Origin: Lachnospiraceae bacterium MD308
GTDB lineage: Bacteria > Bacillota > Clostridia > Lachnospirales > Lachnospiraceae
Length of the DNA: 50,416 nt
Reading direction: 5' to 3'
Assembly: GCA_010206225.2 (NCBI GenBank)
Contig: VIQU02000027.1
Span: forward strand, 1-50,416
In this document: positions 1 to 50,416 of the stretch, one piece after another
How positions within the stretch are numbered: position 1 is the stretch's first letter
Layout: every line of letters starts with the position of its first letter
Notes under the pieces: generated by a model
Databases searched by the model: none
The model's input: only the letters and a program-made list of their open reading frames with translations
Told to the model about the DNA's origin: nothing
Program-made: the position numbers and the translations under genes

Positions 1-2
1 TT

Positions 3-1142
3 GACACCCTGAAGATGGCCGGACGTTTAGACCATATATACGCTTATCTCGCCCTATATTATTCCGAAAAGAAGGATGCGCAGAAAAGCGTATATTACTG
101 CACCCTGTCTCTGCGGGTTGATAAATATCAGGAAACTCCCCTCTCCTGTCTTCTGGAACTTTTAAAAGATGACAGAAACACGGAAGCGGCGCAGGCATAT
201 GCTTTCCTTGGGAAGATCTATGATATTGACAGCCTGAAAGATAAGCTTTTTATTTTAAAGTTGGCAATAAAAACAGGTTACAAGGAACTGGAGGAATTTG
301 CACGAAATGTCATGTCGGAAGAAGAGCTTGCAGCCTTGAACTCTGAAAAAGAGCAGTCGTTGTCTGAAAAATGGGAAGAGTTAAGTAGAGCTTATCCGCA
401 AATTCTCATAAGAAACCGGACGGACCGAAATTTTCTTTATCTTATAGACGAGCTTTGGAATACAGCCAAAGAAAAACTCTATGAAAAGGCCCTGATCAGC
501 AAGCTTGCTGATATACTCAAGGAACACCATAAAGACGTTGTCGCATTGTACAGTCAGCTTGGAGATTACCGTTCCAGACAATGCCTGTATGGGCTTCTAG
601 AGATGTGGCTGCACCGTGAGAACCGTATCATATCATTAGCAAGAGAAAGCGGACTGGAATTCTGGGATATGGATATCATCCCGACCGCGGAAGGAATGAC
701 ATGTGCAGATATAGGAGAACATTTGGTAGAATCCATGAAGGGTTTTCTCTATACTTATGAAGATACCTATAAGAAGATTTACTGCTTTGCGCAGGACGGG
801 CCGAAAGAGGAAATAGAGGAGACGGAGAAAGCCCTTTCTGGTTATAGAGATGTATCCTTTGGCAAGGTCGGACTTTCGGAACTGAAACTGGATCAGTCAG
901 TGACGGAAAAGCTGGATTTTATCAGAATAGATGTGTCCGAGGATCTTCTGGGAATCCTTCAGGGCTGTCAGGGACACATCATGAAGGAGAAACTGAAGCT
1001 TGCTGTGTGCCTTGACAGTGATTGTAATCATCTGTGGCAGGTGCCAAAGCTTTTGATGGAGTGGAATCCTAAATATCGGTTCTATCTGCGTTATTACGGC
1101 AAAAAAATGATACCGGATAGGGTGGTTTTGTTTGCGGTATGA
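3..1142 (+). CDS. 3' part of TPR / FkbM-like methyltransferase protein (partial)
   Basis: The reading frame is open at the left edge, so this is the C-terminal part of a longer protein. The first ~70 visible residues look like helical TPR-type repeats (paired Tyr/Ala/Leu helices). The last ~90 residues resemble the C-terminal half of FkbM-type SAM-dependent methyltransferases: an FIRIDV strand, an LLGILQGC helix, a KLAVCL strand, and a YRFYLRYYG to VVLFAV ending. The SAM-binding core is not recognisable in the visible part, so the enzyme may be degenerate. Long TPR-glycosyltransferase/methyltransferase genes next to flagellar loci in related bacteria often modify flagellin or surface glycans; that role is inference. 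It points away from the che operon and is followed by hairpins at 1221-1314. Confidence 0.6.
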   Translation, partial: DTLKMAGRLDHIYAYLALYYSEKKDAQKSVYYCTLSLRVDKYQETPLSCLLELLKDDRNTEAAQAYAFLGKIYDIDSLKDKLFILKLAIKTGYKELEEFARNVMSEEELAALNSEKEQSLSEKWEELSRAYPQILIRNRTDRNFLYLIDELWNTAKEKLYEKALISKLADILKEHHKDVVALYSQLGDYRSRQCLYGLLEMWLHRENRIISLARESGLEFWDMDIIPTAEGMTCADIGEHLVESMKGFLYTYEDTYKKIYCFAQDGPKEEIEETEKALSGYRDVSFGKVGLSELKLDQSVTEKLDFIRIDVSEDLLGILQGCQGHIMKEKLKLAVCLDSDCNHLWQVPKLLMEWNPKYRFYLRYYGKKMIPDRVVLFAV

Positions 1143-1220
1143 ATATTAATGGAGAAAGCATCACGAATACTGAATTTATCTGAGTAAAACTGTCAATGAT
1201 CAGAGAAAGATTGAAAAGAA

Positions 1221-1256
1221 AACACCCTGTAGGAAGAATTTTCCCTGCAGGGTGTT
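1221..1256. terminator. Intrinsic terminator, best on the minus strand (end of cheB operon)
   Basis: The arms AACACCCTG(T)AGGAA and TTCCCTGCAGGGTGTT form a nearly perfect stem. On the minus strand the stem is followed by TTTTCTTTTC, a good U-tract, so it should terminate the leftward cheA-cheB operon. On the plus strand the tail is poor (GATTAG). Confidence 0.75.
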
Positions 1257-1273
1257 GATTAGTCTAACATAAT

Positions 1274-1330
1274 GCGGTCAATTTTATCTCAGGTAACTTT
1301 AATTACCTGACCGCTTCGATTTATTTTTCC
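1274..1330 (+). terminator. Second hairpin with T-rich tail (end of the rightward gene)
   Basis: GCGGT (1274-1278) pairs with ACCGC (1310-1314), and inside it CAGGTAA (1290-1296) pairs with TTACCTG (1303-1309), leaving an AT-rich bulge on the left arm. The plus-strand tail TTTATTTTTCCTTTTT makes it a plausible terminator for the gene ending at 1142. Confidence 0.5.
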
Positions 1331-1333
1331 TTT

Positions 1334-2446
1334 TTATAAAGTATTCAGATAATTCATCAATACAGACGGTATATTCGCGCAGGCGGCCTGAACGGATACC
1401 GCTCCGATATTCTGCGCCACCATCGGCATTCCATACACGACACAGGATTCCTTATCCTGCCCGATCGTATATGCCCCGGCTTTATGCATGTCAAGTAGTC
1501 CATAAGCGCCGTCCTGTCCCATACCTGTAAGAATAATTCCCACTGCGCCAGCCTTAGCTACCTGTGCTACAGACCGGAAAAGCACATCCACGGAAGGACG
1601 ATGTCCGCTGACTTTTTCGTCGGGATAGATACGTACCGTATAATGTCCGCCGAGACGAACGACCTTCATCTGGCATTCGCCCCCCGGAGCGATCAGTACA
1701 AGACCTCTGCGGACCACATCGCCGTTAACGGCTTCCTTGACTTCCATCTTACATAAGCGGTTCAGACGCTGTGCATACATATTAGTAAAACCTTCTGGCA
1801 TATGCTGAGTGATCACCATGCCCGGTATGTCAGCAGGAAGCTGCTCTAACACCTGTAAAGTTGCTTCGGTCCCACCGGTAGAAGCGCCTAGAGCAATGAT
1901 CAGATCATTGAGCTTCAGGCTTCGATTTGTCAGTTTCGGAGCGGCGATAGAAGAAAGTACAGGCTTTTTGATCGAAATCGCCGGCGATGCGGGAGCGCTT
2001 TCTTTTTTGACAGCAGAGCTTCCGCGGAACACTCTTGGAAGCTTAACCGTTGCGTTAGAAGCGATATTGATCTTGGAAGCTAGATTTTGTATAAAGAGAC
2101 GAGTGCTGTAATTCCGGCTCATATCCGGCTTTTTGACAAAATCAACAGCGCCGTTTGACAGAGCGTCAAACACGCTTACATTTAACGAAGATACCAAAAT
2201 TACGGGAAGGAGGTGCTTAGGAAGCAGCTCCTTCAAAAAATCAATTCCATTCGTTCTGGGCATCTCTACATCGAGGGTTATGATGTCCGGTTTTGCAATA
2301 GGAATCTTTCTCATGGCTTCTGCGGCATTCATTGCATAACCGACTATCTCGATATTGCTGTCCGCTTCAGGAAGTCCCTTAGAGAGAAAATTCACAAATA
2401 CAAGCGAATCATCTACAATTAATACTTTAATTTTTTTGTTTGCCAT
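1334..2446 (-). CDS. cheB: CheB, chemoreceptor glutamate methylesterase / glutamine deamidase
   Basis: CheB removes methyl groups from chemoreceptor glutamates to reset adaptation. Residues 5-125 are a receiver domain with acidic pair D12/D13, phospho-acceptor D59 in ITLDVEMP, and K106 in VKKP. A Ser/Ala-rich linker (~140-178) leads to the CheB catalytic domain (181-366) with the expected triad: S189 in GASTGG, H215 in QHMP, and D312 in GMGQDG. At 370 residues it is a normal full-length CheB. It is the last gene of a leftward cheA-cheW-cheR-cheB operon, 34 bases after cheR, and the stem-loop at 1221-1256 lies just downstream. Confidence 0.97.
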   Translation of the reverse strand: MANKKIKVLIVDDSLVFVNFLSKGLPEADSNIEIVGYAMNAAEAMRKIPIAKPDIITLDVEMPRTNGIDFLKELLPKHLLPVILVSSLNVSVFDALSNGAVDFVKKPDMSRNYSTRLFIQNLASKINIASNATVKLPRVFRGSSAVKKESAPASPAISIKKPVLSSIAAPKLTNRSLKLNDLIIALGASTGGTEATLQVLEQLPADIPGMVITQHMPEGFTNMYAQRLNRLCKMEVKEAVNGDVVRRGLVLIAPGGECQMKVVRLGGHYTVRIYPDEKVSGHRPSVDVLFRSVAQVAKAGAVGIILTGMGQDGAYGLLDMHKAGAYTIGQDKESCVVYGMPMVAQNIGAVSVQAACANIPSVLMNYLNTL

Positions 2447-2480
2447 TCATTCGCACCTTCTTTTTAGTATTGCAGTCCGG

Positions 2481-3293
2481 CTACTCTTTGCGGTAGGCCG
2501 ATGGCATAAGATAATGATAAGGCGTTGTTGCCTTATTTAGACTTTCGGAATGACCGATGAACAGATAACCGCCTGGTACAGTTGCATTATAAAAACGCTG
2601 TACAAGAGCATCCTTTGTCTGCTGATCAAAATATATCATTACGTTGCGGCAAAAAATCACATCAAACTTTAATCTAAAGCGGATGGGATCCATCAAATTG
2701 AAAGTTCGGAAAATCACGTTTTTCTTTAGGATGTCTGCTACCTGATAAACACCGGGTTCGGAAGTCCGTTTAAAATATTTTTGCTTCCACGCGACTGGAA
2801 TCGCACTCAGGGATTCTTCGTCATAAATTCCTTCAGAAGCAGCTTTTAAAGCGTTTTGTGAAATGTCGGTGGCAAGAACACGGGTATCCCAGTTGCCTGC
2901 CTTGCCGCCGAAATATTCTTTCAGAATCATAGAAAGAGTATAAGGTTCCTGACCGGAAGAACACCCTGCGCTCCAGATACTTAAGACATGATCACGCTTC
3001 GTTCTCTCAAGATATGGAAGAACCGTATCTCTGAAATAATCAAAGTGGGCAGATTCTCTTAAAAAAAAGGTATAGTTCGTTGTTAACTTATTAAGCATGA
3101 GTTCAATATCCTGCGGGTTTTTCTGTGACAGGATATGATCGATATATTCGGAGAAAGAAGAATACCCCATAGATGTAACGGTATTGGATAGTCTTCCGAC
3201 GATCAACTGCCGCTTCTGTGACAGATCAATTCCGTAGCGGCTCTTAATAAATGTTATGAGTTTCCGAAAATCATTCTCGTTAAGTGTTAACAT
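2481..3293 (-). CDS. cheR: CheR, chemoreceptor methyltransferase
   Basis: CheR uses S-adenosylmethionine to methylate receptor glutamates and works against CheB. The N-terminal helical domain (~1-75) is followed by the Rossmann-type methyltransferase domain. The SAM-binding loop SAGCSSGQEPYTL is near residue 110 and the conserved FDVIFCRNVMIYF strand is near residue 210. The length (270 aa) is standard. No C-terminal TPR or receptor-binding pentapeptide domain is present. It lies between cheW and cheB with short gaps on both sides, so it is co-transcribed with them. Confidence 0.97.
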   Translation of the reverse strand: MLTLNENDFRKLITFIKSRYGIDLSQKRQLIVGRLSNTVTSMGYSSFSEYIDHILSQKNPQDIELMLNKLTTNYTFFLRESAHFDYFRDTVLPYLERTKRDHVLSIWSAGCSSGQEPYTLSMILKEYFGGKAGNWDTRVLATDISQNALKAASEGIYDEESLSAIPVAWKQKYFKRTSEPGVYQVADILKKNVIFRTFNLMDPIRFRLKFDVIFCRNVMIYFDQQTKDALVQRFYNATVPGGYLFIGHSESLNKATTPYHYLMPSAYRKE

Positions 3294-3334
3294 GCTGTTA
3301 CTCCTTACTTCTATATTTTGTCCATGTCCATCCG

Positions 3335-3808
3335 TTACTGCCGAATCAATTCTTCACAGTCAAGGAAAAGGACAACAGAACCATCTTCTCTTGAAATCAT
3401 AGAAGAGGTCAGCTCCTGCTGGTTCTGCGTCGGGATAGGAGCAATCCTGTCTAAATCAATATCCAGTACCTGAGTCACGGAATCTACTACAATACCTACA
3501 GAAATATCATTAATTTCAAGAATAATGATGCAGGTTGTAGCTGTGTAATCCTGCGGCATCTTACCCATGCGGAGCCGGATATCTATGATGGGGATCGTCT
3601 GACCGCGCAGATTAATAATTCCTTTGATATAGTCCGGCACCATCGGCAGCGTACAGATCATGTAGCTGGAAATAATCTCTATTACATAATCTGTGCTGAC
3701 GCCGAAAGTAATATTGTCGGATACGAAAGTAAGAAAACGCTGAACGTTCTTAGGGCTATGCGCATCTTCCTCGACTTTATTTTCAACGATATCAATTGTT
3801 TCTGCCAT
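3335..3808 (-). CDS. cheW: CheW, receptor-kinase coupling protein
   Basis: CheW is the scaffold linking chemoreceptors to CheA. The 157-residue protein is a single CheW domain. It begins with an acidic tail of ~20 residues, then RFLTFVSDNITFGV. The hallmark motif IKGIINLRGQTIPIIDIRLRMG is near residues 62-83, and a DSVTQVLDI strand follows. It starts 22 bases downstream of the cheA stop with an AAGGAGG-type ribosome site. The window holds two further CheW-fold domains, one in CheA and one in CheV. Confidence 0.96.
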   Translation of the reverse strand: MAETIDIVENKVEEDAHSPKNVQRFLTFVSDNITFGVSTDYVIEIISSYMICTLPMVPDYIKGIINLRGQTIPIIDIRLRMGKMPQDYTATTCIIILEINDISVGIVVDSVTQVLDIDLDRIAPIPTQNQQELTSSMISREDGSVVLFLDCEELIRQ

Positions 3809-3830
3809 GTTGTTACCTCCTTATCTATCT

Positions 3831-5951
3831 CTAAAATATTCCCCGCGCAGCTTCATATACATGAGCTATGTCAAGGATAATACTAATGTTTCCATCTCCA
3901 AGAATCGTACATCCGCTGATACCAGAATCTTTAATATGGAATTGCTGCAGGTACGGCGGAAGAGGCTTCACAACAACCTGATGCTCCCCGATCAGCTTAT
4001 CTACAAACAGACAATAGGATCTGTCGCTCGCTTCTACCCACATCAGGATACCGTCATCAATCTTTGTGCAGGCATCTGGAATACTGTAGAGCTCATGAGC
4101 GCGCACGATCGGATAGAAAGCGTCCATGCAGCGGATCATCTCATGTCCCGCCGGGTCAAGAACGATATCATCTTCTGTTGCCTTAAAGGACTGACGGATA
4201 TTGGAAATCGGCACAGTGAAGATAGAATTGCCCACGGAGATCTCCATGCCGTCCGCGATTGCTAAAGTAAGCGGGATCTTTAAAGTCGTACAGCTTCCCT
4301 TGCCTAATTCGCTTGTGATGCTTACTACTCCTCCGATAGCTTCTACATTCTTTTTTACAACATCAAGTCCAACTCCACGGCCCGAATATTCGGTTACCTC
4401 CGTATTAGTGGAGAAGCCGGGTGTCATCAGGAGCATTAGGATTTCTTTCTGAGAATAATCGGACTCCGGTTTGGTAAGGATTCCATTGCGCGCAGCTTTT
4501 GCTAAGATAGCTTCTGTATCCATACCGCGGCCGTCATCGGATACGGAGATAATAACCTCGCTTCCGGTGTGGGTGGCGGAAAGGATAACCTCTCCCTGCG
4601 GATCCTTGCCGGCAGCAATACGGTCTTCTACATTCTCCTCAATTCCGTGGTCGATGGCGTTACGGACGATATGCATCAAAGGATCTCCGATGCCGTCAAC
4701 GATAGTCTTATCTACTTCCGTATTCTCTCCAATGATAGTAAGACGCACATCCCTGTTCAGATTCTTCTTCATATCCCGCACGATTCGGTTCATCTTCTGG
4801 AATACGCCGGATACGGATACCATCCTGAGGGACATAGATATATCCTGAAGATCATCCGTTAATTTGCGGAGCTGCCGTGCGGATTTGTTAAAGTTATCAA
4901 GGTTCAGGCCCTGAAGATCCGGAGAAGAGGTAACCATTGATTCGGTGATAACAATCTCTCCTACGAGAGCCATCAAAGCGTCAAGCTTCGACAGATTGAC
5001 ACTGATAAGATCCTGCTTGACAGCGCCGTGCGGAGCTGCCGTCTCTTTTTTCTTTGAAGGGGCAGGAGTTTCGGGCTTACTTTTTGGAGCAGCGGAAACG
5101 GCCGGTGAAGCAGGATCATGAACAATGCTTTCCGCTTTGGCCTCCGGTTCGCTCTGGTCGGATTCAGAAGTTTCTTCGTTCTCCAACATCTCATAAGACC
5201 GGATATTCTGTGATTCTCCAACGACTGTAGCCGCTTTTTTTAGATCCTCCTCGGAATAGACGCCGACATAGAAACCGTCAGCAACGATCTTTTCCGCACT
5301 TCCGGGATTAGAGTCAACGTCATTCGGGTAGTAAGTAAATTTAAGCTCTCTTTCCTGAAGAGCATTCACGATCATAAATGCACGCAGATTTTCCATGCCG
5401 CATCCATCTTCAAAATAGACATGAATAAAATATGGAACGTGATCTGCTGTGTCAGGAAGAGGCAGGGCAGCTTTGGGGCTGTCCGTATTTGTGCCGGCTG
5501 CAGAAGCCGTACTCGCGACAGCAGAAGAATCCTCGGATTCTCCCGAAATCTTTTTAAGCAGTCCGTTAATTTCAGAAACAAAACTGTCGATATTAGTCTC
5601 GAGCGGTTCATTATTCTCAACCTTTTCAATCTCCGAGCGAAGCTTGTCGGTTGACTTGAACATCAGATTAAAAAGTTCGCTCTTATGCGTCTGATCCAGA
5701 GAATCAATGCCGTTTTCACGAATATAGAAGAAAAGATCTTCTATATGATGTGCAATTTCCATAAGACAATTAAACTCAAGCATTGCAGAAGAACCTTTAA
5801 TCGTGTGCATACTGCGGAAAATTTCGTTAACATCGTCCTCGGAAAAATCTCCGGTTTTTTCGGCGTTAATCAGGAGTTCGTCCAACCCGTCAAGCAGGGA
5901 GTTAGTTTCAAAGAGATAAGTCTCTAACAAGCCTTCCATAGAAGCATCCAT
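3831..5951 (-). CDS. cheA: CheA, chemotaxis histidine kinase
   Basis: CheA autophosphorylates in response to receptor state and passes phosphate to CheY and CheB. The domains are in the usual order. P1 (HPt, 1-115) has the phosphorylated H49 in MHTIKGSS. A Ser/Ala linker precedes a P2-type CheY-binding domain (~172-256), and a Pro/Lys/Glu-rich linker follows. P3 dimerisation runs ~315-380. P4 is a HATPase with N box MHIVRNAIDHG and G boxes DDGRGMD and GRGVGLDV. P5 is a CheW-like domain to the end. It is the first gene of the leftward operon. Upstream I see a sigma-A-like and a sigma-28-like promoter. Confidence 0.97.
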   Translation of the reverse strand: MDASMEGLLETYLFETNSLLDGLDELLINAEKTGDFSEDDVNEIFRSMHTIKGSSAMLEFNCLMEIAHHIEDLFFYIRENGIDSLDQTHKSELFNLMFKSTDKLRSEIEKVENNEPLETNIDSFVSEINGLLKKISGESEDSSAVASTASAAGTNTDSPKAALPLPDTADHVPYFIHVYFEDGCGMENLRAFMIVNALQERELKFTYYPNDVDSNPGSAEKIVADGFYVGVYSEEDLKKAATVVGESQNIRSYEMLENEETSESDQSEPEAKAESIVHDPASPAVSAAPKSKPETPAPSKKKETAAPHGAVKQDLISVNLSKLDALMALVGEIVITESMVTSSPDLQGLNLDNFNKSARQLRKLTDDLQDISMSLRMVSVSGVFQKMNRIVRDMKKNLNRDVRLTIIGENTEVDKTIVDGIGDPLMHIVRNAIDHGIEENVEDRIAAGKDPQGEVILSATHTGSEVIISVSDDGRGMDTEAILAKAARNGILTKPESDYSQKEILMLLMTPGFSTNTEVTEYSGRGVGLDVVKKNVEAIGGVVSITSELGKGSCTTLKIPLTLAIADGMEISVGNSIFTVPISNIRQSFKATEDDIVLDPAGHEMIRCMDAFYPIVRAHELYSIPDACTKIDDGILMWVEASDRSYCLFVDKLIGEHQVVVKPLPPYLQQFHIKDSGISGCTILGDGNISIILDIAHVYEAARGIF

Positions 5952-5973
5952 AGTGTTCGCACCACCTTATCTT

Positions 5974-6002
5974 ATAATAAATTTATCTTAAAATATTGCC
6001 AA
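5974..6002 (-). promoter_or_regulatory. Sigma-A-like promoter of the cheA operon
   Basis: On the minus strand TTGGCA (5997-6002) is separated by 17 bases from TATTAT (5974-5979). Each hexamer matches the sigma-A consensus at 5 of 6 positions. It is ~25 bases upstream of the cheA start. This is pattern matching only. Confidence 0.5.
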
Positions 6003-6013
6003 CAGAGAGTTAG

Positions 6014-6038
6014 ATGTGTTACTCTAATGTCAACACAT
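6014..6038. repeat. Inverted repeat in the cheA / ylqG-like divergent region
   Basis: ATGTGTT (6014-6020) and AACACAT (6032-6038) form a perfect 7-base dyad around 11 bases. It lies between the sigma-28-like box and the cheA start, so it could be an operator for the divergent genes. No regulator is recognised. Confidence 0.4.
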
Positions 6039-6051
6039 TTTATTAACATAT

Positions 6052-6077
6052 ATATCGACCGCAAATCGAAAAAATTA
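6052..6077 (-). promoter_or_regulatory. Sigma-28-type promoter of the cheA operon
   Basis: On the minus strand TAAT (6074-6077), a 14-base spacer and GTCGATAT (6052-6059) match the flagellar sigma consensus TAAA-N14-GCCGATAT with one mismatch in each box. The spacer equals that of the clear cheV and fliD promoters in this window. Confidence 0.7.
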
Positions 6078-6103
6078 ATAGAAAAATAGTAGTAGGTGAA
6101 AAA

Positions 6104-7540
6104 ATGTCGAATATTTTGAGAGTCACAACTCCGATGGCAGGGAATTATGACAACATGTCACAGCCGAGAGCCGATATGAACAACCGTGAAGATCCGCGCA
6201 TACAGGGTCCGGTGGTTCCCAACAAGGTTGTTCGTGCAGATGCAAGGAGTGATTCTGCCGCGGAGGAACAGAATGTAGGATTAAAATTCCAATATCAGTC
6301 TAATTTTGAGGGTTTTATCTCTCAGATGAAATCGGAAGGGGTAATGACCGAGGAGTTTGCCACTGTCCTTTTTGAACAGTTGAGTAATCAGGTGAAAGCA
6401 GGGCTTTCGGAAGGCTCGGCGCAGGAGATCGCGCAGTTTCTTGAGATGATTCAGGTGGATCCGCAGAATATGCTTGCCTTTTTGAAGGAGCAGGGGGATG
6501 GCGCCGTCCGTTTTCAGGGAGCATTTTTTTCATTGCTGCGTCAGGTGATGAACGAGACGAACAATGTGGAACTCAGGGCCGGGATATTGGATTTTATGAA
6601 GCGCTATACAGATATGGCGGAAGGAAAGCACATCCTTAAGGAGATAGAGCAGACCATAAAAGAATTAAAGAGCGGTATGCTTCAGAGCGGACGGGAAAAG
6701 ATGGAAGAGATGGAGCAGCAGCTGAAGTTCGGCGGCAATGCCGGGCCGGGAAGTACGCAGGAGAATGCCGCGCTGATAAAAGGAAAGATGCTGCCCTATC
6801 TGAATAAATACATCGGAGGCACTCATGACCGCGGCAATGTGCGTGAAGGTGCGGCTTTTTTAGCGGCTCTTACGGCGCGTTATGAGAACGGTGATGCGGC
6901 GAGAGTTCTTGAACGGTTTGAACAGCTGATGGAATACTCAGCTATGCAGAAGTATTTTAAGGGATTTGAAACGCAGAGCCTTCTGAAAGTGTTGGAATCT
7001 ACTGATTTTGAGAAAATGATCGGAAAGAATAAATGGAAGAAAGGCTTTGTGTCCATGATTCAGAATGGGATGCAGCAGGGAGCGAATATAGAACAGAAGC
7101 AGGTATTTAAGAATATGATGACTTCTATTCTACTGAATGAGAGCGTGTACATGCCGGTGCTCCACATGATGTTTCCGATGCAGGTGAACGGCAACCTGAC
7201 ATTCGCAGAGATGTGGGTGGATCCGGATGCGGGAAAGAATTCGGGTGAGAATGAAAATGAGCGGGTTATACAGGGATTGGTGAAGTTTGATATTCAGGAA
7301 TTGGGATTTTTTGATTTGTTTTTTGTGTATCAGGATAAAAATGTAAATATGCAGCTTAATTATCCGGACAGTCTTAAAGATAAGGAAAAGGAAATCCGAA
7401 ATAAAGTTGCAGAGGTACTTGCGGAGAATGGGCTTACCGGAAAGGAGTTGTTTTTCGGGAGCAGCAAGGAGTCTATAGCGATTTCAGAAGCATTTCCGCA
7501 GATATTTGAAAGGAAGAATTCGATCAATGTCAAGATTTAA
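6104..7540 (+). CDS. YlqG-like flagellar locus protein with FliK-like C-terminus
   Basis: This 478-residue, mostly helical, Gln/Met-rich protein has no signal peptide or membrane segment. Residues ~20-330 form helices with no family I can name. The last ~130 residues (LHMMFPMQVNGNLTFAEMWVDPD, then an IQGLVKFDIQELGFFDLFF strand pattern) resemble the beta-rich C-terminal domain of FliK-type proteins and B. subtilis YlqG. The next gene encodes an FlhB C-domain paralogue, the same pairing as ylqG-ylqH. FliK normally contacts the FlhB C-domain, so a substrate-specificity or export-control role is plausible but inferred. It starts a rightward unit divergent from cheA. Confidence 0.75.
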   Translation: MSNILRVTTPMAGNYDNMSQPRADMNNREDPRIQGPVVPNKVVRADARSDSAAEEQNVGLKFQYQSNFEGFISQMKSEGVMTEEFATVLFEQLSNQVKAGLSEGSAQEIAQFLEMIQVDPQNMLAFLKEQGDGAVRFQGAFFSLLRQVMNETNNVELRAGILDFMKRYTDMAEGKHILKEIEQTIKELKSGMLQSGREKMEEMEQQLKFGGNAGPGSTQENAALIKGKMLPYLNKYIGGTHDRGNVREGAAFLAALTARYENGDAARVLERFEQLMEYSAMQKYFKGFETQSLLKVLESTDFEKMIGKNKWKKGFVSMIQNGMQQGANIEQKQVFKNMMTSILLNESVYMPVLHMMFPMQVNGNLTFAEMWVDPDAGKNSGENENERVIQGLVKFDIQELGFFDLFFVYQDKNVNMQLNYPDSLKDKEKEIRNKVAEVLAENGLTGKELFFGSSKESIAISEAFPQIFERKNSINVKI

Positions 7541-7919
7541 CGATGTGCTGAACAAGAAGGCAGTTGCACTGTCTTATGACGAAAACAAGAACGCGGCACC
7601 GATTATCGTGGCCTCGGGAATGGGATACATAGCAGAGAAGATGGTAGAAGTGGCAAGGGAGTCCGGAGTTCCGGTCTATGAGGATAATTCTCTTGCTACG
7701 ATGCTGACGCAGCTTAATCTGGGAGCGGAGATACCGACAGAATTGTATCAGGCGATCATTGATATTTATATCTATTTCCTGAATTATGTTCCGGGAAAGA
7801 AAGAAGAAACGACTGCCGGAGAGACAGAAGAAAGAGAGGGCTCCGAAGCAGAGACGGCAGAAGATGTATCGGAAGCGGCGGAAGCCAAACCGGAGACAGA
7901 AGAATCTTCTGCCCCGTAA
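7527..7919 (+). CDS. ylqH: YlqH / FlhB C-terminal domain paralogue
   Basis: The protein (~130 aa) corresponds to the cytoplasmic domain of FlhB without its membrane part: KAVALSYDENKNAAPIIVASG, then MVEVARESGVPVYEDNSLATML, then a conserved IPTELYQAIIDIYIYF helix. Full FlhB (26562-27632) has NPTH at the cleavage site; here that segment is missing and the protein starts at the following strand, so it cannot self-cleave. The C-terminus is a Glu/Ala-rich tail of ~40 residues. I prefer ATG 7527, with GGAAG upstream, over an in-frame TTG at 7506. It overlaps the preceding gene by 14 bases, implying translational coupling. Confidence 0.85.
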   Translation: MSRFNDVLNKKAVALSYDENKNAAPIIVASGMGYIAEKMVEVARESGVPVYEDNSLATMLTQLNLGAEIPTELYQAIIDIYIYFLNYVPGKKEETTAGETEEREGSEAETAEDVSEAAEAKPETEESSAP

Positions 7920-7935
7920 AAGAAAGGGCAGAAGA
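7905..7935. terminator. Possible bidirectional terminator between convergent genes
   Basis: TCTTCTGCCC (7905-7914) and GGGCAGAAGA (7926-7935) form a perfect 10-base stem with an 11-base loop. It overlaps the stop codon of the ylqH-like gene and sits just before the end of the convergent PilZ gene. The U-tracts are weak on both strands. Confidence 0.5.
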
Positions 7936-7949
7936 AAGGGATTTCGTCA

Positions 7950-8627
7950 TTAATCAAGCGCAGAAATCCATCTGCGGTGGATGAGATCCTGACGGAATAC
8001 ATAATTGCGGATCTGTGATTCGGCACGGGAAGGGAGATGTACAAACCGGCAGCCATATCCGATGAGTTCGGTATCTTTTGCTGCTGAACCGATAATTTTT
8101 CGCAGATGGCGATGCTCCTGCAGGCGAAGGATTTCCGCTTGAAGAGTGAGAGAAGGCAAATCCGGATCGGAAAAAAAGAAGGACACAATATCGCCGATAG
8201 AGAACTTCTGACGGCTTGTAATAAATATTCCTCCTGCGCTTATATTCCATACTCTGGCTTCAATGTTTGAAAGCGCTCCATCGTGGGTTTTCGCTGAGAG
8301 CGCGACGGGAATATTGACGGGAACCTTGATATCATTGCGCCGCTGCAGCACAGAGAGCTGTTCATGAGCCGTGCACCGTGTAAAATAATATTCGCCGCTT
8401 GAAGCCCGCTTTGATTTCTTGAATTCGGTGAGTTCGCAGGAATATGTAACCAGCCCTTTCGCTGAGTCAAAAAAAGTGACATGGGCTTCTGTGAGTGAAA
8501 GATCAGCGTTGCTCTTTGTTACAATGAGGGTGGCTGAATCTTCGCTGATATGGGATACGGCAGCATCGCATAAATAGATATCTTCTACGGTATAAAGAAC
8601 TGCCTGTTTGCATTCTGTGAGAAACAT
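7950..8627 (-). CDS. PilZ-domain (YcgR/YpfA-like) putative c-di-GMP effector
   Basis: This 225-residue protein has a flagellar-brake-like layout: an N-terminal YcgR-like beta domain (~10-90) and a C-terminal PilZ domain (95-215). The second PilZ motif NxSxxG is intact (N128-I-S130-A-G-G133). The first, normally RxxxR, reads R97-N-D-I-K101, so the second arginine is lysine. In related proteins such domains bind c-di-GMP and slow the motor; whether this one still binds is open. I chose ATG 8627 because AAAGGGG lies 8 bases upstream; an ATG at 8633 is only 2 bases from that site. It is a single leftward gene with its own promoter. Confidence 0.85.
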   Translation of the reverse strand: MFLTECKQAVLYTVEDIYLCDAAVSHISEDSATLIVTKSNADLSLTEAHVTFFDSAKGLVTYSCELTEFKKSKRASSGEYYFTRCTAHEQLSVLQRRNDIKVPVNIPVALSAKTHDGALSNIEARVWNISAGGIFITSRQKFSIGDIVSFFFSDPDLPSLTLQAEILRLQEHRHLRKIIGSAAKDTELIGYGCRFVHLPSRAESQIRNYVFRQDLIHRRWISALD

Positions 8628-8664
8628 AATCATTGCCCCTTTCAAATATGTGTGATATTCTATT

Positions 8665-8693
8665 ATCATACCGTGTAAATATAGAAAATACAA
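8665..8693 (-). promoter_or_regulatory. Sigma-A-like promoter of the PilZ gene
   Basis: On the minus strand TTGTAT (8688-8693), 17 bases, then TATGAT (8665-8670), ~38 bases before the chosen start codon. Spacing is optimal and each hexamer has one or two mismatches. Confidence 0.5.
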
Positions 8694-8713
8694 GGGAATT
8701 TTAGATAGAAGAA

Positions 8714-8745
8714 TAAGAAAAATAAGAAGAGTAAGAAAAATAAGA
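8714..8745 (+). repeat. 14-base direct repeat upstream of the transglycosylase gene
   Basis: TAAGAAAAATAAGA occurs at 8714-8727 and again at 8732-8745. The second copy directly abuts the ATATGGAGGT ribosome-binding site of the next gene. Confidence 0.7.
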
Positions 8746-8761
8746 TATGGAGGTAGAAAAT

Positions 8762-9532
8762 ATGGACATAAGTCAGATGTATCAGCTTCTGGGACTGTTT
8801 TCGGGTTCAGGGAGCGGCTATGGCCTTTATGGGAACTATGGTCTTTCGGGTGTTGGCGGTTTGTACGGAACTGGAAATATATACGGCGCCGGTCAGGACA
8901 CTTTTGGCCAGATTCTTAAAAATACGGCGTCAGTCAATACTTCCGGCGGGATATCGACGCCGATGGATGCCATATTTGAGGAGGCATCAAAAGAAACCGG
9001 GGTAGATATCCGCCTTTTAAAAGCAGTTGGGAAAGCTGAGTCGAATTTCAGGGCTTCGGCTACGTCGAGATGCGGCGCTATGGGCGTGATGCAGCTTATG
9101 CCCGGAACGGCAAAGAGCCTTGGAGTTACAGATGCATATGATGCAAGGCAGAATATTATGGCAGGTTCTAAGTATCTGGCAAAGCTTTTGGATAAATATG
9201 ACGGAGATACGAAGCTGGCGCTTGCTGCCTATAATGCGGGAAGCGGTAATGTTGCGAAATACGGGGGGATTCCTCCGTTTAAAGAGACGCAGAATTATGT
9301 GAAACGTGTGTTGGAGTATGCAGGCGAGGATTTTAACACGAATCAAATGGCAAGTATGTCCCCGTCAAATGGCGGCATTCAAAATCAGGCGCAGACGGTG
9401 GGCGCTGTCTACGATTCGGAATACGGAGATATTTCCAAGATGATGGTTCAGATGATGCAGCTCCAGATGCAGCAAAAGCTTCAGAGTATTCTGGACTTTG
9501 GAGAAGATGACAATGGCAGTACTTTTTTGTAA
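8762..9532 (+). CDS. Soluble lytic transglycosylase (SLT domain), probable rod-penetration muramidase
   Basis: Lytic transglycosylases cut the glycan strands of peptidoglycan. The SLT/goose-lysozyme-like domain spans ~70-190. The catalytic Glu is E93 in KAESNF, followed by the family motifs GAMGVMQLMPGTA and LALAAYNAGSG. The N-terminus is Gly/Tyr-rich and has no signal peptide, unlike most secreted transglycosylases. Just upstream of flgB, this suggests export through the flagellar apparatus, as for FlgJ-type muramidases; that is inference. The C-terminus has a Met/Gln-rich helix (MMVQMMQLQMQQK). An ATG at 8747 lies inside the GGAGGT ribosome site, so 8762 is the likely start. Confidence 0.88.
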   Translation: MDISQMYQLLGLFSGSGSGYGLYGNYGLSGVGGLYGTGNIYGAGQDTFGQILKNTASVNTSGGISTPMDAIFEEASKETGVDIRLLKAVGKAESNFRASATSRCGAMGVMQLMPGTAKSLGVTDAYDARQNIMAGSKYLAKLLDKYDGDTKLALAAYNAGSGNVAKYGGIPPFKETQNYVKRVLEYAGEDFNTNQMASMSPSNGGIQNQAQTVGAVYDSEYGDISKMMVQMMQLQMQQKLQSILDFGEDDNGSTFL

Positions 9533-9595
9533 AATATCTGTCTGTAAATTGTTTGTGAACGGCCTGTGAAATATATGGAAAAATAGCTTGCCATA

Positions 9596-9624
9596 TTGAC
9601 AAATAAAAGAAAAAGTAATATATT
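9596..9624 (+). promoter_or_regulatory. Sigma-A promoter of the flgB basal-body operon
   Basis: A perfect TTGACA (9596-9601) is followed after 17 bases by TATATT (9619-9624). It lies in the 213-base gap before flgB and is the strongest sigma-A-like match I noticed in the window. The leader to flgB would be ~115 bases; I see no further clear element in it except a TATAAT at 9700 without a good -35. Confidence 0.65.
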
Positions 9625-9745
9625 TTATTAGTGTATTTTTGGCATTTTAGGACATCTAAGGCAACGGATATGATGAAAGTAATGATTTGATTGCTGCATT
9701 ATAATAGTATAAGTAAGAAGAGACACAGATAAGGAATGGTGAAAG

Positions 9746-10129
9746 ATGATGAATCAAATTTTTGGAAACGGTATTCTCGTTTCGGAAAAATCGCTTGATT
9801 TTTTGTGGAAGAAACAGGCGGTTACTGCCGGAAATATTGCCAATGTTGACACACCGGGATACAAGGCGAAGTATGTGACGTTCGAAGATATGTATCGGGC
9901 AAAGCTTAAAGGTGCGTCGGGAGACCGTGCCGCAGTAAGGCGGGCGGCTGATTCCGCGACATGGCTGGTAGAAGAATCGGATACGGAAACTGCGCGTATG
10001 GATGGCAATAATGTAGTTGCGGATGCGGAGATGTCGGAGCTTACAAGAGCAGCTCTGCAGTATCAGTATGCAATTCAGTCTGTGAACAGTGAGATATCAA
10101 GACTGTCTACAGTAATTAAGGGACAGTAG
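9746..10129 (+). CDS. flgB: FlgB, flagellar proximal rod protein
   Basis: FlgB forms the proximal rod next to the MS-ring. The 127-residue protein has the rod-protein N-terminal signature AGNIANVDTPGYKA near residue 30 and a C-terminal amphipathic helix (YQYAIQSVNSEISRLSTVI). Two ATG codons (9746, 9749) are possible and differ by one residue. It is first in the operon and is followed after 42 bases by fliE. The usual next gene, flgC, is missing here and lies at 22535. Confidence 0.96.
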   Translation: MMNQIFGNGILVSEKSLDFLWKKQAVTAGNIANVDTPGYKAKYVTFEDMYRAKLKGASGDRAAVRRAADSATWLVEESDTETARMDGNNVVADAEMSELTRAALQYQYAIQSVNSEISRLSTVIKGQ

Positions 10130-10171
10130 AAAGAAAAAGAATCTGTTATATTTTAAGGAGGACAAAGAGTC

Positions 10172-10480
10172 ATGGCAACAGAGTTTATTACGCCAATCCA
10201 GCCGCTAAAATTCGGCACTGGCGGAATCAAATCTACGAATTCAGTCATAGAGGAAGGAACAGCCTTGTTTAAGGATGTTTTTGCGGATGCGATACAGAAT
10301 GTAAAGGATACACAAAAGAATCTGGAAGATAAGCAGTATCTTTTGGCAACAGGGCAGATTGATGATGCGCACACGGTTCCGATAGCGGCGGCAGAAGCGA
10401 AACTGTCTGTGGATCTGCTTGTGGAACTGCGTAATAAGGCGGTAGATGCATATAATGAGCTGATGCGGATTTCTTTATAA
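10172..10480 (+). CDS. fliE: FliE, MS-ring/rod junction protein
   Basis: FliE joins the MS-ring to the rod and is needed for export of rod subunits. At 102 residues it has the family size. The C-terminal half is the conserved part: PIAAAEAKLSVDLLVELRNKA, then a final YNELMRISL helix. A strong AAGGAGGA ribosome site lies 9 bases upstream. It stands between flgB and fliF, as in Bacillus except that flgC is missing. Confidence 0.95.
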   Translation: MATEFITPIQPLKFGTGGIKSTNSVIEEGTALFKDVFADAIQNVKDTQKNLEDKQYLLATGQIDDAHTVPIAAAEAKLSVDLLVELRNKAVDAYNELMRISL

Positions 10481-10516
10481 GATTAATTATAGATTATAGA
10501 TGGGACAGACTGACGA

Positions 10517-12145
10517 ATGAAAGAGAAGCTGAATGCAGTAAAAGAATATCTTGCAAACCTGAGCAGGAAGACGAAGATAATAGCTATAGCTGTACTTGCG
10601 GCGATTATTGTCGGTGCGATCATAATCACTGTGTGGCTGAACCGTAAGGACTATGTAACGCTTTATACGGATGTAACAGAGGAGGAGACTACGGAGATTC
10701 TGGCAAAGCTGCAGGAGATGAATGTTCAGTATACCTCTGACGGATCAGGCAATATCAAGGTGCCGACCGATGTGGTGGATTCGACCCGTGCGCAGCTCGC
10801 GCAGGAGGGCTATCCGAAGAGTGGTTTTACATATGACGTATTTACGAATAATGCGAGCGGCATGACCACTGACATGGAGAAGCAGACATACAAATTATAT
10901 GACTTGCAGAACCGTATAGGAGCCACTGTACGGCTTTTCGACGGTGTGAAGGATGCGAAAGTGACGATTGCCCTTGGAGAGGAGAGCAAATATGTGCTGT
11001 CGGATTCGGAGGATGATTCCGCCGGTGCGAGTGCTTCTGTTGTTGCTATAATGAAAGACGGCGGATCGCCGACATCCAAACAGGCGGTAGGAATCCAGAG
11101 ACTGGTCGCTCAGAGCGTTCCGGGGATGAAACTGGAGAACGTGACGGTTCTGGATGGGAATGGAGTTATCGTGTCTGATTCTGAGGACGGTAACTATTCA
11201 GGCAGTGAAGAAGGTCAGGAGATAGCGAGACTGATTGAGTCACAGCTTGCCCAGAAGGTAGTCCATGTATTGGAACCGTTTTATGGGGAAGACAATATCA
11301 GGGTGTCTGCCAAGGGTACTGTGAATACGGAAAAGATCATCCGGGAGTCTACGACGTATACGACTCCGGAGAAGATCAATGAAGAAGACAAGACAGGAAT
11401 TCTTAGCAAGGATACCGGTTCTAGAGAAAGCGGCGGGGACGCTGCGGGGGCTAACGGAGTCGTGGGGACAGAGACGAACTCTGATATCTCGCAGTATACG
11501 GCCAATGCCAATCAGAATGGAAATGGATATACAAGTGAGAGCTGGACGAGAGATTATCTGGTGAACCAGATCAAGGAGCAAGGGGAGATTGATCCGGGAG
11601 TTCTGCAGGATGTGACAGTGTCTGTTGCGATCAACGGCAGGACACTAGGCGATCTTACTACGAATAAATTACAGGAATTGGTAGGAAATGCTGTCGGCAT
11701 CGCTCCTGAGGACAGGATAGATAAGATTGCAATTGCCAATGCGCCGTTCTACGAAGATACTGATACGAAGAACAGAAGTGCAATGGAAGTGATAACAGAG
11801 GCGATTAAAGATAATCTGTTATTTGTGATCATTGGAGTGATCGTATTGCTTCTGCTGCTTGCAGCGCTGTTTATCGTACTTAGAAAGCGCAAGAAGAAGC
11901 AGGAAGAAGCGGAAGAGGAGATGTTGGAAGAGACTCTGACGGAACTTCCGGAAGGCGAAGGTATAGAAGAGGGAGCAGAAACAGAAGAGGAAGAAGAATT
12001 GTTGACGCCGGAACTCTTGAATATACAGAACGAGAGAAGTCAGGAGCTGCGTGAGAGAGTAAGGGCATTCGCGGAAGAGAATCCGGAGCTTTCGGCTCAG
12101 ATGCTTAAGAACTGGCTGCGCGGAGGTGATGAGGATGGCAATTGA
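10517..12145 (+). CDS. fliF: FliF, MS-ring protein
   Basis: FliF multimers form the membrane ring on which the flagellum is built. Transmembrane segment 1 is at ~21-42 and segment 2 at ~435-456. Between them is the periplasmic-type YscJ/FliF ring region (ITVWLNRKDYVTLYTDV, then REGYP-type AQEGYPKSGF) and a Ser/Gly/Asn-rich loop (~290-335). The C-terminal cytoplasmic tail is very acidic and ends in the FliG-binding segment (ENPELSAQMLKNWLRG). The length (542 aa) is normal. It overlaps the fliG ribosome site. Confidence 0.97.
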   Translation: MKEKLNAVKEYLANLSRKTKIIAIAVLAAIIVGAIIITVWLNRKDYVTLYTDVTEEETTEILAKLQEMNVQYTSDGSGNIKVPTDVVDSTRAQLAQEGYPKSGFTYDVFTNNASGMTTDMEKQTYKLYDLQNRIGATVRLFDGVKDAKVTIALGEESKYVLSDSEDDSAGASASVVAIMKDGGSPTSKQAVGIQRLVAQSVPGMKLENVTVLDGNGVIVSDSEDGNYSGSEEGQEIARLIESQLAQKVVHVLEPFYGEDNIRVSAKGTVNTEKIIRESTTYTTPEKINEEDKTGILSKDTGSRESGGDAAGANGVVGTETNSDISQYTANANQNGNGYTSESWTRDYLVNQIKEQGEIDPGVLQDVTVSVAINGRTLGDLTTNKLQELVGNAVGIAPEDRIDKIAIANAPFYEDTDTKNRSAMEVITEAIKDNLLFVIIGVIVLLLLLAALFIVLRKRKKKQEEAEEEMLEETLTELPEGEGIEEGAETEEEEELLTPELLNIQNERSQELRERVRAFAEENPELSAQMLKNWLRGGDEDGN

Positions 12146-13151
12146 TGTAAATGGAACGCTGATGCCGGAGCAGAAGGCTGCGGCGGTTGTAATTGCACTT
12201 GGAACTGATAAAGCCTCAAAATTATTCAAATATTTAAGTAATGAGGATGCGGAAAAGCTGGCGCTGGAGGTGGCGAAGCTTGGCCATCTCGAAGCCGAGC
12301 AGACAGAGCAGGTACTTGATGAATTTTATAAGACTTGTCTGACGCAGAAAGTTGTGACAGACGGAGGATTGGAGTATGCCAGAGCTGTTCTGGAAAAGGC
12401 GTATGGAGAGGATGCGGCGACAGAACTTCTGCAGAAGGTATCCAAATATCTCAAGAACCGTTCCTTTGATTTTATCGAGAAGGCGGATGTGAAGAACCTG
12501 TTTTCCATTCTGCAGCATGAGAGAGCACAGACAATCGCCTTGGTGCTTTCTTATGTGGAATCCGACAAGGCGGCAGCGGTCATTGCGGAATTACCGGAGC
12601 AGAAGAGGATTCAGGTTGTAAGAAGTATTGCCATGATGGACAGTGCTTCGCCGGAAGCGATCAAGATTGTCGAGCAGCAGCTTAGAAGCAGATTTGATAA
12701 CGTTCTCACTACCGACTTCACAAGTATCGGTGGTATTGATTACATTGCGGATGTTATGAATCATATGGACAGAAGCAACGAGAAGTTCATCTTCGACGAG
12801 ATGGGCAAGGACGATCCGGAACTTACAGAAGAGATCAGGAAGAAGATGTTCGTATTCGAAGATATCCTTACGATGGACAACAGGTCTATCCAGCGTTTCA
12901 TCAGAGACTGCGACATGAAGGATGTTGTGTACTCATTGAAAGGCGCGGGAGAGGAGATTCTTGCGGCATTCTATTCCAATATGTCCAGCCGTATGGCAGA
13001 ACAGGTCAGATCCGATCTGGAGGTTACAGTCAATGTAAAGCTGCGTGACGTCGAAGAAGCACAGTCACGTATCGTTGGTGTTATCAGAAAGCTAGAGGAA
13101 GAAGGCGAGCTGGTAATCAATAAGGGCGGAAAGGACGAGATTATTGTATAG
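12135..13151 (+). CDS. fliG: FliG, flagellar motor switch protein
   Basis: FliG couples stator motion to rotor torque. The 338-residue protein has the N-terminal FliF-binding domain, a middle domain with a FliM-binding site, and a C-terminal charged helix domain (FVFEDILTMDNRSIQRFIRD) where MotA interacts. I chose ATG 12135 because GGAGG at 12122-12126 gives 8-base spacing; GTG 12126 and ATG 12129 are too close to it. It overlaps the end of fliF by 11 bases and fliH overlaps its 3' end, so translation is probably coupled. Confidence 0.97.
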   Translation: MAIDVNGTLMPEQKAAAVVIALGTDKASKLFKYLSNEDAEKLALEVAKLGHLEAEQTEQVLDEFYKTCLTQKVVTDGGLEYARAVLEKAYGEDAATELLQKVSKYLKNRSFDFIEKADVKNLFSILQHERAQTIALVLSYVESDKAAAVIAELPEQKRIQVVRSIAMMDSASPEAIKIVEQQLRSRFDNVLTTDFTSIGGIDYIADVMNHMDRSNEKFIFDEMGKDDPELTEEIRKKMFVFEDILTMDNRSIQRFIRDCDMKDVVYSLKGAGEEILAAFYSNMSSRMAEQVRSDLEVTVNVKLRDVEEAQSRIVGVIRKLEEEGELVINKGGKDEIIV

Positions 13152-13929
13152 AGTAGTGAAGACGTCGCAGGCTCTGGACGATATACAGAGTTCTTTTGAA
13201 TATCCGCTGCTTGATGTGAAAAAAGAGATTAAGGATATTCTGAAAACAGAGCAGACGGCAGAAGAGACTTCTGATGTTCCGGAAGAGACGGAGGAAGACC
13301 GGCGGGCGGCAGAATTTCAGCGCAAAATGGATGAGATGATGGCGCAGGCGGAAAAAGTTCTGGAGGAAGCAAGGGACGTAGCAGAGAAGATGAAACAGGA
13401 TGCTTACGATGAGGGCTTTGAAGCAGGCAGGAAGTCAGGTTATGATAAAGGATTTCAGGAAGGCGAAGCGCAGGGATTGGCCGATTACCAGAAAAAGATG
13501 GCAGAGCTTGAGGATATGCTTGCGGCAAGTATTTTGGATGTGGAGTCTGTGAAGGAAAAGACGTTGGAAAAGCATATGGATGATTTGAAAGAAATCTCTC
13601 TGGCAATCGGTGAAAAGATTGTTCGTACCAGTCTGCGTTCCAATGTAAGAGTCATCGAAAGGATGATTCTTGCAGCTACAGAAAAATTGAAAAAAAGTGC
13701 ATGGGCAAGGATCTATATCGGCGCTACACAGGAGATGGGTAAAGATATCAATGCAGATCCGAGATTTTTACAGGAGCTGAGCAACCTGTCCGACTCTGTA
13801 AAGATTATAATCATGGAGGATGAGGAGACGGGCACCTGTATTGTCGAGCGTCCGGATGAGATCATAGATGTAAGTGTCAGCACGCAGCTTGAGAATATTC
13901 GCGAGATTATGAATAATGCAAGATTATAA
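13144..13929 (+). CDS. fliH: FliH, export ATPase regulator
   Basis: FliH binds FliI and tethers the ATPase to the C-ring. The 261-residue protein has an acidic N-terminus, a long coiled coil (~55-100), the typical glycine-repeat helix (GFEAGRKSGYDKGFQEGEAQG, ~97-118) and a C-terminal FliI-binding domain. The start is TTG 13144, overlapping the end of fliG by 8 bases. AAGGA at 13131-13135 sits 8 bases upstream, so the non-ATG start is well supported. It is followed by fliI and fliJ. Confidence 0.93.
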   Translation: MYRVVKTSQALDDIQSSFEYPLLDVKKEIKDILKTEQTAEETSDVPEETEEDRRAAEFQRKMDEMMAQAEKVLEEARDVAEKMKQDAYDEGFEAGRKSGYDKGFQEGEAQGLADYQKKMAELEDMLAASILDVESVKEKTLEKHMDDLKEISLAIGEKIVRTSLRSNVRVIERMILAATEKLKKSAWARIYIGATQEMGKDINADPRFLQELSNLSDSVKIIIMEDEETGTCIVERPDEIIDVSVSTQLENIREIMNNARL

Positions 13930-13943
13930 AGGAGCTTAAAAAT

Positions 13944-15248
13944 ATGCTGAAAGAACTGCCGGGAAGGATTTTGAATGCCGAGACAGTCAGTTATATCGGG
14001 AAGATAGAAAATATAACCGGAATGTCTATGCAGGCATCCGGCAGCAACACAAGTATCGGCGACATCGTGCTTATATATAATGAGCAGCAGAAAAAAGAAA
14101 TTCCGGCAGAAGTTGTAGGATTTCGTGATGACAAGGTACAATTGATGGCATATGAGAATATTAATGGTATTGGTTCAGACAGTTATGTGAGGAATACCAG
14201 AAAGCGGTTAAAGATTCCTGTGGGTGAGTTTTTAAGGGGCAGGATCATTGATGCGCTGGGGCATCCGATTGATAATAAAGGAACATTTGAATCGAACAGA
14301 TATTATTATGTAGAGAGTTCAAACATTAATCCGCTTGACAGACCGCCGATTCAGGAACCGTTGGAATTCGGTGTGAAAGCGATTGATGGACTGAATATGA
14401 TCGGTAAGGGGCAGCGTATCGGTATATTTGCCGGAAGCGGCGTGGGCAAAAGTACATTAATGGGTATGATTGCCCGGAACGTAAAGGCGGATATCAACGT
14501 GATTGCCCTTGTAGGAGAGCGTGGCAGGGAGGTTCTGGAATTTGTAGAGCGTGATCTGGGGCCGGAAGGTATGAAGCGGTCGGTACTTGTGGTAGCCACT
14601 TCTGATCAGCCGGCAATGCTTAGGATGAAATGTCCGATGGTAGCAACTACGATTGCAGAATATTTTAAAGATCAGGGGAAGGATGTCCTTTTGATGATGG
14701 ATTCTTTGACACGTTTTGCCATGGCGCAGAGAGAGATAGGGCTGGCAACCGGAGAGCCGCCGATTGCCAGAGGATATACACCTTCTATCTATGCGGAGTT
14801 TCCAAAACTCCTTGAAAGGAGCGGGAATTTCGATAGTGGTTCTATTACCGGGGTTTATACTGTATTAGTAGAAGGAGATGATACGAACGAGCCAATCGCG
14901 GATACTGTCCGTGGTATTTTAGATGGGCATATTGTATTGAGCAGAAAGCTCGCGAACTCCAATCATTATCCGGCAATAGATATTAATGCGAGTATTTCCC
15001 GTCTGATGTCGACGGTCGCGACGCCAGAACATAAAAAATTAGCGGGGAAACTTAGAGATTTGTACAGTTTGTATACGCAGAATGAGGATTTGATCTCAAT
15101 CGGAGCTTATAAGTCGGGAACAAATCCAGAACTGGATTATGCGATATCTAAGATTAAGCAGATTAACCAGTTCCTTATGCAGAATGTTGAAGAACCGTTT
15201 TCTATAGAAAAGACGGTAGAGACTTTGCAGAAAATGTTTGACAAATAA
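13944..15248 (+). CDS. fliI: FliI, flagellar export ATPase
   Basis: FliI hydrolyses ATP to unload export substrates from chaperones. It has an F1-beta-like fold: Walker A AGSGVGKST at ~163-171, a Walker B region VLLMMDSLTRFAMAQREI, and the conserved GEPPIARGYTPS. The length (434 aa) is normal. It starts 14 bases after fliH with an AAAGGAG site. Its stop overlaps a possible start of fliJ (TAATGA). Confidence 0.98.
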   Translation: MLKELPGRILNAETVSYIGKIENITGMSMQASGSNTSIGDIVLIYNEQQKKEIPAEVVGFRDDKVQLMAYENINGIGSDSYVRNTRKRLKIPVGEFLRGRIIDALGHPIDNKGTFESNRYYYVESSNINPLDRPPIQEPLEFGVKAIDGLNMIGKGQRIGIFAGSGVGKSTLMGMIARNVKADINVIALVGERGREVLEFVERDLGPEGMKRSVLVVATSDQPAMLRMKCPMVATTIAEYFKDQGKDVLLMMDSLTRFAMAQREIGLATGEPPIARGYTPSIYAEFPKLLERSGNFDSGSITGVYTVLVEGDDTNEPIADTVRGILDGHIVLSRKLANSNHYPAIDINASISRLMSTVATPEHKKLAGKLRDLYSLYTQNEDLISIGAYKSGTNPELDYAISKIKQINQFLMQNVEEPFSIEKTVETLQKMFDK

Positions 15249-15268
15249 TGACACTGGGGGAAATTAAG

Positions 15269-15712
15269 GTGAAAAAATTCGCTTTTGCACTTGATAAAGT
15301 ACTTAGCTATAAGCGTCAATATGAAAACAGCATCCGTAATGAACATGCGGCGATCATGCATGAGATCAGACTTCAGGAGGAAATGTTCCAAGAACTTAGC
15401 GATAAGGATGTAGAGATCAGGGAACAGATGAAAAGGGAACAGGAAGAAGGCTGTCAAATACTTAGGATACATACGTATGAGAATTATCTGGAATACCTTA
15501 AGGGTGAGATGTTTAGGGTAAATCAGCGGATCAAGTCTCTTAAAAATCGGGAAGAGAAGAAGCGTAAAGAGCTGATTGCAGCAAAAACTGATACAACTTC
15601 GCTTGATAAGCTGAAGGAGAAAAAATTGAAAGAATATGGTAAAGAACTTCAGAAGGAACAAGAACAGCTCGTGGAAGAATTTGTTAATCATGGGCTTATT
15701 ATTGCGCGATAG
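15269..15712 (+). CDS. fliJ: FliJ, export chaperone-escort / ATPase activator
   Basis: FliJ is a long antiparallel coiled coil that sits in the FliI ring. The whole protein (~147 aa) is predicted coiled coil with no Pro and many Lys/Glu/Gln. The family opening (V)KKFAFALDKVLSYKRQ follows GTG 15269, with GGGGGAA upstream. An in-frame ATG at 15248 that overlaps the fliI stop would add seven residues but has no ribosome site. The position after fliI settles the call. Confidence 0.9.
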   Translation: MKKFAFALDKVLSYKRQYENSIRNEHAAIMHEIRLQEEMFQELSDKDVEIREQMKREQEEGCQILRIHTYENYLEYLKGEMFRVNQRIKSLKNREEKKRKELIAAKTDTTSLDKLKEKKLKEYGKELQKEQEQLVEEFVNHGLIIAR

Positions 15713-15722
15713 TAATTTCTGC

Positions 15723-15752
15723 TTTGCAGATTGCTATAAAATGTTATATAAT
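15723..15752 (+). promoter_or_regulatory. Possible internal promoter before fliK
   Basis: TTTGCA (15723-15728), 18 bases, then a perfect TATAAT (15747-15752), in the 94-base gap between fliJ and fliK. The -35 is only partial. Confidence 0.35.
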
Positions 15753-15756
15753 AGAG

Positions 15757-15784
15757 AAGCCACATTAACAATTTGGCTTTTCAG
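15757..15784 (+). terminator. Weak intercistronic hairpin before fliK
   Basis: AAGCCA (15757-15762) and TGGCTT (15774-15779) pair across 11 bases, followed by TTC. It is too short for a strong terminator but could attenuate read-through into fliK. Confidence 0.3.
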
Positions 15785-15806
15785 GAAAAGAAAGGAGGTA
15801 AAAGAC

Positions 15807-16952
15807 ATGGTGGGTAATCTTATGGACGTAGTAAAAGGAACAGGCGGTTCAAAGGTTTCTCAGGCACAAAAGAGCAAAAAGTCATCTTCTAAGGATAAGC
15901 CGGACTTTGGTCAGGCGCTGACAGACGCGGCGGGAGCGGCGAATGCACAGGCGGAATGCCAGACTTATGATGAGAAGGAAACTTCTGTGGCGGAAAAAGG
16001 TGCAGAAAGTGTTCAGGCAGCGCAGAATAATCCGGAACAGCAGATTATGTCAGGGCAGGAGAGCGTTGAAGAACAGGATGCATTGATGAGCCTTTTGCAG
16101 ATGGGTGCGGAAGAAAAGACAGCGGATGCGGCTTATATAGGGCAGAGCAGAGCCGGGATGGCACAGAATGCAGAGGAAACGCAGATAGCGGACATTGCAC
16201 AGACGGCCGGGGCAGGAAAGATACCGGTGGACTCTTTGCAGAGTATTTCTCAGACCGGTGAAGTTCCGGAGATGCCAGAGGAGATGCTTTCGAGTGTACC
16301 GGCTGCAAACGGGCAGATGGATTCTGAGATGTCAAAGCAGATGATGTCCGAAGACACAGAAAAGAAGGCTGCAGGTTTTGAAAGCGTACAGGATGACGAG
16401 AACAGCGTTATTGATGTTAAAGCGGAAGCAGCATCTGATAAGGCAAGTACATCTTTCCTGCAGTTTCAGAACGTGAATGGCAGCAAAGCGGTTGAGACTC
16501 AGGTAGAAGTGACTGAGACTGGTGAGATCAAGCCAGAGTATGCGAATATGCTCAAGGACATGATCGCGAAGCAGATCAGCAATGGAAGGCAGGAATTTGA
16601 AATTGCTCTGACACCTAAAAACTTAGGTGCATTATTGGTCAAGGTAGCAGTTGAAGCCGGAGAGACGACAGTATCTATTATCTGTTCTAATGCAAGAACG
16701 ATGGAGGCGATGTCCAGTAAGGCAACTGAACTTGGCAGGATGCTCGAGACGACTCTTGGAGACAAGATGGAGGTTGTCGTGGAGGACAAGAATGGTCAGG
16801 AGTCCAATTTTTATGAAGATGGACGAAACGGCAGCGGCGCGCAGGCTCAGAAGGAAGAACAGGAGCGTAAGCATGAGGAGAACCGCAGAAGAATGGAATT
16901 GGAAGCAGGCTCCGTAGATTTTTTGCAGCAGCTTAGATTAGGGCTTGCATAA
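15807..16952 (+). CDS. fliK: FliK, hook-length control protein
   Basis: FliK measures hook length and switches export specificity through FlhB. The 381-residue protein has the usual design. The low-complexity, Gln/Glu/Ala/Met-rich N-terminal ruler (~1-235) is poorly conserved. The C-terminal Flg_hook domain (~250-340) has the signature EFEIALTPKNLGALLVKVAVEAG and a following TTVSIICSNARTMEAM. The end is a charged Gln/Glu/Arg tail. The start at ATG 15807 has a strong AAAGGAGGT; in-frame codons further upstream overlap fliJ and have no such site. flgD follows after 46 bases. Confidence 0.93.
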   Translation: MVGNLMDVVKGTGGSKVSQAQKSKKSSSKDKPDFGQALTDAAGAANAQAECQTYDEKETSVAEKGAESVQAAQNNPEQQIMSGQESVEEQDALMSLLQMGAEEKTADAAYIGQSRAGMAQNAEETQIADIAQTAGAGKIPVDSLQSISQTGEVPEMPEEMLSSVPAANGQMDSEMSKQMMSEDTEKKAAGFESVQDDENSVIDVKAEAASDKASTSFLQFQNVNGSKAVETQVEVTETGEIKPEYANMLKDMIAKQISNGRQEFEIALTPKNLGALLVKVAVEAGETTVSIICSNARTMEAMSSKATELGRMLETTLGDKMEVVVEDKNGQESNFYEDGRNGSGAQAQKEEQERKHEENRRRMELEAGSVDFLQQLRLGLA

Positions 16953-16998
16953 AGCAAGTAAAAGTATAATATTATGACGGTGAGAAAGGAGATACAGT

Positions 16999-17577
16999 AT
17001 GCCAGTAGATGGAATCGGCAATACATTAGCAGCGCAGAGTACGGCGGCTGCCAATTATAACAGGACAGAATCTGCACAGAATACTTCGGCACTCAACTAT
17101 AAGAGATACAACGCTGTAAGTGACACTCAGGAGCTGACGATGACAGATTTTTATAAGCTTATGGCGGCAGAGATGAAGTATCAGGATCCGGATAATCCGA
17201 TGGATACATCAGAACTTATGGCGCAGATGGTGCAGTCGAAGATGATCACGGCGATGGCTCAGATGACGTCGACCAGTATAATTACTTATGCAACTTCTAT
17301 GCTTGGAAAGGAAGTAACGGTTGCGGAGGTAGATGCGCAGGGACGCGGAACCGGGGAGTATACGAAGGGAACTATCACAGGAGTTTCTCTTGCGGGAGAG
17401 TCGCCGACAGTCTTTATGGGAGATAAGGAATATAAGATGTCACAGATTATGTCTGTCGGAGATGTGAAGATGCAAGAGGTGCCTGATAAAGAAGATGATA
17501 AGACGGAAGGTAACGAGACAGAAGGCAACGAGACAGAGAATGGCAGCACGGAGACGACTGGAGGAGAGTCTGTATAG
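16999..17577 (+). CDS. flgD: FlgD, hook-cap scaffold protein
   Basis: FlgD caps the growing hook and guides FlgE assembly. The conserved N-terminal part contains MTDFYKLMAAEMKYQDPDNPMDTSELMAQM (~residues 48-77) in the form typical of the family. A short beta region follows (GKEVTVAEVDAQG, then VSLAGESPTVFMGDKEY). The last 30 residues are an acidic, repetitive tail with two EGNET copies, matching a GAAGG(T/C)AACGAGACA repeat in the DNA. At 192 aa it lacks most of the FLN-like repeat seen in proteobacterial FlgD. Confidence 0.95.
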   Translation: MPVDGIGNTLAAQSTAAANYNRTESAQNTSALNYKRYNAVSDTQELTMTDFYKLMAAEMKYQDPDNPMDTSELMAQMVQSKMITAMAQMTSTSIITYATSMLGKEVTVAEVDAQGRGTGEYTKGTITGVSLAGESPTVFMGDKEYKMSQIMSVGDVKMQEVPDKEDDKTEGNETEGNETENGSTETTGGESV

Positions 17578-17633
17578 TGTAGGAGAATGAAACAGTTATT
17601 TTAGATGTAAAAGCGGAAAGGCGGTGAAAAGCG

Positions 17634-18014
17634 ATGGGTATTTCAAAGCTTACGAATGTATCGAATATATCAGAATTAAAGCTTTCTCATCAGCTGAATG
17701 TACCGGAAAAAACATACTCCGCAAGCTTTGCAGATTCTTTGCAGAAAGAATACAGTAAAAGCGGAATACAGTTTTCAAAACATGCTGCGCAGCGTATGCA
17801 GTCCCGCGGTATGGAAATGACACCGGGACTTCTCAGTGATCTGAATCAGGCGATGCAGAGGGCAAGGGATAAAGGCTCGAAGGATGCAGTGCTGATTGGC
17901 GACAAGAGTGCTTTTATCGTGAATATACCGAATAATACGATTGTTACGATGATGACTGAGAGAGAAATGAAAGAGAATATTTTTACCAATATCGACAGTG
18001 CCGTTTTATTCTAG
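17634..18014 (+). CDS. TIGR02530-like flagellar operon protein
   Basis: A small 126-residue protein of a family found between flgD and flgE in Firmicutes. The recognisable part is IQFSKHAAQRMQSRGMEMTP (~45-64), which matches the FSxHAxxRLxxR pattern of that family, followed by a mixed alpha/beta segment with KDAVLIGDKSAFIVNIPNNTIVT. It has no signal peptide or membrane segment. Its function is not established as far as I know; its position suggests a role in hook assembly or export. Confidence 0.85.
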   Translation: MGISKLTNVSNISELKLSHQLNVPEKTYSASFADSLQKEYSKSGIQFSKHAAQRMQSRGMEMTPGLLSDLNQAMQRARDKGSKDAVLIGDKSAFIVNIPNNTIVTMMTEREMKENIFTNIDSAVLF

Positions 18015-18101
18015 CCGGACCACGTGTGGAGGCTTGGCGACTCGTCCGAATGACGAAGCCATGACGGTACGCAAGCATAGAAAGAAAGGAAGTATAAACA
18101 T
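18015..18101 (+). other. Structured-looking leader of flgE
   Basis: The 87-base gap is more GC-rich than the gaps around it and can fold: GCTTG (18033-18037) pairs with CAAGC (18072-18076), closing a hairpin TCGTC-CGAAT-GACGA (18044-18058) and a minor GCC-ATGAC-GGT (18059-18069). This makes a three-way junction. I do not recognise a known riboswitch class; the GEMM-I core motifs are absent. Confidence 0.4.
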
Positions 18102-19040
18102 ATGGTCAAATCAATGAATGCAGCAATTGCAGGTCTTAAAGCGCATCAGACAAGATTAGATGTACTTGGCAATAATATTGCAAACGTAAATACATGGGGG
18201 TATAAGTCGAGAACGACGAATTTTCAGGATTCTGTATATACGAATATAAAGAATGGGCAGGCAGGTAATGCGACGGTCGGAAACCTTGGAGGTATCAATG
18301 CCTCGCAGCTCGGTTATGGTTCGGTTGTAAGTTCTGTCAGCACGAATTTCGGAGCGACAAATGGACAATATACAGGAAATGATCTGGATTGTATGGTCGA
18401 TGGCACAGGTTTCTTTATTGTAGGTCCGTTTAACAATCCATTTACTACCCCGGCAGCAAGCGGGAATGAAGGTGAATTCGATCTTTCTCAGGGCGGTGCA
18501 TATTTTTCAAGGGTTGGAATTTTTAGTCCGGATGCCAATGGCTATCTGGTAGATGACAGTGGTAACTATGTATTTGGCTTCGCACCAAGTGGAGAGGTTG
18601 ATGAGAACGGAAGGGCGATCATGGATCTGACTCAGATGGTTCCGATCAGAATACCGGTAGATCCGGAGAGCCCGAATGGCGAACTGTATTCCATTGTATC
18701 CTGGCGCATCGGTCAGGACGGTACGGTTGTAGGAACAGATAAGAATAATAAGGCTCATACAATCGGACAGATTGCCATTGCAAATGTGGAGAATCCGAAT
18801 GGCCTGAACCAGAAGACAGGTTACTATTACGAGGTAGGACAGAATGCAGGAAGATGTACCGGTATGCGGACGACGGCTGCAACCGGAAATATCAACAGCG
18901 GTTTCCTTGAGATGTCCAATACGGATCTTGCATTTGACTTTGCTACGATGATCACGACAGAGCGCGGTTATCAGGCGAACACGAAGATCATTACGGTAAC
19001 AGATGAGATACTTGAGCAGCTTGTTAATATGAAACGTTAA
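18102..19040 (+). CDS. flgE: FlgE, flagellar hook protein
   Basis: FlgE polymerises into the hook. The N-terminal D0 segment AAIAGLKAHQTRLDVLGNNIANVNTWGYKS and the C-terminal helix (ELSNTD-like EMSNTDLAFDFATMITTERGYQANTKII) are the axial-protein signatures. The position after flgD and the TIGR02530-like gene, and the cap-like context, make it the hook rather than a rod protein. At 312 residues it is short for FlgE, with a small surface D1/D2 region. The leader upstream and the GC-rich hairpin downstream frame it as a separately processed mRNA segment. Confidence 0.93.
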   Translation: MVKSMNAAIAGLKAHQTRLDVLGNNIANVNTWGYKSRTTNFQDSVYTNIKNGQAGNATVGNLGGINASQLGYGSVVSSVSTNFGATNGQYTGNDLDCMVDGTGFFIVGPFNNPFTTPAASGNEGEFDLSQGGAYFSRVGIFSPDANGYLVDDSGNYVFGFAPSGEVDENGRAIMDLTQMVPIRIPVDPESPNGELYSIVSWRIGQDGTVVGTDKNNKAHTIGQIAIANVENPNGLNQKTGYYYEVGQNAGRCTGMRTTAATGNINSGFLEMSNTDLAFDFATMITTERGYQANTKIITVTDEILEQLVNMKR

Positions 19041-19070
19041 TATATGAAGAATACATAAGCAGTGAAAAAA

Positions 19071-19108
19071 GGCAGAATGAGGCGGCTGCCGGTTTGACGG
19101 CCGCCTCA
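19071..19108 (+). promoter_or_regulatory. GC-rich hairpin between flgE and flbD
   Basis: TGAGGCGGC (19078-19086) pairs perfectly with GCCGCCTCA (19100-19108). A competing stem GGCAG (19071-19075) with CTGCC (19086-19090) overlaps it, so the two are mutually exclusive. No U-tract follows; instead the flbD AGGAGG lies four bases downstream. It looks like an mRNA-stability or translation-control element rather than a terminator. Confidence 0.6.
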
Positions 19109-19125
19109 GAACAGGAGGTTTCGGT

Positions 19126-19326
19126 TTGATTATATTGACAAAACTGAATGGCGAATACATTACGGTAAACGACAGGCAGATTGAATATATAGATCAGATA
19201 CCTGAATCGAAGATTACGATGACGAACGGAAGGTATCATATCGTCAGAGAAAGCCCGCAGGAGATCATTGAAAAGGTGGTTCAGTTTAATCGAAAAATTG
19301 TGAGCGGGATAAAGGTGGAGGTGTAG
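19126..19326 (+). CDS. flbD: FlbD family protein (UUG start)
   Basis: A 66-residue protein of the Gram-positive FlbD family (not the Caulobacter regulator of the same name). The start LTKLNGEYITVN, then IEYIDQIPESKITMTNGRYHIVRES and a final EIIEKVVQFNRKI helix match the family along its whole length. The start is TTG 19126 with AGGAGG at 19113-19118 and 7-base spacing. It stands between flgE and motA as in many Firmicutes. The molecular role is unclear. Confidence 0.92.
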   Translation: MIILTKLNGEYITVNDRQIEYIDQIPESKITMTNGRYHIVRESPQEIIEKVVQFNRKIVSGIKVEV

Positions 19327-19332
19327 ATAATT

Positions 19333-20148
19333 ATGGATCCGACAACAATTATAGGAATAGCGGCTGGTTTTGGGTTTATTGTATTCGGTTGTATGTCAGG
19401 CGGAAGCCTATCGAATTTTTGGGATCCGGGAAGCGTTCTCATCGTACTTGGAGGAACATTCAGTGCGGTTATCGCGAGTTTTCCTCTTGATAAGTTAAAA
19501 AAAATGGGGAAGCATATGACAAAGCTGATCGCAGGCAAGAAGTATCAGCCGGAACCAGTTATTGAAACTATCATTGAATTTGCTCAGATGGCCAGAAAGG
19601 ACGGTCTCCTTGTGCTGGAAGAAAAAGCGAATGAATTGGAAGACCCGTTTTTTAAAAAGGGAATTCTGTTGGTCGTAGATGCGATGGAAGCAGAAAAAGT
19701 GCGCGAGATATTGGAGAATGAAGTTGGCAGCATGATCGAGCGTCATGACGGAGAGGTGGCCATCTATGAGAAGGCATCCAGCTATGCTCCGGCATTTGGT
19801 ATGATCGGAACGCTGGTCGGGCTGGTTAACATGTTGAAATCAATGGATCTGTCGTCCGGGTCATCCAATAATCTGGGAGCCAGTATGGCGACAGCTCTGG
19901 TAACAACTTTCTACGGGTGTATCTTGGCAAACTTGCTTTTTGGACCGATCGCGAAAAAGCTTCGGATCCGTAATGATGAAGAAGTAATCTATAAACAGGT
20001 AATTATTGAAGGGGTTGTAGGTATTCAGGCCGGGGATAACCCGAAGGTGTTAAAGGAGAAGCTGGTATCCCTGCTTCACCAGACGAATCAGCAGAAGATT
20101 CTGAATGGCGAAGAGGGCGGCGGAAAATCTAAGAAATCTAAAAAATAA
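19333..20148 (+). CDS. motA: MotA, flagellar stator channel subunit
   Basis: MotA and MotB form the ion-driven stator. The 271-residue protein has four membrane segments: TM1 and TM2 within the first ~55 residues, then a cytoplasmic loop with charged residues that touch FliG, and TM3 and TM4 (SYAPAFGMIGTLVGLVNML and MATALVTTFYGCILANLLFG, ~147-202). The TM3 proline (PAFGMIG) is conserved. The sequence alone does not decide between H+ and Na+. It is followed by motB after 30 bases. Confidence 0.97.
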   Translation: MDPTTIIGIAAGFGFIVFGCMSGGSLSNFWDPGSVLIVLGGTFSAVIASFPLDKLKKMGKHMTKLIAGKKYQPEPVIETIIEFAQMARKDGLLVLEEKANELEDPFFKKGILLVVDAMEAEKVREILENEVGSMIERHDGEVAIYEKASSYAPAFGMIGTLVGLVNMLKSMDLSSGSSNNLGASMATALVTTFYGCILANLLFGPIAKKLRIRNDEEVIYKQVIIEGVVGIQAGDNPKVLKEKLVSLLHQTNQQKILNGEEGGGKSKKSKK

Positions 20149-20178
20149 GAGTGATATAAGCAGTTGGAGTGGATATAG

Positions 20179-21036
20179 ATGAAAAAGAGAAATAAAGCGC
20201 CGGAGGAAGGCTCCTCATGGATGGATACATACGGCGACATGGTTACGCTGCTTTTATGTTTTTTCGTACTGTTATATTCCATATCATCTGTCGATCAGGT
20301 GAAGTGGGAAAACCTTGTTAAGAGTTTAAATCCGGATGCGGCGAAAGAAGTATCGCAGCTTGTTACGACAGAGAATCAGCCGGGTGACGATGACGTGCCG
20401 GGGAGTACGGATCTCCCAAAGGATACGAACAGAGATGCGATCTATGAAGATGATCTGAACGATCCGAAGGAGAATACGGGCAGAAGTCCGGAGGAACAGC
20501 AGGCATTGGATGAACAGTTCGATTCCTTGTACGAAAAGCTTCAGGAACTGAAGGAACTTGCCGATGATGCCACAGAAGTTGAAATTGCTAAAGGAGAAGG
20601 CTATACATTTATTACATTTCGTGATAAAGTATTCTTTGACGGTGATGACTGGGTGATGAGGGACGACGGAAAGAAGATGATCGATGTCTTTGCTAAGATT
20701 ATTAAGCCGTGTGCGAAATCAATAGAGCAGATTCAGATCATTGGTCATACATCACAGGGAAGACCGGATAAGAAGAATAATATCAATACAGACCGAGAGC
20801 TGTCGGCTATGCGGAGTGCGGTTGTAACTGCATATCTGCAGAAAAAGAAAGTCATAGCCGCTGACAGACTCTACAGTTCGGCTTTTGGACAGCATCGTCC
20901 TATCGCCTCATTTGACACGCCGGAGGATCGGGCAAAGAACCGTAGAGTAGAGCTTTTGATTACCAAGACGGGTAATGTTGAGAATCAGCTTGATAAGTAT
21001 TATAAGCAAGTATACGGCGAGACTACTACTGAATAG
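20179..21036 (+). CDS. motB: MotB, flagellar stator peptidoglycan-anchored subunit
   Basis: MotB anchors the stator to peptidoglycan and carries the ion-binding Asp. Residues 1-20 are cytoplasmic. D20 in TYGDMVTLLLCFFVLLYS begins the single membrane helix (~21-36) and is the expected ion-binding residue. A Pro/Asp/Glu-rich linker follows, then an OmpA-type domain (~130-265) with IQIIGHTSQG, then RELSAMRSAVVTAYL and NRRVELLI. fliL, which usually follows motB, is absent and fliM comes next after 18 bases. Confidence 0.97.
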   Translation: MKKRNKAPEEGSSWMDTYGDMVTLLLCFFVLLYSISSVDQVKWENLVKSLNPDAAKEVSQLVTTENQPGDDDVPGSTDLPKDTNRDAIYEDDLNDPKENTGRSPEEQQALDEQFDSLYEKLQELKELADDATEVEIAKGEGYTFITFRDKVFFDGDDWVMRDDGKKMIDVFAKIIKPCAKSIEQIQIIGHTSQGRPDKKNNINTDRELSAMRSAVVTAYLQKKKVIAADRLYSSAFGQHRPIASFDTPEDRAKNRRVELLITKTGNVENQLDKYYKQVYGETTTE

Positions 21037-21054
21037 AAGGAAATGTGAATCATT

Positions 21055-22098
21055 ATGTCAGATGTATTATCACAAAGCCAGATAGACATGCTGTTGAATT
21101 CCATGAAGGAAGGCAATTCAGGAGCTGCCAAACCGGAAGAGAAGAAAGAAAAAGAATATAAAAAATATGATTTTTACAGCCCGAAGAAGTTCACGAGAGA
21201 GCGGCTTAAGATTTTGAAAGGTATTCATGACAATTATTGCAGAATTATCGTGTCGCAGTTGAATGGAATCTTGCGTATGAATTGCGAGATAGAAGTAATC
21301 TCCGTAGAGGAACAGCGTTATCATGAGTTTGGAAATTCTATGGGTGAGAATGATGTTATGGTGCTTCTGTATATGAAGCTGCCGGATGATTCAAAAAATC
21401 CGCCGATTGTGTTCCATATCAGTCAGCTTCTTGTGACGAATATGATTGACCGGATGTTAGGCGGTGAGGGAGATACAGCGGAGCTTCCGGTGGAATATAC
21501 TTATACGGATATAGAGCTTGCGCTTTATCAGAAGCTTTTGACATATTTTTCCGGAGCGATTAAAGATTCGTGGAAGAATTATATCAGTCTGTCTGTGGAT
21601 CACAGAAGGCTGGAGCAGTCGCCCAGTATGTTTCAGGAGATTGGGATGGATGAGACGATAGCGATTATTATGCTGGAGATGAGGATTCCCAATGCGAGCG
21701 GTTATATCAGCGTATGTATTCCGGGAAGCCTCTTGACGAATATATTCTCTATTATGGATAAGCGGCGTAATGTTGAAAGTGCTTATGACAATGGTATTGC
21801 AAACAGCAGAGAGATCATTATGGAGAAGCTCAAGACTTCAGCGCTCGATATGAGAGTACAGCTTGCTACGGCTAAGTTGGATTTCCGAGATGTCTATAGT
21901 CTTAAGGTGGATGATGTGATTGACCTTAACAAGAGCAAGAGTTCGGATGTGCGTGTCTATGTTGGAGGAGAGCCGTGGTATGATGCTAAACTTGGCGTAC
22001 ATAAGAACAGCGTTGCGGTAAAACTGGATCAGCGGATCGAAAAAGAGGAGATTGAACCAGAGACAGAGAAAAAACCTGAAGAGGTGTCGGTAGAGTAA
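21055..22098 (+). CDS. fliM: FliM, flagellar motor switch protein
   Basis: FliM is the C-ring switch protein that binds CheY-P. The N-terminal EIDxLL-type peptide reads LSQSQIDMLL (residues 5-14), followed by a Lys/Glu-rich linker. The CheC-like middle domain (~45-230) follows, and the C-terminal SpoA/FliN-like domain runs ~250-330. The length (347 aa) is normal. It is followed by cheY, flgC and fliY, so two parts of the switch are encoded close to CheY. Confidence 0.97.
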   Translation: MSDVLSQSQIDMLLNSMKEGNSGAAKPEEKKEKEYKKYDFYSPKKFTRERLKILKGIHDNYCRIIVSQLNGILRMNCEIEVISVEEQRYHEFGNSMGENDVMVLLYMKLPDDSKNPPIVFHISQLLVTNMIDRMLGGEGDTAELPVEYTYTDIELALYQKLLTYFSGAIKDSWKNYISLSVDHRRLEQSPSMFQEIGMDETIAIIMLEMRIPNASGYISVCIPGSLLTNIFSIMDKRRNVESAYDNGIANSREIIMEKLKTSALDMRVQLATAKLDFRDVYSLKVDDVIDLNKSKSSDVRVYVGGEPWYDAKLGVHKNSVAVKLDQRIEKEEIEPETEKKPEEVSVE

Positions 22099-22159
22099 GT
22101 ACCAGTGGATGACCCCGCTGTTACAATATATAAGTAAAAACAAGGAGAGAGGTGCTGAA

Positions 22160-22522
22160 ATGGCTAAAATAATGGTAGTTGATGACGCAGCATTTATGCG
22201 GATGATGGTTAAAAATGCGCTTGCGCAGGGCGGATATACGGATGTAATCGAGGCTGCTGATGGTCAGGAAGCTGTAAAGACATACAGTGAGCAGAAGCCA
22301 GAGTTGGTTTTGATGGATATTACAATGCCGAATATGGACGGACTGGAAGCGCTTAAGAAAATTAAGGAATTAGATAGTGATTCACAGGTTGTAATGTGTT
22401 CTGCCATGGGACAGGAGAGTATGGTTATCGAGGCGATCAAGTCGGGTGCTAAGGACTTTATTGTAAAACCGTTCAAACCGGAACGGATTCTTAAGACAGT
22501 AACCGGCCTCTTGGAAAAATAG
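22160..22522 (+). CDS. cheY: CheY, chemotaxis response regulator
   Basis: CheY-P binds FliM/FliY to change rotation. The 120-residue protein is a lone receiver domain with acidic pair D8/D9, phospho-acceptor D53 in LMDITMP, a conserved Ser in VVMCSAMG, and Lys in IVKPFKP. The start is ATG 22160 with GGAGAGAGGTG upstream; an in-frame ATG at 22109 lies between genes without a good ribosome site. It sits between fliM and flgC. Confidence 0.97.
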   Translation: MAKIMVVDDAAFMRMMVKNALAQGGYTDVIEAADGQEAVKTYSEQKPELVLMDITMPNMDGLEALKKIKELDSDSQVVMCSAMGQESMVIEAIKSGAKDFIVKPFKPERILKTVTGLLEK

Positions 22523-22534
22523 GAGGTATAGGCA

Positions 22535-22981
22535 ATGGCTTTTTTAAGTTCATTAGATATCAGTGCATCAGGTATGACTGCACAACGTCTGCGGCTTGAT
22601 GTCGCAGCGCAGAATATTGCGAATATTGAAACGACAAGAACGGAAGACGGTGGGACTTACCGCAGAAAAGTAGTAAGATTCCAAGCCGAAGAGGAATCTT
22701 TTAGTTCTGTACTCCGCCGTACAAGAAACGCAGGACGTTCAGGAGAACGTAACGGCGGAGTGATTGTGACAGAGATTGCCGAGGACGAGACAGATTTAAA
22801 GATGGTATATAATCCGGAACATCCGGATGCGGATGCAAATGGCTATGTAGCAATGCCTAATGTAGATTTGATTAAGGAAACTACGGACAGTATGGCGGCA
22901 ACCCATTCTTATAATGCGAATATTACTGCGTTTAATGCAATTAAGCTTATGGCACAGAGGGCCCTTGAGATTGGACAGTAA
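22535..22981 (+). CDS. flgC: FlgC, proximal rod protein (displaced)
   Basis: FlgC is a proximal rod subunit. The 148-residue protein shows the N-terminal signature ISASGMTAQRLRLDVAAQNIANIETT and the C-terminal NVDLIKETTDSMAATHSYNANITAFNAIKLMAQRAL, both typical of FlgC rather than FlgB or FlgG. In most genomes flgC follows flgB; here it lies between cheY and fliY, 12.4 kb downstream of flgB in the same operon. A good GGAGGT site lies 9 bases upstream and all conserved parts are intact. Confidence 0.96.
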   Translation: MAFLSSLDISASGMTAQRLRLDVAAQNIANIETTRTEDGGTYRRKVVRFQAEEESFSSVLRRTRNAGRSGERNGGVIVTEIAEDETDLKMVYNPEHPDADANGYVAMPNVDLIKETTDSMAATHSYNANITAFNAIKLMAQRALEIGQ

Positions 22982-22998
22982 CAGCATGAGGGGATCCG

Positions 22999-24426
22999 AT
23001 GAAGCCGGAAAGAGGGATAAGAAATATGGATACTTACACTTTAAGTAATATGGAAATAGACGCCGTCGGTGAAATCCTTAATATTAGTCTTGGAGCCTCT
23101 GCAACCGCTGTTTCAACTATGCTGGACACCAGGGTTGATATTACGACTCCGGTTGTTAAAGTAAAGCATAAGGATGAATTTGAATTTGCAAGTATTGAGC
23201 CGGCGGTCGGCGTTCAGATTGGTTACGTGGAAGGGCTTGACGGTAATAATATCATGCTGCTTAAGCGTATTGATGTAAAAGTGATCGTTGAGCTTTTGAT
23301 GGGAATGGAGATCCCGGACGATCAGTTTGAACTGGATGAGATGAATATCAGTGCAATTTGTGAGGTCATGAATCAGATGATGGGTGCCTCTGCGACAGCA
23401 TTGTCTGAACTTCTTTCCAGAAGAGTTGATATTTCCACTCCGGTTTCCTTTGAGGTAGAGAGTCCGGAACAGTTTAAGGAAAAATATTTTGCGGAAAATG
23501 ACCAGATGGTGGTTATCAGATTTAATCTGATGATAGCAGATAAGATGGAGAGTGAATTCCTGAACCTGATGCCGATCAGTCTGGCAAAGGATCTTGTATC
23601 AGGGTTCTTTCCTGACGGAGCTGCGCAAGAAGACAGCGCACCGGCACCGGCACCGTCCCCGCAGCCGCAGACGGCTGACAGTTTGGGCGGCGGCGAAAGC
23701 AAGATGATGTCGCAGGAAGAAATCGAGAGAATGCTTCAGGGCGGAGCAGGAAGTGTTGCGAGTGAACCGGTTTCGGCACCGGCGCCGACAGCATCAGGCT
23801 CTGACGGTGGAGTTATGTCTCAGGAAGCGATTGAGCAAATGCTTAAAGGTACGCAAGGAGACATCCCGGCATCGACAGCACAGCCACAGACCGCGGTGCA
23901 GCAACAGCCTGTGCAGCCGCAGACGGCGACGCAGCAGCCCGTGCAGCCCGCGACGCAGCAGCCCGTGCAGCCCGCGCAGTCAATGCAGCAGGCGCCGGTA
24001 TATGTACAACCGCAGATGGATCCGACACTTATGAACAATATGATGCAGATGATGGATTTGATGCGTCAGTCTCTGGAACAGCAGCAACAGCAGATCCAGC
24101 AGCTTAAAGATGCGTCGACGGCTCCGCGGAAACTTAAAGTTCAGGCGGCAGCGCAGCCTAATTTAAGTGACGGAAGTGCATCAAGCGGAATATTAGATGA
24201 AAATCTGGATATGATGATGGATGTACCGATGGAGCTTTCTGTTGAGATAGGAAGAACCACGAAGATGGTCAAAGATATTCTGGAGTTAAACAAAGGTTCG
24301 CTGGTGGTACTGGATAAGCTTGCCGGTGAGCAGGTCGATCTGTATGTAAATGGACAATGCATTGCCAAAGGGGATGTGGTTGTTGTAGATGACAATTTTG
24401 GACTCCGGATCGCTGAGATTGTATAG
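22999..24426 (+). CDS. fliY: FliY, CheY-P phosphatase / FliN-type switch protein
   Basis: FliY is the Gram-positive fusion of a CheC-type phosphatase and FliN. The CheC-like part (~15-205) has two intact phosphatase signatures, E25-I-L-N28 and E122-V-M-N125. A long linker (~206-395) contains two FliM-like peptides, MSQEEIERML (237-246) and MSQEAIEQML (273-282), and a Pro/Gln repeat region. The SpoA/FliN domain (~405-475) ends the protein. B. subtilis FliY carries one such CheY-binding peptide at its N-terminus; here two sit internally. ATG 22999 has AGGGG 5 bases upstream; ATG 23026 is an alternative. Confidence 0.95.
   Translation: MKPERGIRNMDTYTLSNMEIDAVGEILNISLGASATAVSTMLDTRVDITTPVVKVKHKDEFEFASIEPAVGVQIGYVEGLDGNNIMLLKRIDVKVIVELLMGMEIPDDQFELDEMNISAICEVMNQMMGASATALSELLSRRVDISTPVSFEVESPEQFKEKYFAENDQMVVIRFNLMIADKMESEFLNLMPISLAKDLVSGFFPDGAAQEDSAPAPAPSPQPQTADSLGGGESKMMSQEEIERMLQGGAGSVASEPVSAPAPTASGSDGGVMSQEAIEQMLKGTQGDIPASTAQPQTAVQQQPVQPQTATQQPVQPATQQPVQPAQSMQQAPVYVQPQMDPTLMNNMMQMMDLMRQSLEQQQQQIQQLKDASTAPRKLKVQAAAQPNLSDGSASSGILDENLDMMMDVPMELSVEIGRTTKMVKDILELNKGSLVVLDKLAGEQVDLYVNGQCIAKGDVVVVDDNFGLRIAEIV
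23926..23973 (+). repeat. 24-base perfect tandem repeat within fliY
   Basis: Two identical 24-base units, 23926-23949 and 23950-23973, encode two copies of ATQQPVQP in the FliY linker. A third, degenerate QQPVQPQT copy lies just upstream. Because the unit is a multiple of three, copy-number change would keep the frame. Confidence 0.9.
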
Positions 24427-24467
24427 ATAACAGATGAATTAATGAAAAAAGAAAAGAGGAAGACTTT

Positions 24468-24824
24468 ATGCTTCAGTCAGTCATAACAGCAATTGGCACG
24501 CTGTTGATCATAGTTGTAATTCTTTTCCTGACATATATATGTACAAAATATATTGGGAACAGGATGAGTCTTGGAGGGTATGGGGGGCAGAATGCCCGCT
24601 ATATCAGTATCGTAGACCGGGTGTTGGTAGGGCAGGAGTCTTCGGTAGCTCTTGTAAAAGTTTCAGGCAGAATGTTTCTGCTTGGAATTACAGGAGAGAA
24701 TGTTAATATGCTGACGGAGCTTACAGAGGATGAACTGACAGAGATCCCTGCTCCGGTAAATGGAAATTATGCGGGCACAGCTTTTAAGGATGTAATAGAG
24801 CGGCTGAAGGACAGGAAGAAGTAA
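24468..24824 (+). CDS. fliO: FliO, export gate assembly protein
   Basis: FliO helps the FliP ring assemble. The 118-residue protein has one N-terminal membrane helix (IGTLLIIVVILFLTYICTKYI, ~8-28) and a small cytoplasmic domain with ISIVDRVLVGQESSVALVKVSGRMFLLGITG, the family signature. It comes directly before fliP, and the gap is 4 bases. Confidence 0.92.
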   Translation: MLQSVITAIGTLLIIVVILFLTYICTKYIGNRMSLGGYGGQNARYISIVDRVLVGQESSVALVKVSGRMFLLGITGENVNMLTELTEDELTEIPAPVNGNYAGTAFKDVIERLKDRKK

Positions 24825-24828
24825 TTAT

Positions 24829-25494
24829 ATGGATTTAACAAATAACAATTTAGTAAGCATCAATGGTGAAGAGGTCCCTACTCTGCAAATTCTTCTGATG
24901 CTGACGATTTTGATGATTCTGCCATCGCTTCTTATTATGATGACGTCTTTTGTCAGGATTATCATTATTCTTTCTTTTACAAGAAATGCAATAGGAATCC
25001 AGCAGACTCCGCCAAATATGGTGTTAGTGGGAATGGCTCTGTTTCTGACGCTGTTTATTATGGATCCGATTATAAAGCAGGTGAATACGGAGGTCTATAC
25101 TCCATATAAAAATGGCGAGCTTACGCAGACTGAGGTGTTTACCCAGGCGCAGGTGCCGCTTAAGGAGTTTATGCTGAAAAACACAGAGAAAAGTACGCTC
25201 AATCTATTTATAGACATGTCGGGACAGGAACTGGAGGGAGAGCCTCAGGACTTGTCTCTTACAGTTATTACTCCGGCATTTATGACAAGTGAGCTGAAGC
25301 GAGGGTTTACAGCAGGACTTCTTTTGTATATCCCGTTTCTTTTGTTGGATATCATCGTTTCAAGCACATTGATGTCGATGGGTATGATCATGCTTCCACC
25401 GGCAACCATTGCATTGCCGTTTAAAGTGCTTTTATTTGTGTCAGTTGACGGATGGGAATTATTGTTCTCATCAATTGTAAAGAGTTTTAATTAG
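24829..25494 (+). CDS. fliP: FliP, flagellar export gate protein
   Basis: FliP forms the core of the export gate. The protein has four hydrophobic segments and the family motifs MTSFVRIIIILSFTRNAIGIQQTPPN near residues 38-63 and the C-terminal MSMGMIMLPPATIALPFKVLLF. It is 221 residues and lacks the cleavable signal peptide found in E. coli FliP; only ~15 polar residues precede the first helix, which is common in Gram-positives. Confidence 0.97.
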   Translation: MDLTNNNLVSINGEEVPTLQILLMLTILMILPSLLIMMTSFVRIIIILSFTRNAIGIQQTPPNMVLVGMALFLTLFIMDPIIKQVNTEVYTPYKNGELTQTEVFTQAQVPLKEFMLKNTEKSTLNLFIDMSGQELEGEPQDLSLTVITPAFMTSELKRGFTAGLLLYIPFLLLDIIVSSTLMSMGMIMLPPATIALPFKVLLFVSVDGWELLFSSIVKSFN

Positions 25495-25511
25495 CGAAGG
25501 AAGATGATATT

Positions 25512-25775
25512 ATGATGACTACATCAGAGATTACAGATGTAATGTATCAACTGTTTGTGCTTGCGGTGCAGCTTGCCGGTCCCGTGTTGATTATCAGTAT
25601 GGTAGTCGGAATCGTTATTTCCATTATTCAGGCTGCGACACAGATTCATGAACAGACGCTGACTTTTCTTCCGAAGCTGGTTGTGATTGGTGTGATTCTG
25701 GTGATCAACGGGAGCAATATGCTTAGAGCTATGCAGGACTTTACGAAGCAGATATTTGAGATGATTGCCAGATAG
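25512..25775 (+). CDS. fliQ: FliQ, flagellar export gate protein
   Basis: An 87-residue, two-helix membrane protein that wraps round the FliP ring. It shows the family pattern AGPVLIISMVVGIVISIIQAATQIHEQTLTFLPK (~20-53). It begins 17 bases after fliP and is followed by fliR after 11 bases with an AGGAGG site. Confidence 0.96.
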   Translation: MMTTSEITDVMYQLFVLAVQLAGPVLIISMVVGIVISIIQAATQIHEQTLTFLPKLVVIGVILVINGSNMLRAMQDFTKQIFEMIAR

Positions 25776-25786
25776 GAGGGAAAATA

Positions 25787-26545
25787 ATGCTGTTTTTTCT
25801 TGTTCTTATGAGAATGTCAGGCTTTATTTTTCTGAATCCGGTCTTAGGAAGAAGAAATATTCCGGCTATGCTGAAGACGGGGCTTACGTTTGGGCTTACG
25901 ATCATTATCTATTCTACAGCACAGGCGCAGGGAGTGACTGTGGACATTGATACAGATTCTTCGCTCGTATTTGGATTTTCATTGTTGAAGGAATTTGTGG
26001 TTGGCTATTTGTTTGGCTATGTAATGGTATTATTTGATATGGTGATGACGTTTGCCGGGACTGTAATTGACTTTCAGATTGGAATCTCTATGGCGATGGT
26101 ATATGATCCGCAGACTGGGGCACAGATAGCATTGTCAGGAAATATTCTTCAGATTTTTTATTTGCTTTTATTCTTTGCAGTAGATGGACATCTCGCGCTT
26201 ATAAAGATTGTTGCCACTTCGGGCGATGTAGTTCCGTATGGCGCTGCTGTTCTTTCACAGGGGGCGGCGTTGATGATGGTGGATATTTTTGCCCAATGTG
26301 TAGTGTTGGCTATAAAACTTTCATTTCCGCTTATTGCCTTTGAATTTATTATGCAGGTAGGAGTCGGAATACTGACAAAGATTACTCCGCAGATCAACCT
26401 GTTTGTGTTGAGTATCCAGCTCAAACTTGCAGTCGGATTTGCGTTATTGGTATTTCTAGTCTCACCAATTGGAAGTTATATAGGAAATATGATTGCAACA
26501 ATGATGAGCACTCTGGAGGATGTCTTAAGAGTAGCGGCTGGATAA
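25787..26545 (+). CDS. fliR: FliR, flagellar export gate protein
   Basis: FliR completes the FliPQR gate. The 252-residue protein has about six hydrophobic segments. The family features are the early RMSGFIFLNPVLGRRNIP, the conserved FAGTVIDFQIGISMAMVYDPQTG near residues 90-112, and the C-terminal NLFVLSIQLKLAVGF. It lies between fliQ and flhB. Confidence 0.97.
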   Translation: MLFFLVLMRMSGFIFLNPVLGRRNIPAMLKTGLTFGLTIIIYSTAQAQGVTVDIDTDSSLVFGFSLLKEFVVGYLFGYVMVLFDMVMTFAGTVIDFQIGISMAMVYDPQTGAQIALSGNILQIFYLLLFFAVDGHLALIKIVATSGDVVPYGAAVLSQGAALMMVDIFAQCVVLAIKLSFPLIAFEFIMQVGVGILTKITPQINLFVLSIQLKLAVGFALLVFLVSPIGSYIGNMIATMMSTLEDVLRVAAG

Positions 26546-26561
26546 AGGATGTGAGAAAAGA

Positions 26562-27632
26562 ATGCCAGGTGGAGATGCCGGTGAAAAAACCGAAAAAGCC
26601 ACGCCTAAAAAGCGGCGGGATCAACGTAAGGAAGGTAATGTATTCCAGAGCAAAGATGTCATTACGGTTGTTTCACTGTTTGGCTCTTTCTATATGTTGA
26701 AGCTGCTGTTTCCGAAGATTTATGAGACAGTCCGTGCATTTATGATAGATTTTATCGGATACGCAGGTACGGTGACAGATACCAGTCAGGGACAGATAGA
26801 TGAAGTGGCAAGGATGGTTGTCGGGGCAGTTGTTCGGACAATTTTACCACTTCTCTTGATTTCTGTGGTTCTGGCGGTTGTCGCGACAGGGGTACAGACG
26901 AAATTTCTTGTTTCGAGTAAAAGTGTCAGGCCTCAGTTAAAGCGTCTAAACCCGATTTCAGGCATAAAAAAATTATTTTCTCTTCAGAATATAATAGAAT
27001 TGATTAAGAGTATTCTGAAGATCATTATATTGATTGCTGTAATTTATAATATTGTAATAGATGACATGGTTCAGGTAGTGAGGACGATGGATATGGATAT
27101 CACGATGTCGGGTATATTTATGCTTGATATGGTGATGAAACTGGTTATAAGAATATGTATGGCATTTCTTGTAATCGCCGCACTTGATTTTATGTATCAG
27201 TGGTGGGAATACGAGCGAAAACTCAAGATGTCTAAGCAAGAGGTAAAAGAAGAGCATAAACAGTTAGAAGGGAATCCGGAGATTAAAAACCGCATCCGCA
27301 ATATTCAGATGCAGCGCGCAAGAGAGCGTATGATGCAGTCGGTTCCGGGAGCAGATGTAGTTATTCGTAACCCTACGCATTTCGCGGTCGCGCTTAAATA
27401 TGACGCAGACCGTTATGGAGCGCCGATTGTTCTTGCAAAAGGTCAGGATGAGCTGGCGCTTAGGATCGTACGGGTTGCCGAAGAGAGTGGTGTTGCTGTA
27501 ATTGAAAACCCACCGTTAGCCAGAGGAATATATGCTTCTACGAATTTATCACAGGAGATACCGCAGGAATATTATGGTGCGGTAGCGGAAGTTTTGGTTT
27601 ATGTTTATAAGATGAACAACAAGATGGAGTAA
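26562..27632 (+). CDS. flhB: FlhB, export specificity switch protein
   Basis: FlhB closes the gate from the cytoplasmic side and switches from rod/hook to filament substrates. The N-terminus is the family start GEKTEKATPKKRRDQRKEGN. Four membrane helices follow (~33-215), then the cytoplasmic domain with the autocleavage site N270-P271-T272-H273, intact. The length (356 aa) is standard. The YlqH-like protein at 7527 is a truncated paralogue of its C-domain. flhA follows after 3 bases. Confidence 0.97.
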   Translation: MPGGDAGEKTEKATPKKRRDQRKEGNVFQSKDVITVVSLFGSFYMLKLLFPKIYETVRAFMIDFIGYAGTVTDTSQGQIDEVARMVVGAVVRTILPLLLISVVLAVVATGVQTKFLVSSKSVRPQLKRLNPISGIKKLFSLQNIIELIKSILKIIILIAVIYNIVIDDMVQVVRTMDMDITMSGIFMLDMVMKLVIRICMAFLVIAALDFMYQWWEYERKLKMSKQEVKEEHKQLEGNPEIKNRIRNIQMQRARERMMQSVPGADVVIRNPTHFAVALKYDADRYGAPIVLAKGQDELALRIVRVAEESGVAVIENPPLARGIYASTNLSQEIPQEYYGAVAEVLVYVYKMNNKME

Positions 27633-27635
27633 AGC

Positions 27636-29708
27636 ATGAAGAAAATACTGAGTAATGCAGTGACAGTGTTCGTACTTGTCATTGTCCTGCTTTTGATTAT
27701 TCCTTTAAATCCATTTTTAATGGATATATTGATTATTATAAATATTGCGATTTCTATGGTTGTTCTGATTATCAGCATGAATATCAGGGAACCGCTGGAA
27801 TTGTCTACATTCCCGTCTCTTTTGCTTGTTACGACATTGTTCCGTCTGGGACTGAATGTATCTTCCACAAGGAACATTCTGACGAATCAGGGACAGTCCG
27901 GGCAGGTTATTCAGGCGTTTGGTACATTCGTACTTCGGGGAAATGTTGTTGTCGGTTTCGTAATCTTTTTTATCATCGTATTAGTACAGTTTATTGTTAT
28001 TACGAAGGGTGCGGAGCGTGTTGCTGAAGTTGCTGCGAGATTTACTCTGGATGCTATGCCAGGTAAGCAGATGGCGATCGATGCGGACTTAAGCGCCGGG
28101 CTGATCAATGAAGAAGAAGCGAAGATGAGACGTTCAAAGATTCAGAGAGAATCGGATTTTTACGGTGCTATGGACGGTGCCACGAAGATTGTAAAAGGTG
28201 ATTCGGTCATGTCCATCGTTATCACTTTTGTCAATCTGATCGGTGGTTTTATTATCGGGATCGTGCAGGCAGGCATGACACTTGAGGATGCACTTTCTGT
28301 CTATTCCATTGCGACTGTCGGTGACGGTCTGGTATCCCAGATACCGGCGCTTCTTATTTCCACTGCGACGGGTATGATCGTAACAAGGTCTGTATCCGAA
28401 GGAAGTCTGAATGAGGATGTCTCGGGACAGTTTCAGTCACAGCCAAGAGCGATTATGTTCACCGGCGGTGTGCTTGCGGTTCTTATATTGATACCTGGAA
28501 TGCCGAAACTTCAGCTTGGAGTTTTGTCGGCAGCGCTTTTGATTACAGGATACCGTCTGCAGAATAAGATGAAAGAAGTTGCGGAAGCTGCGGCTGCACA
28601 GGAATTAGGTATGCTTGCGGCGCCGGAAGCTGCGTCGGATGAGCCGAGCGAAGAGGAATATTACAGAGATATTAATAATGTCTACGCACTGATCGGCGTA
28701 GAACCGATCGAGATGGAATTTGGATATAGCTTGATTCCGCTTGTGGATGAAGGAAGCGGGGGAAAGATGATCAACCGTATCGTTATCTTCCGCAGACAGT
28801 ACGCACAGGAGATGGGGTTTGTTGTGCCGTCCGTCCGTCTGCGTGACAGCTCCAGCCTGACTACGAATCAATATGTGATTAAGATCAAAGGCGAAGAAGT
28901 AGAGCGCGGGGAGATTTTGGTTGACCATTATCTGGCGCTTGAGCCGGATGACCCGATTGGTGAAATTGACGGAATTGAGACAATCGAACCGGCATATGGT
29001 ATACCGAGTAAATGGATCCTTCCGGAAAATAAAGAGATGGCGGAGATATACGGCTATACGGTTATCGATCCGCTGTCCGTTATGGTAACACATCTGTCGG
29101 AGACAATCCGCAGACATGCACATGAGCTTCTTAACAGAGAAGAAGTTGTGAAGCTTGCCGAAAGCTTAAAGCAGCGCGCAGGCAGTCTTGTTGAAGAGGT
29201 AGTTCCAGGTATGGTGCCATATGGAACACTTCAGAAAATACTGATCAGTCTTTTAAAAGAAGGAATTCCGATCAAGGATATGGAGACGATCATGGAGACG
29301 ATTTCTGATGCGGCAACATCAGGGATTGATATGACCACGATAATTGAAAACATCAGAACTGCACTTAAGAGAACGATAACAAGTAAATTCTGCAGAGATG
29401 GGCAGATGAGGGTGCTTACATTGGATGCAGATCTTGAGAAAATGATGGTATCGAGCCTGACAAAAGGTGATCAGGGTTATTATATGGCGCTTCCGCCGGA
29501 TGTCATGCAGAGTGTGGTCATGCAAATCGGTAATGCGGTAAAGAAATTCCATGATTTGTCACAGGAGCCGATCATTCTGACCAGTCAGGTGATCCGAGTG
29601 TATGTATATCGGATGCTTGAGCAGTTTTATCCGTCAATCTATGTGCTGTCATTTCATGAGATTTCTAATAATGTGCAGATACAGGCGATTGGCAATATAA
29701 CAAAGTAG
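27636..29708 (+). CDS. flhA: FlhA, flagellar export gate protein
   Basis: FlhA forms the nonameric ring that docks substrates and chaperones. The first ~310 residues carry about eight membrane helices with the family signature LFRLGLNVSSTRNIL and the FHIPEP-type cytoplasmic loop (RFTLDAMPGKQMAIDADL). The rest is the cytoplasmic docking domain. The length (690 aa) is normal. In Bacillus flhF and flhG follow; here the sigma-28 gene follows directly. Confidence 0.98.
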   Translation: MKKILSNAVTVFVLVIVLLLIIPLNPFLMDILIIINIAISMVVLIISMNIREPLELSTFPSLLLVTTLFRLGLNVSSTRNILTNQGQSGQVIQAFGTFVLRGNVVVGFVIFFIIVLVQFIVITKGAERVAEVAARFTLDAMPGKQMAIDADLSAGLINEEEAKMRRSKIQRESDFYGAMDGATKIVKGDSVMSIVITFVNLIGGFIIGIVQAGMTLEDALSVYSIATVGDGLVSQIPALLISTATGMIVTRSVSEGSLNEDVSGQFQSQPRAIMFTGGVLAVLILIPGMPKLQLGVLSAALLITGYRLQNKMKEVAEAAAAQELGMLAAPEAASDEPSEEEYYRDINNVYALIGVEPIEMEFGYSLIPLVDEGSGGKMINRIVIFRRQYAQEMGFVVPSVRLRDSSSLTTNQYVIKIKGEEVERGEILVDHYLALEPDDPIGEIDGIETIEPAYGIPSKWILPENKEMAEIYGYTVIDPLSVMVTHLSETIRRHAHELLNREEVVKLAESLKQRAGSLVEEVVPGMVPYGTLQKILISLLKEGIPIKDMETIMETISDAATSGIDMTTIIENIRTALKRTITSKFCRDGQMRVLTLDADLEKMMVSSLTKGDQGYYMALPPDVMQSVVMQIGNAVKKFHDLSQEPIILTSQVIRVYVYRMLEQFYPSIYVLSFHEISNNVQIQAIGNITK

Positions 29709-29734
29709 GGAGATAAAGGAGGGGAGATAAGCTG

Positions 29735-30529
29735 ATGGAAGATAGCAGAACGAATGAAGAGCTTCTTGCTTTATATCAGGCTACAGGTGATGTTGAGGTG
29801 AAAAAAGAGCTTACTCTCCGTTATTTGTATATTGTTAAAAGTATAGCAGTACAGATGAGAGATGTTTATCTTGGGTTTACTCAGGTGGAGGACATCATTA
29901 ATGAAGGAGTGATCGTGCTTATGAAGGCTCTTGATAAGTATGATGCGGGGAAGAATGCGAAATTTGAAACTTATGTGTCAAGAAGAATTCACGGAATGAT
30001 CATAGATATTGCCAGAAAGCAGGACTGGGTACCGAGAACGGTGCGCAAAAGCTTTAAGGAGATACAGGATAAAGCATCTGAGATGTATGCCAAGACTGGA
30101 GTCATGCCTTCTATGGAGGAGATTGCAAAGGAATTGGATATAAAGCTTGATAAGCTTCAGGAGATTATGGGCAAGATGAATCTGTCATCGGTCCTGTCTC
30201 TGGATATGGTGATGGAAGAGACACAGGAGAAGCAGAAGGTTTCTTCACTGATGTCACTGGATTTTGCAAAGCAGCCAGAAGAGAAATATTTGGAAAATGA
30301 ATTCCGGGAAGTGCTTAAAGAAGGGATTAATTCTCTGAAGGAAAAAGAAAAACTTGTGATTTCCCTCTACTATGTAGAGGAGTTGAATATGAAAGAAATT
30401 GCGGCGGTCATGCAGGTAAGTGAACCGAGGATTTCACAGATTCATGCCAACGCGATCCGGAGATTGAAAGAGTATCTTCAGCAGGAAATGGATATAGGAA
30501 CAAAGAGAAAGGAGGGGGCTCATGTTTAA
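29735..30529 (+). CDS. fliA: Flagellar sigma-28 factor (FliA/SigD)
   Basis: This 264-residue sigma factor of the sigma-28 class directs transcription of late flagellar and chemotaxis genes. Region 2 is at ~45-90 (EDIINEGVIVLMKALDKYD, then FETYVSRRIHGMIID), region 3 is in the middle (KTGVMPSMEEIAKELDIK), and region 4 is the C-terminal helix-turn-helix (LNMKEIAAVMQVSEPRISQIHANAIRRL). It overlaps the next gene by 8 bases. Its targets can be seen here: sigma-28 boxes lie before cheA, cheV, fliD, ftsE and flgM. FlgM at 41492 is the expected anti-sigma factor. Confidence 0.96.
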   Translation: MEDSRTNEELLALYQATGDVEVKKELTLRYLYIVKSIAVQMRDVYLGFTQVEDIINEGVIVLMKALDKYDAGKNAKFETYVSRRIHGMIIDIARKQDWVPRTVRKSFKEIQDKASEMYAKTGVMPSMEEIAKELDIKLDKLQEIMGKMNLSSVLSLDMVMEETQEKQKVSSLMSLDFAKQPEEKYLENEFREVLKEGINSLKEKEKLVISLYYVEELNMKEIAAVMQVSEPRISQIHANAIRRLKEYLQQEMDIGTKRKEGAHV

Positions 30530-31274
30530 AGGGTTTTATAATCTGGCGTCAGGTGTTTTGACGCAGACAAGGCATTTAAATGTAATTGGTAACAATATGG
30601 CGAATATTTCCACACCGGGATTCAGGCAGGATACGTTTACACAGACGACATTTCAGGATGAGCTGATATACCGGATAGGAAATACGGATAAAAGTAATCC
30701 GACTCCGATTGGGAGGATGAATTGTATTGTAACCGGCGACGGTAATGTGACGGATTACACACAGGGAGGGATTACCCCTACTGCAAGTTCGCTGGATTTT
30801 GCGCTTCAGGAGAGCGGATTTTTTGCCATTCAGACGCCGAATGGCGTCAGGTATACAAGGAACGGCTCTTTTATTCTGGATGATCAAGGATATTTGTATC
30901 TTGACGGTGCAGGCCGTGTTTTGGGTACGAACGGTCCGATTTATCTGGGAACGGATAAGATCTCCTGTGATGCTTTGGGAAATTTAACATCAGAGGAGAC
31001 GGGGCAGTATTTTGGAAGAATTCGGGTTGTGGATTTTCAGGATTATGATACGGAACTCGAGAAAGGAACCGGAGATTTGTTTGTAGCTACGGGCGCGCCG
31101 CGGGATGTAAATGCGTATATGAGACAGAAATATTTAGAAGATTCCAATGTGGATGTCATCGAGGAATATACGCAGATGATGGCAAAGGAACGGGCGCTTC
31201 AGAGTGCGGCTCAGGTGCTTAAGATGTACGACCAGCTCGCGGGAAGGATCGTACAGATTGGGCCTGGCAATTAA
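30522..31274 (+). CDS. flgF: Flagellar rod protein, FlgF/FlhO type
   Basis: A 250-residue distal rod-type protein. It has the N-terminal MFKGFYNLASGVLTQTRHLNVIGNNMANISTPGFRQD signature, the FALQESGFFAIQTPNGVRYTRNGSF segment diagnostic for FlgF/FlgG, and a C-terminal helix (VIEEYTQMMAKERALQSAAQVLKMYDQ). It corresponds to B. subtilis FlhO/FlhP; FlgF versus FlgG cannot be settled from sequence reading alone. It is translated from an overlap with the sigma-28 gene and is followed by a second rod gene. Confidence 0.88.
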   Translation: MFKGFYNLASGVLTQTRHLNVIGNNMANISTPGFRQDTFTQTTFQDELIYRIGNTDKSNPTPIGRMNCIVTGDGNVTDYTQGGITPTASSLDFALQESGFFAIQTPNGVRYTRNGSFILDDQGYLYLDGAGRVLGTNGPIYLGTDKISCDALGNLTSEETGQYFGRIRVVDFQDYDTELEKGTGDLFVATGAPRDVNAYMRQKYLEDSNVDVIEEYTQMMAKERALQSAAQVLKMYDQLAGRIVQIGPGN

Positions 31275-31299
31275 TAACAGAATGGGGGTGAACTGACGG

Positions 31300-32007
31300 A
31301 TGAATGCTTCTTTTTATTCAGGTGCCAGAGGCATGATAACAGAACAGGATAAACTAAATGTGATTTCCAATAATATTGCGAATGTAAATACCGTGGGATT
31401 TAAGGCGAAAAGCTCCATATTTATGGATCTGATGTATTATAATATGCACAGTCAGGAAAGAGTTACGACAGGTACGGGAGTCCGTATGCAACACACGAAT
31501 ACGGATTATTCATCGAACGGAGTAACAGAAGAACGGGGCGATGGATTTAATTTCGCGATTGTAGATCAGGATGGCTTTTTTATGCTGCGCGATCAGGTGA
31601 CGAATGAAGTTACCTATACCCGTGCGGGTAATTTCTCTGTTTCGCTGCATAATGACGGATATTTTTATTTGCTCAGCGATGCGCAGAAATATGTTCTCGA
31701 TGCGAATGGAAATCCCATCCGTTATATGAACGGGGAGTTAACGGGACAACCGGGAGTGGTTACATTTGCCAATACGAACGGAATGCTGTCTGTCGGTTCG
31801 ACAGAATTTCGTCCGGTGGCGAAAAATGGAAATCCGATACTTGTCAATGGTGCGAATGTATTGCGGAATTACTTAGAACTGTCGAATACGGATATGGCAC
31901 AGGAGATGTCGGATACAGTGGTTGCTTCGCGGGCTTATACATATGCGCTTAAGATGGTGCAGACATCGGATGAAATAGAGCAGACAATTAATGGTCTGCG
32001 CTCATAG
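31300..32007 (+). CDS. flgG: Flagellar rod protein, FlgG/FlhP type
   Basis: A second rod-type protein (235 aa), paralogous to the one just upstream. The N-terminus reads SGARGMITEQDKLNVISNNIANVNTVGFKAK; the middle has FAIVDQDGFFMLRD and VTYTRAGNFSV; the C-terminus has ELSNTDMAQEMSDTVVASRAYTYALKMVQTSDEIEQTINGLR, close to FlgG. The pair probably forms the distal rod. Which is FlgF and which is FlgG is uncertain. Confidence 0.85.
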   Translation: MNASFYSGARGMITEQDKLNVISNNIANVNTVGFKAKSSIFMDLMYYNMHSQERVTTGTGVRMQHTNTDYSSNGVTEERGDGFNFAIVDQDGFFMLRDQVTNEVTYTRAGNFSVSLHNDGYFYLLSDAQKYVLDANGNPIRYMNGELTGQPGVVTFANTNGMLSVGSTEFRPVAKNGNPILVNGANVLRNYLELSNTDMAQEMSDTVVASRAYTYALKMVQTSDEIEQTINGLRS

Positions 32008-32034
32008 TAAAAAAGACAGGAGAGGTGGTGCAGG

Positions 32035-32661
32035 ATGAGAATTACGCGTTATGAAGACATGGATGATACAGCAAAGGATATGATGCGGGAAATCGGAAGT
32101 ATCGGAACAGGCAATGCTGCTACGGCGCTGTCAAGCCTTTTAAAAACCGGGGTTGAGATGACTGTTCCGAAGGTAGAAATACTTGGTTATAATGAGGCAG
32201 TGGACTTGTTAGGACACCCGGAGGATATGATATCCGGGGTGTTAGTCCAGATGACAGGAGATGTCAGTGGCGTTATGCTGTTTCTCATGAAAATGGATTT
32301 TATTAATGAAGTTCTGCAATGTGTCCTTCAGGAAAGCATTGACGGATACGAACAAATGGGTGAAATGGAAGTTTCAGCAGCGACCGAGGTGGGAAATATC
32401 ATTATATCCTCTTACATACTTTCTCTGTCAAAACTGGCTGATATGGACATTTCTTTATCTGTACCGGCCTTTTCGGTAAATATGCTTGGCGGGATCATGA
32501 CAGTCCCGATGGCAGAGTTCGGATATGTGTCTGATAAACTGATGATGATTACAGGCAAATGTATCATCGGGGGAAGGAATGTCGACAGCAATCTACTTTT
32601 ACTTCCTGATATTCAGTCTTTAAATTATCTGATGGATAGGCTGGTGACTCCGTATGAATAA
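32035..32661 (+). CDS. cheC: CheC, CheY-P phosphatase
   Basis: CheC removes phosphate from CheY and binds CheD. The 208-residue protein has the two-fold CheC architecture. Site 2 is intact (E119-V-G-N122, then P145). Site 1 reads E19-I-G-S22 followed by P45; the catalytic Asn is replaced by Ser. In B. subtilis CheC the second site is the more active one, so loss of site 1 is tolerable. It overlaps cheD by 8 bases, the usual cheC-cheD coupling. Confidence 0.95.
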   Translation: MRITRYEDMDDTAKDMMREIGSIGTGNAATALSSLLKTGVEMTVPKVEILGYNEAVDLLGHPEDMISGVLVQMTGDVSGVMLFLMKMDFINEVLQCVLQESIDGYEQMGEMEVSAATEVGNIIISSYILSLSKLADMDISLSVPAFSVNMLGGIMTVPMAEFGYVSDKLMMITGKCIIGGRNVDSNLLLLPDIQSLNYLMDRLVTPYE

Positions 32662-33136
32662 AGAAATAAAAGTTGGAATAGCAGATATGAAGATTGCAAG
32701 AAGAGAAGGAGTGCTCATTACATACGCGCTCGGCTCTTGTATAGGCATCAGCTTGTATGACCCGGCAATTAAACTAGCAGCGCTGCTTCATATTATGTTG
32801 CCGGAGGCCGGCAATATGTCCGACATGAATGTCTTTAAGTTCGCAGATACGGGAATACAAGAGATGTTGCGCAAGATGGGGGCTTTTGGAGGAGTCAAGA
32901 GGCGCTATCAGTGCAAGATCGCAGGTGGCGCCAAGATGTTTGATATGAAGGGCGCCGGTGGAATCGGTAATATTGGGGAGAGAAATATCAGGAGCGTGGA
33001 AGCCATTATGAGGACGGAACAGATTAGGATTCTGAAAAAAGATGTAGGGCTTAACTATGCAAGGACAATGCTGATCGATGCGGAAGACGGAAGTGTAAAG
33101 ATCCGTACCGCAGGCCGTCCCGAAATCATTCTTTAG
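32654..33136 (+). CDS. cheD: CheD, chemoreceptor glutamine deamidase
   Basis: CheD deamidates receptor glutamines and is sequestered by CheC in response to CheY-P. The catalytic residues are in place: C29 in ALGSCIGI, H46 in ALLHIMLP, and T23 upstream, with the same spacing as in Thermotoga CheD. The 160-residue length is normal. It is the last gene of the long operon before the sigma-28 promoter at 33150. Confidence 0.97.
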   Translation: MNKEIKVGIADMKIARREGVLITYALGSCIGISLYDPAIKLAALLHIMLPEAGNMSDMNVFKFADTGIQEMLRKMGAFGGVKRRYQCKIAGGAKMFDMKGAGGIGNIGERNIRSVEAIMRTEQIRILKKDVGLNYARTMLIDAEDGSVKIRTAGRPEIIL

Positions 33137-33149
33137 GACTTTCGCGGCT

Positions 33150-33175
33150 TAAAAAAAAAGGATTTCTGCCGATAT
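33150..33175 (+). promoter_or_regulatory. Sigma-28 promoter of the cheV unit
   Basis: TAAA (33150-33153), 14 bases (A-rich), then GCCGATAT (33168-33175): an exact match to the flagellar sigma consensus. It is ~38 bases upstream of the cheV start. Confidence 0.9.
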
Positions 33176-33213
33176 TAAATATAGAACTATATATAGAGAA
33201 GGGATGGCATATT

Positions 33214-34134
33214 ATGGCGAATACAGAGATACTTTTGGAATCTGGAACGAATGAAATAGAAATCATGGAATTTATGATTTATGGCGAATTATATGGTATT
33301 AATGTGGCAAAGGTAAAGGAGATCATGATGTCGGATAAAGTAAAGCCGATGCCGCATGCCCACCCATCGGTAGAAGGGATTTTTAAACCGCGTGATACGA
33401 TGCTTACAGTAGTTGACCTTCCGTTTTATCTGACGGGACAGAAGACAGAAAAGCAAGGAAGGGATCTGTTCGTTATTACGAATTTTAATAAAATGAACAT
33501 TGCGTTCCGCGTTCAGTCGGTTGTTGGGATTCAGAGGATTTCATGGAATGATATCCAGAAGCCTGACAAGACGCTGAACAAGGGGGAAGAAGGAGTTGCG
33601 ACAGGAATCGCCCAGTGCGGCGGAGAGCTTGTTACGATATTAGATTTTGAGAAGATTGTAGCTGAGATTGCTCCTGAAACAAGCATTCAGTTAGAAGAGA
33701 TAGATGCGCTTGGACAGCGTGCTAAAAATGAGGCAAGGATTATCTGTGCGGAGGATTCTATACTCTTGGCAAAGCTTATTGAACGTGCTCTCCATCAGGC
33801 AGGCTATGTCAATCTGATCCAGTTTAATAACGGACAGGAGGCATGGAATTATCTGCATGCTATTAAAGACTCTGATCCGGAAGAACTTCGTGAGAAAGCG
33901 GCACTTATTATTACAGATATAGAGATGCCGAAGATGGATGGACACAGGCTTACAAAGCTGGTTAAGTCAGATCCCAATTTAAAACAGATTCCGCTTATTA
34001 TCTTCTCCTCTCTGATCAGTCCGGAGATGGAGGTTAAGGGAAGAGAAATTGGGGCAGATGAACAACTCTCGAAACCAGAGATTGGGCATCTTGTAACTGT
34101 TATGGATGAATTGTTGACTAGGTGGGATGCGTAA
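33214..34134 (+). CDS. cheV: CheV, CheW-receiver chemotaxis coupling protein
   Basis: CheV couples receptors to CheA and adapts by phosphorylation. Residues ~15-155 form a CheW domain; ~175-306 form a receiver domain with acidic E180/D181 and phospho-acceptor D235 in IITDIEMP. The length (306 aa) is normal. It is first in a sigma-28-driven unit and overlaps the next gene by one base (TAATG). Confidence 0.96.
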   Translation: MANTEILLESGTNEIEIMEFMIYGELYGINVAKVKEIMMSDKVKPMPHAHPSVEGIFKPRDTMLTVVDLPFYLTGQKTEKQGRDLFVITNFNKMNIAFRVQSVVGIQRISWNDIQKPDKTLNKGEEGVATGIAQCGGELVTILDFEKIVAEIAPETSIQLEEIDALGQRAKNEARIICAEDSILLAKLIERALHQAGYVNLIQFNNGQEAWNYLHAIKDSDPEELREKAALIITDIEMPKMDGHRLTKLVKSDPNLKQIPLIIFSSLISPEMEVKGREIGADEQLSKPEIGHLVTVMDELLTRWDA

Positions 34135-35420
34135 TGGATAGATGCGTGGTAAGACAGGCGATTAAAGAAACGAAAACAGGTAAGATCATTGGTTATGAAT
34201 TGGTCTTTCAGGGCGGCAAGGATAGTATGTACAATAATAACGAAGCATCTGCAGCGGATACGATTTCTGATTTTTTGGTGGCGAACAGTGCAAAGATCGT
34301 AAATGACGGCTTAATGTTTGTGACATTTACCCCCTCTTTGCTTCTCCGTAATACTCCGAAGATGTTTGGGAAAGATAAAGTTATTATTCAGATTGAAGAT
34401 ACGGTGATTATTCATCCGCTGGCAATGCCGCTGATCAAAAAATATTGTGAAGCAGGATATAGATTCGCGATCAATGATTTTCAATTTACGCCAAAGTATT
34501 TCAGTATGCTGGATCATGCTTCCTTTATACGGGTTAATATGACCGGGTATGTGGAGAATATGCAGAAACAGCGGACAGTCCAGAACATCATAGAGATGGC
34601 AAAAGGATTTGGAAGAAAATGTATGGCTACGGAGGTTAATTCCAAGGAAACTTACGAAGCGGCCATGCGGCTTGATTTTGACTATCTTGAGGGAAGCTAT
34701 ATAGCTAACACTATGATTACCAAGGTCGATAAGGTGGAATATATGCAGGGTAACTTTTTCCAGCTTGTAATCGCGGTATCGAAGGATGAGCCGGATTTTG
34801 CGGCAGTAGAGGAGATTATAAGCCGTGATGCGGGTCTTACATATGCGTTGCTGCGTCTTGTTAACTCCGCATACTTTGCTTTGCGCACGAGAACGGCTTC
34901 CATACGTCAGGCATTGATCACACTTGGAATCGGACAGCTCAGACACTGGGTGTATATGCTGAGCTTTGATAAAGATAAGAGCGAAGGATCAGAGGAGATC
35001 TTAAAGATATCTTTCCTGCGTGCAAAGCTGGCATCAGAGCTTGTAAAAAGAGCGTCAGGCTGCAATATTTCCTCTAATGATGCGTATATGATGGGGATGT
35101 TTTCAACGTTAGATTATATGGTAAATGCACCTTTAGCTGAATTGCTTGAGGAGATTCCGGTGGCGGATGAGATTAAGGCGGCGCTGCTTGATGGAAGCGG
35201 GATGGCAGGAGCGCTGCAGAAGCTGGTGATTGCTTATGAGAAGGCAGATTGGAAGGCATGTAAGACCTATGCAGAAGAGCTTGGAATATCAAGTGAAGGG
35301 CTCGCCCAGATTTATGTAGACTGTGCAGAAGAGGTCAATGGAATATGGAACAGTCTGATGACAGAGATAGATTATCCGCAGGAAATCGAGAAATTAGAAA
35401 CTGAAAGCCCTGTAAAATGA
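34134..35420 (+). CDS. EAL-HDOD (YuxH-type) signalling protein, EAL degenerate
   Basis: A 428-residue protein with an N-terminal EAL-like domain (~1-195) and a C-terminal HDOD domain (~200-390). The EAL core is degenerate: the motif position reads YELVFQ instead of E-A/V-L-x-R, and the glutamate-rich active site is mostly lost (AINDF keeps a fold landmark), so c-di-GMP hydrolysis is unlikely. HDOD domains are found in signalling proteins without a settled biochemical role. ATG 34134 overlaps the cheV stop and has AGGTGGG upstream. An in-frame GTG at 34122 is less likely. Confidence 0.88.
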   Translation: MDRCVVRQAIKETKTGKIIGYELVFQGGKDSMYNNNEASAADTISDFLVANSAKIVNDGLMFVTFTPSLLLRNTPKMFGKDKVIIQIEDTVIIHPLAMPLIKKYCEAGYRFAINDFQFTPKYFSMLDHASFIRVNMTGYVENMQKQRTVQNIIEMAKGFGRKCMATEVNSKETYEAAMRLDFDYLEGSYIANTMITKVDKVEYMQGNFFQLVIAVSKDEPDFAAVEEIISRDAGLTYALLRLVNSAYFALRTRTASIRQALITLGIGQLRHWVYMLSFDKDKSEGSEEILKISFLRAKLASELVKRASGCNISSNDAYMMGMFSTLDYMVNAPLAELLEEIPVADEIKAALLDGSGMAGALQKLVIAYEKADWKACKTYAEELGISSEGLAQIYVDCAEEVNGIWNSLMTEIDYPQEIEKLETESPVK

Positions 35421-35473
35421 TATAACTTGGATAAGCTGACAAAGGCGAAGTGTCCTTGTCAGCTTATGTTATA
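35421..35473 (+). promoter_or_regulatory. Long inverted repeat upstream of parA
   Basis: ATAAGCTGACAA (35431-35442) pairs perfectly with TTGTCAGCTTAT (35456-35467), and outside it TATAAC (35421-35426) pairs with GTTATA (35468-35473), with a TTGG bulge. No U-tract follows; the ATAAATGGAGG ribosome site of parA begins right after it. It may be an RNA hairpin controlling read-through or translation, or a DNA operator. Confidence 0.65.
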
Positions 35474-35489
35474 AATGGAGGAAAGAAAA

Positions 35490-36281
35490 GTGGCACATAC
35501 AATCGTATTGACAAACCAGAAGGGCGGAGTTGGGAAGACGACTACTTCTGCTGCAATTGCTGCCGGGCTGGCAAGAAAAGGATATAAAGTATTGGCTGTA
35601 GATATGGATCCGCAGGGGAATCTGGGCTTCAGCCTTGGAGTGGATATTGACAAGGGGGCGTCAATCTATGAAGGGCTCAAAGGGGATGCCACTGTCTATG
35701 AGATCATCCGCCGGATCAGTGACATTGACATTATCCAGTCTAATATACTTTTAAGCAGTGCGGAAGCTACTCTTAAAGGAGAGAACCGTGATCTGCTGCT
35801 TAAAAATCTTTTGGCGCCTGTGGAGAAATTATATGATTATATCATTATAGATACCCCTCCTGCATTTAATATTCTGACATTGAACGGATACAGTGCGGCG
35901 GATTACCTGATTATCCCTATGTCTGCCGAGATCTTGAGTCTGGTTGGCCTTGTGCAGCTTAAAGAGACTTATGAGACGGTCCGTCAGTCGGTGAATCCGC
36001 AGTTAAAGATTATGGGTATTATTCTGACGAAGTATGAGAAAAGGCGCAAACTTTCCCGGGATGTTCTTGAGATGGCGGGAACGGTGGCAGAACAGCTCAA
36101 TACAAAAGTATTTAAAACAGTTGTACGCAGCAGTGTGGCGGCGGCGGAGGCACCTGCTCATGGAGTGAATATATTTGAATATTCTGCAAAATCCGCTCCG
36201 GCGAAGGATTATGGAGCAATTGTGAAGGAAATTCTGCGGATAGTTGAGGAGGATGAGACAAATGGCAAGAAAGACGAATAA
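35490..36281 (+). CDS. parA: ParA/Soj-type ATPase of the flagellar-chemotaxis unit
   Basis: ParA-family ATPases position cargo through ATP-dependent dimerisation. The deviant Walker A is KGGVGKTT (residues 11-18), followed by VLAVDMDPQGNLGFSLGV and the Walker B-like DYIIIDTPPAF. It lacks FlhG/FleN-type features and is closer to Soj/ParA. GTG 35490 is preferred because GGAGG at 35477-35481 gives 8-base spacing; ATG 35475 overlaps that site. It overlaps the next gene by 20 bases. In Vibrio and Rhodobacter, ParA-like proteins position chemoreceptor arrays; a similar role here is inference. Confidence 0.9.
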   Translation: MAHTIVLTNQKGGVGKTTTSAAIAAGLARKGYKVLAVDMDPQGNLGFSLGVDIDKGASIYEGLKGDATVYEIIRRISDIDIIQSNILLSSAEATLKGENRDLLLKNLLAPVEKLYDYIIIDTPPAFNILTLNGYSAADYLIIPMSAEILSLVGLVQLKETYETVRQSVNPQLKIMGIILTKYEKRRKLSRDVLEMAGTVAEQLNTKVFKTVVRSSVAAAEAPAHGVNIFEYSAKSAPAKDYGAIVKEILRIVEEDETNGKKDE

Positions 36282-37053
36282 GACAGATCATGTATTAGGG
36301 CTTTTGGCGGGTAAGAGCGATGAAGTAAGTGCGGAAGAGGCAAAGAGAGGTGTGGCTGCAAATGAAGTGAAAACTGACGCAGCAGCTAGCTCTAACGTGC
36401 AGGTAGTCGCGAAACAGGAAGAGGATGAGGCGATTGCTGACACAGTAAAGCAGCTTCTCGAGGAAGAATTGGAAGCAGAAGATAGTGTAAGAATACCGGA
36501 AATAATTTTTGACGAGGAAGAGGAAGAGGAAGCTCTCAGAGCCGCTGAAGAAGAGGCACGGGAGATATTTGAAGAAGAGGAGAGAAGAGCTGCCGAGAGA
36601 GAAGCTGAGCAGGCAGAAAGGTCTGCGAAAGAGGCAAAGGAGGCCGAGGAAGCAGAAAGGATAGCGCAAGAGGAGAAAAAGGCAGCGGAAGAAGAAGCAC
36701 TCAGGAAAGCTGAGGAGGAAGCACTGAAAGCCGCGGAAGAGGAGGCGATGAAAGTGGAAAAAGAAAAGACCGCAGAAAAAGAATATGTATTTCTGAATGT
36801 TATGGAGACTCTGGTCCGGGAAAGAGTAGATACGTATATGGATCAGTTTGCAACCTGCCATTGTTCCAGGTGTAAAGCGGATATTATTGCACTTGCATTA
36901 ACAAGCCTGCCTTCAAAATATGTAGTTGTGAGCAGGAATGCAGCTACGCCGCTCATGAATTTTTATTCACAGCGGTATGCCGGAGCTATCACTGTAGAGA
37001 TTACAAAGGCATGTACGAGGGTAAAAGAGCATCCGCACCATGGCAGGGATTAA
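36262..37053 (+). CDS. Acidic coiled-coil protein with C-terminal ComFB domain
   Basis: A 263-residue protein in three parts. The N-terminus (1-35) has basic residues and an HVLGLLAG helix. The middle (~50-175) is a long, very acidic Glu/Ala/Lys coiled coil. The C-terminus (~177-250) is a ComFB-like domain with METLVRERVDTYMDQ, the cysteine cluster C199-H-C201-S-R-C204, and DIIALALTSLPSKYVV. ComFB-type domains have been linked to cyclic dinucleotide binding; I have not verified that here. It is translationally coupled to parA and is a likely ParA partner or adaptor. ATG 36262 has GAGGAGG upstream; TTG 36244 and ATG 36253 are alternatives. Confidence 0.8.
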   Translation: MARKTNKTDHVLGLLAGKSDEVSAEEAKRGVAANEVKTDAAASSNVQVVAKQEEDEAIADTVKQLLEEELEAEDSVRIPEIIFDEEEEEEALRAAEEEAREIFEEEERRAAEREAEQAERSAKEAKEAEEAERIAQEEKKAAEEEALRKAEEEALKAAEEEAMKVEKEKTAEKEYVFLNVMETLVRERVDTYMDQFATCHCSRCKADIIALALTSLPSKYVVVSRNAATPLMNFYSQRYAGAITVEITKACTRVKEHPHHGRD

Positions 37054-37072
37054 TTTCTGGGAACAAAAGAAT

Positions 37073-37098
37073 TAATTTATTGTATTTTATGCCGATAT
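37073..37098 (+). promoter_or_regulatory. Sigma-28 promoter of the fliD unit
   Basis: TAAT (37073-37076), 14 bases, then GCCGATAT (37091-37098), one mismatch in the -35. It lies ~88 bases upstream of fliD in a 132-base gap that holds nothing else I recognise. Confidence 0.88.
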
Positions 37099-37185
37099 TC
37101 AATTTAGATGCAATGGAGTTTATTTCGGAGAGATGAAAGAAACGATAGATATTTAAATTGAATTTAATAAAGAGGGAGTGATATT

Positions 37186-39666
37186 ATGGCATCAGTTTCA
37201 GGTACAAATAATTCCTATTCAAGTCTTTCTTCACAGATCAGAGGCTACGGCGGTCTTGCCAGCGGTCTTGACAGAGATAGCCTGATCGAACAGATGACTT
37301 CTGCTACACGCAGCAAGATTGCAAAGCAGGGGCAGCAGAGGACGAAGCTAGAATGGAAACAGGAAGCGATGAGAGAGATTACAGGTAAGATCTATAATTT
37401 TACTTCGGATTATACTTCTTATTCTTCTTCTAAAAACCTGCTTTCTTCTAATTTGTTTTCAAGGAATCAGGTGACGGCGGTTGGCGATAACAGTAAATAT
37501 GTTTCTGTATCGGGAACCGCATCGTCGTCGGTTAATATGTCTATTGCGGCAATAAAGCAGCTTGCGACGAACGCCAGACTGACAACAACAGGCAGTATTT
37601 CAAATGGCATCTTAAATACAGGGGAGATGAAGCTTGGCTCAGGCGGAGATCTGTCTGTAACAGAAGGTGTCAGTACGATTGCCGGCGATGTATTATATAT
37701 TAAGTATGGCACGACTAATTATTCCGTGAATCTGAAGGATACGGACGTTTATGATTATTCGACTCCTGAAAAAGCAGTTGAATCAATAAAAAAGGCGCTG
37801 CAGGAAGTGGAAGTCGGAAGCGGTTCAAACGCGCAGACATTGGGCGATATCATAGATGTTGATATGGTGGGCGGTAAAGTCAGATTCAAACTTGATGAGA
37901 CGAAAGCTTACGGTAATACGGTACAGCTTAACGGCGGTACAGGAAATATACTGCAGGATTTAGGATTCCTAGAGCCGGGAGAGAAGTTCAGCAACCTGAC
38001 AGATAAAGAGAAGACTATTACTGCAAATGGTCTTATAGCACCGGATGACGCTGAGTTAATAGTTGAGAAAACATTGGCGCAGCGTTTGAGTAAATCGCAG
38101 ATTAATTTTAGCTATAACGGACAGTCCAAGCAGATTACATTAGGCAATTATAATGACTGGGCATCGATTGAAGATGTTCAGAAGGATTTACAAAATAAAC
38201 TGGATCAGTCGTTTGGAAAAGGGCGAATTAAAGTAGAGCTGGATAAAGCCGCGGATGATTCTTCTGCAAGTTTCTCATTTAAAACAACGAAACCAAACGG
38301 AGACGATGATACTACCTCTGTGTTGTCTATCAAAGGAGGAACAGGGACGATTATCGGTAACAGCGGTGCGTTTGGGATTGTAGCAGGTACTTCTAACCGT
38401 CTGAATCAGTCGGCGACTATAGCGAATGCCGGTTTTAAAAATGCTGATAAATTTAAAGAACTGTTAAAGAGCGATGACACTTACTATCTTAATATTAATG
38501 GCAAAGAAGTAAAGGGAATTACAAAAGACAGCACAGTGAAAGAGATCATTGATAAGATTAATGCTACAGAGGGTATTGGAGTTAATGTCTCATACCAGGA
38601 GATGTCAGACCGTTTTGTGATAACTTCCACTGAAGACGGAGAAAGCGGAAATATTGAAATTGAAGATGTACCCGACAATCTGGCGCTCTATCTGTTTGGA
38701 AAAGGATCGAACCAGTATACGAATGTAACGGATAATACGGATATTCCGGGTACAGTATATGAAGAAGGCAAGGATGCGATTGTTGCAGTAAAGTATCCGG
38801 GATCGGATGAAGAAATAGAGCTTACCCGGGGAAGCAATACCTTCTCAATGGATGGGCTGAACGTAACGCTGAAAGGGACGTTCGGCTATAAAGACGGCGA
38901 GATAGATAAGGATGCGGAAGCGATCACATTCAATGCAGAAGTAGATGCAGATAAAGCAGTGGATGCAGTAAAGGGCATGGTTGACGCTTTTAATGAGATT
39001 CTTGAACTTGTCAATACGCAGGTTAAGACGAAACCTGCCCGGGATTCGAGCCACAATGGATACGATCCTCTAACAGACGAACAGAAAGCCGAGATGACTG
39101 ACGACCAGATTGAGAAATGGGAAGAGAAGGCGAAACAGGGAATTCTGTTTGCAGATACGGATCTGCGGCTGATGGCTGACAATCTGAGATCGATTATTAA
39201 TAGTGGGAATAGTTCTGCGCTTTCCAGCATGGGCATATCCGTTTCTACGAATTACAGTGACAACGGCAAGCTGGTATTTGACGAGACAAAATTCAGAACA
39301 GCGCTGCAGACAGATCCGGAGGGAGTTCAGGAAGCATTTGCAAAAGCGACGTCCACGGATGCGAATGGCAATACAACTCAGGGCGGCCTGATGGTAAGAA
39401 TCAAAAGTGTTATGGATAAATATGGTTCTATGACCGGTGCAACCAAAGGAATATTAGTTGAGCGTGCGGGTTCTATCTATGCACCGACAACTGTTCTGTC
39501 AAACAGTATCCAGAAGCAGATGGAGCGACTGGATGATTATATCGAACGGCTGCAGGATAAGCTGGAGACAGAAACTGATAGATATATCTCACAGTTTACT
39601 TCCTTAGAAACTTTGATCTCCCAGATGAATAATCAGAGCAGTTATCTGAGTTCAATGTTTGCTTAG
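37186..39666 (+). CDS. fliD: FliD, filament cap protein
   Basis: FliD caps the filament and folds flagellin into it. The N-terminal domain (GGLASGLDRDSLIEQMT, then EWKQEAMREITGKI) and the C-terminal coiled coil (~775-826) are typical. A flagellin hook IN-type motif lies near residues 430-480 (YLNINGKEVKGITKDSTVKEIIDKIN). At 826 residues it is at the long end for the family because of an enlarged, Asp/Gly/Thr-rich surface region between. It is first in a sigma-28 unit with fliS. Confidence 0.95.
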   Translation: MASVSGTNNSYSSLSSQIRGYGGLASGLDRDSLIEQMTSATRSKIAKQGQQRTKLEWKQEAMREITGKIYNFTSDYTSYSSSKNLLSSNLFSRNQVTAVGDNSKYVSVSGTASSSVNMSIAAIKQLATNARLTTTGSISNGILNTGEMKLGSGGDLSVTEGVSTIAGDVLYIKYGTTNYSVNLKDTDVYDYSTPEKAVESIKKALQEVEVGSGSNAQTLGDIIDVDMVGGKVRFKLDETKAYGNTVQLNGGTGNILQDLGFLEPGEKFSNLTDKEKTITANGLIAPDDAELIVEKTLAQRLSKSQINFSYNGQSKQITLGNYNDWASIEDVQKDLQNKLDQSFGKGRIKVELDKAADDSSASFSFKTTKPNGDDDTTSVLSIKGGTGTIIGNSGAFGIVAGTSNRLNQSATIANAGFKNADKFKELLKSDDTYYLNINGKEVKGITKDSTVKEIIDKINATEGIGVNVSYQEMSDRFVITSTEDGESGNIEIEDVPDNLALYLFGKGSNQYTNVTDNTDIPGTVYEEGKDAIVAVKYPGSDEEIELTRGSNTFSMDGLNVTLKGTFGYKDGEIDKDAEAITFNAEVDADKAVDAVKGMVDAFNEILELVNTQVKTKPARDSSHNGYDPLTDEQKAEMTDDQIEKWEEKAKQGILFADTDLRLMADNLRSIINSGNSSALSSMGISVSTNYSDNGKLVFDETKFRTALQTDPEGVQEAFAKATSTDANGNTTQGGLMVRIKSVMDKYGSMTGATKGILVERAGSIYAPTTVLSNSIQKQMERLDDYIERLQDKLETETDRYISQFTSLETLISQMNNQSSYLSSMFA

Positions 39667-39701
39667 GAGAAGGTAGATAAAAGAAAGCGAGAGATGGAAG
39701 C

Positions 39702-40064
39702 ATGGCAAATGGATATCAATCATATAAGAATCAGTCGGTTATGACGATGACACCGGGAGAGATGCTTCTTCTCCTTTATGACGAGCTGACTAAGAGGTTG
39801 GTAAGGGCAGAGATGGCGCTTAAGAAAGAAGACTACGTCTTATTCGATGCATCCGTACAGAGGAGTGTGGACATTGTTCAGTACTTGAAGGATACTTTGA
39901 ATTTCAATTATGAGATCAGCAGGGAATTGAATACGATGTATGATTTTTTCTTATATGAATTAAGCAGAGTATCTGCAGGCAGGAAAGCAGAGGTTATTGA
40001 AGAATTAAAGCCGCTTGTCAAAGAGCTGAGAGACACTTTTGCGGAGGCTGCAAAGAGAGCGTGA
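39702..40064 (+). CDS. fliS: FliS, flagellin export chaperone
   Basis: FliS keeps flagellin unfolded for export. The 120-residue helical protein has the family opening YKNQSVMTMTPGEMLLLLYDELTKRLVRAEMAL. It follows fliD after 35 bases. Flagellin itself is not in the window. Confidence 0.96.
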   Translation: MANGYQSYKNQSVMTMTPGEMLLLLYDELTKRLVRAEMALKKEDYVLFDASVQRSVDIVQYLKDTLNFNYEISRELNTMYDFFLYELSRVSAGRKAEVIEELKPLVKELRDTFAEAAKRA

Positions 40065-40065
40065 T

Positions 40066-40485
40066 ATGGTGAAGGGAGAAAATTATGGAGCGCTGTTAAC
40101 GGAGATTGCGAAAGTACTCCAGAGAAAGTATACGCATATGTCTGAGATCAGCAGACTGACGGAAGAGATGGCTGAAGAGCTTTCGCGGGATGATCGTGTG
40201 AGTGTTCAGATGACGCTCGGCATGCGCGGTGAAGAGATAGAAAAGATACGTGAATGCGACCGCAATTTCCATGTATTTTTAGACAGTGTCCCGTCGGAGC
40301 TTAAAGAATGGCTCATGAAAGTGGTTGACGGAAAAGTCAGCAGTTCAGAGGAGTACGGGAAGGAAGGGATGCTTGTAGTACGGCTGGCGGGAAGTATACG
40401 TAATGTCTGGGAAAAGACGATGGCAATTGACCGCCGTATGAATAAGCGTCTGGCAGGAGCGGATTCTTTTTACACGGACAGATAA
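40066..40485 (+). CDS. FliT/FlgN-like helical flagellar chaperone (unassigned)
   Basis: A 139-residue, all-helical, charged protein immediately after fliS. Its motifs (ENYGALLTEIAKVLQRKYTHMSEISRLTEEM, then WEKTMAIDRRMNKRL) do not let me name the family firmly, but size and place match FliT-type chaperones for FliD. ATG 40066 begins one base after the fliS stop; the ribosome site is poor, suggesting translational coupling. It ends before the hairpin at 40519. Confidence 0.6.
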   Translation: MVKGENYGALLTEIAKVLQRKYTHMSEISRLTEEMAEELSRDDRVSVQMTLGMRGEEIEKIRECDRNFHVFLDSVPSELKEWLMKVVDGKVSSSEEYGKEGMLVVRLAGSIRNVWEKTMAIDRRMNKRLAGADSFYTDR

Positions 40486-40491
40486 AGGCAG

Positions 40492-40518
40492 TAATAGGAT
40501 AAGTGAAGATGCCGATAC
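40492..40518 (+). promoter_or_regulatory. Sigma-28-type promoter before ftsE
   Basis: TAAT (40492-40495), 15 bases, then GCCGATAC (40511-40518). It has one mismatch per box and a spacer one base longer than its siblings. The terminator-like hairpin at 40519 begins immediately after the -10 box. Confidence 0.65.
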
Positions 40519-40566
40519 GGAAAGTGGATATTTATCCGCTTTCCATATTTGGCATTTTTGTGTTTT
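40519..40566 (+). terminator. Terminator-like hairpin overlapping the ftsE start region
   Basis: GGAAAGTGGATA (40519-40530) pairs with TATCCGCTTTCC (40533-40544) with one G-T pair. The tail TATTTGGCATTTTTGTGTTTT is T-rich. It would stop transcripts from the fliD unit. Confidence 0.6.
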
Positions 40567-40606
40567 AGTAACATTTGGAGGATGGCGTCAGTATGGTAGG
40601 TGTATT

Positions 40607-41368
40607 ATGAAAGAAATCGAATTCAAGGCTGTAAACAAGCTATATAAATCGGATCTCGTAGCACTGGAGGACTTTTCATTGGCAATTGAAGAAGGAGAAT
40701 TCGTCTTTGTGACCGGCCGGAGCGGTTCGGGGAAGAGTACGTTTTTAAAGCTCTTGAGCGGGCAGATATTTCCTACGTCTGGAGAGATGTGGGTGAGGGG
40801 AGAAGATGTATCCAACCTGACAAGGGAACAGATTCCTTATTATCGGAGGCAGTTTGGCATCATGCAGACGGATCTGGGACTTTTGAAGGACCGGACGGCA
40901 AGGCAGAATATTGAACTTGCCATGCGTGCTACAGAACAGCCTTTAAAGCTTACGAAACGCAGGGTGGAGCAGACGATGCGTACAGTTGGGATTTTTAACA
41001 GAGCCGACCATTATCCGAAGGAGCTGTCGGGCGGTGAGGCGGCGAGAGTGTTACTCGCACGGGCGCTGGTAACGAACCCAAAGATTCTGGTGCTGGACGA
41101 GCCGACAGCTAATCTTGATTCATCTGCTGCGTGGGATCTGATGTGCCTGATAGATGAGATTAACAGAAAAGGCATTACAGTCTTAGTTGCCAGTCATAAC
41201 AGAGAGTTGGTGACGATCATGAAAAAGCGGGTGGTTACACTTGCGGCAGGAGTTATTGTTGCAGATGAGAAAAATGTAATTTATAGTTCGACAGCAGGAG
41301 ATATCTTTGATGAACGGCGGGTACTGAGAGAACGCGAGGAGCGAAAACGCAGGTCGGGGAATCGTTGA
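40607..41368 (+). CDS. ftsE: FtsE-like ABC ATPase without FtsX partner
   Basis: A 253-residue ATP-binding protein of the FtsE/LolD class: Walker A GRSGSGKST, Q-loop IMQTDLGLL, signature LSGGEAARVLLARAL, Walker B ILVLDEPTANLD, and H-loop ASHNRE. FtsE normally works with membrane protein FtsX to activate cell-wall hydrolases; no ftsX follows, and flgM comes next. A sigma-28-type promoter precedes it. Possible roles include wall remodelling for flagellar passage or a flagellum-specific partner encoded elsewhere; this is inference. Confidence 0.85.
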   Translation: MKEIEFKAVNKLYKSDLVALEDFSLAIEEGEFVFVTGRSGSGKSTFLKLLSGQIFPTSGEMWVRGEDVSNLTREQIPYYRRQFGIMQTDLGLLKDRTARQNIELAMRATEQPLKLTKRRVEQTMRTVGIFNRADHYPKELSGGEAARVLLARALVTNPKILVLDEPTANLDSSAAWDLMCLIDEINRKGITVLVASHNRELVTIMKKRVVTLAAGVIVADEKNVIYSSTAGDIFDERRVLREREERKRRSGNR

Positions 41369-41397
41369 GAAAGAATGAAAATGCATGGAATCAAGCT

Positions 41398-41423
41398 TAA
41401 TATTTGACAATAGATGACGATAT
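41398..41423 (+). promoter_or_regulatory. Sigma-28-type promoter of the flgM unit
   Basis: TAAT (41398-41401), 14 bases, then GACGATAT (41416-41423), one mismatch per box. An overlapping TTGACA (41404-41409) with TATGAA at 18 bases could be a sigma-A promoter at the same place. Confidence 0.7.
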
Positions 41424-41491
41424 TTATTATGAAGAAAAAAGTCCACAGAATGACCGGTACATATGGTTATAGAGCGTGAGGAGGAAGGACA

Positions 41492-41800
41492 ATGAAGATA
41501 GATATTAATAAGAGAATTCATCCCTATGATGGGCTGTCATATAAATCGAAGCTTGCTGTAAAAGGGATGGAAGAGGGAAAAGCCAGCCGGAATTGTGATC
41601 AGGTATTCATTGGTTCGGATGCTTCGCAGCGTGATAAGCTGCTTGCCGGAGAAGCGGCGCATAAGGTGATTCAGGAAGTGCGCAGCGCAACGCCGCAGGA
41701 TAAGATTGAAAGTCTCAAGCGGCAGGTGGCAGACGGGACATATCATCCTGATGCCGAAAAAATTGCGGCACGTATACTGCTTGAGAAGGGGATAGTATAA
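41492..41800 (+). CDS. flgM: FlgM, anti-sigma-28 factor
   Basis: FlgM binds sigma-28 and is exported when the hook is complete, which frees the sigma factor. The 102-residue protein has a disordered polar N-terminal half and the conserved C-terminal sigma-binding part RVRSATPQDK-type (EVRSATPQDKIESLKRQVADGTY, HPDAEKIAARILL). It has a GAGGAGGAAGGA ribosome site. flgN follows after one base. Confidence 0.94.
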   Translation: MKIDINKRIHPYDGLSYKSKLAVKGMEEGKASRNCDQVFIGSDASQRDKLLAGEAAHKVIQEVRSATPQDKIESLKRQVADGTYHPDAEKIAARILLEKGIV

Positions 41801-41801
41801 T

Positions 41802-42251
41802 ATGGATGAATTTAAGAATGTAATAGAGCAGCTGATCGGACTGTTTAAACAGCTTACGAAGATTGAACAAGTGAAGCTTAATGCAGTTGCCGGGAAGCAT
41901 GTGGGAACGGTAGAAGATTGTGTCACACAGCAGCAGGCGCTGCTGCTTAAGCTCAGGGGATTGGAACAGGCGAGAGAGCGGGCACAGAAAAAAGCCGGAT
42001 ATGAAGGGTTGCAGTTCAGGCAGATTCTTGAGAGCGTCTCGGATAATGAGCGTGAAGAATTGTTTCCGCTGTTTGATGGACTCAGCAGGGAGATACAGAT
42101 GTTCAGAGAAGTGAACGAGAGTTCGAATGAGATTTTGCGCACGCATCTCCACTCCATCGACAAAACCCTGCGCAAGAAGACAGGCAACACATATAACGGT
42201 GAAGGAAAAAGTGAAACAGGTGTCCGGCATATGACAAGCCGGAGAGTATAG
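41802..42251 (+). CDS. flgN: FlgN, FlgK/FlgL export chaperone
   Basis: FlgN is a helical chaperone for hook-associated proteins. The 149-residue protein is mainly helical (IEQLIGLFKQLTKIEQVKLNAVAGKHVGTVEDC, then QQQALLLKLRGLEQARERAQKKAG) and ends in a basic, Gly/Ser/Thr-rich tail. Its place between flgM and flgK is the standard one and supports the call; sequence conservation in the family is low. Confidence 0.88.
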   Translation: MDEFKNVIEQLIGLFKQLTKIEQVKLNAVAGKHVGTVEDCVTQQQALLLKLRGLEQARERAQKKAGYEGLQFRQILESVSDNEREELFPLFDGLSREIQMFREVNESSNEILRTHLHSIDKTLRKKTGNTYNGEGKSETGVRHMTSRRV

Positions 42252-42267
42252 ACAGGAGGAATAGCTT

Positions 42268-45264
42268 ATGATACGTTCTACATTTGGAGGCTTTAATACT
42301 TCGTTACTTGGGCTTATGGCCAGCCAAAAGGCAATAGATGTGACAGGTCAGAATCTGTCTAATATTAATACACAGGGGTATACAAGGCAGCGCCTAGATC
42401 AGGTCAGCATGAACCCGCCGGGTACGAGTCTCGCTAATTCGCAGTTCAGCTCAAAGGTAGGTCAGGGTGTTATGATAACAGGTGTCAGCCAGATCAGAGA
42501 CCCGTTTCTTGATATACAGTATCGCAATCAACTTCCGAAGGTCGGAACGGCTGATGCAATGGATTCTATACTCGCCCAGATCGGGCAGATATTCGATGAG
42601 ACGGATAAGGATGCGATTGCAGTACAGTTTAATGACATTATCTCACAGCTTCAGAATCTTGCGGATTCCGAGAACACAGGAACTGACAGCGCAGATATGG
42701 TTGTGCGATCTGCATGTGAAGTTCTTCTGAATACGATCCGTCAGAACGGTACGGAGATTCAGGCATTATATGATGAGATAAAGACAAAGCTGGATAAAAA
42801 CATTGTTCCGGATATTAACCAATATTTAAAGGATATCGTAGAGAAGAATATTGCCATTAAAAATACACAGGTGCTGGGTAATCCGGGACTTGAGCTTATG
42901 GATGCCAGAAATGAGATGATAGACGAATTGGCTACATATTTTCCGATAGAAGTTAAGTATGAAAAGCAGAATCTGGGCGGAGGAATCGTTGTAGATATAC
43001 TGAATATTGATCTCAAGCTGGCAGATGGAACGAAAGTAAGGCTGGTCGCTGATAATAAGTGCGGTGAAGTCGGGATAGCGAAGAATGATGATGGTTCCGT
43101 GAAAGATCAGCCGGTTGAGTTCTATGCTAAAAGTGCTGATGAGGTTCCGAAGACATATGGCGGTGGTCTGGAAGTTTTAAAGACAGAACTGCCGAGAGAG
43201 ATTAATGATTATATAGATCAGATCGCCGGATTGAATGAAGATATTAAGAGAACAAACGATCAGATTGCCAGACTGCAGAATTCCATTGCGGCTGCTACGA
43301 GTCAGACTGCCGCAACTCATCAGGATAAGATGAATGGGTATATTGATACGATTGTGCAGAAGAATACGGAAGTTGCTGCGAAGATGGCGAGCAAGACGGC
43401 TCTTCAGGGACAGATAGATGCTAAGAATGCGGAGCTTGATGTTCTGAGAGAGAATCTCAGGAACGCGACGACTGCGGAGGATAGACAGCGGATCAGAGGA
43501 GAGATTGAGGCGGCTCAGAACGATCTTACAAGATTAAGTTCAGACTTAAATACTGCAGAGAATGAACGCAGGGTAGCTGAGAGCCAGCGCTTACAGGCGC
43601 TGAACAGGCTGAAAGAGTATTTCCCGGTCAATGGCGTCACTTCCTCTGTAGGTGCAGACGGGATTATGACAGTAGGAGTGATAACGACTTCGACTACTGG
43701 CAATCCTCCGACAACAACGACTGCTATTTCTGATCTGGTTTCAGCTACGAATGATAAAGGCGAAATTACCGATGTCGATACAGACACAGATCCCATCACT
43801 TATTCTGTTACAGGCGCAAATGGCAGTCAGAGCGGTACCGCAAATTCGAGTAATGCGATTCGGGAAGCGATAGACAGCGCTACTGGCGATATGGAAAAGC
43901 AGATCAAGGAACTTCAGGTGCGGATACCGCAGTATGAAAAGAAGCGTCTTCAAAAGGTCGAAGAGCTTCAGGAATATTTTCCGAATAACGCGATTACTTA
44001 TAGCGTGGGACCGGATGATATCATGAGCGTATTTTTAAGCGCTGCCGGGGCGACTGCTCCTGCTGCTGGAGATCCGATTCTGGTTTCCATGGGTGCTGAC
44101 GGAAGTCAGAAGGGAAGCGTCAGTCTTAATACGAACGGGGCGGATCCTCAGCTTGATGTTACAGGATACGGTGCCGCCGCACCGCAGACAGTTGCAGCAG
44201 CAGCTTCTGCAGTTGGAAGGATAACCGGCTCGATCAATGACAAACTGTCAGAGGGTGTCATGAAGGGAAATCTGGATATGGTTAATAAGTCAGAGGTCTT
44301 TGATGCGGATATTACAGATCCTGACAATCAAAAACCGGCCAGTGACACGAAGGGTATCCAGTATTATCAGAAGATGCTCGACTCATTCATTAACAAGCTT
44401 GCCACGATCATGAATGAGCAGAATATGACAGAAAAAGAAGTGCCGGTAGTGAATGACGACGGCACTCCGGCAATGGTGCAGAAAACCGAACCTGTGATGG
44501 TTGATAAGGTAGATGAGAATGGCAATAAGGTAACAGATGTTAATGGAAATGTAGTGCAGGTTCCTCAGTTGGATGCTGACGGTAAGGTAGTGACGCGGCC
44601 CGTAACGGATGAAAACGGCAATCCGGTAATGGTACAGAGAACGGAGAAAGTAATAACGCAGAATCCGCTGTTCCAGCTGACGGAAGGAACGACAACTGTA
44701 CCTTTAAAGGATGCTCAGGGGAATGTAGTTCAGACACCGCAGTTAGATGCGGATGGAAATGTAAAATTAGATGCGGCCGGGAATGTAGTAATGGAGGATG
44801 TAATGGTTCCTTCAGGCTTTACGGCGCTGAACATTAAAGTATCTGATGCGTGGATGAAAGGCGATGTCAAGATTAATACGAAAAGAGATCCGCTTGGAGA
44901 AGGTAATTCTTCAGATAACTGGAATGTAGATAAGATGATAGATGAATTATCCAAACAGACGCATTCGTTTGTAGATCCTAAGAGCGGAGAGGTTTTCGAG
45001 GGTACGCTCTATGAGTGTTATACAAGCATTCAGGGAACACAGGCAATTGAGCGGAAAGCGACATCATTGATTCTTAATACACGTACAACTGTTTTGGACC
45101 AGATTGCGGATGATAAGGATTCTGTTTCAGGCGTATGGATGGATGAGGAAGTCATGAGCCTGATGAAATATTCGCAGTCATATAATGCCGCGTCACGTCT
45201 GATGACGGTAATGGATGAAGTTCTTGAAAGATTGATTTCACAGACCGGTGTTTGCGGTAGATAA
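42268..45264 (+). CDS. flgK: FlgK, hook-filament junction protein, with large insertion
   Basis: FlgK is the first junction protein (HAP1). The N-terminal SLLGLMASQKAIDVTGQNLSNINTQGYTRQR and C-terminal MSLMKYSQSYNAASRLMTVMDEVLERLI segments are clear. At 998 residues it is about twice the common FlgK length. An insertion (~312-850) contains a coiled coil (~320-450), two similar blocks (YFPVNGVTSSVGADGIM at ~451 and YFPNNAITYSVGPDDIM at ~571) separated by a second coiled coil, and a stretch of DENGN/DADGK-type repeats (~725-850). The frame is open throughout, so it is not a frameshift artefact. The insertion probably forms a surface domain. Confidence 0.94.
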   Translation: MIRSTFGGFNTSLLGLMASQKAIDVTGQNLSNINTQGYTRQRLDQVSMNPPGTSLANSQFSSKVGQGVMITGVSQIRDPFLDIQYRNQLPKVGTADAMDSILAQIGQIFDETDKDAIAVQFNDIISQLQNLADSENTGTDSADMVVRSACEVLLNTIRQNGTEIQALYDEIKTKLDKNIVPDINQYLKDIVEKNIAIKNTQVLGNPGLELMDARNEMIDELATYFPIEVKYEKQNLGGGIVVDILNIDLKLADGTKVRLVADNKCGEVGIAKNDDGSVKDQPVEFYAKSADEVPKTYGGGLEVLKTELPREINDYIDQIAGLNEDIKRTNDQIARLQNSIAAATSQTAATHQDKMNGYIDTIVQKNTEVAAKMASKTALQGQIDAKNAELDVLRENLRNATTAEDRQRIRGEIEAAQNDLTRLSSDLNTAENERRVAESQRLQALNRLKEYFPVNGVTSSVGADGIMTVGVITTSTTGNPPTTTTAISDLVSATNDKGEITDVDTDTDPITYSVTGANGSQSGTANSSNAIREAIDSATGDMEKQIKELQVRIPQYEKKRLQKVEELQEYFPNNAITYSVGPDDIMSVFLSAAGATAPAAGDPILVSMGADGSQKGSVSLNTNGADPQLDVTGYGAAAPQTVAAAASAVGRITGSINDKLSEGVMKGNLDMVNKSEVFDADITDPDNQKPASDTKGIQYYQKMLDSFINKLATIMNEQNMTEKEVPVVNDDGTPAMVQKTEPVMVDKVDENGNKVTDVNGNVVQVPQLDADGKVVTRPVTDENGNPVMVQRTEKVITQNPLFQLTEGTTTVPLKDAQGNVVQTPQLDADGNVKLDAAGNVVMEDVMVPSGFTALNIKVSDAWMKGDVKINTKRDPLGEGNSSDNWNVDKMIDELSKQTHSFVDPKSGEVFEGTLYECYTSIQGTQAIERKATSLILNTRTTVLDQIADDKDSVSGVWMDEEVMSLMKYSQSYNAASRLMTVMDEVLERLISQTGVCGR

Positions 45265-45279
45265 TAAGGAGGCGATTTT

Positions 45280-46338
45280 ATGGGAATGCGTATTACTACT
45301 AATATGTTGAGAAGAAATTATACGAACAATCTGATGGATAATATCGGGAGACTTGAGAGTGCAAGAAAGCAGGTAGAGACAGGGAGACGTTTTCAATGGT
45401 CTTATGAAGATCCTTCAGCAGCAGCCAAGGGGATGATTCTTGAGCGGAGGAATGCGCGGAACGCAGATTATATCAACACAGTAAAGAATACTCAGAAGTG
45501 GATCGACTCACAGTCGGATATCCTGAATGAACTGAGTACCTATGCGAATCAGATTGATGAGAGTGAGTTTATGGCTGCCATGAATGATCCGGCCGGTACG
45601 GTCGGCAGGACTGCTTATGCGCAGAATCTTCGGGAATTACAAGAAAGTCTTGTACATTCTTTGAATACGCAGTACGGAGATACTTTTATTATGGCGGGAG
45701 CAGACGGCAGAAACGTACCGTTTGATCTGGTAGGGGGTACTTTGTATTATCAGGGTAAGAACGTTAATGACGCAGAGGTAATGGAGAAATTAAAAGGTCA
45801 GGCACTGTACGTAGATATCGGATTTGGAATGACTTTCTATCCGGATGGAGATAATGCGGGAGATATCGTACCTTCCAGCGCTTTCGATATGGCATTTCCG
45901 GGAATTTTAGCGGTTGGATACGGAACGACGGATGTAGCAGTTTATGACACGAACAAGGACGGGACGATTGAGGATGCGGATGAAAAGATGCAGCTGAGCA
46001 ACAATATCATCGTTCTTGCGGGGCAGATGGCGGATGTACTGGAAAAGGAGCCTTTCGACCGGGATTTATGTAATGCGATGTGGAATCAGTTTAAGGCAGG
46101 GCGCGAGGAATTACAGAACCAGTTTGCCAGAGTGGGAACAAAGGCGCAGCTCCTTGAGAATACGGCAAAAAGGCTTGACACGGAGGCGGATAACATCAAG
46201 GAGCAGTATCAGGATGCGGTTGGTATTAATCCGGCGCTGGCGATTACGAACGAAGCGTATGCCAAGTACTCTTATGATGCGGCACTTAAGATAGGAATGA
46301 GTCTTTTAGGCAATTCGTTGCTTGACTTTATGAGTTAA
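45280..46338 (+). CDS. flgL: FlgL, hook-filament junction protein
   Basis: FlgL (HAP3) joins FlgK to flagellin. The 352-residue protein has the flagellin-like N-terminus (MRITTNMLRRNYTNNLMDNIGRLESARKQVETGRRFQWSYEDPSAAAKG) and the matching C-terminal helix region (ALAITNEAYAKYSYDAALKIGMSLLGNSLLDFM). It directly follows flgK after 15 bases with a strong AAGGAGG. Confidence 0.95.
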   Translation: MGMRITTNMLRRNYTNNLMDNIGRLESARKQVETGRRFQWSYEDPSAAAKGMILERRNARNADYINTVKNTQKWIDSQSDILNELSTYANQIDESEFMAAMNDPAGTVGRTAYAQNLRELQESLVHSLNTQYGDTFIMAGADGRNVPFDLVGGTLYYQGKNVNDAEVMEKLKGQALYVDIGFGMTFYPDGDNAGDIVPSSAFDMAFPGILAVGYGTTDVAVYDTNKDGTIEDADEKMQLSNNIIVLAGQMADVLEKEPFDRDLCNAMWNQFKAGREELQNQFARVGTKAQLLENTAKRLDTEADNIKEQYQDAVGINPALAITNEAYAKYSYDAALKIGMSLLGNSLLDFMS

Positions 46339-46374
46339 TATTAATCAGGGAAATGAGAGAAAGGAGAGAGCGAT

Positions 46375-46992
46375 ATGGAACAGTTGCTGGAGATTAAGAC
46401 AATACCGATTAAGTATGAACTTAAAGTGAATCACGCATCATTAGAATATCAGAACAGCACTGCCCAAGTGGAGATAAGCAGAGATAAGGGCGGAATGAAG
46501 ATTAAGAGCCGCCCGATCAAGCTCCATATCGACACGTATGAGGCAAGGAACTCTGTTGTTCCGACAACTAAAACGATGATTTCTCAGAAAGCTCAGCAGG
46601 GAAAAAGTGTGGCGTACAAAGCGACAGCGAACTATGGAAGGGAGGGACAGCTCTTGTTGAATGCGAAAGTGGGGCAGGGCGCCGAAGTGCTCAATCAGAT
46701 TTTTGCTGAGCGTACTAAAGAGCCGACCGGAGATTTTGTTCTGGATTTTCTTCCGAAGACGGGACCGAATATTGAATGGGAGGAACCAGAGTTTAATATT
46801 GAGTATCAGATGGATAAATTGAATTTTGATACGAAGATTCAAAAAGGTGATATTCAGTTTATACCGGGAAATATTGAGCTGTCAATTCTGCAGTATCCGG
46901 ATATCGAGATCGAGTACGTTGGAGGGCCTATCTATGTGCCGCCGAGTGCTGCCGAGATATTTGAGGGACACCAGATAGACGTTGAGGCTTAG
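46375..46992 (+). CDS. YviE-like (DUF6470) protein
   Basis: A 205-residue protein between flgL and fliW, the place held by yviE in Bacillus. It is beta-rich with the opening LLEIKTIPIKYELKVNHASLEYQ and the ending LQYPDIEIEYVGGPIYVPPSA, as in that family. No signal peptide or membrane segment is seen. Its function is not established. Its stop overlaps the fliW ribosome site region. Confidence 0.85.
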   Translation: MEQLLEIKTIPIKYELKVNHASLEYQNSTAQVEISRDKGGMKIKSRPIKLHIDTYEARNSVVPTTKTMISQKAQQGKSVAYKATANYGREGQLLLNAKVGQGAEVLNQIFAERTKEPTGDFVLDFLPKTGPNIEWEEPEFNIEYQMDKLNFDTKIQKGDIQFIPGNIELSILQYPDIEIEYVGGPIYVPPSAAEIFEGHQIDVEA

Positions 46993-47002
46993 GAGCAGGA
47001 AT

Positions 47003-47440
47003 ATGGGGAACGAGAATATCAAAAAAGATATCAGCGAAAAGAGCCAGTATATTGAATTTAAGGAAGGAATTTTTGGCTTTGAGGAGGAGAAAAAATTCCT
47101 TCCTGTTATGTTTGAAGACGGTAGCGACGCAGTTTTATATCTGCAGAGTATCCGGAATGAGAAGCTTTCTTTCGTTGTTATGAATCCTTTTATGCTGAAG
47201 GAGGATTATAATCCTGTACTCAGTGAGGAGGATTATAAAAAACTTGGGACGTCAGATGAAAAGGATTTGTCTTATTATGTTTTTTGCGTGATCGCGAATG
47301 TTGCAGAAGAGAGCACAGTGAATTTAAGATGTCCAATTGTAGTAAATCATGTCACCAGACAGGCAGTACAGGTGATTTTGGGTTCTGACGAATACGGATT
47401 CCGTCATCCATTAAAGGAATTCGAGAAAGAGGAGGCATGA
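47003..47440 (+). CDS. fliW: FliW, CsrA antagonist / flagellar assembly factor
   Basis: FliW binds CsrA to relieve repression of flagellin translation and is itself titrated by flagellin (established in B. subtilis). The 145-residue protein has the family pattern FKEGIFGFEEEKKFLPV, then YLQSIRNEKLSFVVMNPFML and NLRCPIVVNHVTRQAVQVIL. ATG 47003 has AGGAGCAGG upstream; an in-frame TTG at 46982 lies inside the previous gene. csrA follows after 4 bases. Confidence 0.95.
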   Translation: MGNENIKKDISEKSQYIEFKEGIFGFEEEKKFLPVMFEDGSDAVLYLQSIRNEKLSFVVMNPFMLKEDYNPVLSEEDYKKLGTSDEKDLSYYVFCVIANVAEESTVNLRCPIVVNHVTRQAVQVILGSDEYGFRHPLKEFEKEEA

Positions 47441-47444
47441 GGGT

Positions 47445-47684
47445 ATGCTGATTCTAAGAAGGAAGACAGGGGAATCACTGATTTTAAATGAGAATATTAA
47501 GATAACTGTTTTAGAGAGCGGAAGTGACGGAGTGCGTCTGGCGATTGATGCGCCAAAGCAGGTTCAGATACTCCGTGAAGAGCTTGTCGAAGCTACGAAA
47601 GCGAATCAGGAAGCGGTAGCGCCTGTAGATAAGGAAAAGCTTGAAAAGCTCAAAGGAATGCTTAAGGGCAAAAAGGAAGTATAG
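47445..47684 (+). CDS. csrA: CsrA, RNA-binding translational regulator
   Basis: CsrA blocks translation of target mRNAs by binding GGA motifs. The 79-residue protein begins with the conserved MLILRRKTGESLILNENIKITVLE and keeps the RLAIDAPKQVQILREE segment with the RNA-binding Arg. The C-terminal Lys-rich tail is typical of the FliW-responsive form. It is the last gene of the rightward cluster; I see no clear terminator in the 34 bases before the convergent gene. Confidence 0.96.
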   Translation: MLILRRKTGESLILNENIKITVLESGSDGVRLAIDAPKQVQILREELVEATKANQEAVAPVDKEKLEKLKGMLKGKKEV

Positions 47685-47718
47685 TATAAAGGATGCGGAT
47701 TATCGGTAATATGCATAG

Positions 47719-48594
47719 TCAGAAAAGATATGCAGGTCCGGCAAGGATTTCACGCCCAATATGCAGGCTTAGATCCCGATGGGATTTTACCAGCCATTTT
47801 ACGAGAGTAATTTTATTGTTGTGGATTTCTAGGGCGGTGATACAGTGAGGATGGACACAGCTGCCGCAATTGAAATAGCGGGAGGTGCCGTCTACGGGAA
47901 ACATAGGGCGGTGTGTGTGACCGGCGATCAGCATCCGGGAATGCTTTGATGACCACGCAGAAAGGCGCTGTTCTACAGCGCTTTTTTTGGTGTTGTTTTT
48001 TGCGGTGCTGGTAGGATCGTTGAGAGCAAAAAGTTCTAATGGACGCCAGATATATCGGACAAGGAATCTGCTGAATTTCCACAGAGTATCATTAAGCAGG
48101 TCTCCTTGGTGTCCATGTACGAGAAAAATGCAGTGACCATTGATTCTGTTTTTAAGAATTAAGCCTTCGGGAACACAGAGTCCGGGCATGAGTGGGAGAC
48201 GGCAGCATTTGTTTTCACAGTAATAATCATTACAGCAGCGCAGGAATTGCTGCTTCTTTTTAACAAAGTCATGGTTGCCGCAAAGCATATAAAGACGCTG
48301 CTCCCCATAAAAGCGAGCCAGCAGTTCAAAGACATCCGAGTGGGTTGCCACGATTTCCGACATATTACGGTTTTCCCACAGCTCATCGCCGTCTCCAAGT
48401 TCGATGTATGTGTAATCATTTTGATAATAGTAGTCTAGGGCGGCAGAATAAATATTTTGATTTTTTAGGAAATTATCACCCCAGTTACCGATACCTCTGT
48501 GACAGTCGCTCATAATAACAAAGCGGGATAAATAGTCGCAGGGGACAACAGGGGAGGTTTGAAATAATTTATTCAAACGGCTTTCTGTGGACAT
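47719..48594 (-). CDS. Calcineurin-like metallophosphoesterase
   Basis: A 291-residue protein with the full set of metallophosphoesterase motifs: D30-C-H32 in MSDCHRG, GDGDELW (D68), GNHD (N107, H108), VHGHQGD, and GHTHRP. The substrate is unknown; close relatives include UDP-sugar and other phosphodiesterases. ATG 48594 has AAGGAGG six bases upstream; 22 extra in-frame residues from 48660 lie inside the previous gene. It overlaps the DUF4474 gene by 26 bases, implying coupled translation, and it is convergent with csrA. Confidence 0.88.
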   Translation of the reverse strand: MSTESRLNKLFQTSPVVPCDYLSRFVIMSDCHRGIGNWGDNFLKNQNIYSAALDYYYQNDYTYIELGDGDELWENRNMSEIVATHSDVFELLARFYGEQRLYMLCGNHDFVKKKQQFLRCCNDYYCENKCCRLPLMPGLCVPEGLILKNRINGHCIFLVHGHQGDLLNDTLWKFSRFLVRYIWRPLELFALNDPTSTAKNNTKKSAVEQRLSAWSSKHSRMLIAGHTHRPMFPVDGTSRYFNCGSCVHPHCITALEIHNNKITLVKWLVKSHRDLSLHIGREILAGPAYLF

Positions 48595-49519
48595 AAGGAG
48601 CCTCCTTAGATGAATGATATCTGTTATAGCGCTTTTGTGTTCTGGTAAAATGCAAAGCAATATTGAGAAGTACGGGGTTCAAAGAAGCCAGATATTCCAG
48701 CCGATCAAGTGTGTTCGTATACTTTCCTGTAAAACCAAGGTACAAGCGGCAGCAAAAATGATTAAGACATAACCGAAGTTTACTGAATGCGGAATGCTGA
48801 GCAGCGGGCTGTTCGGATTTTGGCTGTGTAAAAGGTACCGTGACAGTGAGAAGACACCTGCTAATATCCGTAGAAGCGTATCCGACGCGTTTCAGGCCGT
48901 TGATATAAGCATTACACATCTCATAATCCGGGAAGGTAATACTGATGTTTGCCGCCAGAGTATGGGGCGGACAGTATTTTCCGAGGAAAAACGCAGTCAG
49001 CCACCAGTGCCGCATTTCACGGATGGCAATAAGCTTTTCGCCGTGAAAGAGATTGATTCTGACAGGAAACAGTTCTGAGTCACGAATGCTTTTATAATGC
49101 CTTTTGCGTGGATCACTCGGTTGGGAATGGTGTTCGTCGGCTGCATAAATACCGACTTCTGTCCCTGCTGACATACCATACTGGCCTTTCCAGAATTCAA
49201 TGAGCCAGTGCCTTCCATCATAGTCAAAATAAATTGGTTCGCAGTCAAAGATCATGCCAAGAGCGGCGGCAGAGCCGTCATATAAGCGCCGGTAACCATA
49301 TTTCCGCTGCCAGCAGTGGATAGTTGAATAAAAACAATCTGCTGAAATGTCATACTGAAAACCGTAAGGCAAAAGAAGTCCATTGAGATGTTCCAGTTTT
49401 TTTGAATCAGGTGTATGCAGAACTTTTAATCTGATGGATTTCAGATGAGTGTTTACTGTAAAAATGAATAGTAACAAAATAATGAGAAGTAATAGAATAA
49501 ATATATATTGTACAGGCAT
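48569..49519 (-). CDS. DUF4474 protein with N-terminal membrane anchor
   Basis: A 316-residue protein with a single hydrophobic segment (~5-22) and then a DUF4474-like domain (~45-270): LLPYGFQYDISADCFYSTIHCWQRKYGYRRLYD, then YFDYDGRHWLIEFWKGQYGMSAGTEVGIY and MRHWWLTAFFLG. The domain is common in Lachnospiraceae and has no assigned function that I know. The tail is rich in Arg/Tyr/His. It is co-transcribed with the metallophosphoesterase downstream. Confidence 0.8.
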   Translation of the reverse strand: MPVQYIFILLLLIILLLFIFTVNTHLKSIRLKVLHTPDSKKLEHLNGLLLPYGFQYDISADCFYSTIHCWQRKYGYRRLYDGSAAALGMIFDCEPIYFDYDGRHWLIEFWKGQYGMSAGTEVGIYAADEHHSQPSDPRKRHYKSIRDSELFPVRINLFHGEKLIAIREMRHWWLTAFFLGKYCPPHTLAANISITFPDYEMCNAYINGLKRVGYASTDISRCLLTVTVPFTQPKSEQPAAQHSAFSKLRLCLNHFCCRLYLGFTGKYTNTLDRLEYLASLNPVLLNIALHFTRTQKRYNRYHSSKEAPYVHRKPFE

Positions 49520-49595
49520 AACAACCTCCGCGGATCTGTAATAGTAAGTTATATTCCAGTCTATTCGTCAGGAGGCGGAAATGTGCTTTGAATAT

Positions 49596-50090
49596 TTAAA
49601 GATATTTTAAAATAATAGAGTAAGCATTTTTAAGCTCTTCATAAGAAGTTCTGCAGTTTGCAGGACTTGTGGAGGGCAGAGATATTGCCTTGATGCCGGT
49701 CTTCGGGCAGCAGTATTTTTGATACAACTGATATGCCTTCGTACCGGTAGTAAAGATTGCTCTGATGTTGGTATGGGACAGGATGATGTCCATGTTGTTT
49801 GCTTTTGGATTGCGGATACTGCTGTCATCGGCTTTGCAGATATCGCATCCCGCAAGAACATCCCACACGGCGATGCGGTGAGAGAGTGCAAAGGCAATTT
49901 TATCTTCTTTGGTTTCCGGCAGAGATTCGCCGCATACGTCAGATACAACTTTCCAGAAACGGTTTCTGGGATGCCCATAGTAAAAGCCGACTTCTCTTGA
50001 TTTTGGAGACGGCATCGTGCCAAGTATCAGGATACGGGAATGGCTGTCATAGATGGGTGCGAAACTGTGAGTGATATAGGTGGATTCCAT
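49596..50090 (-). CDS. Hypoxanthine/uracil-DNA glycosylase (UDG family 6, Mug-like)
   Basis: A 164-residue DNA repair enzyme of the uracil-DNA glycosylase superfamily. The N-terminal motif ILGTMPSPKSREVGFYYGHPRNRFW (~22-46) and the C-terminal LPSTSPAN match the family 6 deoxyinosine (hypoxanthine) glycosylases. The substrate assignment is from family knowledge. It is a single leftward gene unrelated to motility and probably begins the chromosomal flank. Confidence 0.87.
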   Translation of the reverse strand: MESTYITHSFAPIYDSHSRILILGTMPSPKSREVGFYYGHPRNRFWKVVSDVCGESLPETKEDKIAFALSHRIAVWDVLAGCDICKADDSSIRNPKANNMDIILSHTNIRAIFTTGTKAYQLYQKYCCPKTGIKAISLPSTSPANCRTSYEELKNAYSIILKYL

Positions 50091-50251
50091 AGTTCAATAC
50101 TCCTGTCATTTTTTAATAGATGTAAGGGTCAAAAGAGTTGACAAACAACGCCATAACCCTCCATATAGTACCTTGAAAATTTCACACAACCGTTTTAAAG
50201 CCGCTTGCTTTGTATACTTAGGCAACAGTCAGGCTGTCTGTTCCTTAACCA
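50091..50251. other. Intergenic region without recognised gene
   Basis: Upstream of the glycosylase gene. A TTGACA occurs at 50138-50143 on the plus strand but without a convincing -10. I see no RNA gene or repeat here. Confidence 0.5.
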
Positions 50252-50416
50252 TTACGTTAATATCGGATTTTGCGCATAGTGTCCCCTGCCCTTTCTGTAA
50301 GAGAAGAGCTTCCTGAAGTTCAATGCTCCGATTTTACAGCCAAAGAAGAACCTGCCCCGCAATAATCCTCTGACCGGCATCCTGTCTGCACGGTACAGCC
50401 GTCTGAGGATGGATGG
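50252..50416 (-). CDS. Partial ORF running off the right edge (unrecognised)
   Basis: On the minus strand 54 codons are open from the window edge to a TAA at 50252-50254. The tail is basic and aromatic (FFFGCKIGALNFRKLF, then YRKGRGHYAQNPILT). I do not recognise it; it may be the 3' end of a real gene or a chance frame. Confidence 0.3.
   Translation of the reverse strand, partial: PSILRRLYRADRMPVRGLLRGRFFFGCKIGALNFRKLFSYRKGRGHYAQNPILT

Follow-up and report, generated by a model that had tools for sequence, protein, structure and literature searches.

Introduction

Proteins of the ParA superfamily are encoded with several motility systems. In FlhF-FlhG, an SRP-type GTPase goes with the ATPase FlhG, which is described as carrying a DQAxxLR helix at its N-terminus; the 2025 review that describes this helix also raises, for enteric bacteria, the question of flagellar placement without FlhF/FlhG (PMC12826062). 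PpfA and ParC are described as ATPases that position chemoreceptor arrays (PMC10241942). For ParB and other partners, a positively charged N-terminus has been shown or suggested to contact and stimulate the ParA-type ATPase (PMC12462528, PMC10241942). ComFB proteins of cyanobacteria are reported to bind c-di-AMP and c-di-GMP (PMC12313861).

Here we analyse a ParA ATPase gene and an adjoining ComFB gene in the motility cluster of Lachnospiraceae bacterium MD308. The window is the whole stretch of 50,416 nucleotides that was analysed; its source genome amounts to 4.35 Mb in 156 contigs and is 97% complete. In listings of mainly freely accessible literature on ComFB, ParA, FlhF/FlhG and Lachnospiraceae flagella, we met no description of a ParA-ComFB pair. 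We favour, with a probability of roughly 0.6, the reading that the pair is a ParA/adaptor module which positions the motility machinery in an alternative, FlhF-less flagellar lineage of Lachnospiraceae and their relatives.

Results

Organization of the parA-adaptor pair

The features of the locus are as follows.

33214..34134, + strand: cheV (CheW plus receiver), a neighbour
34122..35420, + strand: EAL-HDOD gene, EAL degenerate by eye; adjoins many pair loci, not all
35431..35467, + strand: stem-loop between EAL-HDOD and parA, found in 5 close relatives
35490..36281, + strand: parA, Soj-type ParA ATPase, 263 aa, deviant Walker A KGGVGKTT
36262..37053, + strand: adaptor (ccComFB), 263 aa
36262..36309, + strand: N-terminal basic/aliphatic motif, residues 1-16 (MARKTNKTDHVLGLLA), proposed ParA-contact peptide; helix 7-15 predicted
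36394..36471, + strand: second conserved short motif by eye, residues 45-70 (NVQVV..DEAIADTVKQLLEEEL), predicted helix 52-75
36514..36765, + strand: Glu/Ala-rich long helix, residues 85-168; spacer of variable length, not conserved
36784..37041, + strand: ComFB domain, residues 175-260, with C199/C201/C204 and P258/H260; putative metal site
37186..39666, + strand: fliD, a neighbour in most pair loci

The overlap of 20 bases between the two genes, which an earlier note on this DNA had reported, was confirmed by their coordinates. Translation of parA starts at a GTG (35490) with a GGAGG 5′ of it, and that of the adaptor gene at an ATG (36262). The order on the + strand is cheC, cheD, cheV and EAL-HDOD, then the pair, then fliD. 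The pair is on the same strand as cheV and downstream of it. That it belongs to the cheV unit, as the earlier note stated, is plausible, but a strong hairpin intervenes between EAL-HDOD and parA. This stem-loop (−19.9 kcal/mol, equalled by 0 of 200 shuffles) was present in the window and the five close relatives and was not detected in ten further loci checked. Scans for sigma-70 promoters and terminators gave no more matches than shuffled sequences. A sigma-28-like site at 33150-33174, 64 bases upstream of cheV, was at chance level and was set aside, since the window holds two such sites against 1.77 expected and only three of the 16 loci checked, the window among them, have one upstream of cheV. 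Elsewhere in the window, a short protein at 7506-7919 corresponds to the C-terminal part of FlhB only (PF01312 positions 262-334).

The ATPase descends from the Soj side

The parA product matched AAA_31 in Pfam (3.6e-51). Its KGGVGKTT, DxDPQGN and Walker B IIIDTPP motifs are invariant or nearly so in 30 sequences. In the ParA tree, from which four near-copies were excluded, the 32 ParAs of pair loci form one clade (94/99) that stands beside the Soj proteins from genomes of this kind (85/72), and the FlhGs (12 sampled of 84) are placed far from it. An AlphaFold model of the protein (pLDDT 90.4) gave a Soj as its top Foldseek match (TM 0.91), with TMq of 0.89-0.91 to Soj/ParA structures and the FlhG at rank 33 (TM 0.75). 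Searches of the PDB by sequence for receptor, ATPase and ComFB structures returned nothing of note beyond Soj/ParA-type proteins and the relatives 4wai/8hja. The N-terminal DQAxxLR helix of FlhG is absent, the protein beginning MAHTIVLTNQKGG, and by eye no extra amphipathic helix for membrane targeting follows the ParA domain. The ATPase of the pair thus descends from the Soj side rather than from FlhG, and both the Soj-type Walker motif and the separation from FlhG that had been read from the sequence were borne out.

Two arginines that we take to be DNA-binding in Soj were compared; one is kept (R185) and the other is Ala, so nucleoid binding by this ParA is uncertain. When the source genome was searched with ParA, five matches were found, namely parA itself, a Soj beside Spo0J and three others.

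The adaptor joins a short N-terminal motif to a ComFB domain

Pfam found ComFB alone in the adaptor (PF10719, residues 179-258, 1.4e-17, 64 bits against a gathering score of 25), and no ParB, receptor or CheW domain; this is the one ComFB domain that a Pfam search found in the source genome. The three cysteines C199/C201/C204, noted earlier, and the C-terminal P258/H260 are invariant in 28 aligned sequences, the window included. A fourth cysteine (KAC) was ruled out as a ligand, as it is not invariant. The model of the adaptor (pLDDT 80.8, pTM 0.50) predicts a helix at 7-15, disorder at 20-51, a helix at 52-75, one long helix of 84 residues at 85-168 and the ComFB domain at 175-260. By fold, the adaptor matched 4wai (TMt 0.79) and 8hja (TMt 0.56), and its CxC..C aligns in B. 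subtilis ComFB, where this motif presumably binds zinc.

Conservation is confined to both ends of the adaptor and part of the short helix, and is low in the spacer. In relatives the ComFB domain starts anywhere in residues 64-391 of the open frame, and the region preceding it is often rich in Pro, Ser and Thr. The earlier note had described about 125 residues of Glu/Ala-rich coiled coil; a long helix is indeed predicted, but over 84 residues, and relatives do not conserve it. The Glu/Ala-rich helix is a local feature of the window's adaptor, and a coiled coil as the functional core was rejected because its length and composition vary freely.

The pair is conserved at flagellar loci

The neighbourhood was mapped by tblastn of the window genes on 51 loci (16 contigs and 35 regions around ComFB matches). 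Across this map the pair sits in flagellar/chemotaxis loci. Flagellar genes lie on the stretch in 47 of the 48 widely mapped pair loci (36 of the first set and 12 at order level); in the remaining locus, L036, the pair is alone on its 11.6 kb. The two genes are adjacent and co-directional in all 33 loci measured, with a gap of at most 15 bp in 31 of them, and in several genomes the pair is oriented against its neighbours as a unit. The two genes thus form a unit that is conserved next to flagellar genes, and the recurrence in related genomes on which the earlier note had made its reading depend was found.

This neighbourhood also bears on the view that the pair is what remains of a ParAB-like partition system from a mobile element and lies in a flagellar locus by chance. 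The Soj-like ATPase would suit such an origin, but the adaptor has no ParB domain and, because the neighbourhood is conserved, we strongly disfavour this explanation and regard it as very improbable.

In a sample of 200 Lachnospiraceae genomes, 37 ComFB matches were found in 34 genomes. Eighteen of them, in 18 genomes and with the window's own included, adjoin a ParA. The 19 without ParA comprise 16 short ComFBs (87-127 residues where BLAST located them), two fusions of a receiver to ComFB (G080, G188) and G162. The short ComFB of G196 was missed by BLAST, and the 15 kb examined for it held no ParA. By eye, the fusions lie at 8964-9632 of L065 and 9398-10060 of L066, both from FlhF-positive genomes. 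FlhA is present in all 34 ComFB genomes, though 90 of the 200 lack it; even the short stand-alone ComFBs track flagella.

At class level, 112 of 391 genomes had a ComFB match, and the three long matches beyond the window (G358, G440, G316) carry the pair, G358 and G316 belonging to other families. The order-level search placed 38 of 392 genomes above a strict threshold, and the family of G358 accounts for 26 of these.

The pair and FlhF occur in different flagellar lineages

FlhA was found in 110 of the 200 family genomes (112 matches minus G102 and G174, which are weak or partial) and FlhF in 89 (88 above the cut-off of 174.15 bits, plus G103 at 170.5 bits); all 89 have FlhA. The pair occurs in 18 of the 21 genomes with FlhA but not FlhF, and in none of the 89 with FlhF. 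Of these 21, 19 have a ComFB; the exceptions to the pair are G149 and G199 (70% complete), without ComFB, and G162, whose ComFB has no ParA. Any ComFB in an FlhF-positive genome (15 genomes) stands without an adjacent ParA, that of G115 being at a contig edge. The FlhF profile had no match above the cut-off in the source genome or in 19 further pair genomes, two of which are G057 and G077 again, so that the exclusion covers the 200 family genomes and these 19. The earlier note had flhF missing from the locus, which agrees with the lack of a match in the 97% complete genome.

In 84 of the 89 FlhF-positive genomes the flhA-flhF segment includes a KGGVGK ATPase, which we interpret as FlhG; three of the five misses fall at contig ends, and G047 and G009 do not. 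In the window the gene after flhA encodes a sigma factor. The further claim that flhG is missing from the locus holds as far as this gene and the ATPase of the pair are concerned, neither being FlhG.

As seen in the FlhA tree (117 rows), the sequences fall into two deep groups: a P-type of 26 ComFB-bearing rows and G149, and an F-type of the 89 FlhF rows and G199. One bacterial family thus holds two deeply split flagellar systems. The exclusion of FlhF and the pair reflects a single exchange of flagellar lineage and not many independent swaps, so an uncorrected Fisher test on it overstates the case; since all of it goes back to one deep split of FlhA, it argues only weakly for functional replacement. 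Kinship by Soj and by FlhA is discordant: in the Soj part of the ParA tree (11 Soj only) G111 goes with G046/G149, and G148 with G104/G038. This suggests that the flagellar loci, the pair included, moved between genomes.

The N-terminal motif of the adaptor is lost with the adjacent ParA

The adaptor starts with the motif M-A-R/K-K-T-N-K-T-x-H-V-L-N-L-L (type I). In the first set, a motif was present in all 36 ComFBs adjacent to ParA, 33 of type I and three of type II, the latter being another basic N-terminus seen in three genomes (G015, G046, G148). These 36 loci represent 34 distinct genomes, as two contigs were fetched twice. The pattern was derived from this set and then widened twice: the strict form fits 31 of 36, and the relaxed form, set after the five misses were viewed, 33 of 36. 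Neither motif was found in the 17 ComFBs without adjacent ParA, 16 of which lie away from flagellar genes within the mapped stretch.

The order-level follow-up brought 31 genomes new to the analysis, of which G879 was left out of the motif count, its locus being cut by a contig end. The motif was present in 25 of 25 genomes with ParA at the locus. The relaxed pattern of the first set fits 24 of them, and the remaining genome has Thr where the pattern had Asn/Ser; on 22 ParA-bearing loci a narrower ComFB pattern had given 15 of 22, and the final reading gave the motif in 22 of 22. The motif was absent, by eye, from the N-termini of the five genomes without ParA at the locus (G749, G833, G882, G915, G928). 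Sisters of the first three, G657 and G763, carry both ParA and motif.

With G162, six ComFBs of flagellar loci stand without adjacent ParA, none of them has the motif, and they map to three distinct positions in the FlhA tree; G149, from which ComFB is absent altogether, marks a fourth position at which the pair is missing. The loss of ParA refers to the whole genome for G162 and G149 and to the locus for the other five. Where the ATPase gene leaves the cluster, the N-terminal motif of the adaptor is also missing. Because the motif is present beside ParA and absent where ParA is not adjacent, the N-terminal 16 or so residues of the adaptor are very probably its ParA contact. The short basic N-terminus had already been proposed as the part that faces ParA, and the counts (36/36 and 25/25 against 0/6) support that proposal.

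All six ParA-less loci kept the ComFB domain and a stretch resembling the second helix, which therefore probably have some ParA-independent role at the flagellar locus. As ParA left the locus at least three times with flagellar genes and ComFB staying, and G149 lacks ComFB, the module is dispensable.

Flagella or chemoreceptor arrays as cargo

The partner of PpfA is TlpT and that of ParC is ParP, and the pair might, like these, position chemoreceptor arrays only. Among 20 P-type family genomes the pair was present in all 17 that have CheW domains and receptors, against one of the three that lack them (Fisher 0.016, uncorrected for kinship). G148 fails PF02895, yet CheW domains and a CheA-like match were found in it. 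The pair often stands beside cheV, cheC and cheD, and its ParA looks nucleoid-type, as PpfA does. On the other side, no CheA, CheW domain or receptor was found in G015 (99% complete, 130 contigs), which is flagellated and bears the pair; the five order-level genomes keep cheC/cheD/cheV at loci without ParA; and the adaptor itself has neither receptor nor CheW domain. We consider a role in arrays only unlikely. A tie of ParA to chemotaxis, first backed by G162 and G149, which lack both, was contradicted by G015 and further weakened by the five order-level genomes. G015 thus argues against a role in arrays alone, and G749 and the others, unless they carry a ParA elsewhere, argue against a need for ParA wherever che genes occur; we keep both flagellum and array as possible cargo of a positioning module and put the flagellum first. 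At 3162-10599 of L235 (G148, pair-bearing) a divergent chemotaxis cluster lies near a GGDEF match.

Cyclic dinucleotides

GGDEF domains were found in all 21 genomes searched, and from the three matches in the source genome c-di-GMP may exist there. Term searches of PMC13075795 and PMC10519070 for the residues of CdgR yielded none. The EAL domain of the neighbouring EAL-HDOD protein aligns with the profile over its C-terminal half only (119-235 of 236) and has NDFQ; an active EAL domain has DDFG. The ComFB relative 8hja, crystallised with c-di-GMP, has no CxCxxC in its aligned part. On these two grounds the nucleotide-responsive part of the pair's function, as the earlier note had it, is weakly based; what that note said of a unit beside flagella, of an ATPase that is not FlhG, of the missing FlhF and of the N-terminal contact fared better.

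The same observations bear on a signalling switch, in which ComFB would sense a cyclic dinucleotide or metal and ParA would regulate a motility protein without moving any cargo. Nucleotide binding by cyanobacterial ComFB, the GGDEF domains and the ComFB domain kept at ParA-less flagellar loci are in keeping with it. The reported binding, however, concerns cyanobacterial proteins, 8hja differs in the cysteine motif and the adjacent EAL looks degenerate, and we hold such a switch to be quite improbable.

Discussion

The reading that we prefer, a module that positions the motility machinery, would work as follows. The ParA paralogue, of near-Soj ancestry, would alternate between two states, one free and the other a dimer with ATP bound that sits on a surface, probably that of the nucleoid. 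The first 16 or so residues of the adaptor would dock on the ATPase and stimulate hydrolysis, as ParB N-termini do with ParA. The variable spacer would set this peptide apart from the ComFB domain, which, with the second short conserved helix, may hold some part of the motility machinery. The module would thereby set how many flagella there are, how they are spaced or how they are inherited, and possibly the same for chemoreceptor arrays, where other Lachnospiraceae use FlhF/FlhG. More tentatively, and with doubt on our part, a system unrelated to FlhF/FlhG might place a whole flagellar lineage, its ComFB domain being attached to the motility machinery, sensing a cyclic dinucleotide or metal and driving the Soj-derived ATPase through the N-terminal peptide; second messengers would then govern the site or the number of the flagella.

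The pair offers a two-gene candidate for flagellar placement free of FlhF/FlhG in gut commensals, and it would give ComFB a role beyond competence and pili. It comes with a predicted 16-residue contact peptide, and sister genomes that have or lack the ATPase at this locus serve as built-in controls.

Compared with known systems, positioning by a ParA is of a known kind, and the adaptor and the setting are new. The pair resembles FlhF-FlhG in that the flagellar locus encodes its ATPase, a member of the superfamily to which FlhG belongs, and FlhF and the pair are mutually exclusive in the 200-genome sample. It differs from FlhF-FlhG in that its ATPase is on the Soj side, no SRP-type GTPase belongs to it, its partner is a ComFB protein and it lies near fliD and not after flhA. 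As in PpfA-TlpT and ParC-ParP, a ParA-type ATPase and a dedicated partner are encoded in a motility/chemotaxis locus, but here the partner is not receptor- or CheW-like and the pair persists in G015, where no chemotaxis genes were found. Soj-Spo0J (ParAB) includes the nearest relatives of the ATPase, and Spo0J of the same genomes starts with a similar basic/aliphatic N-terminus (e.g. MAARKKGLGKGLDSLIP); however, the adaptor has no ParB domain, and the source genome holds a separate Soj-Spo0J. With ComFB/CdgR, finally, the adaptor has the ComFB fold in common, sharing the CxC..C with B. subtilis ComFB, but its ComFB domain stands behind a spacer and a putative ParA-contact peptide, and its gene lies in a flagellar and not a competence cluster.
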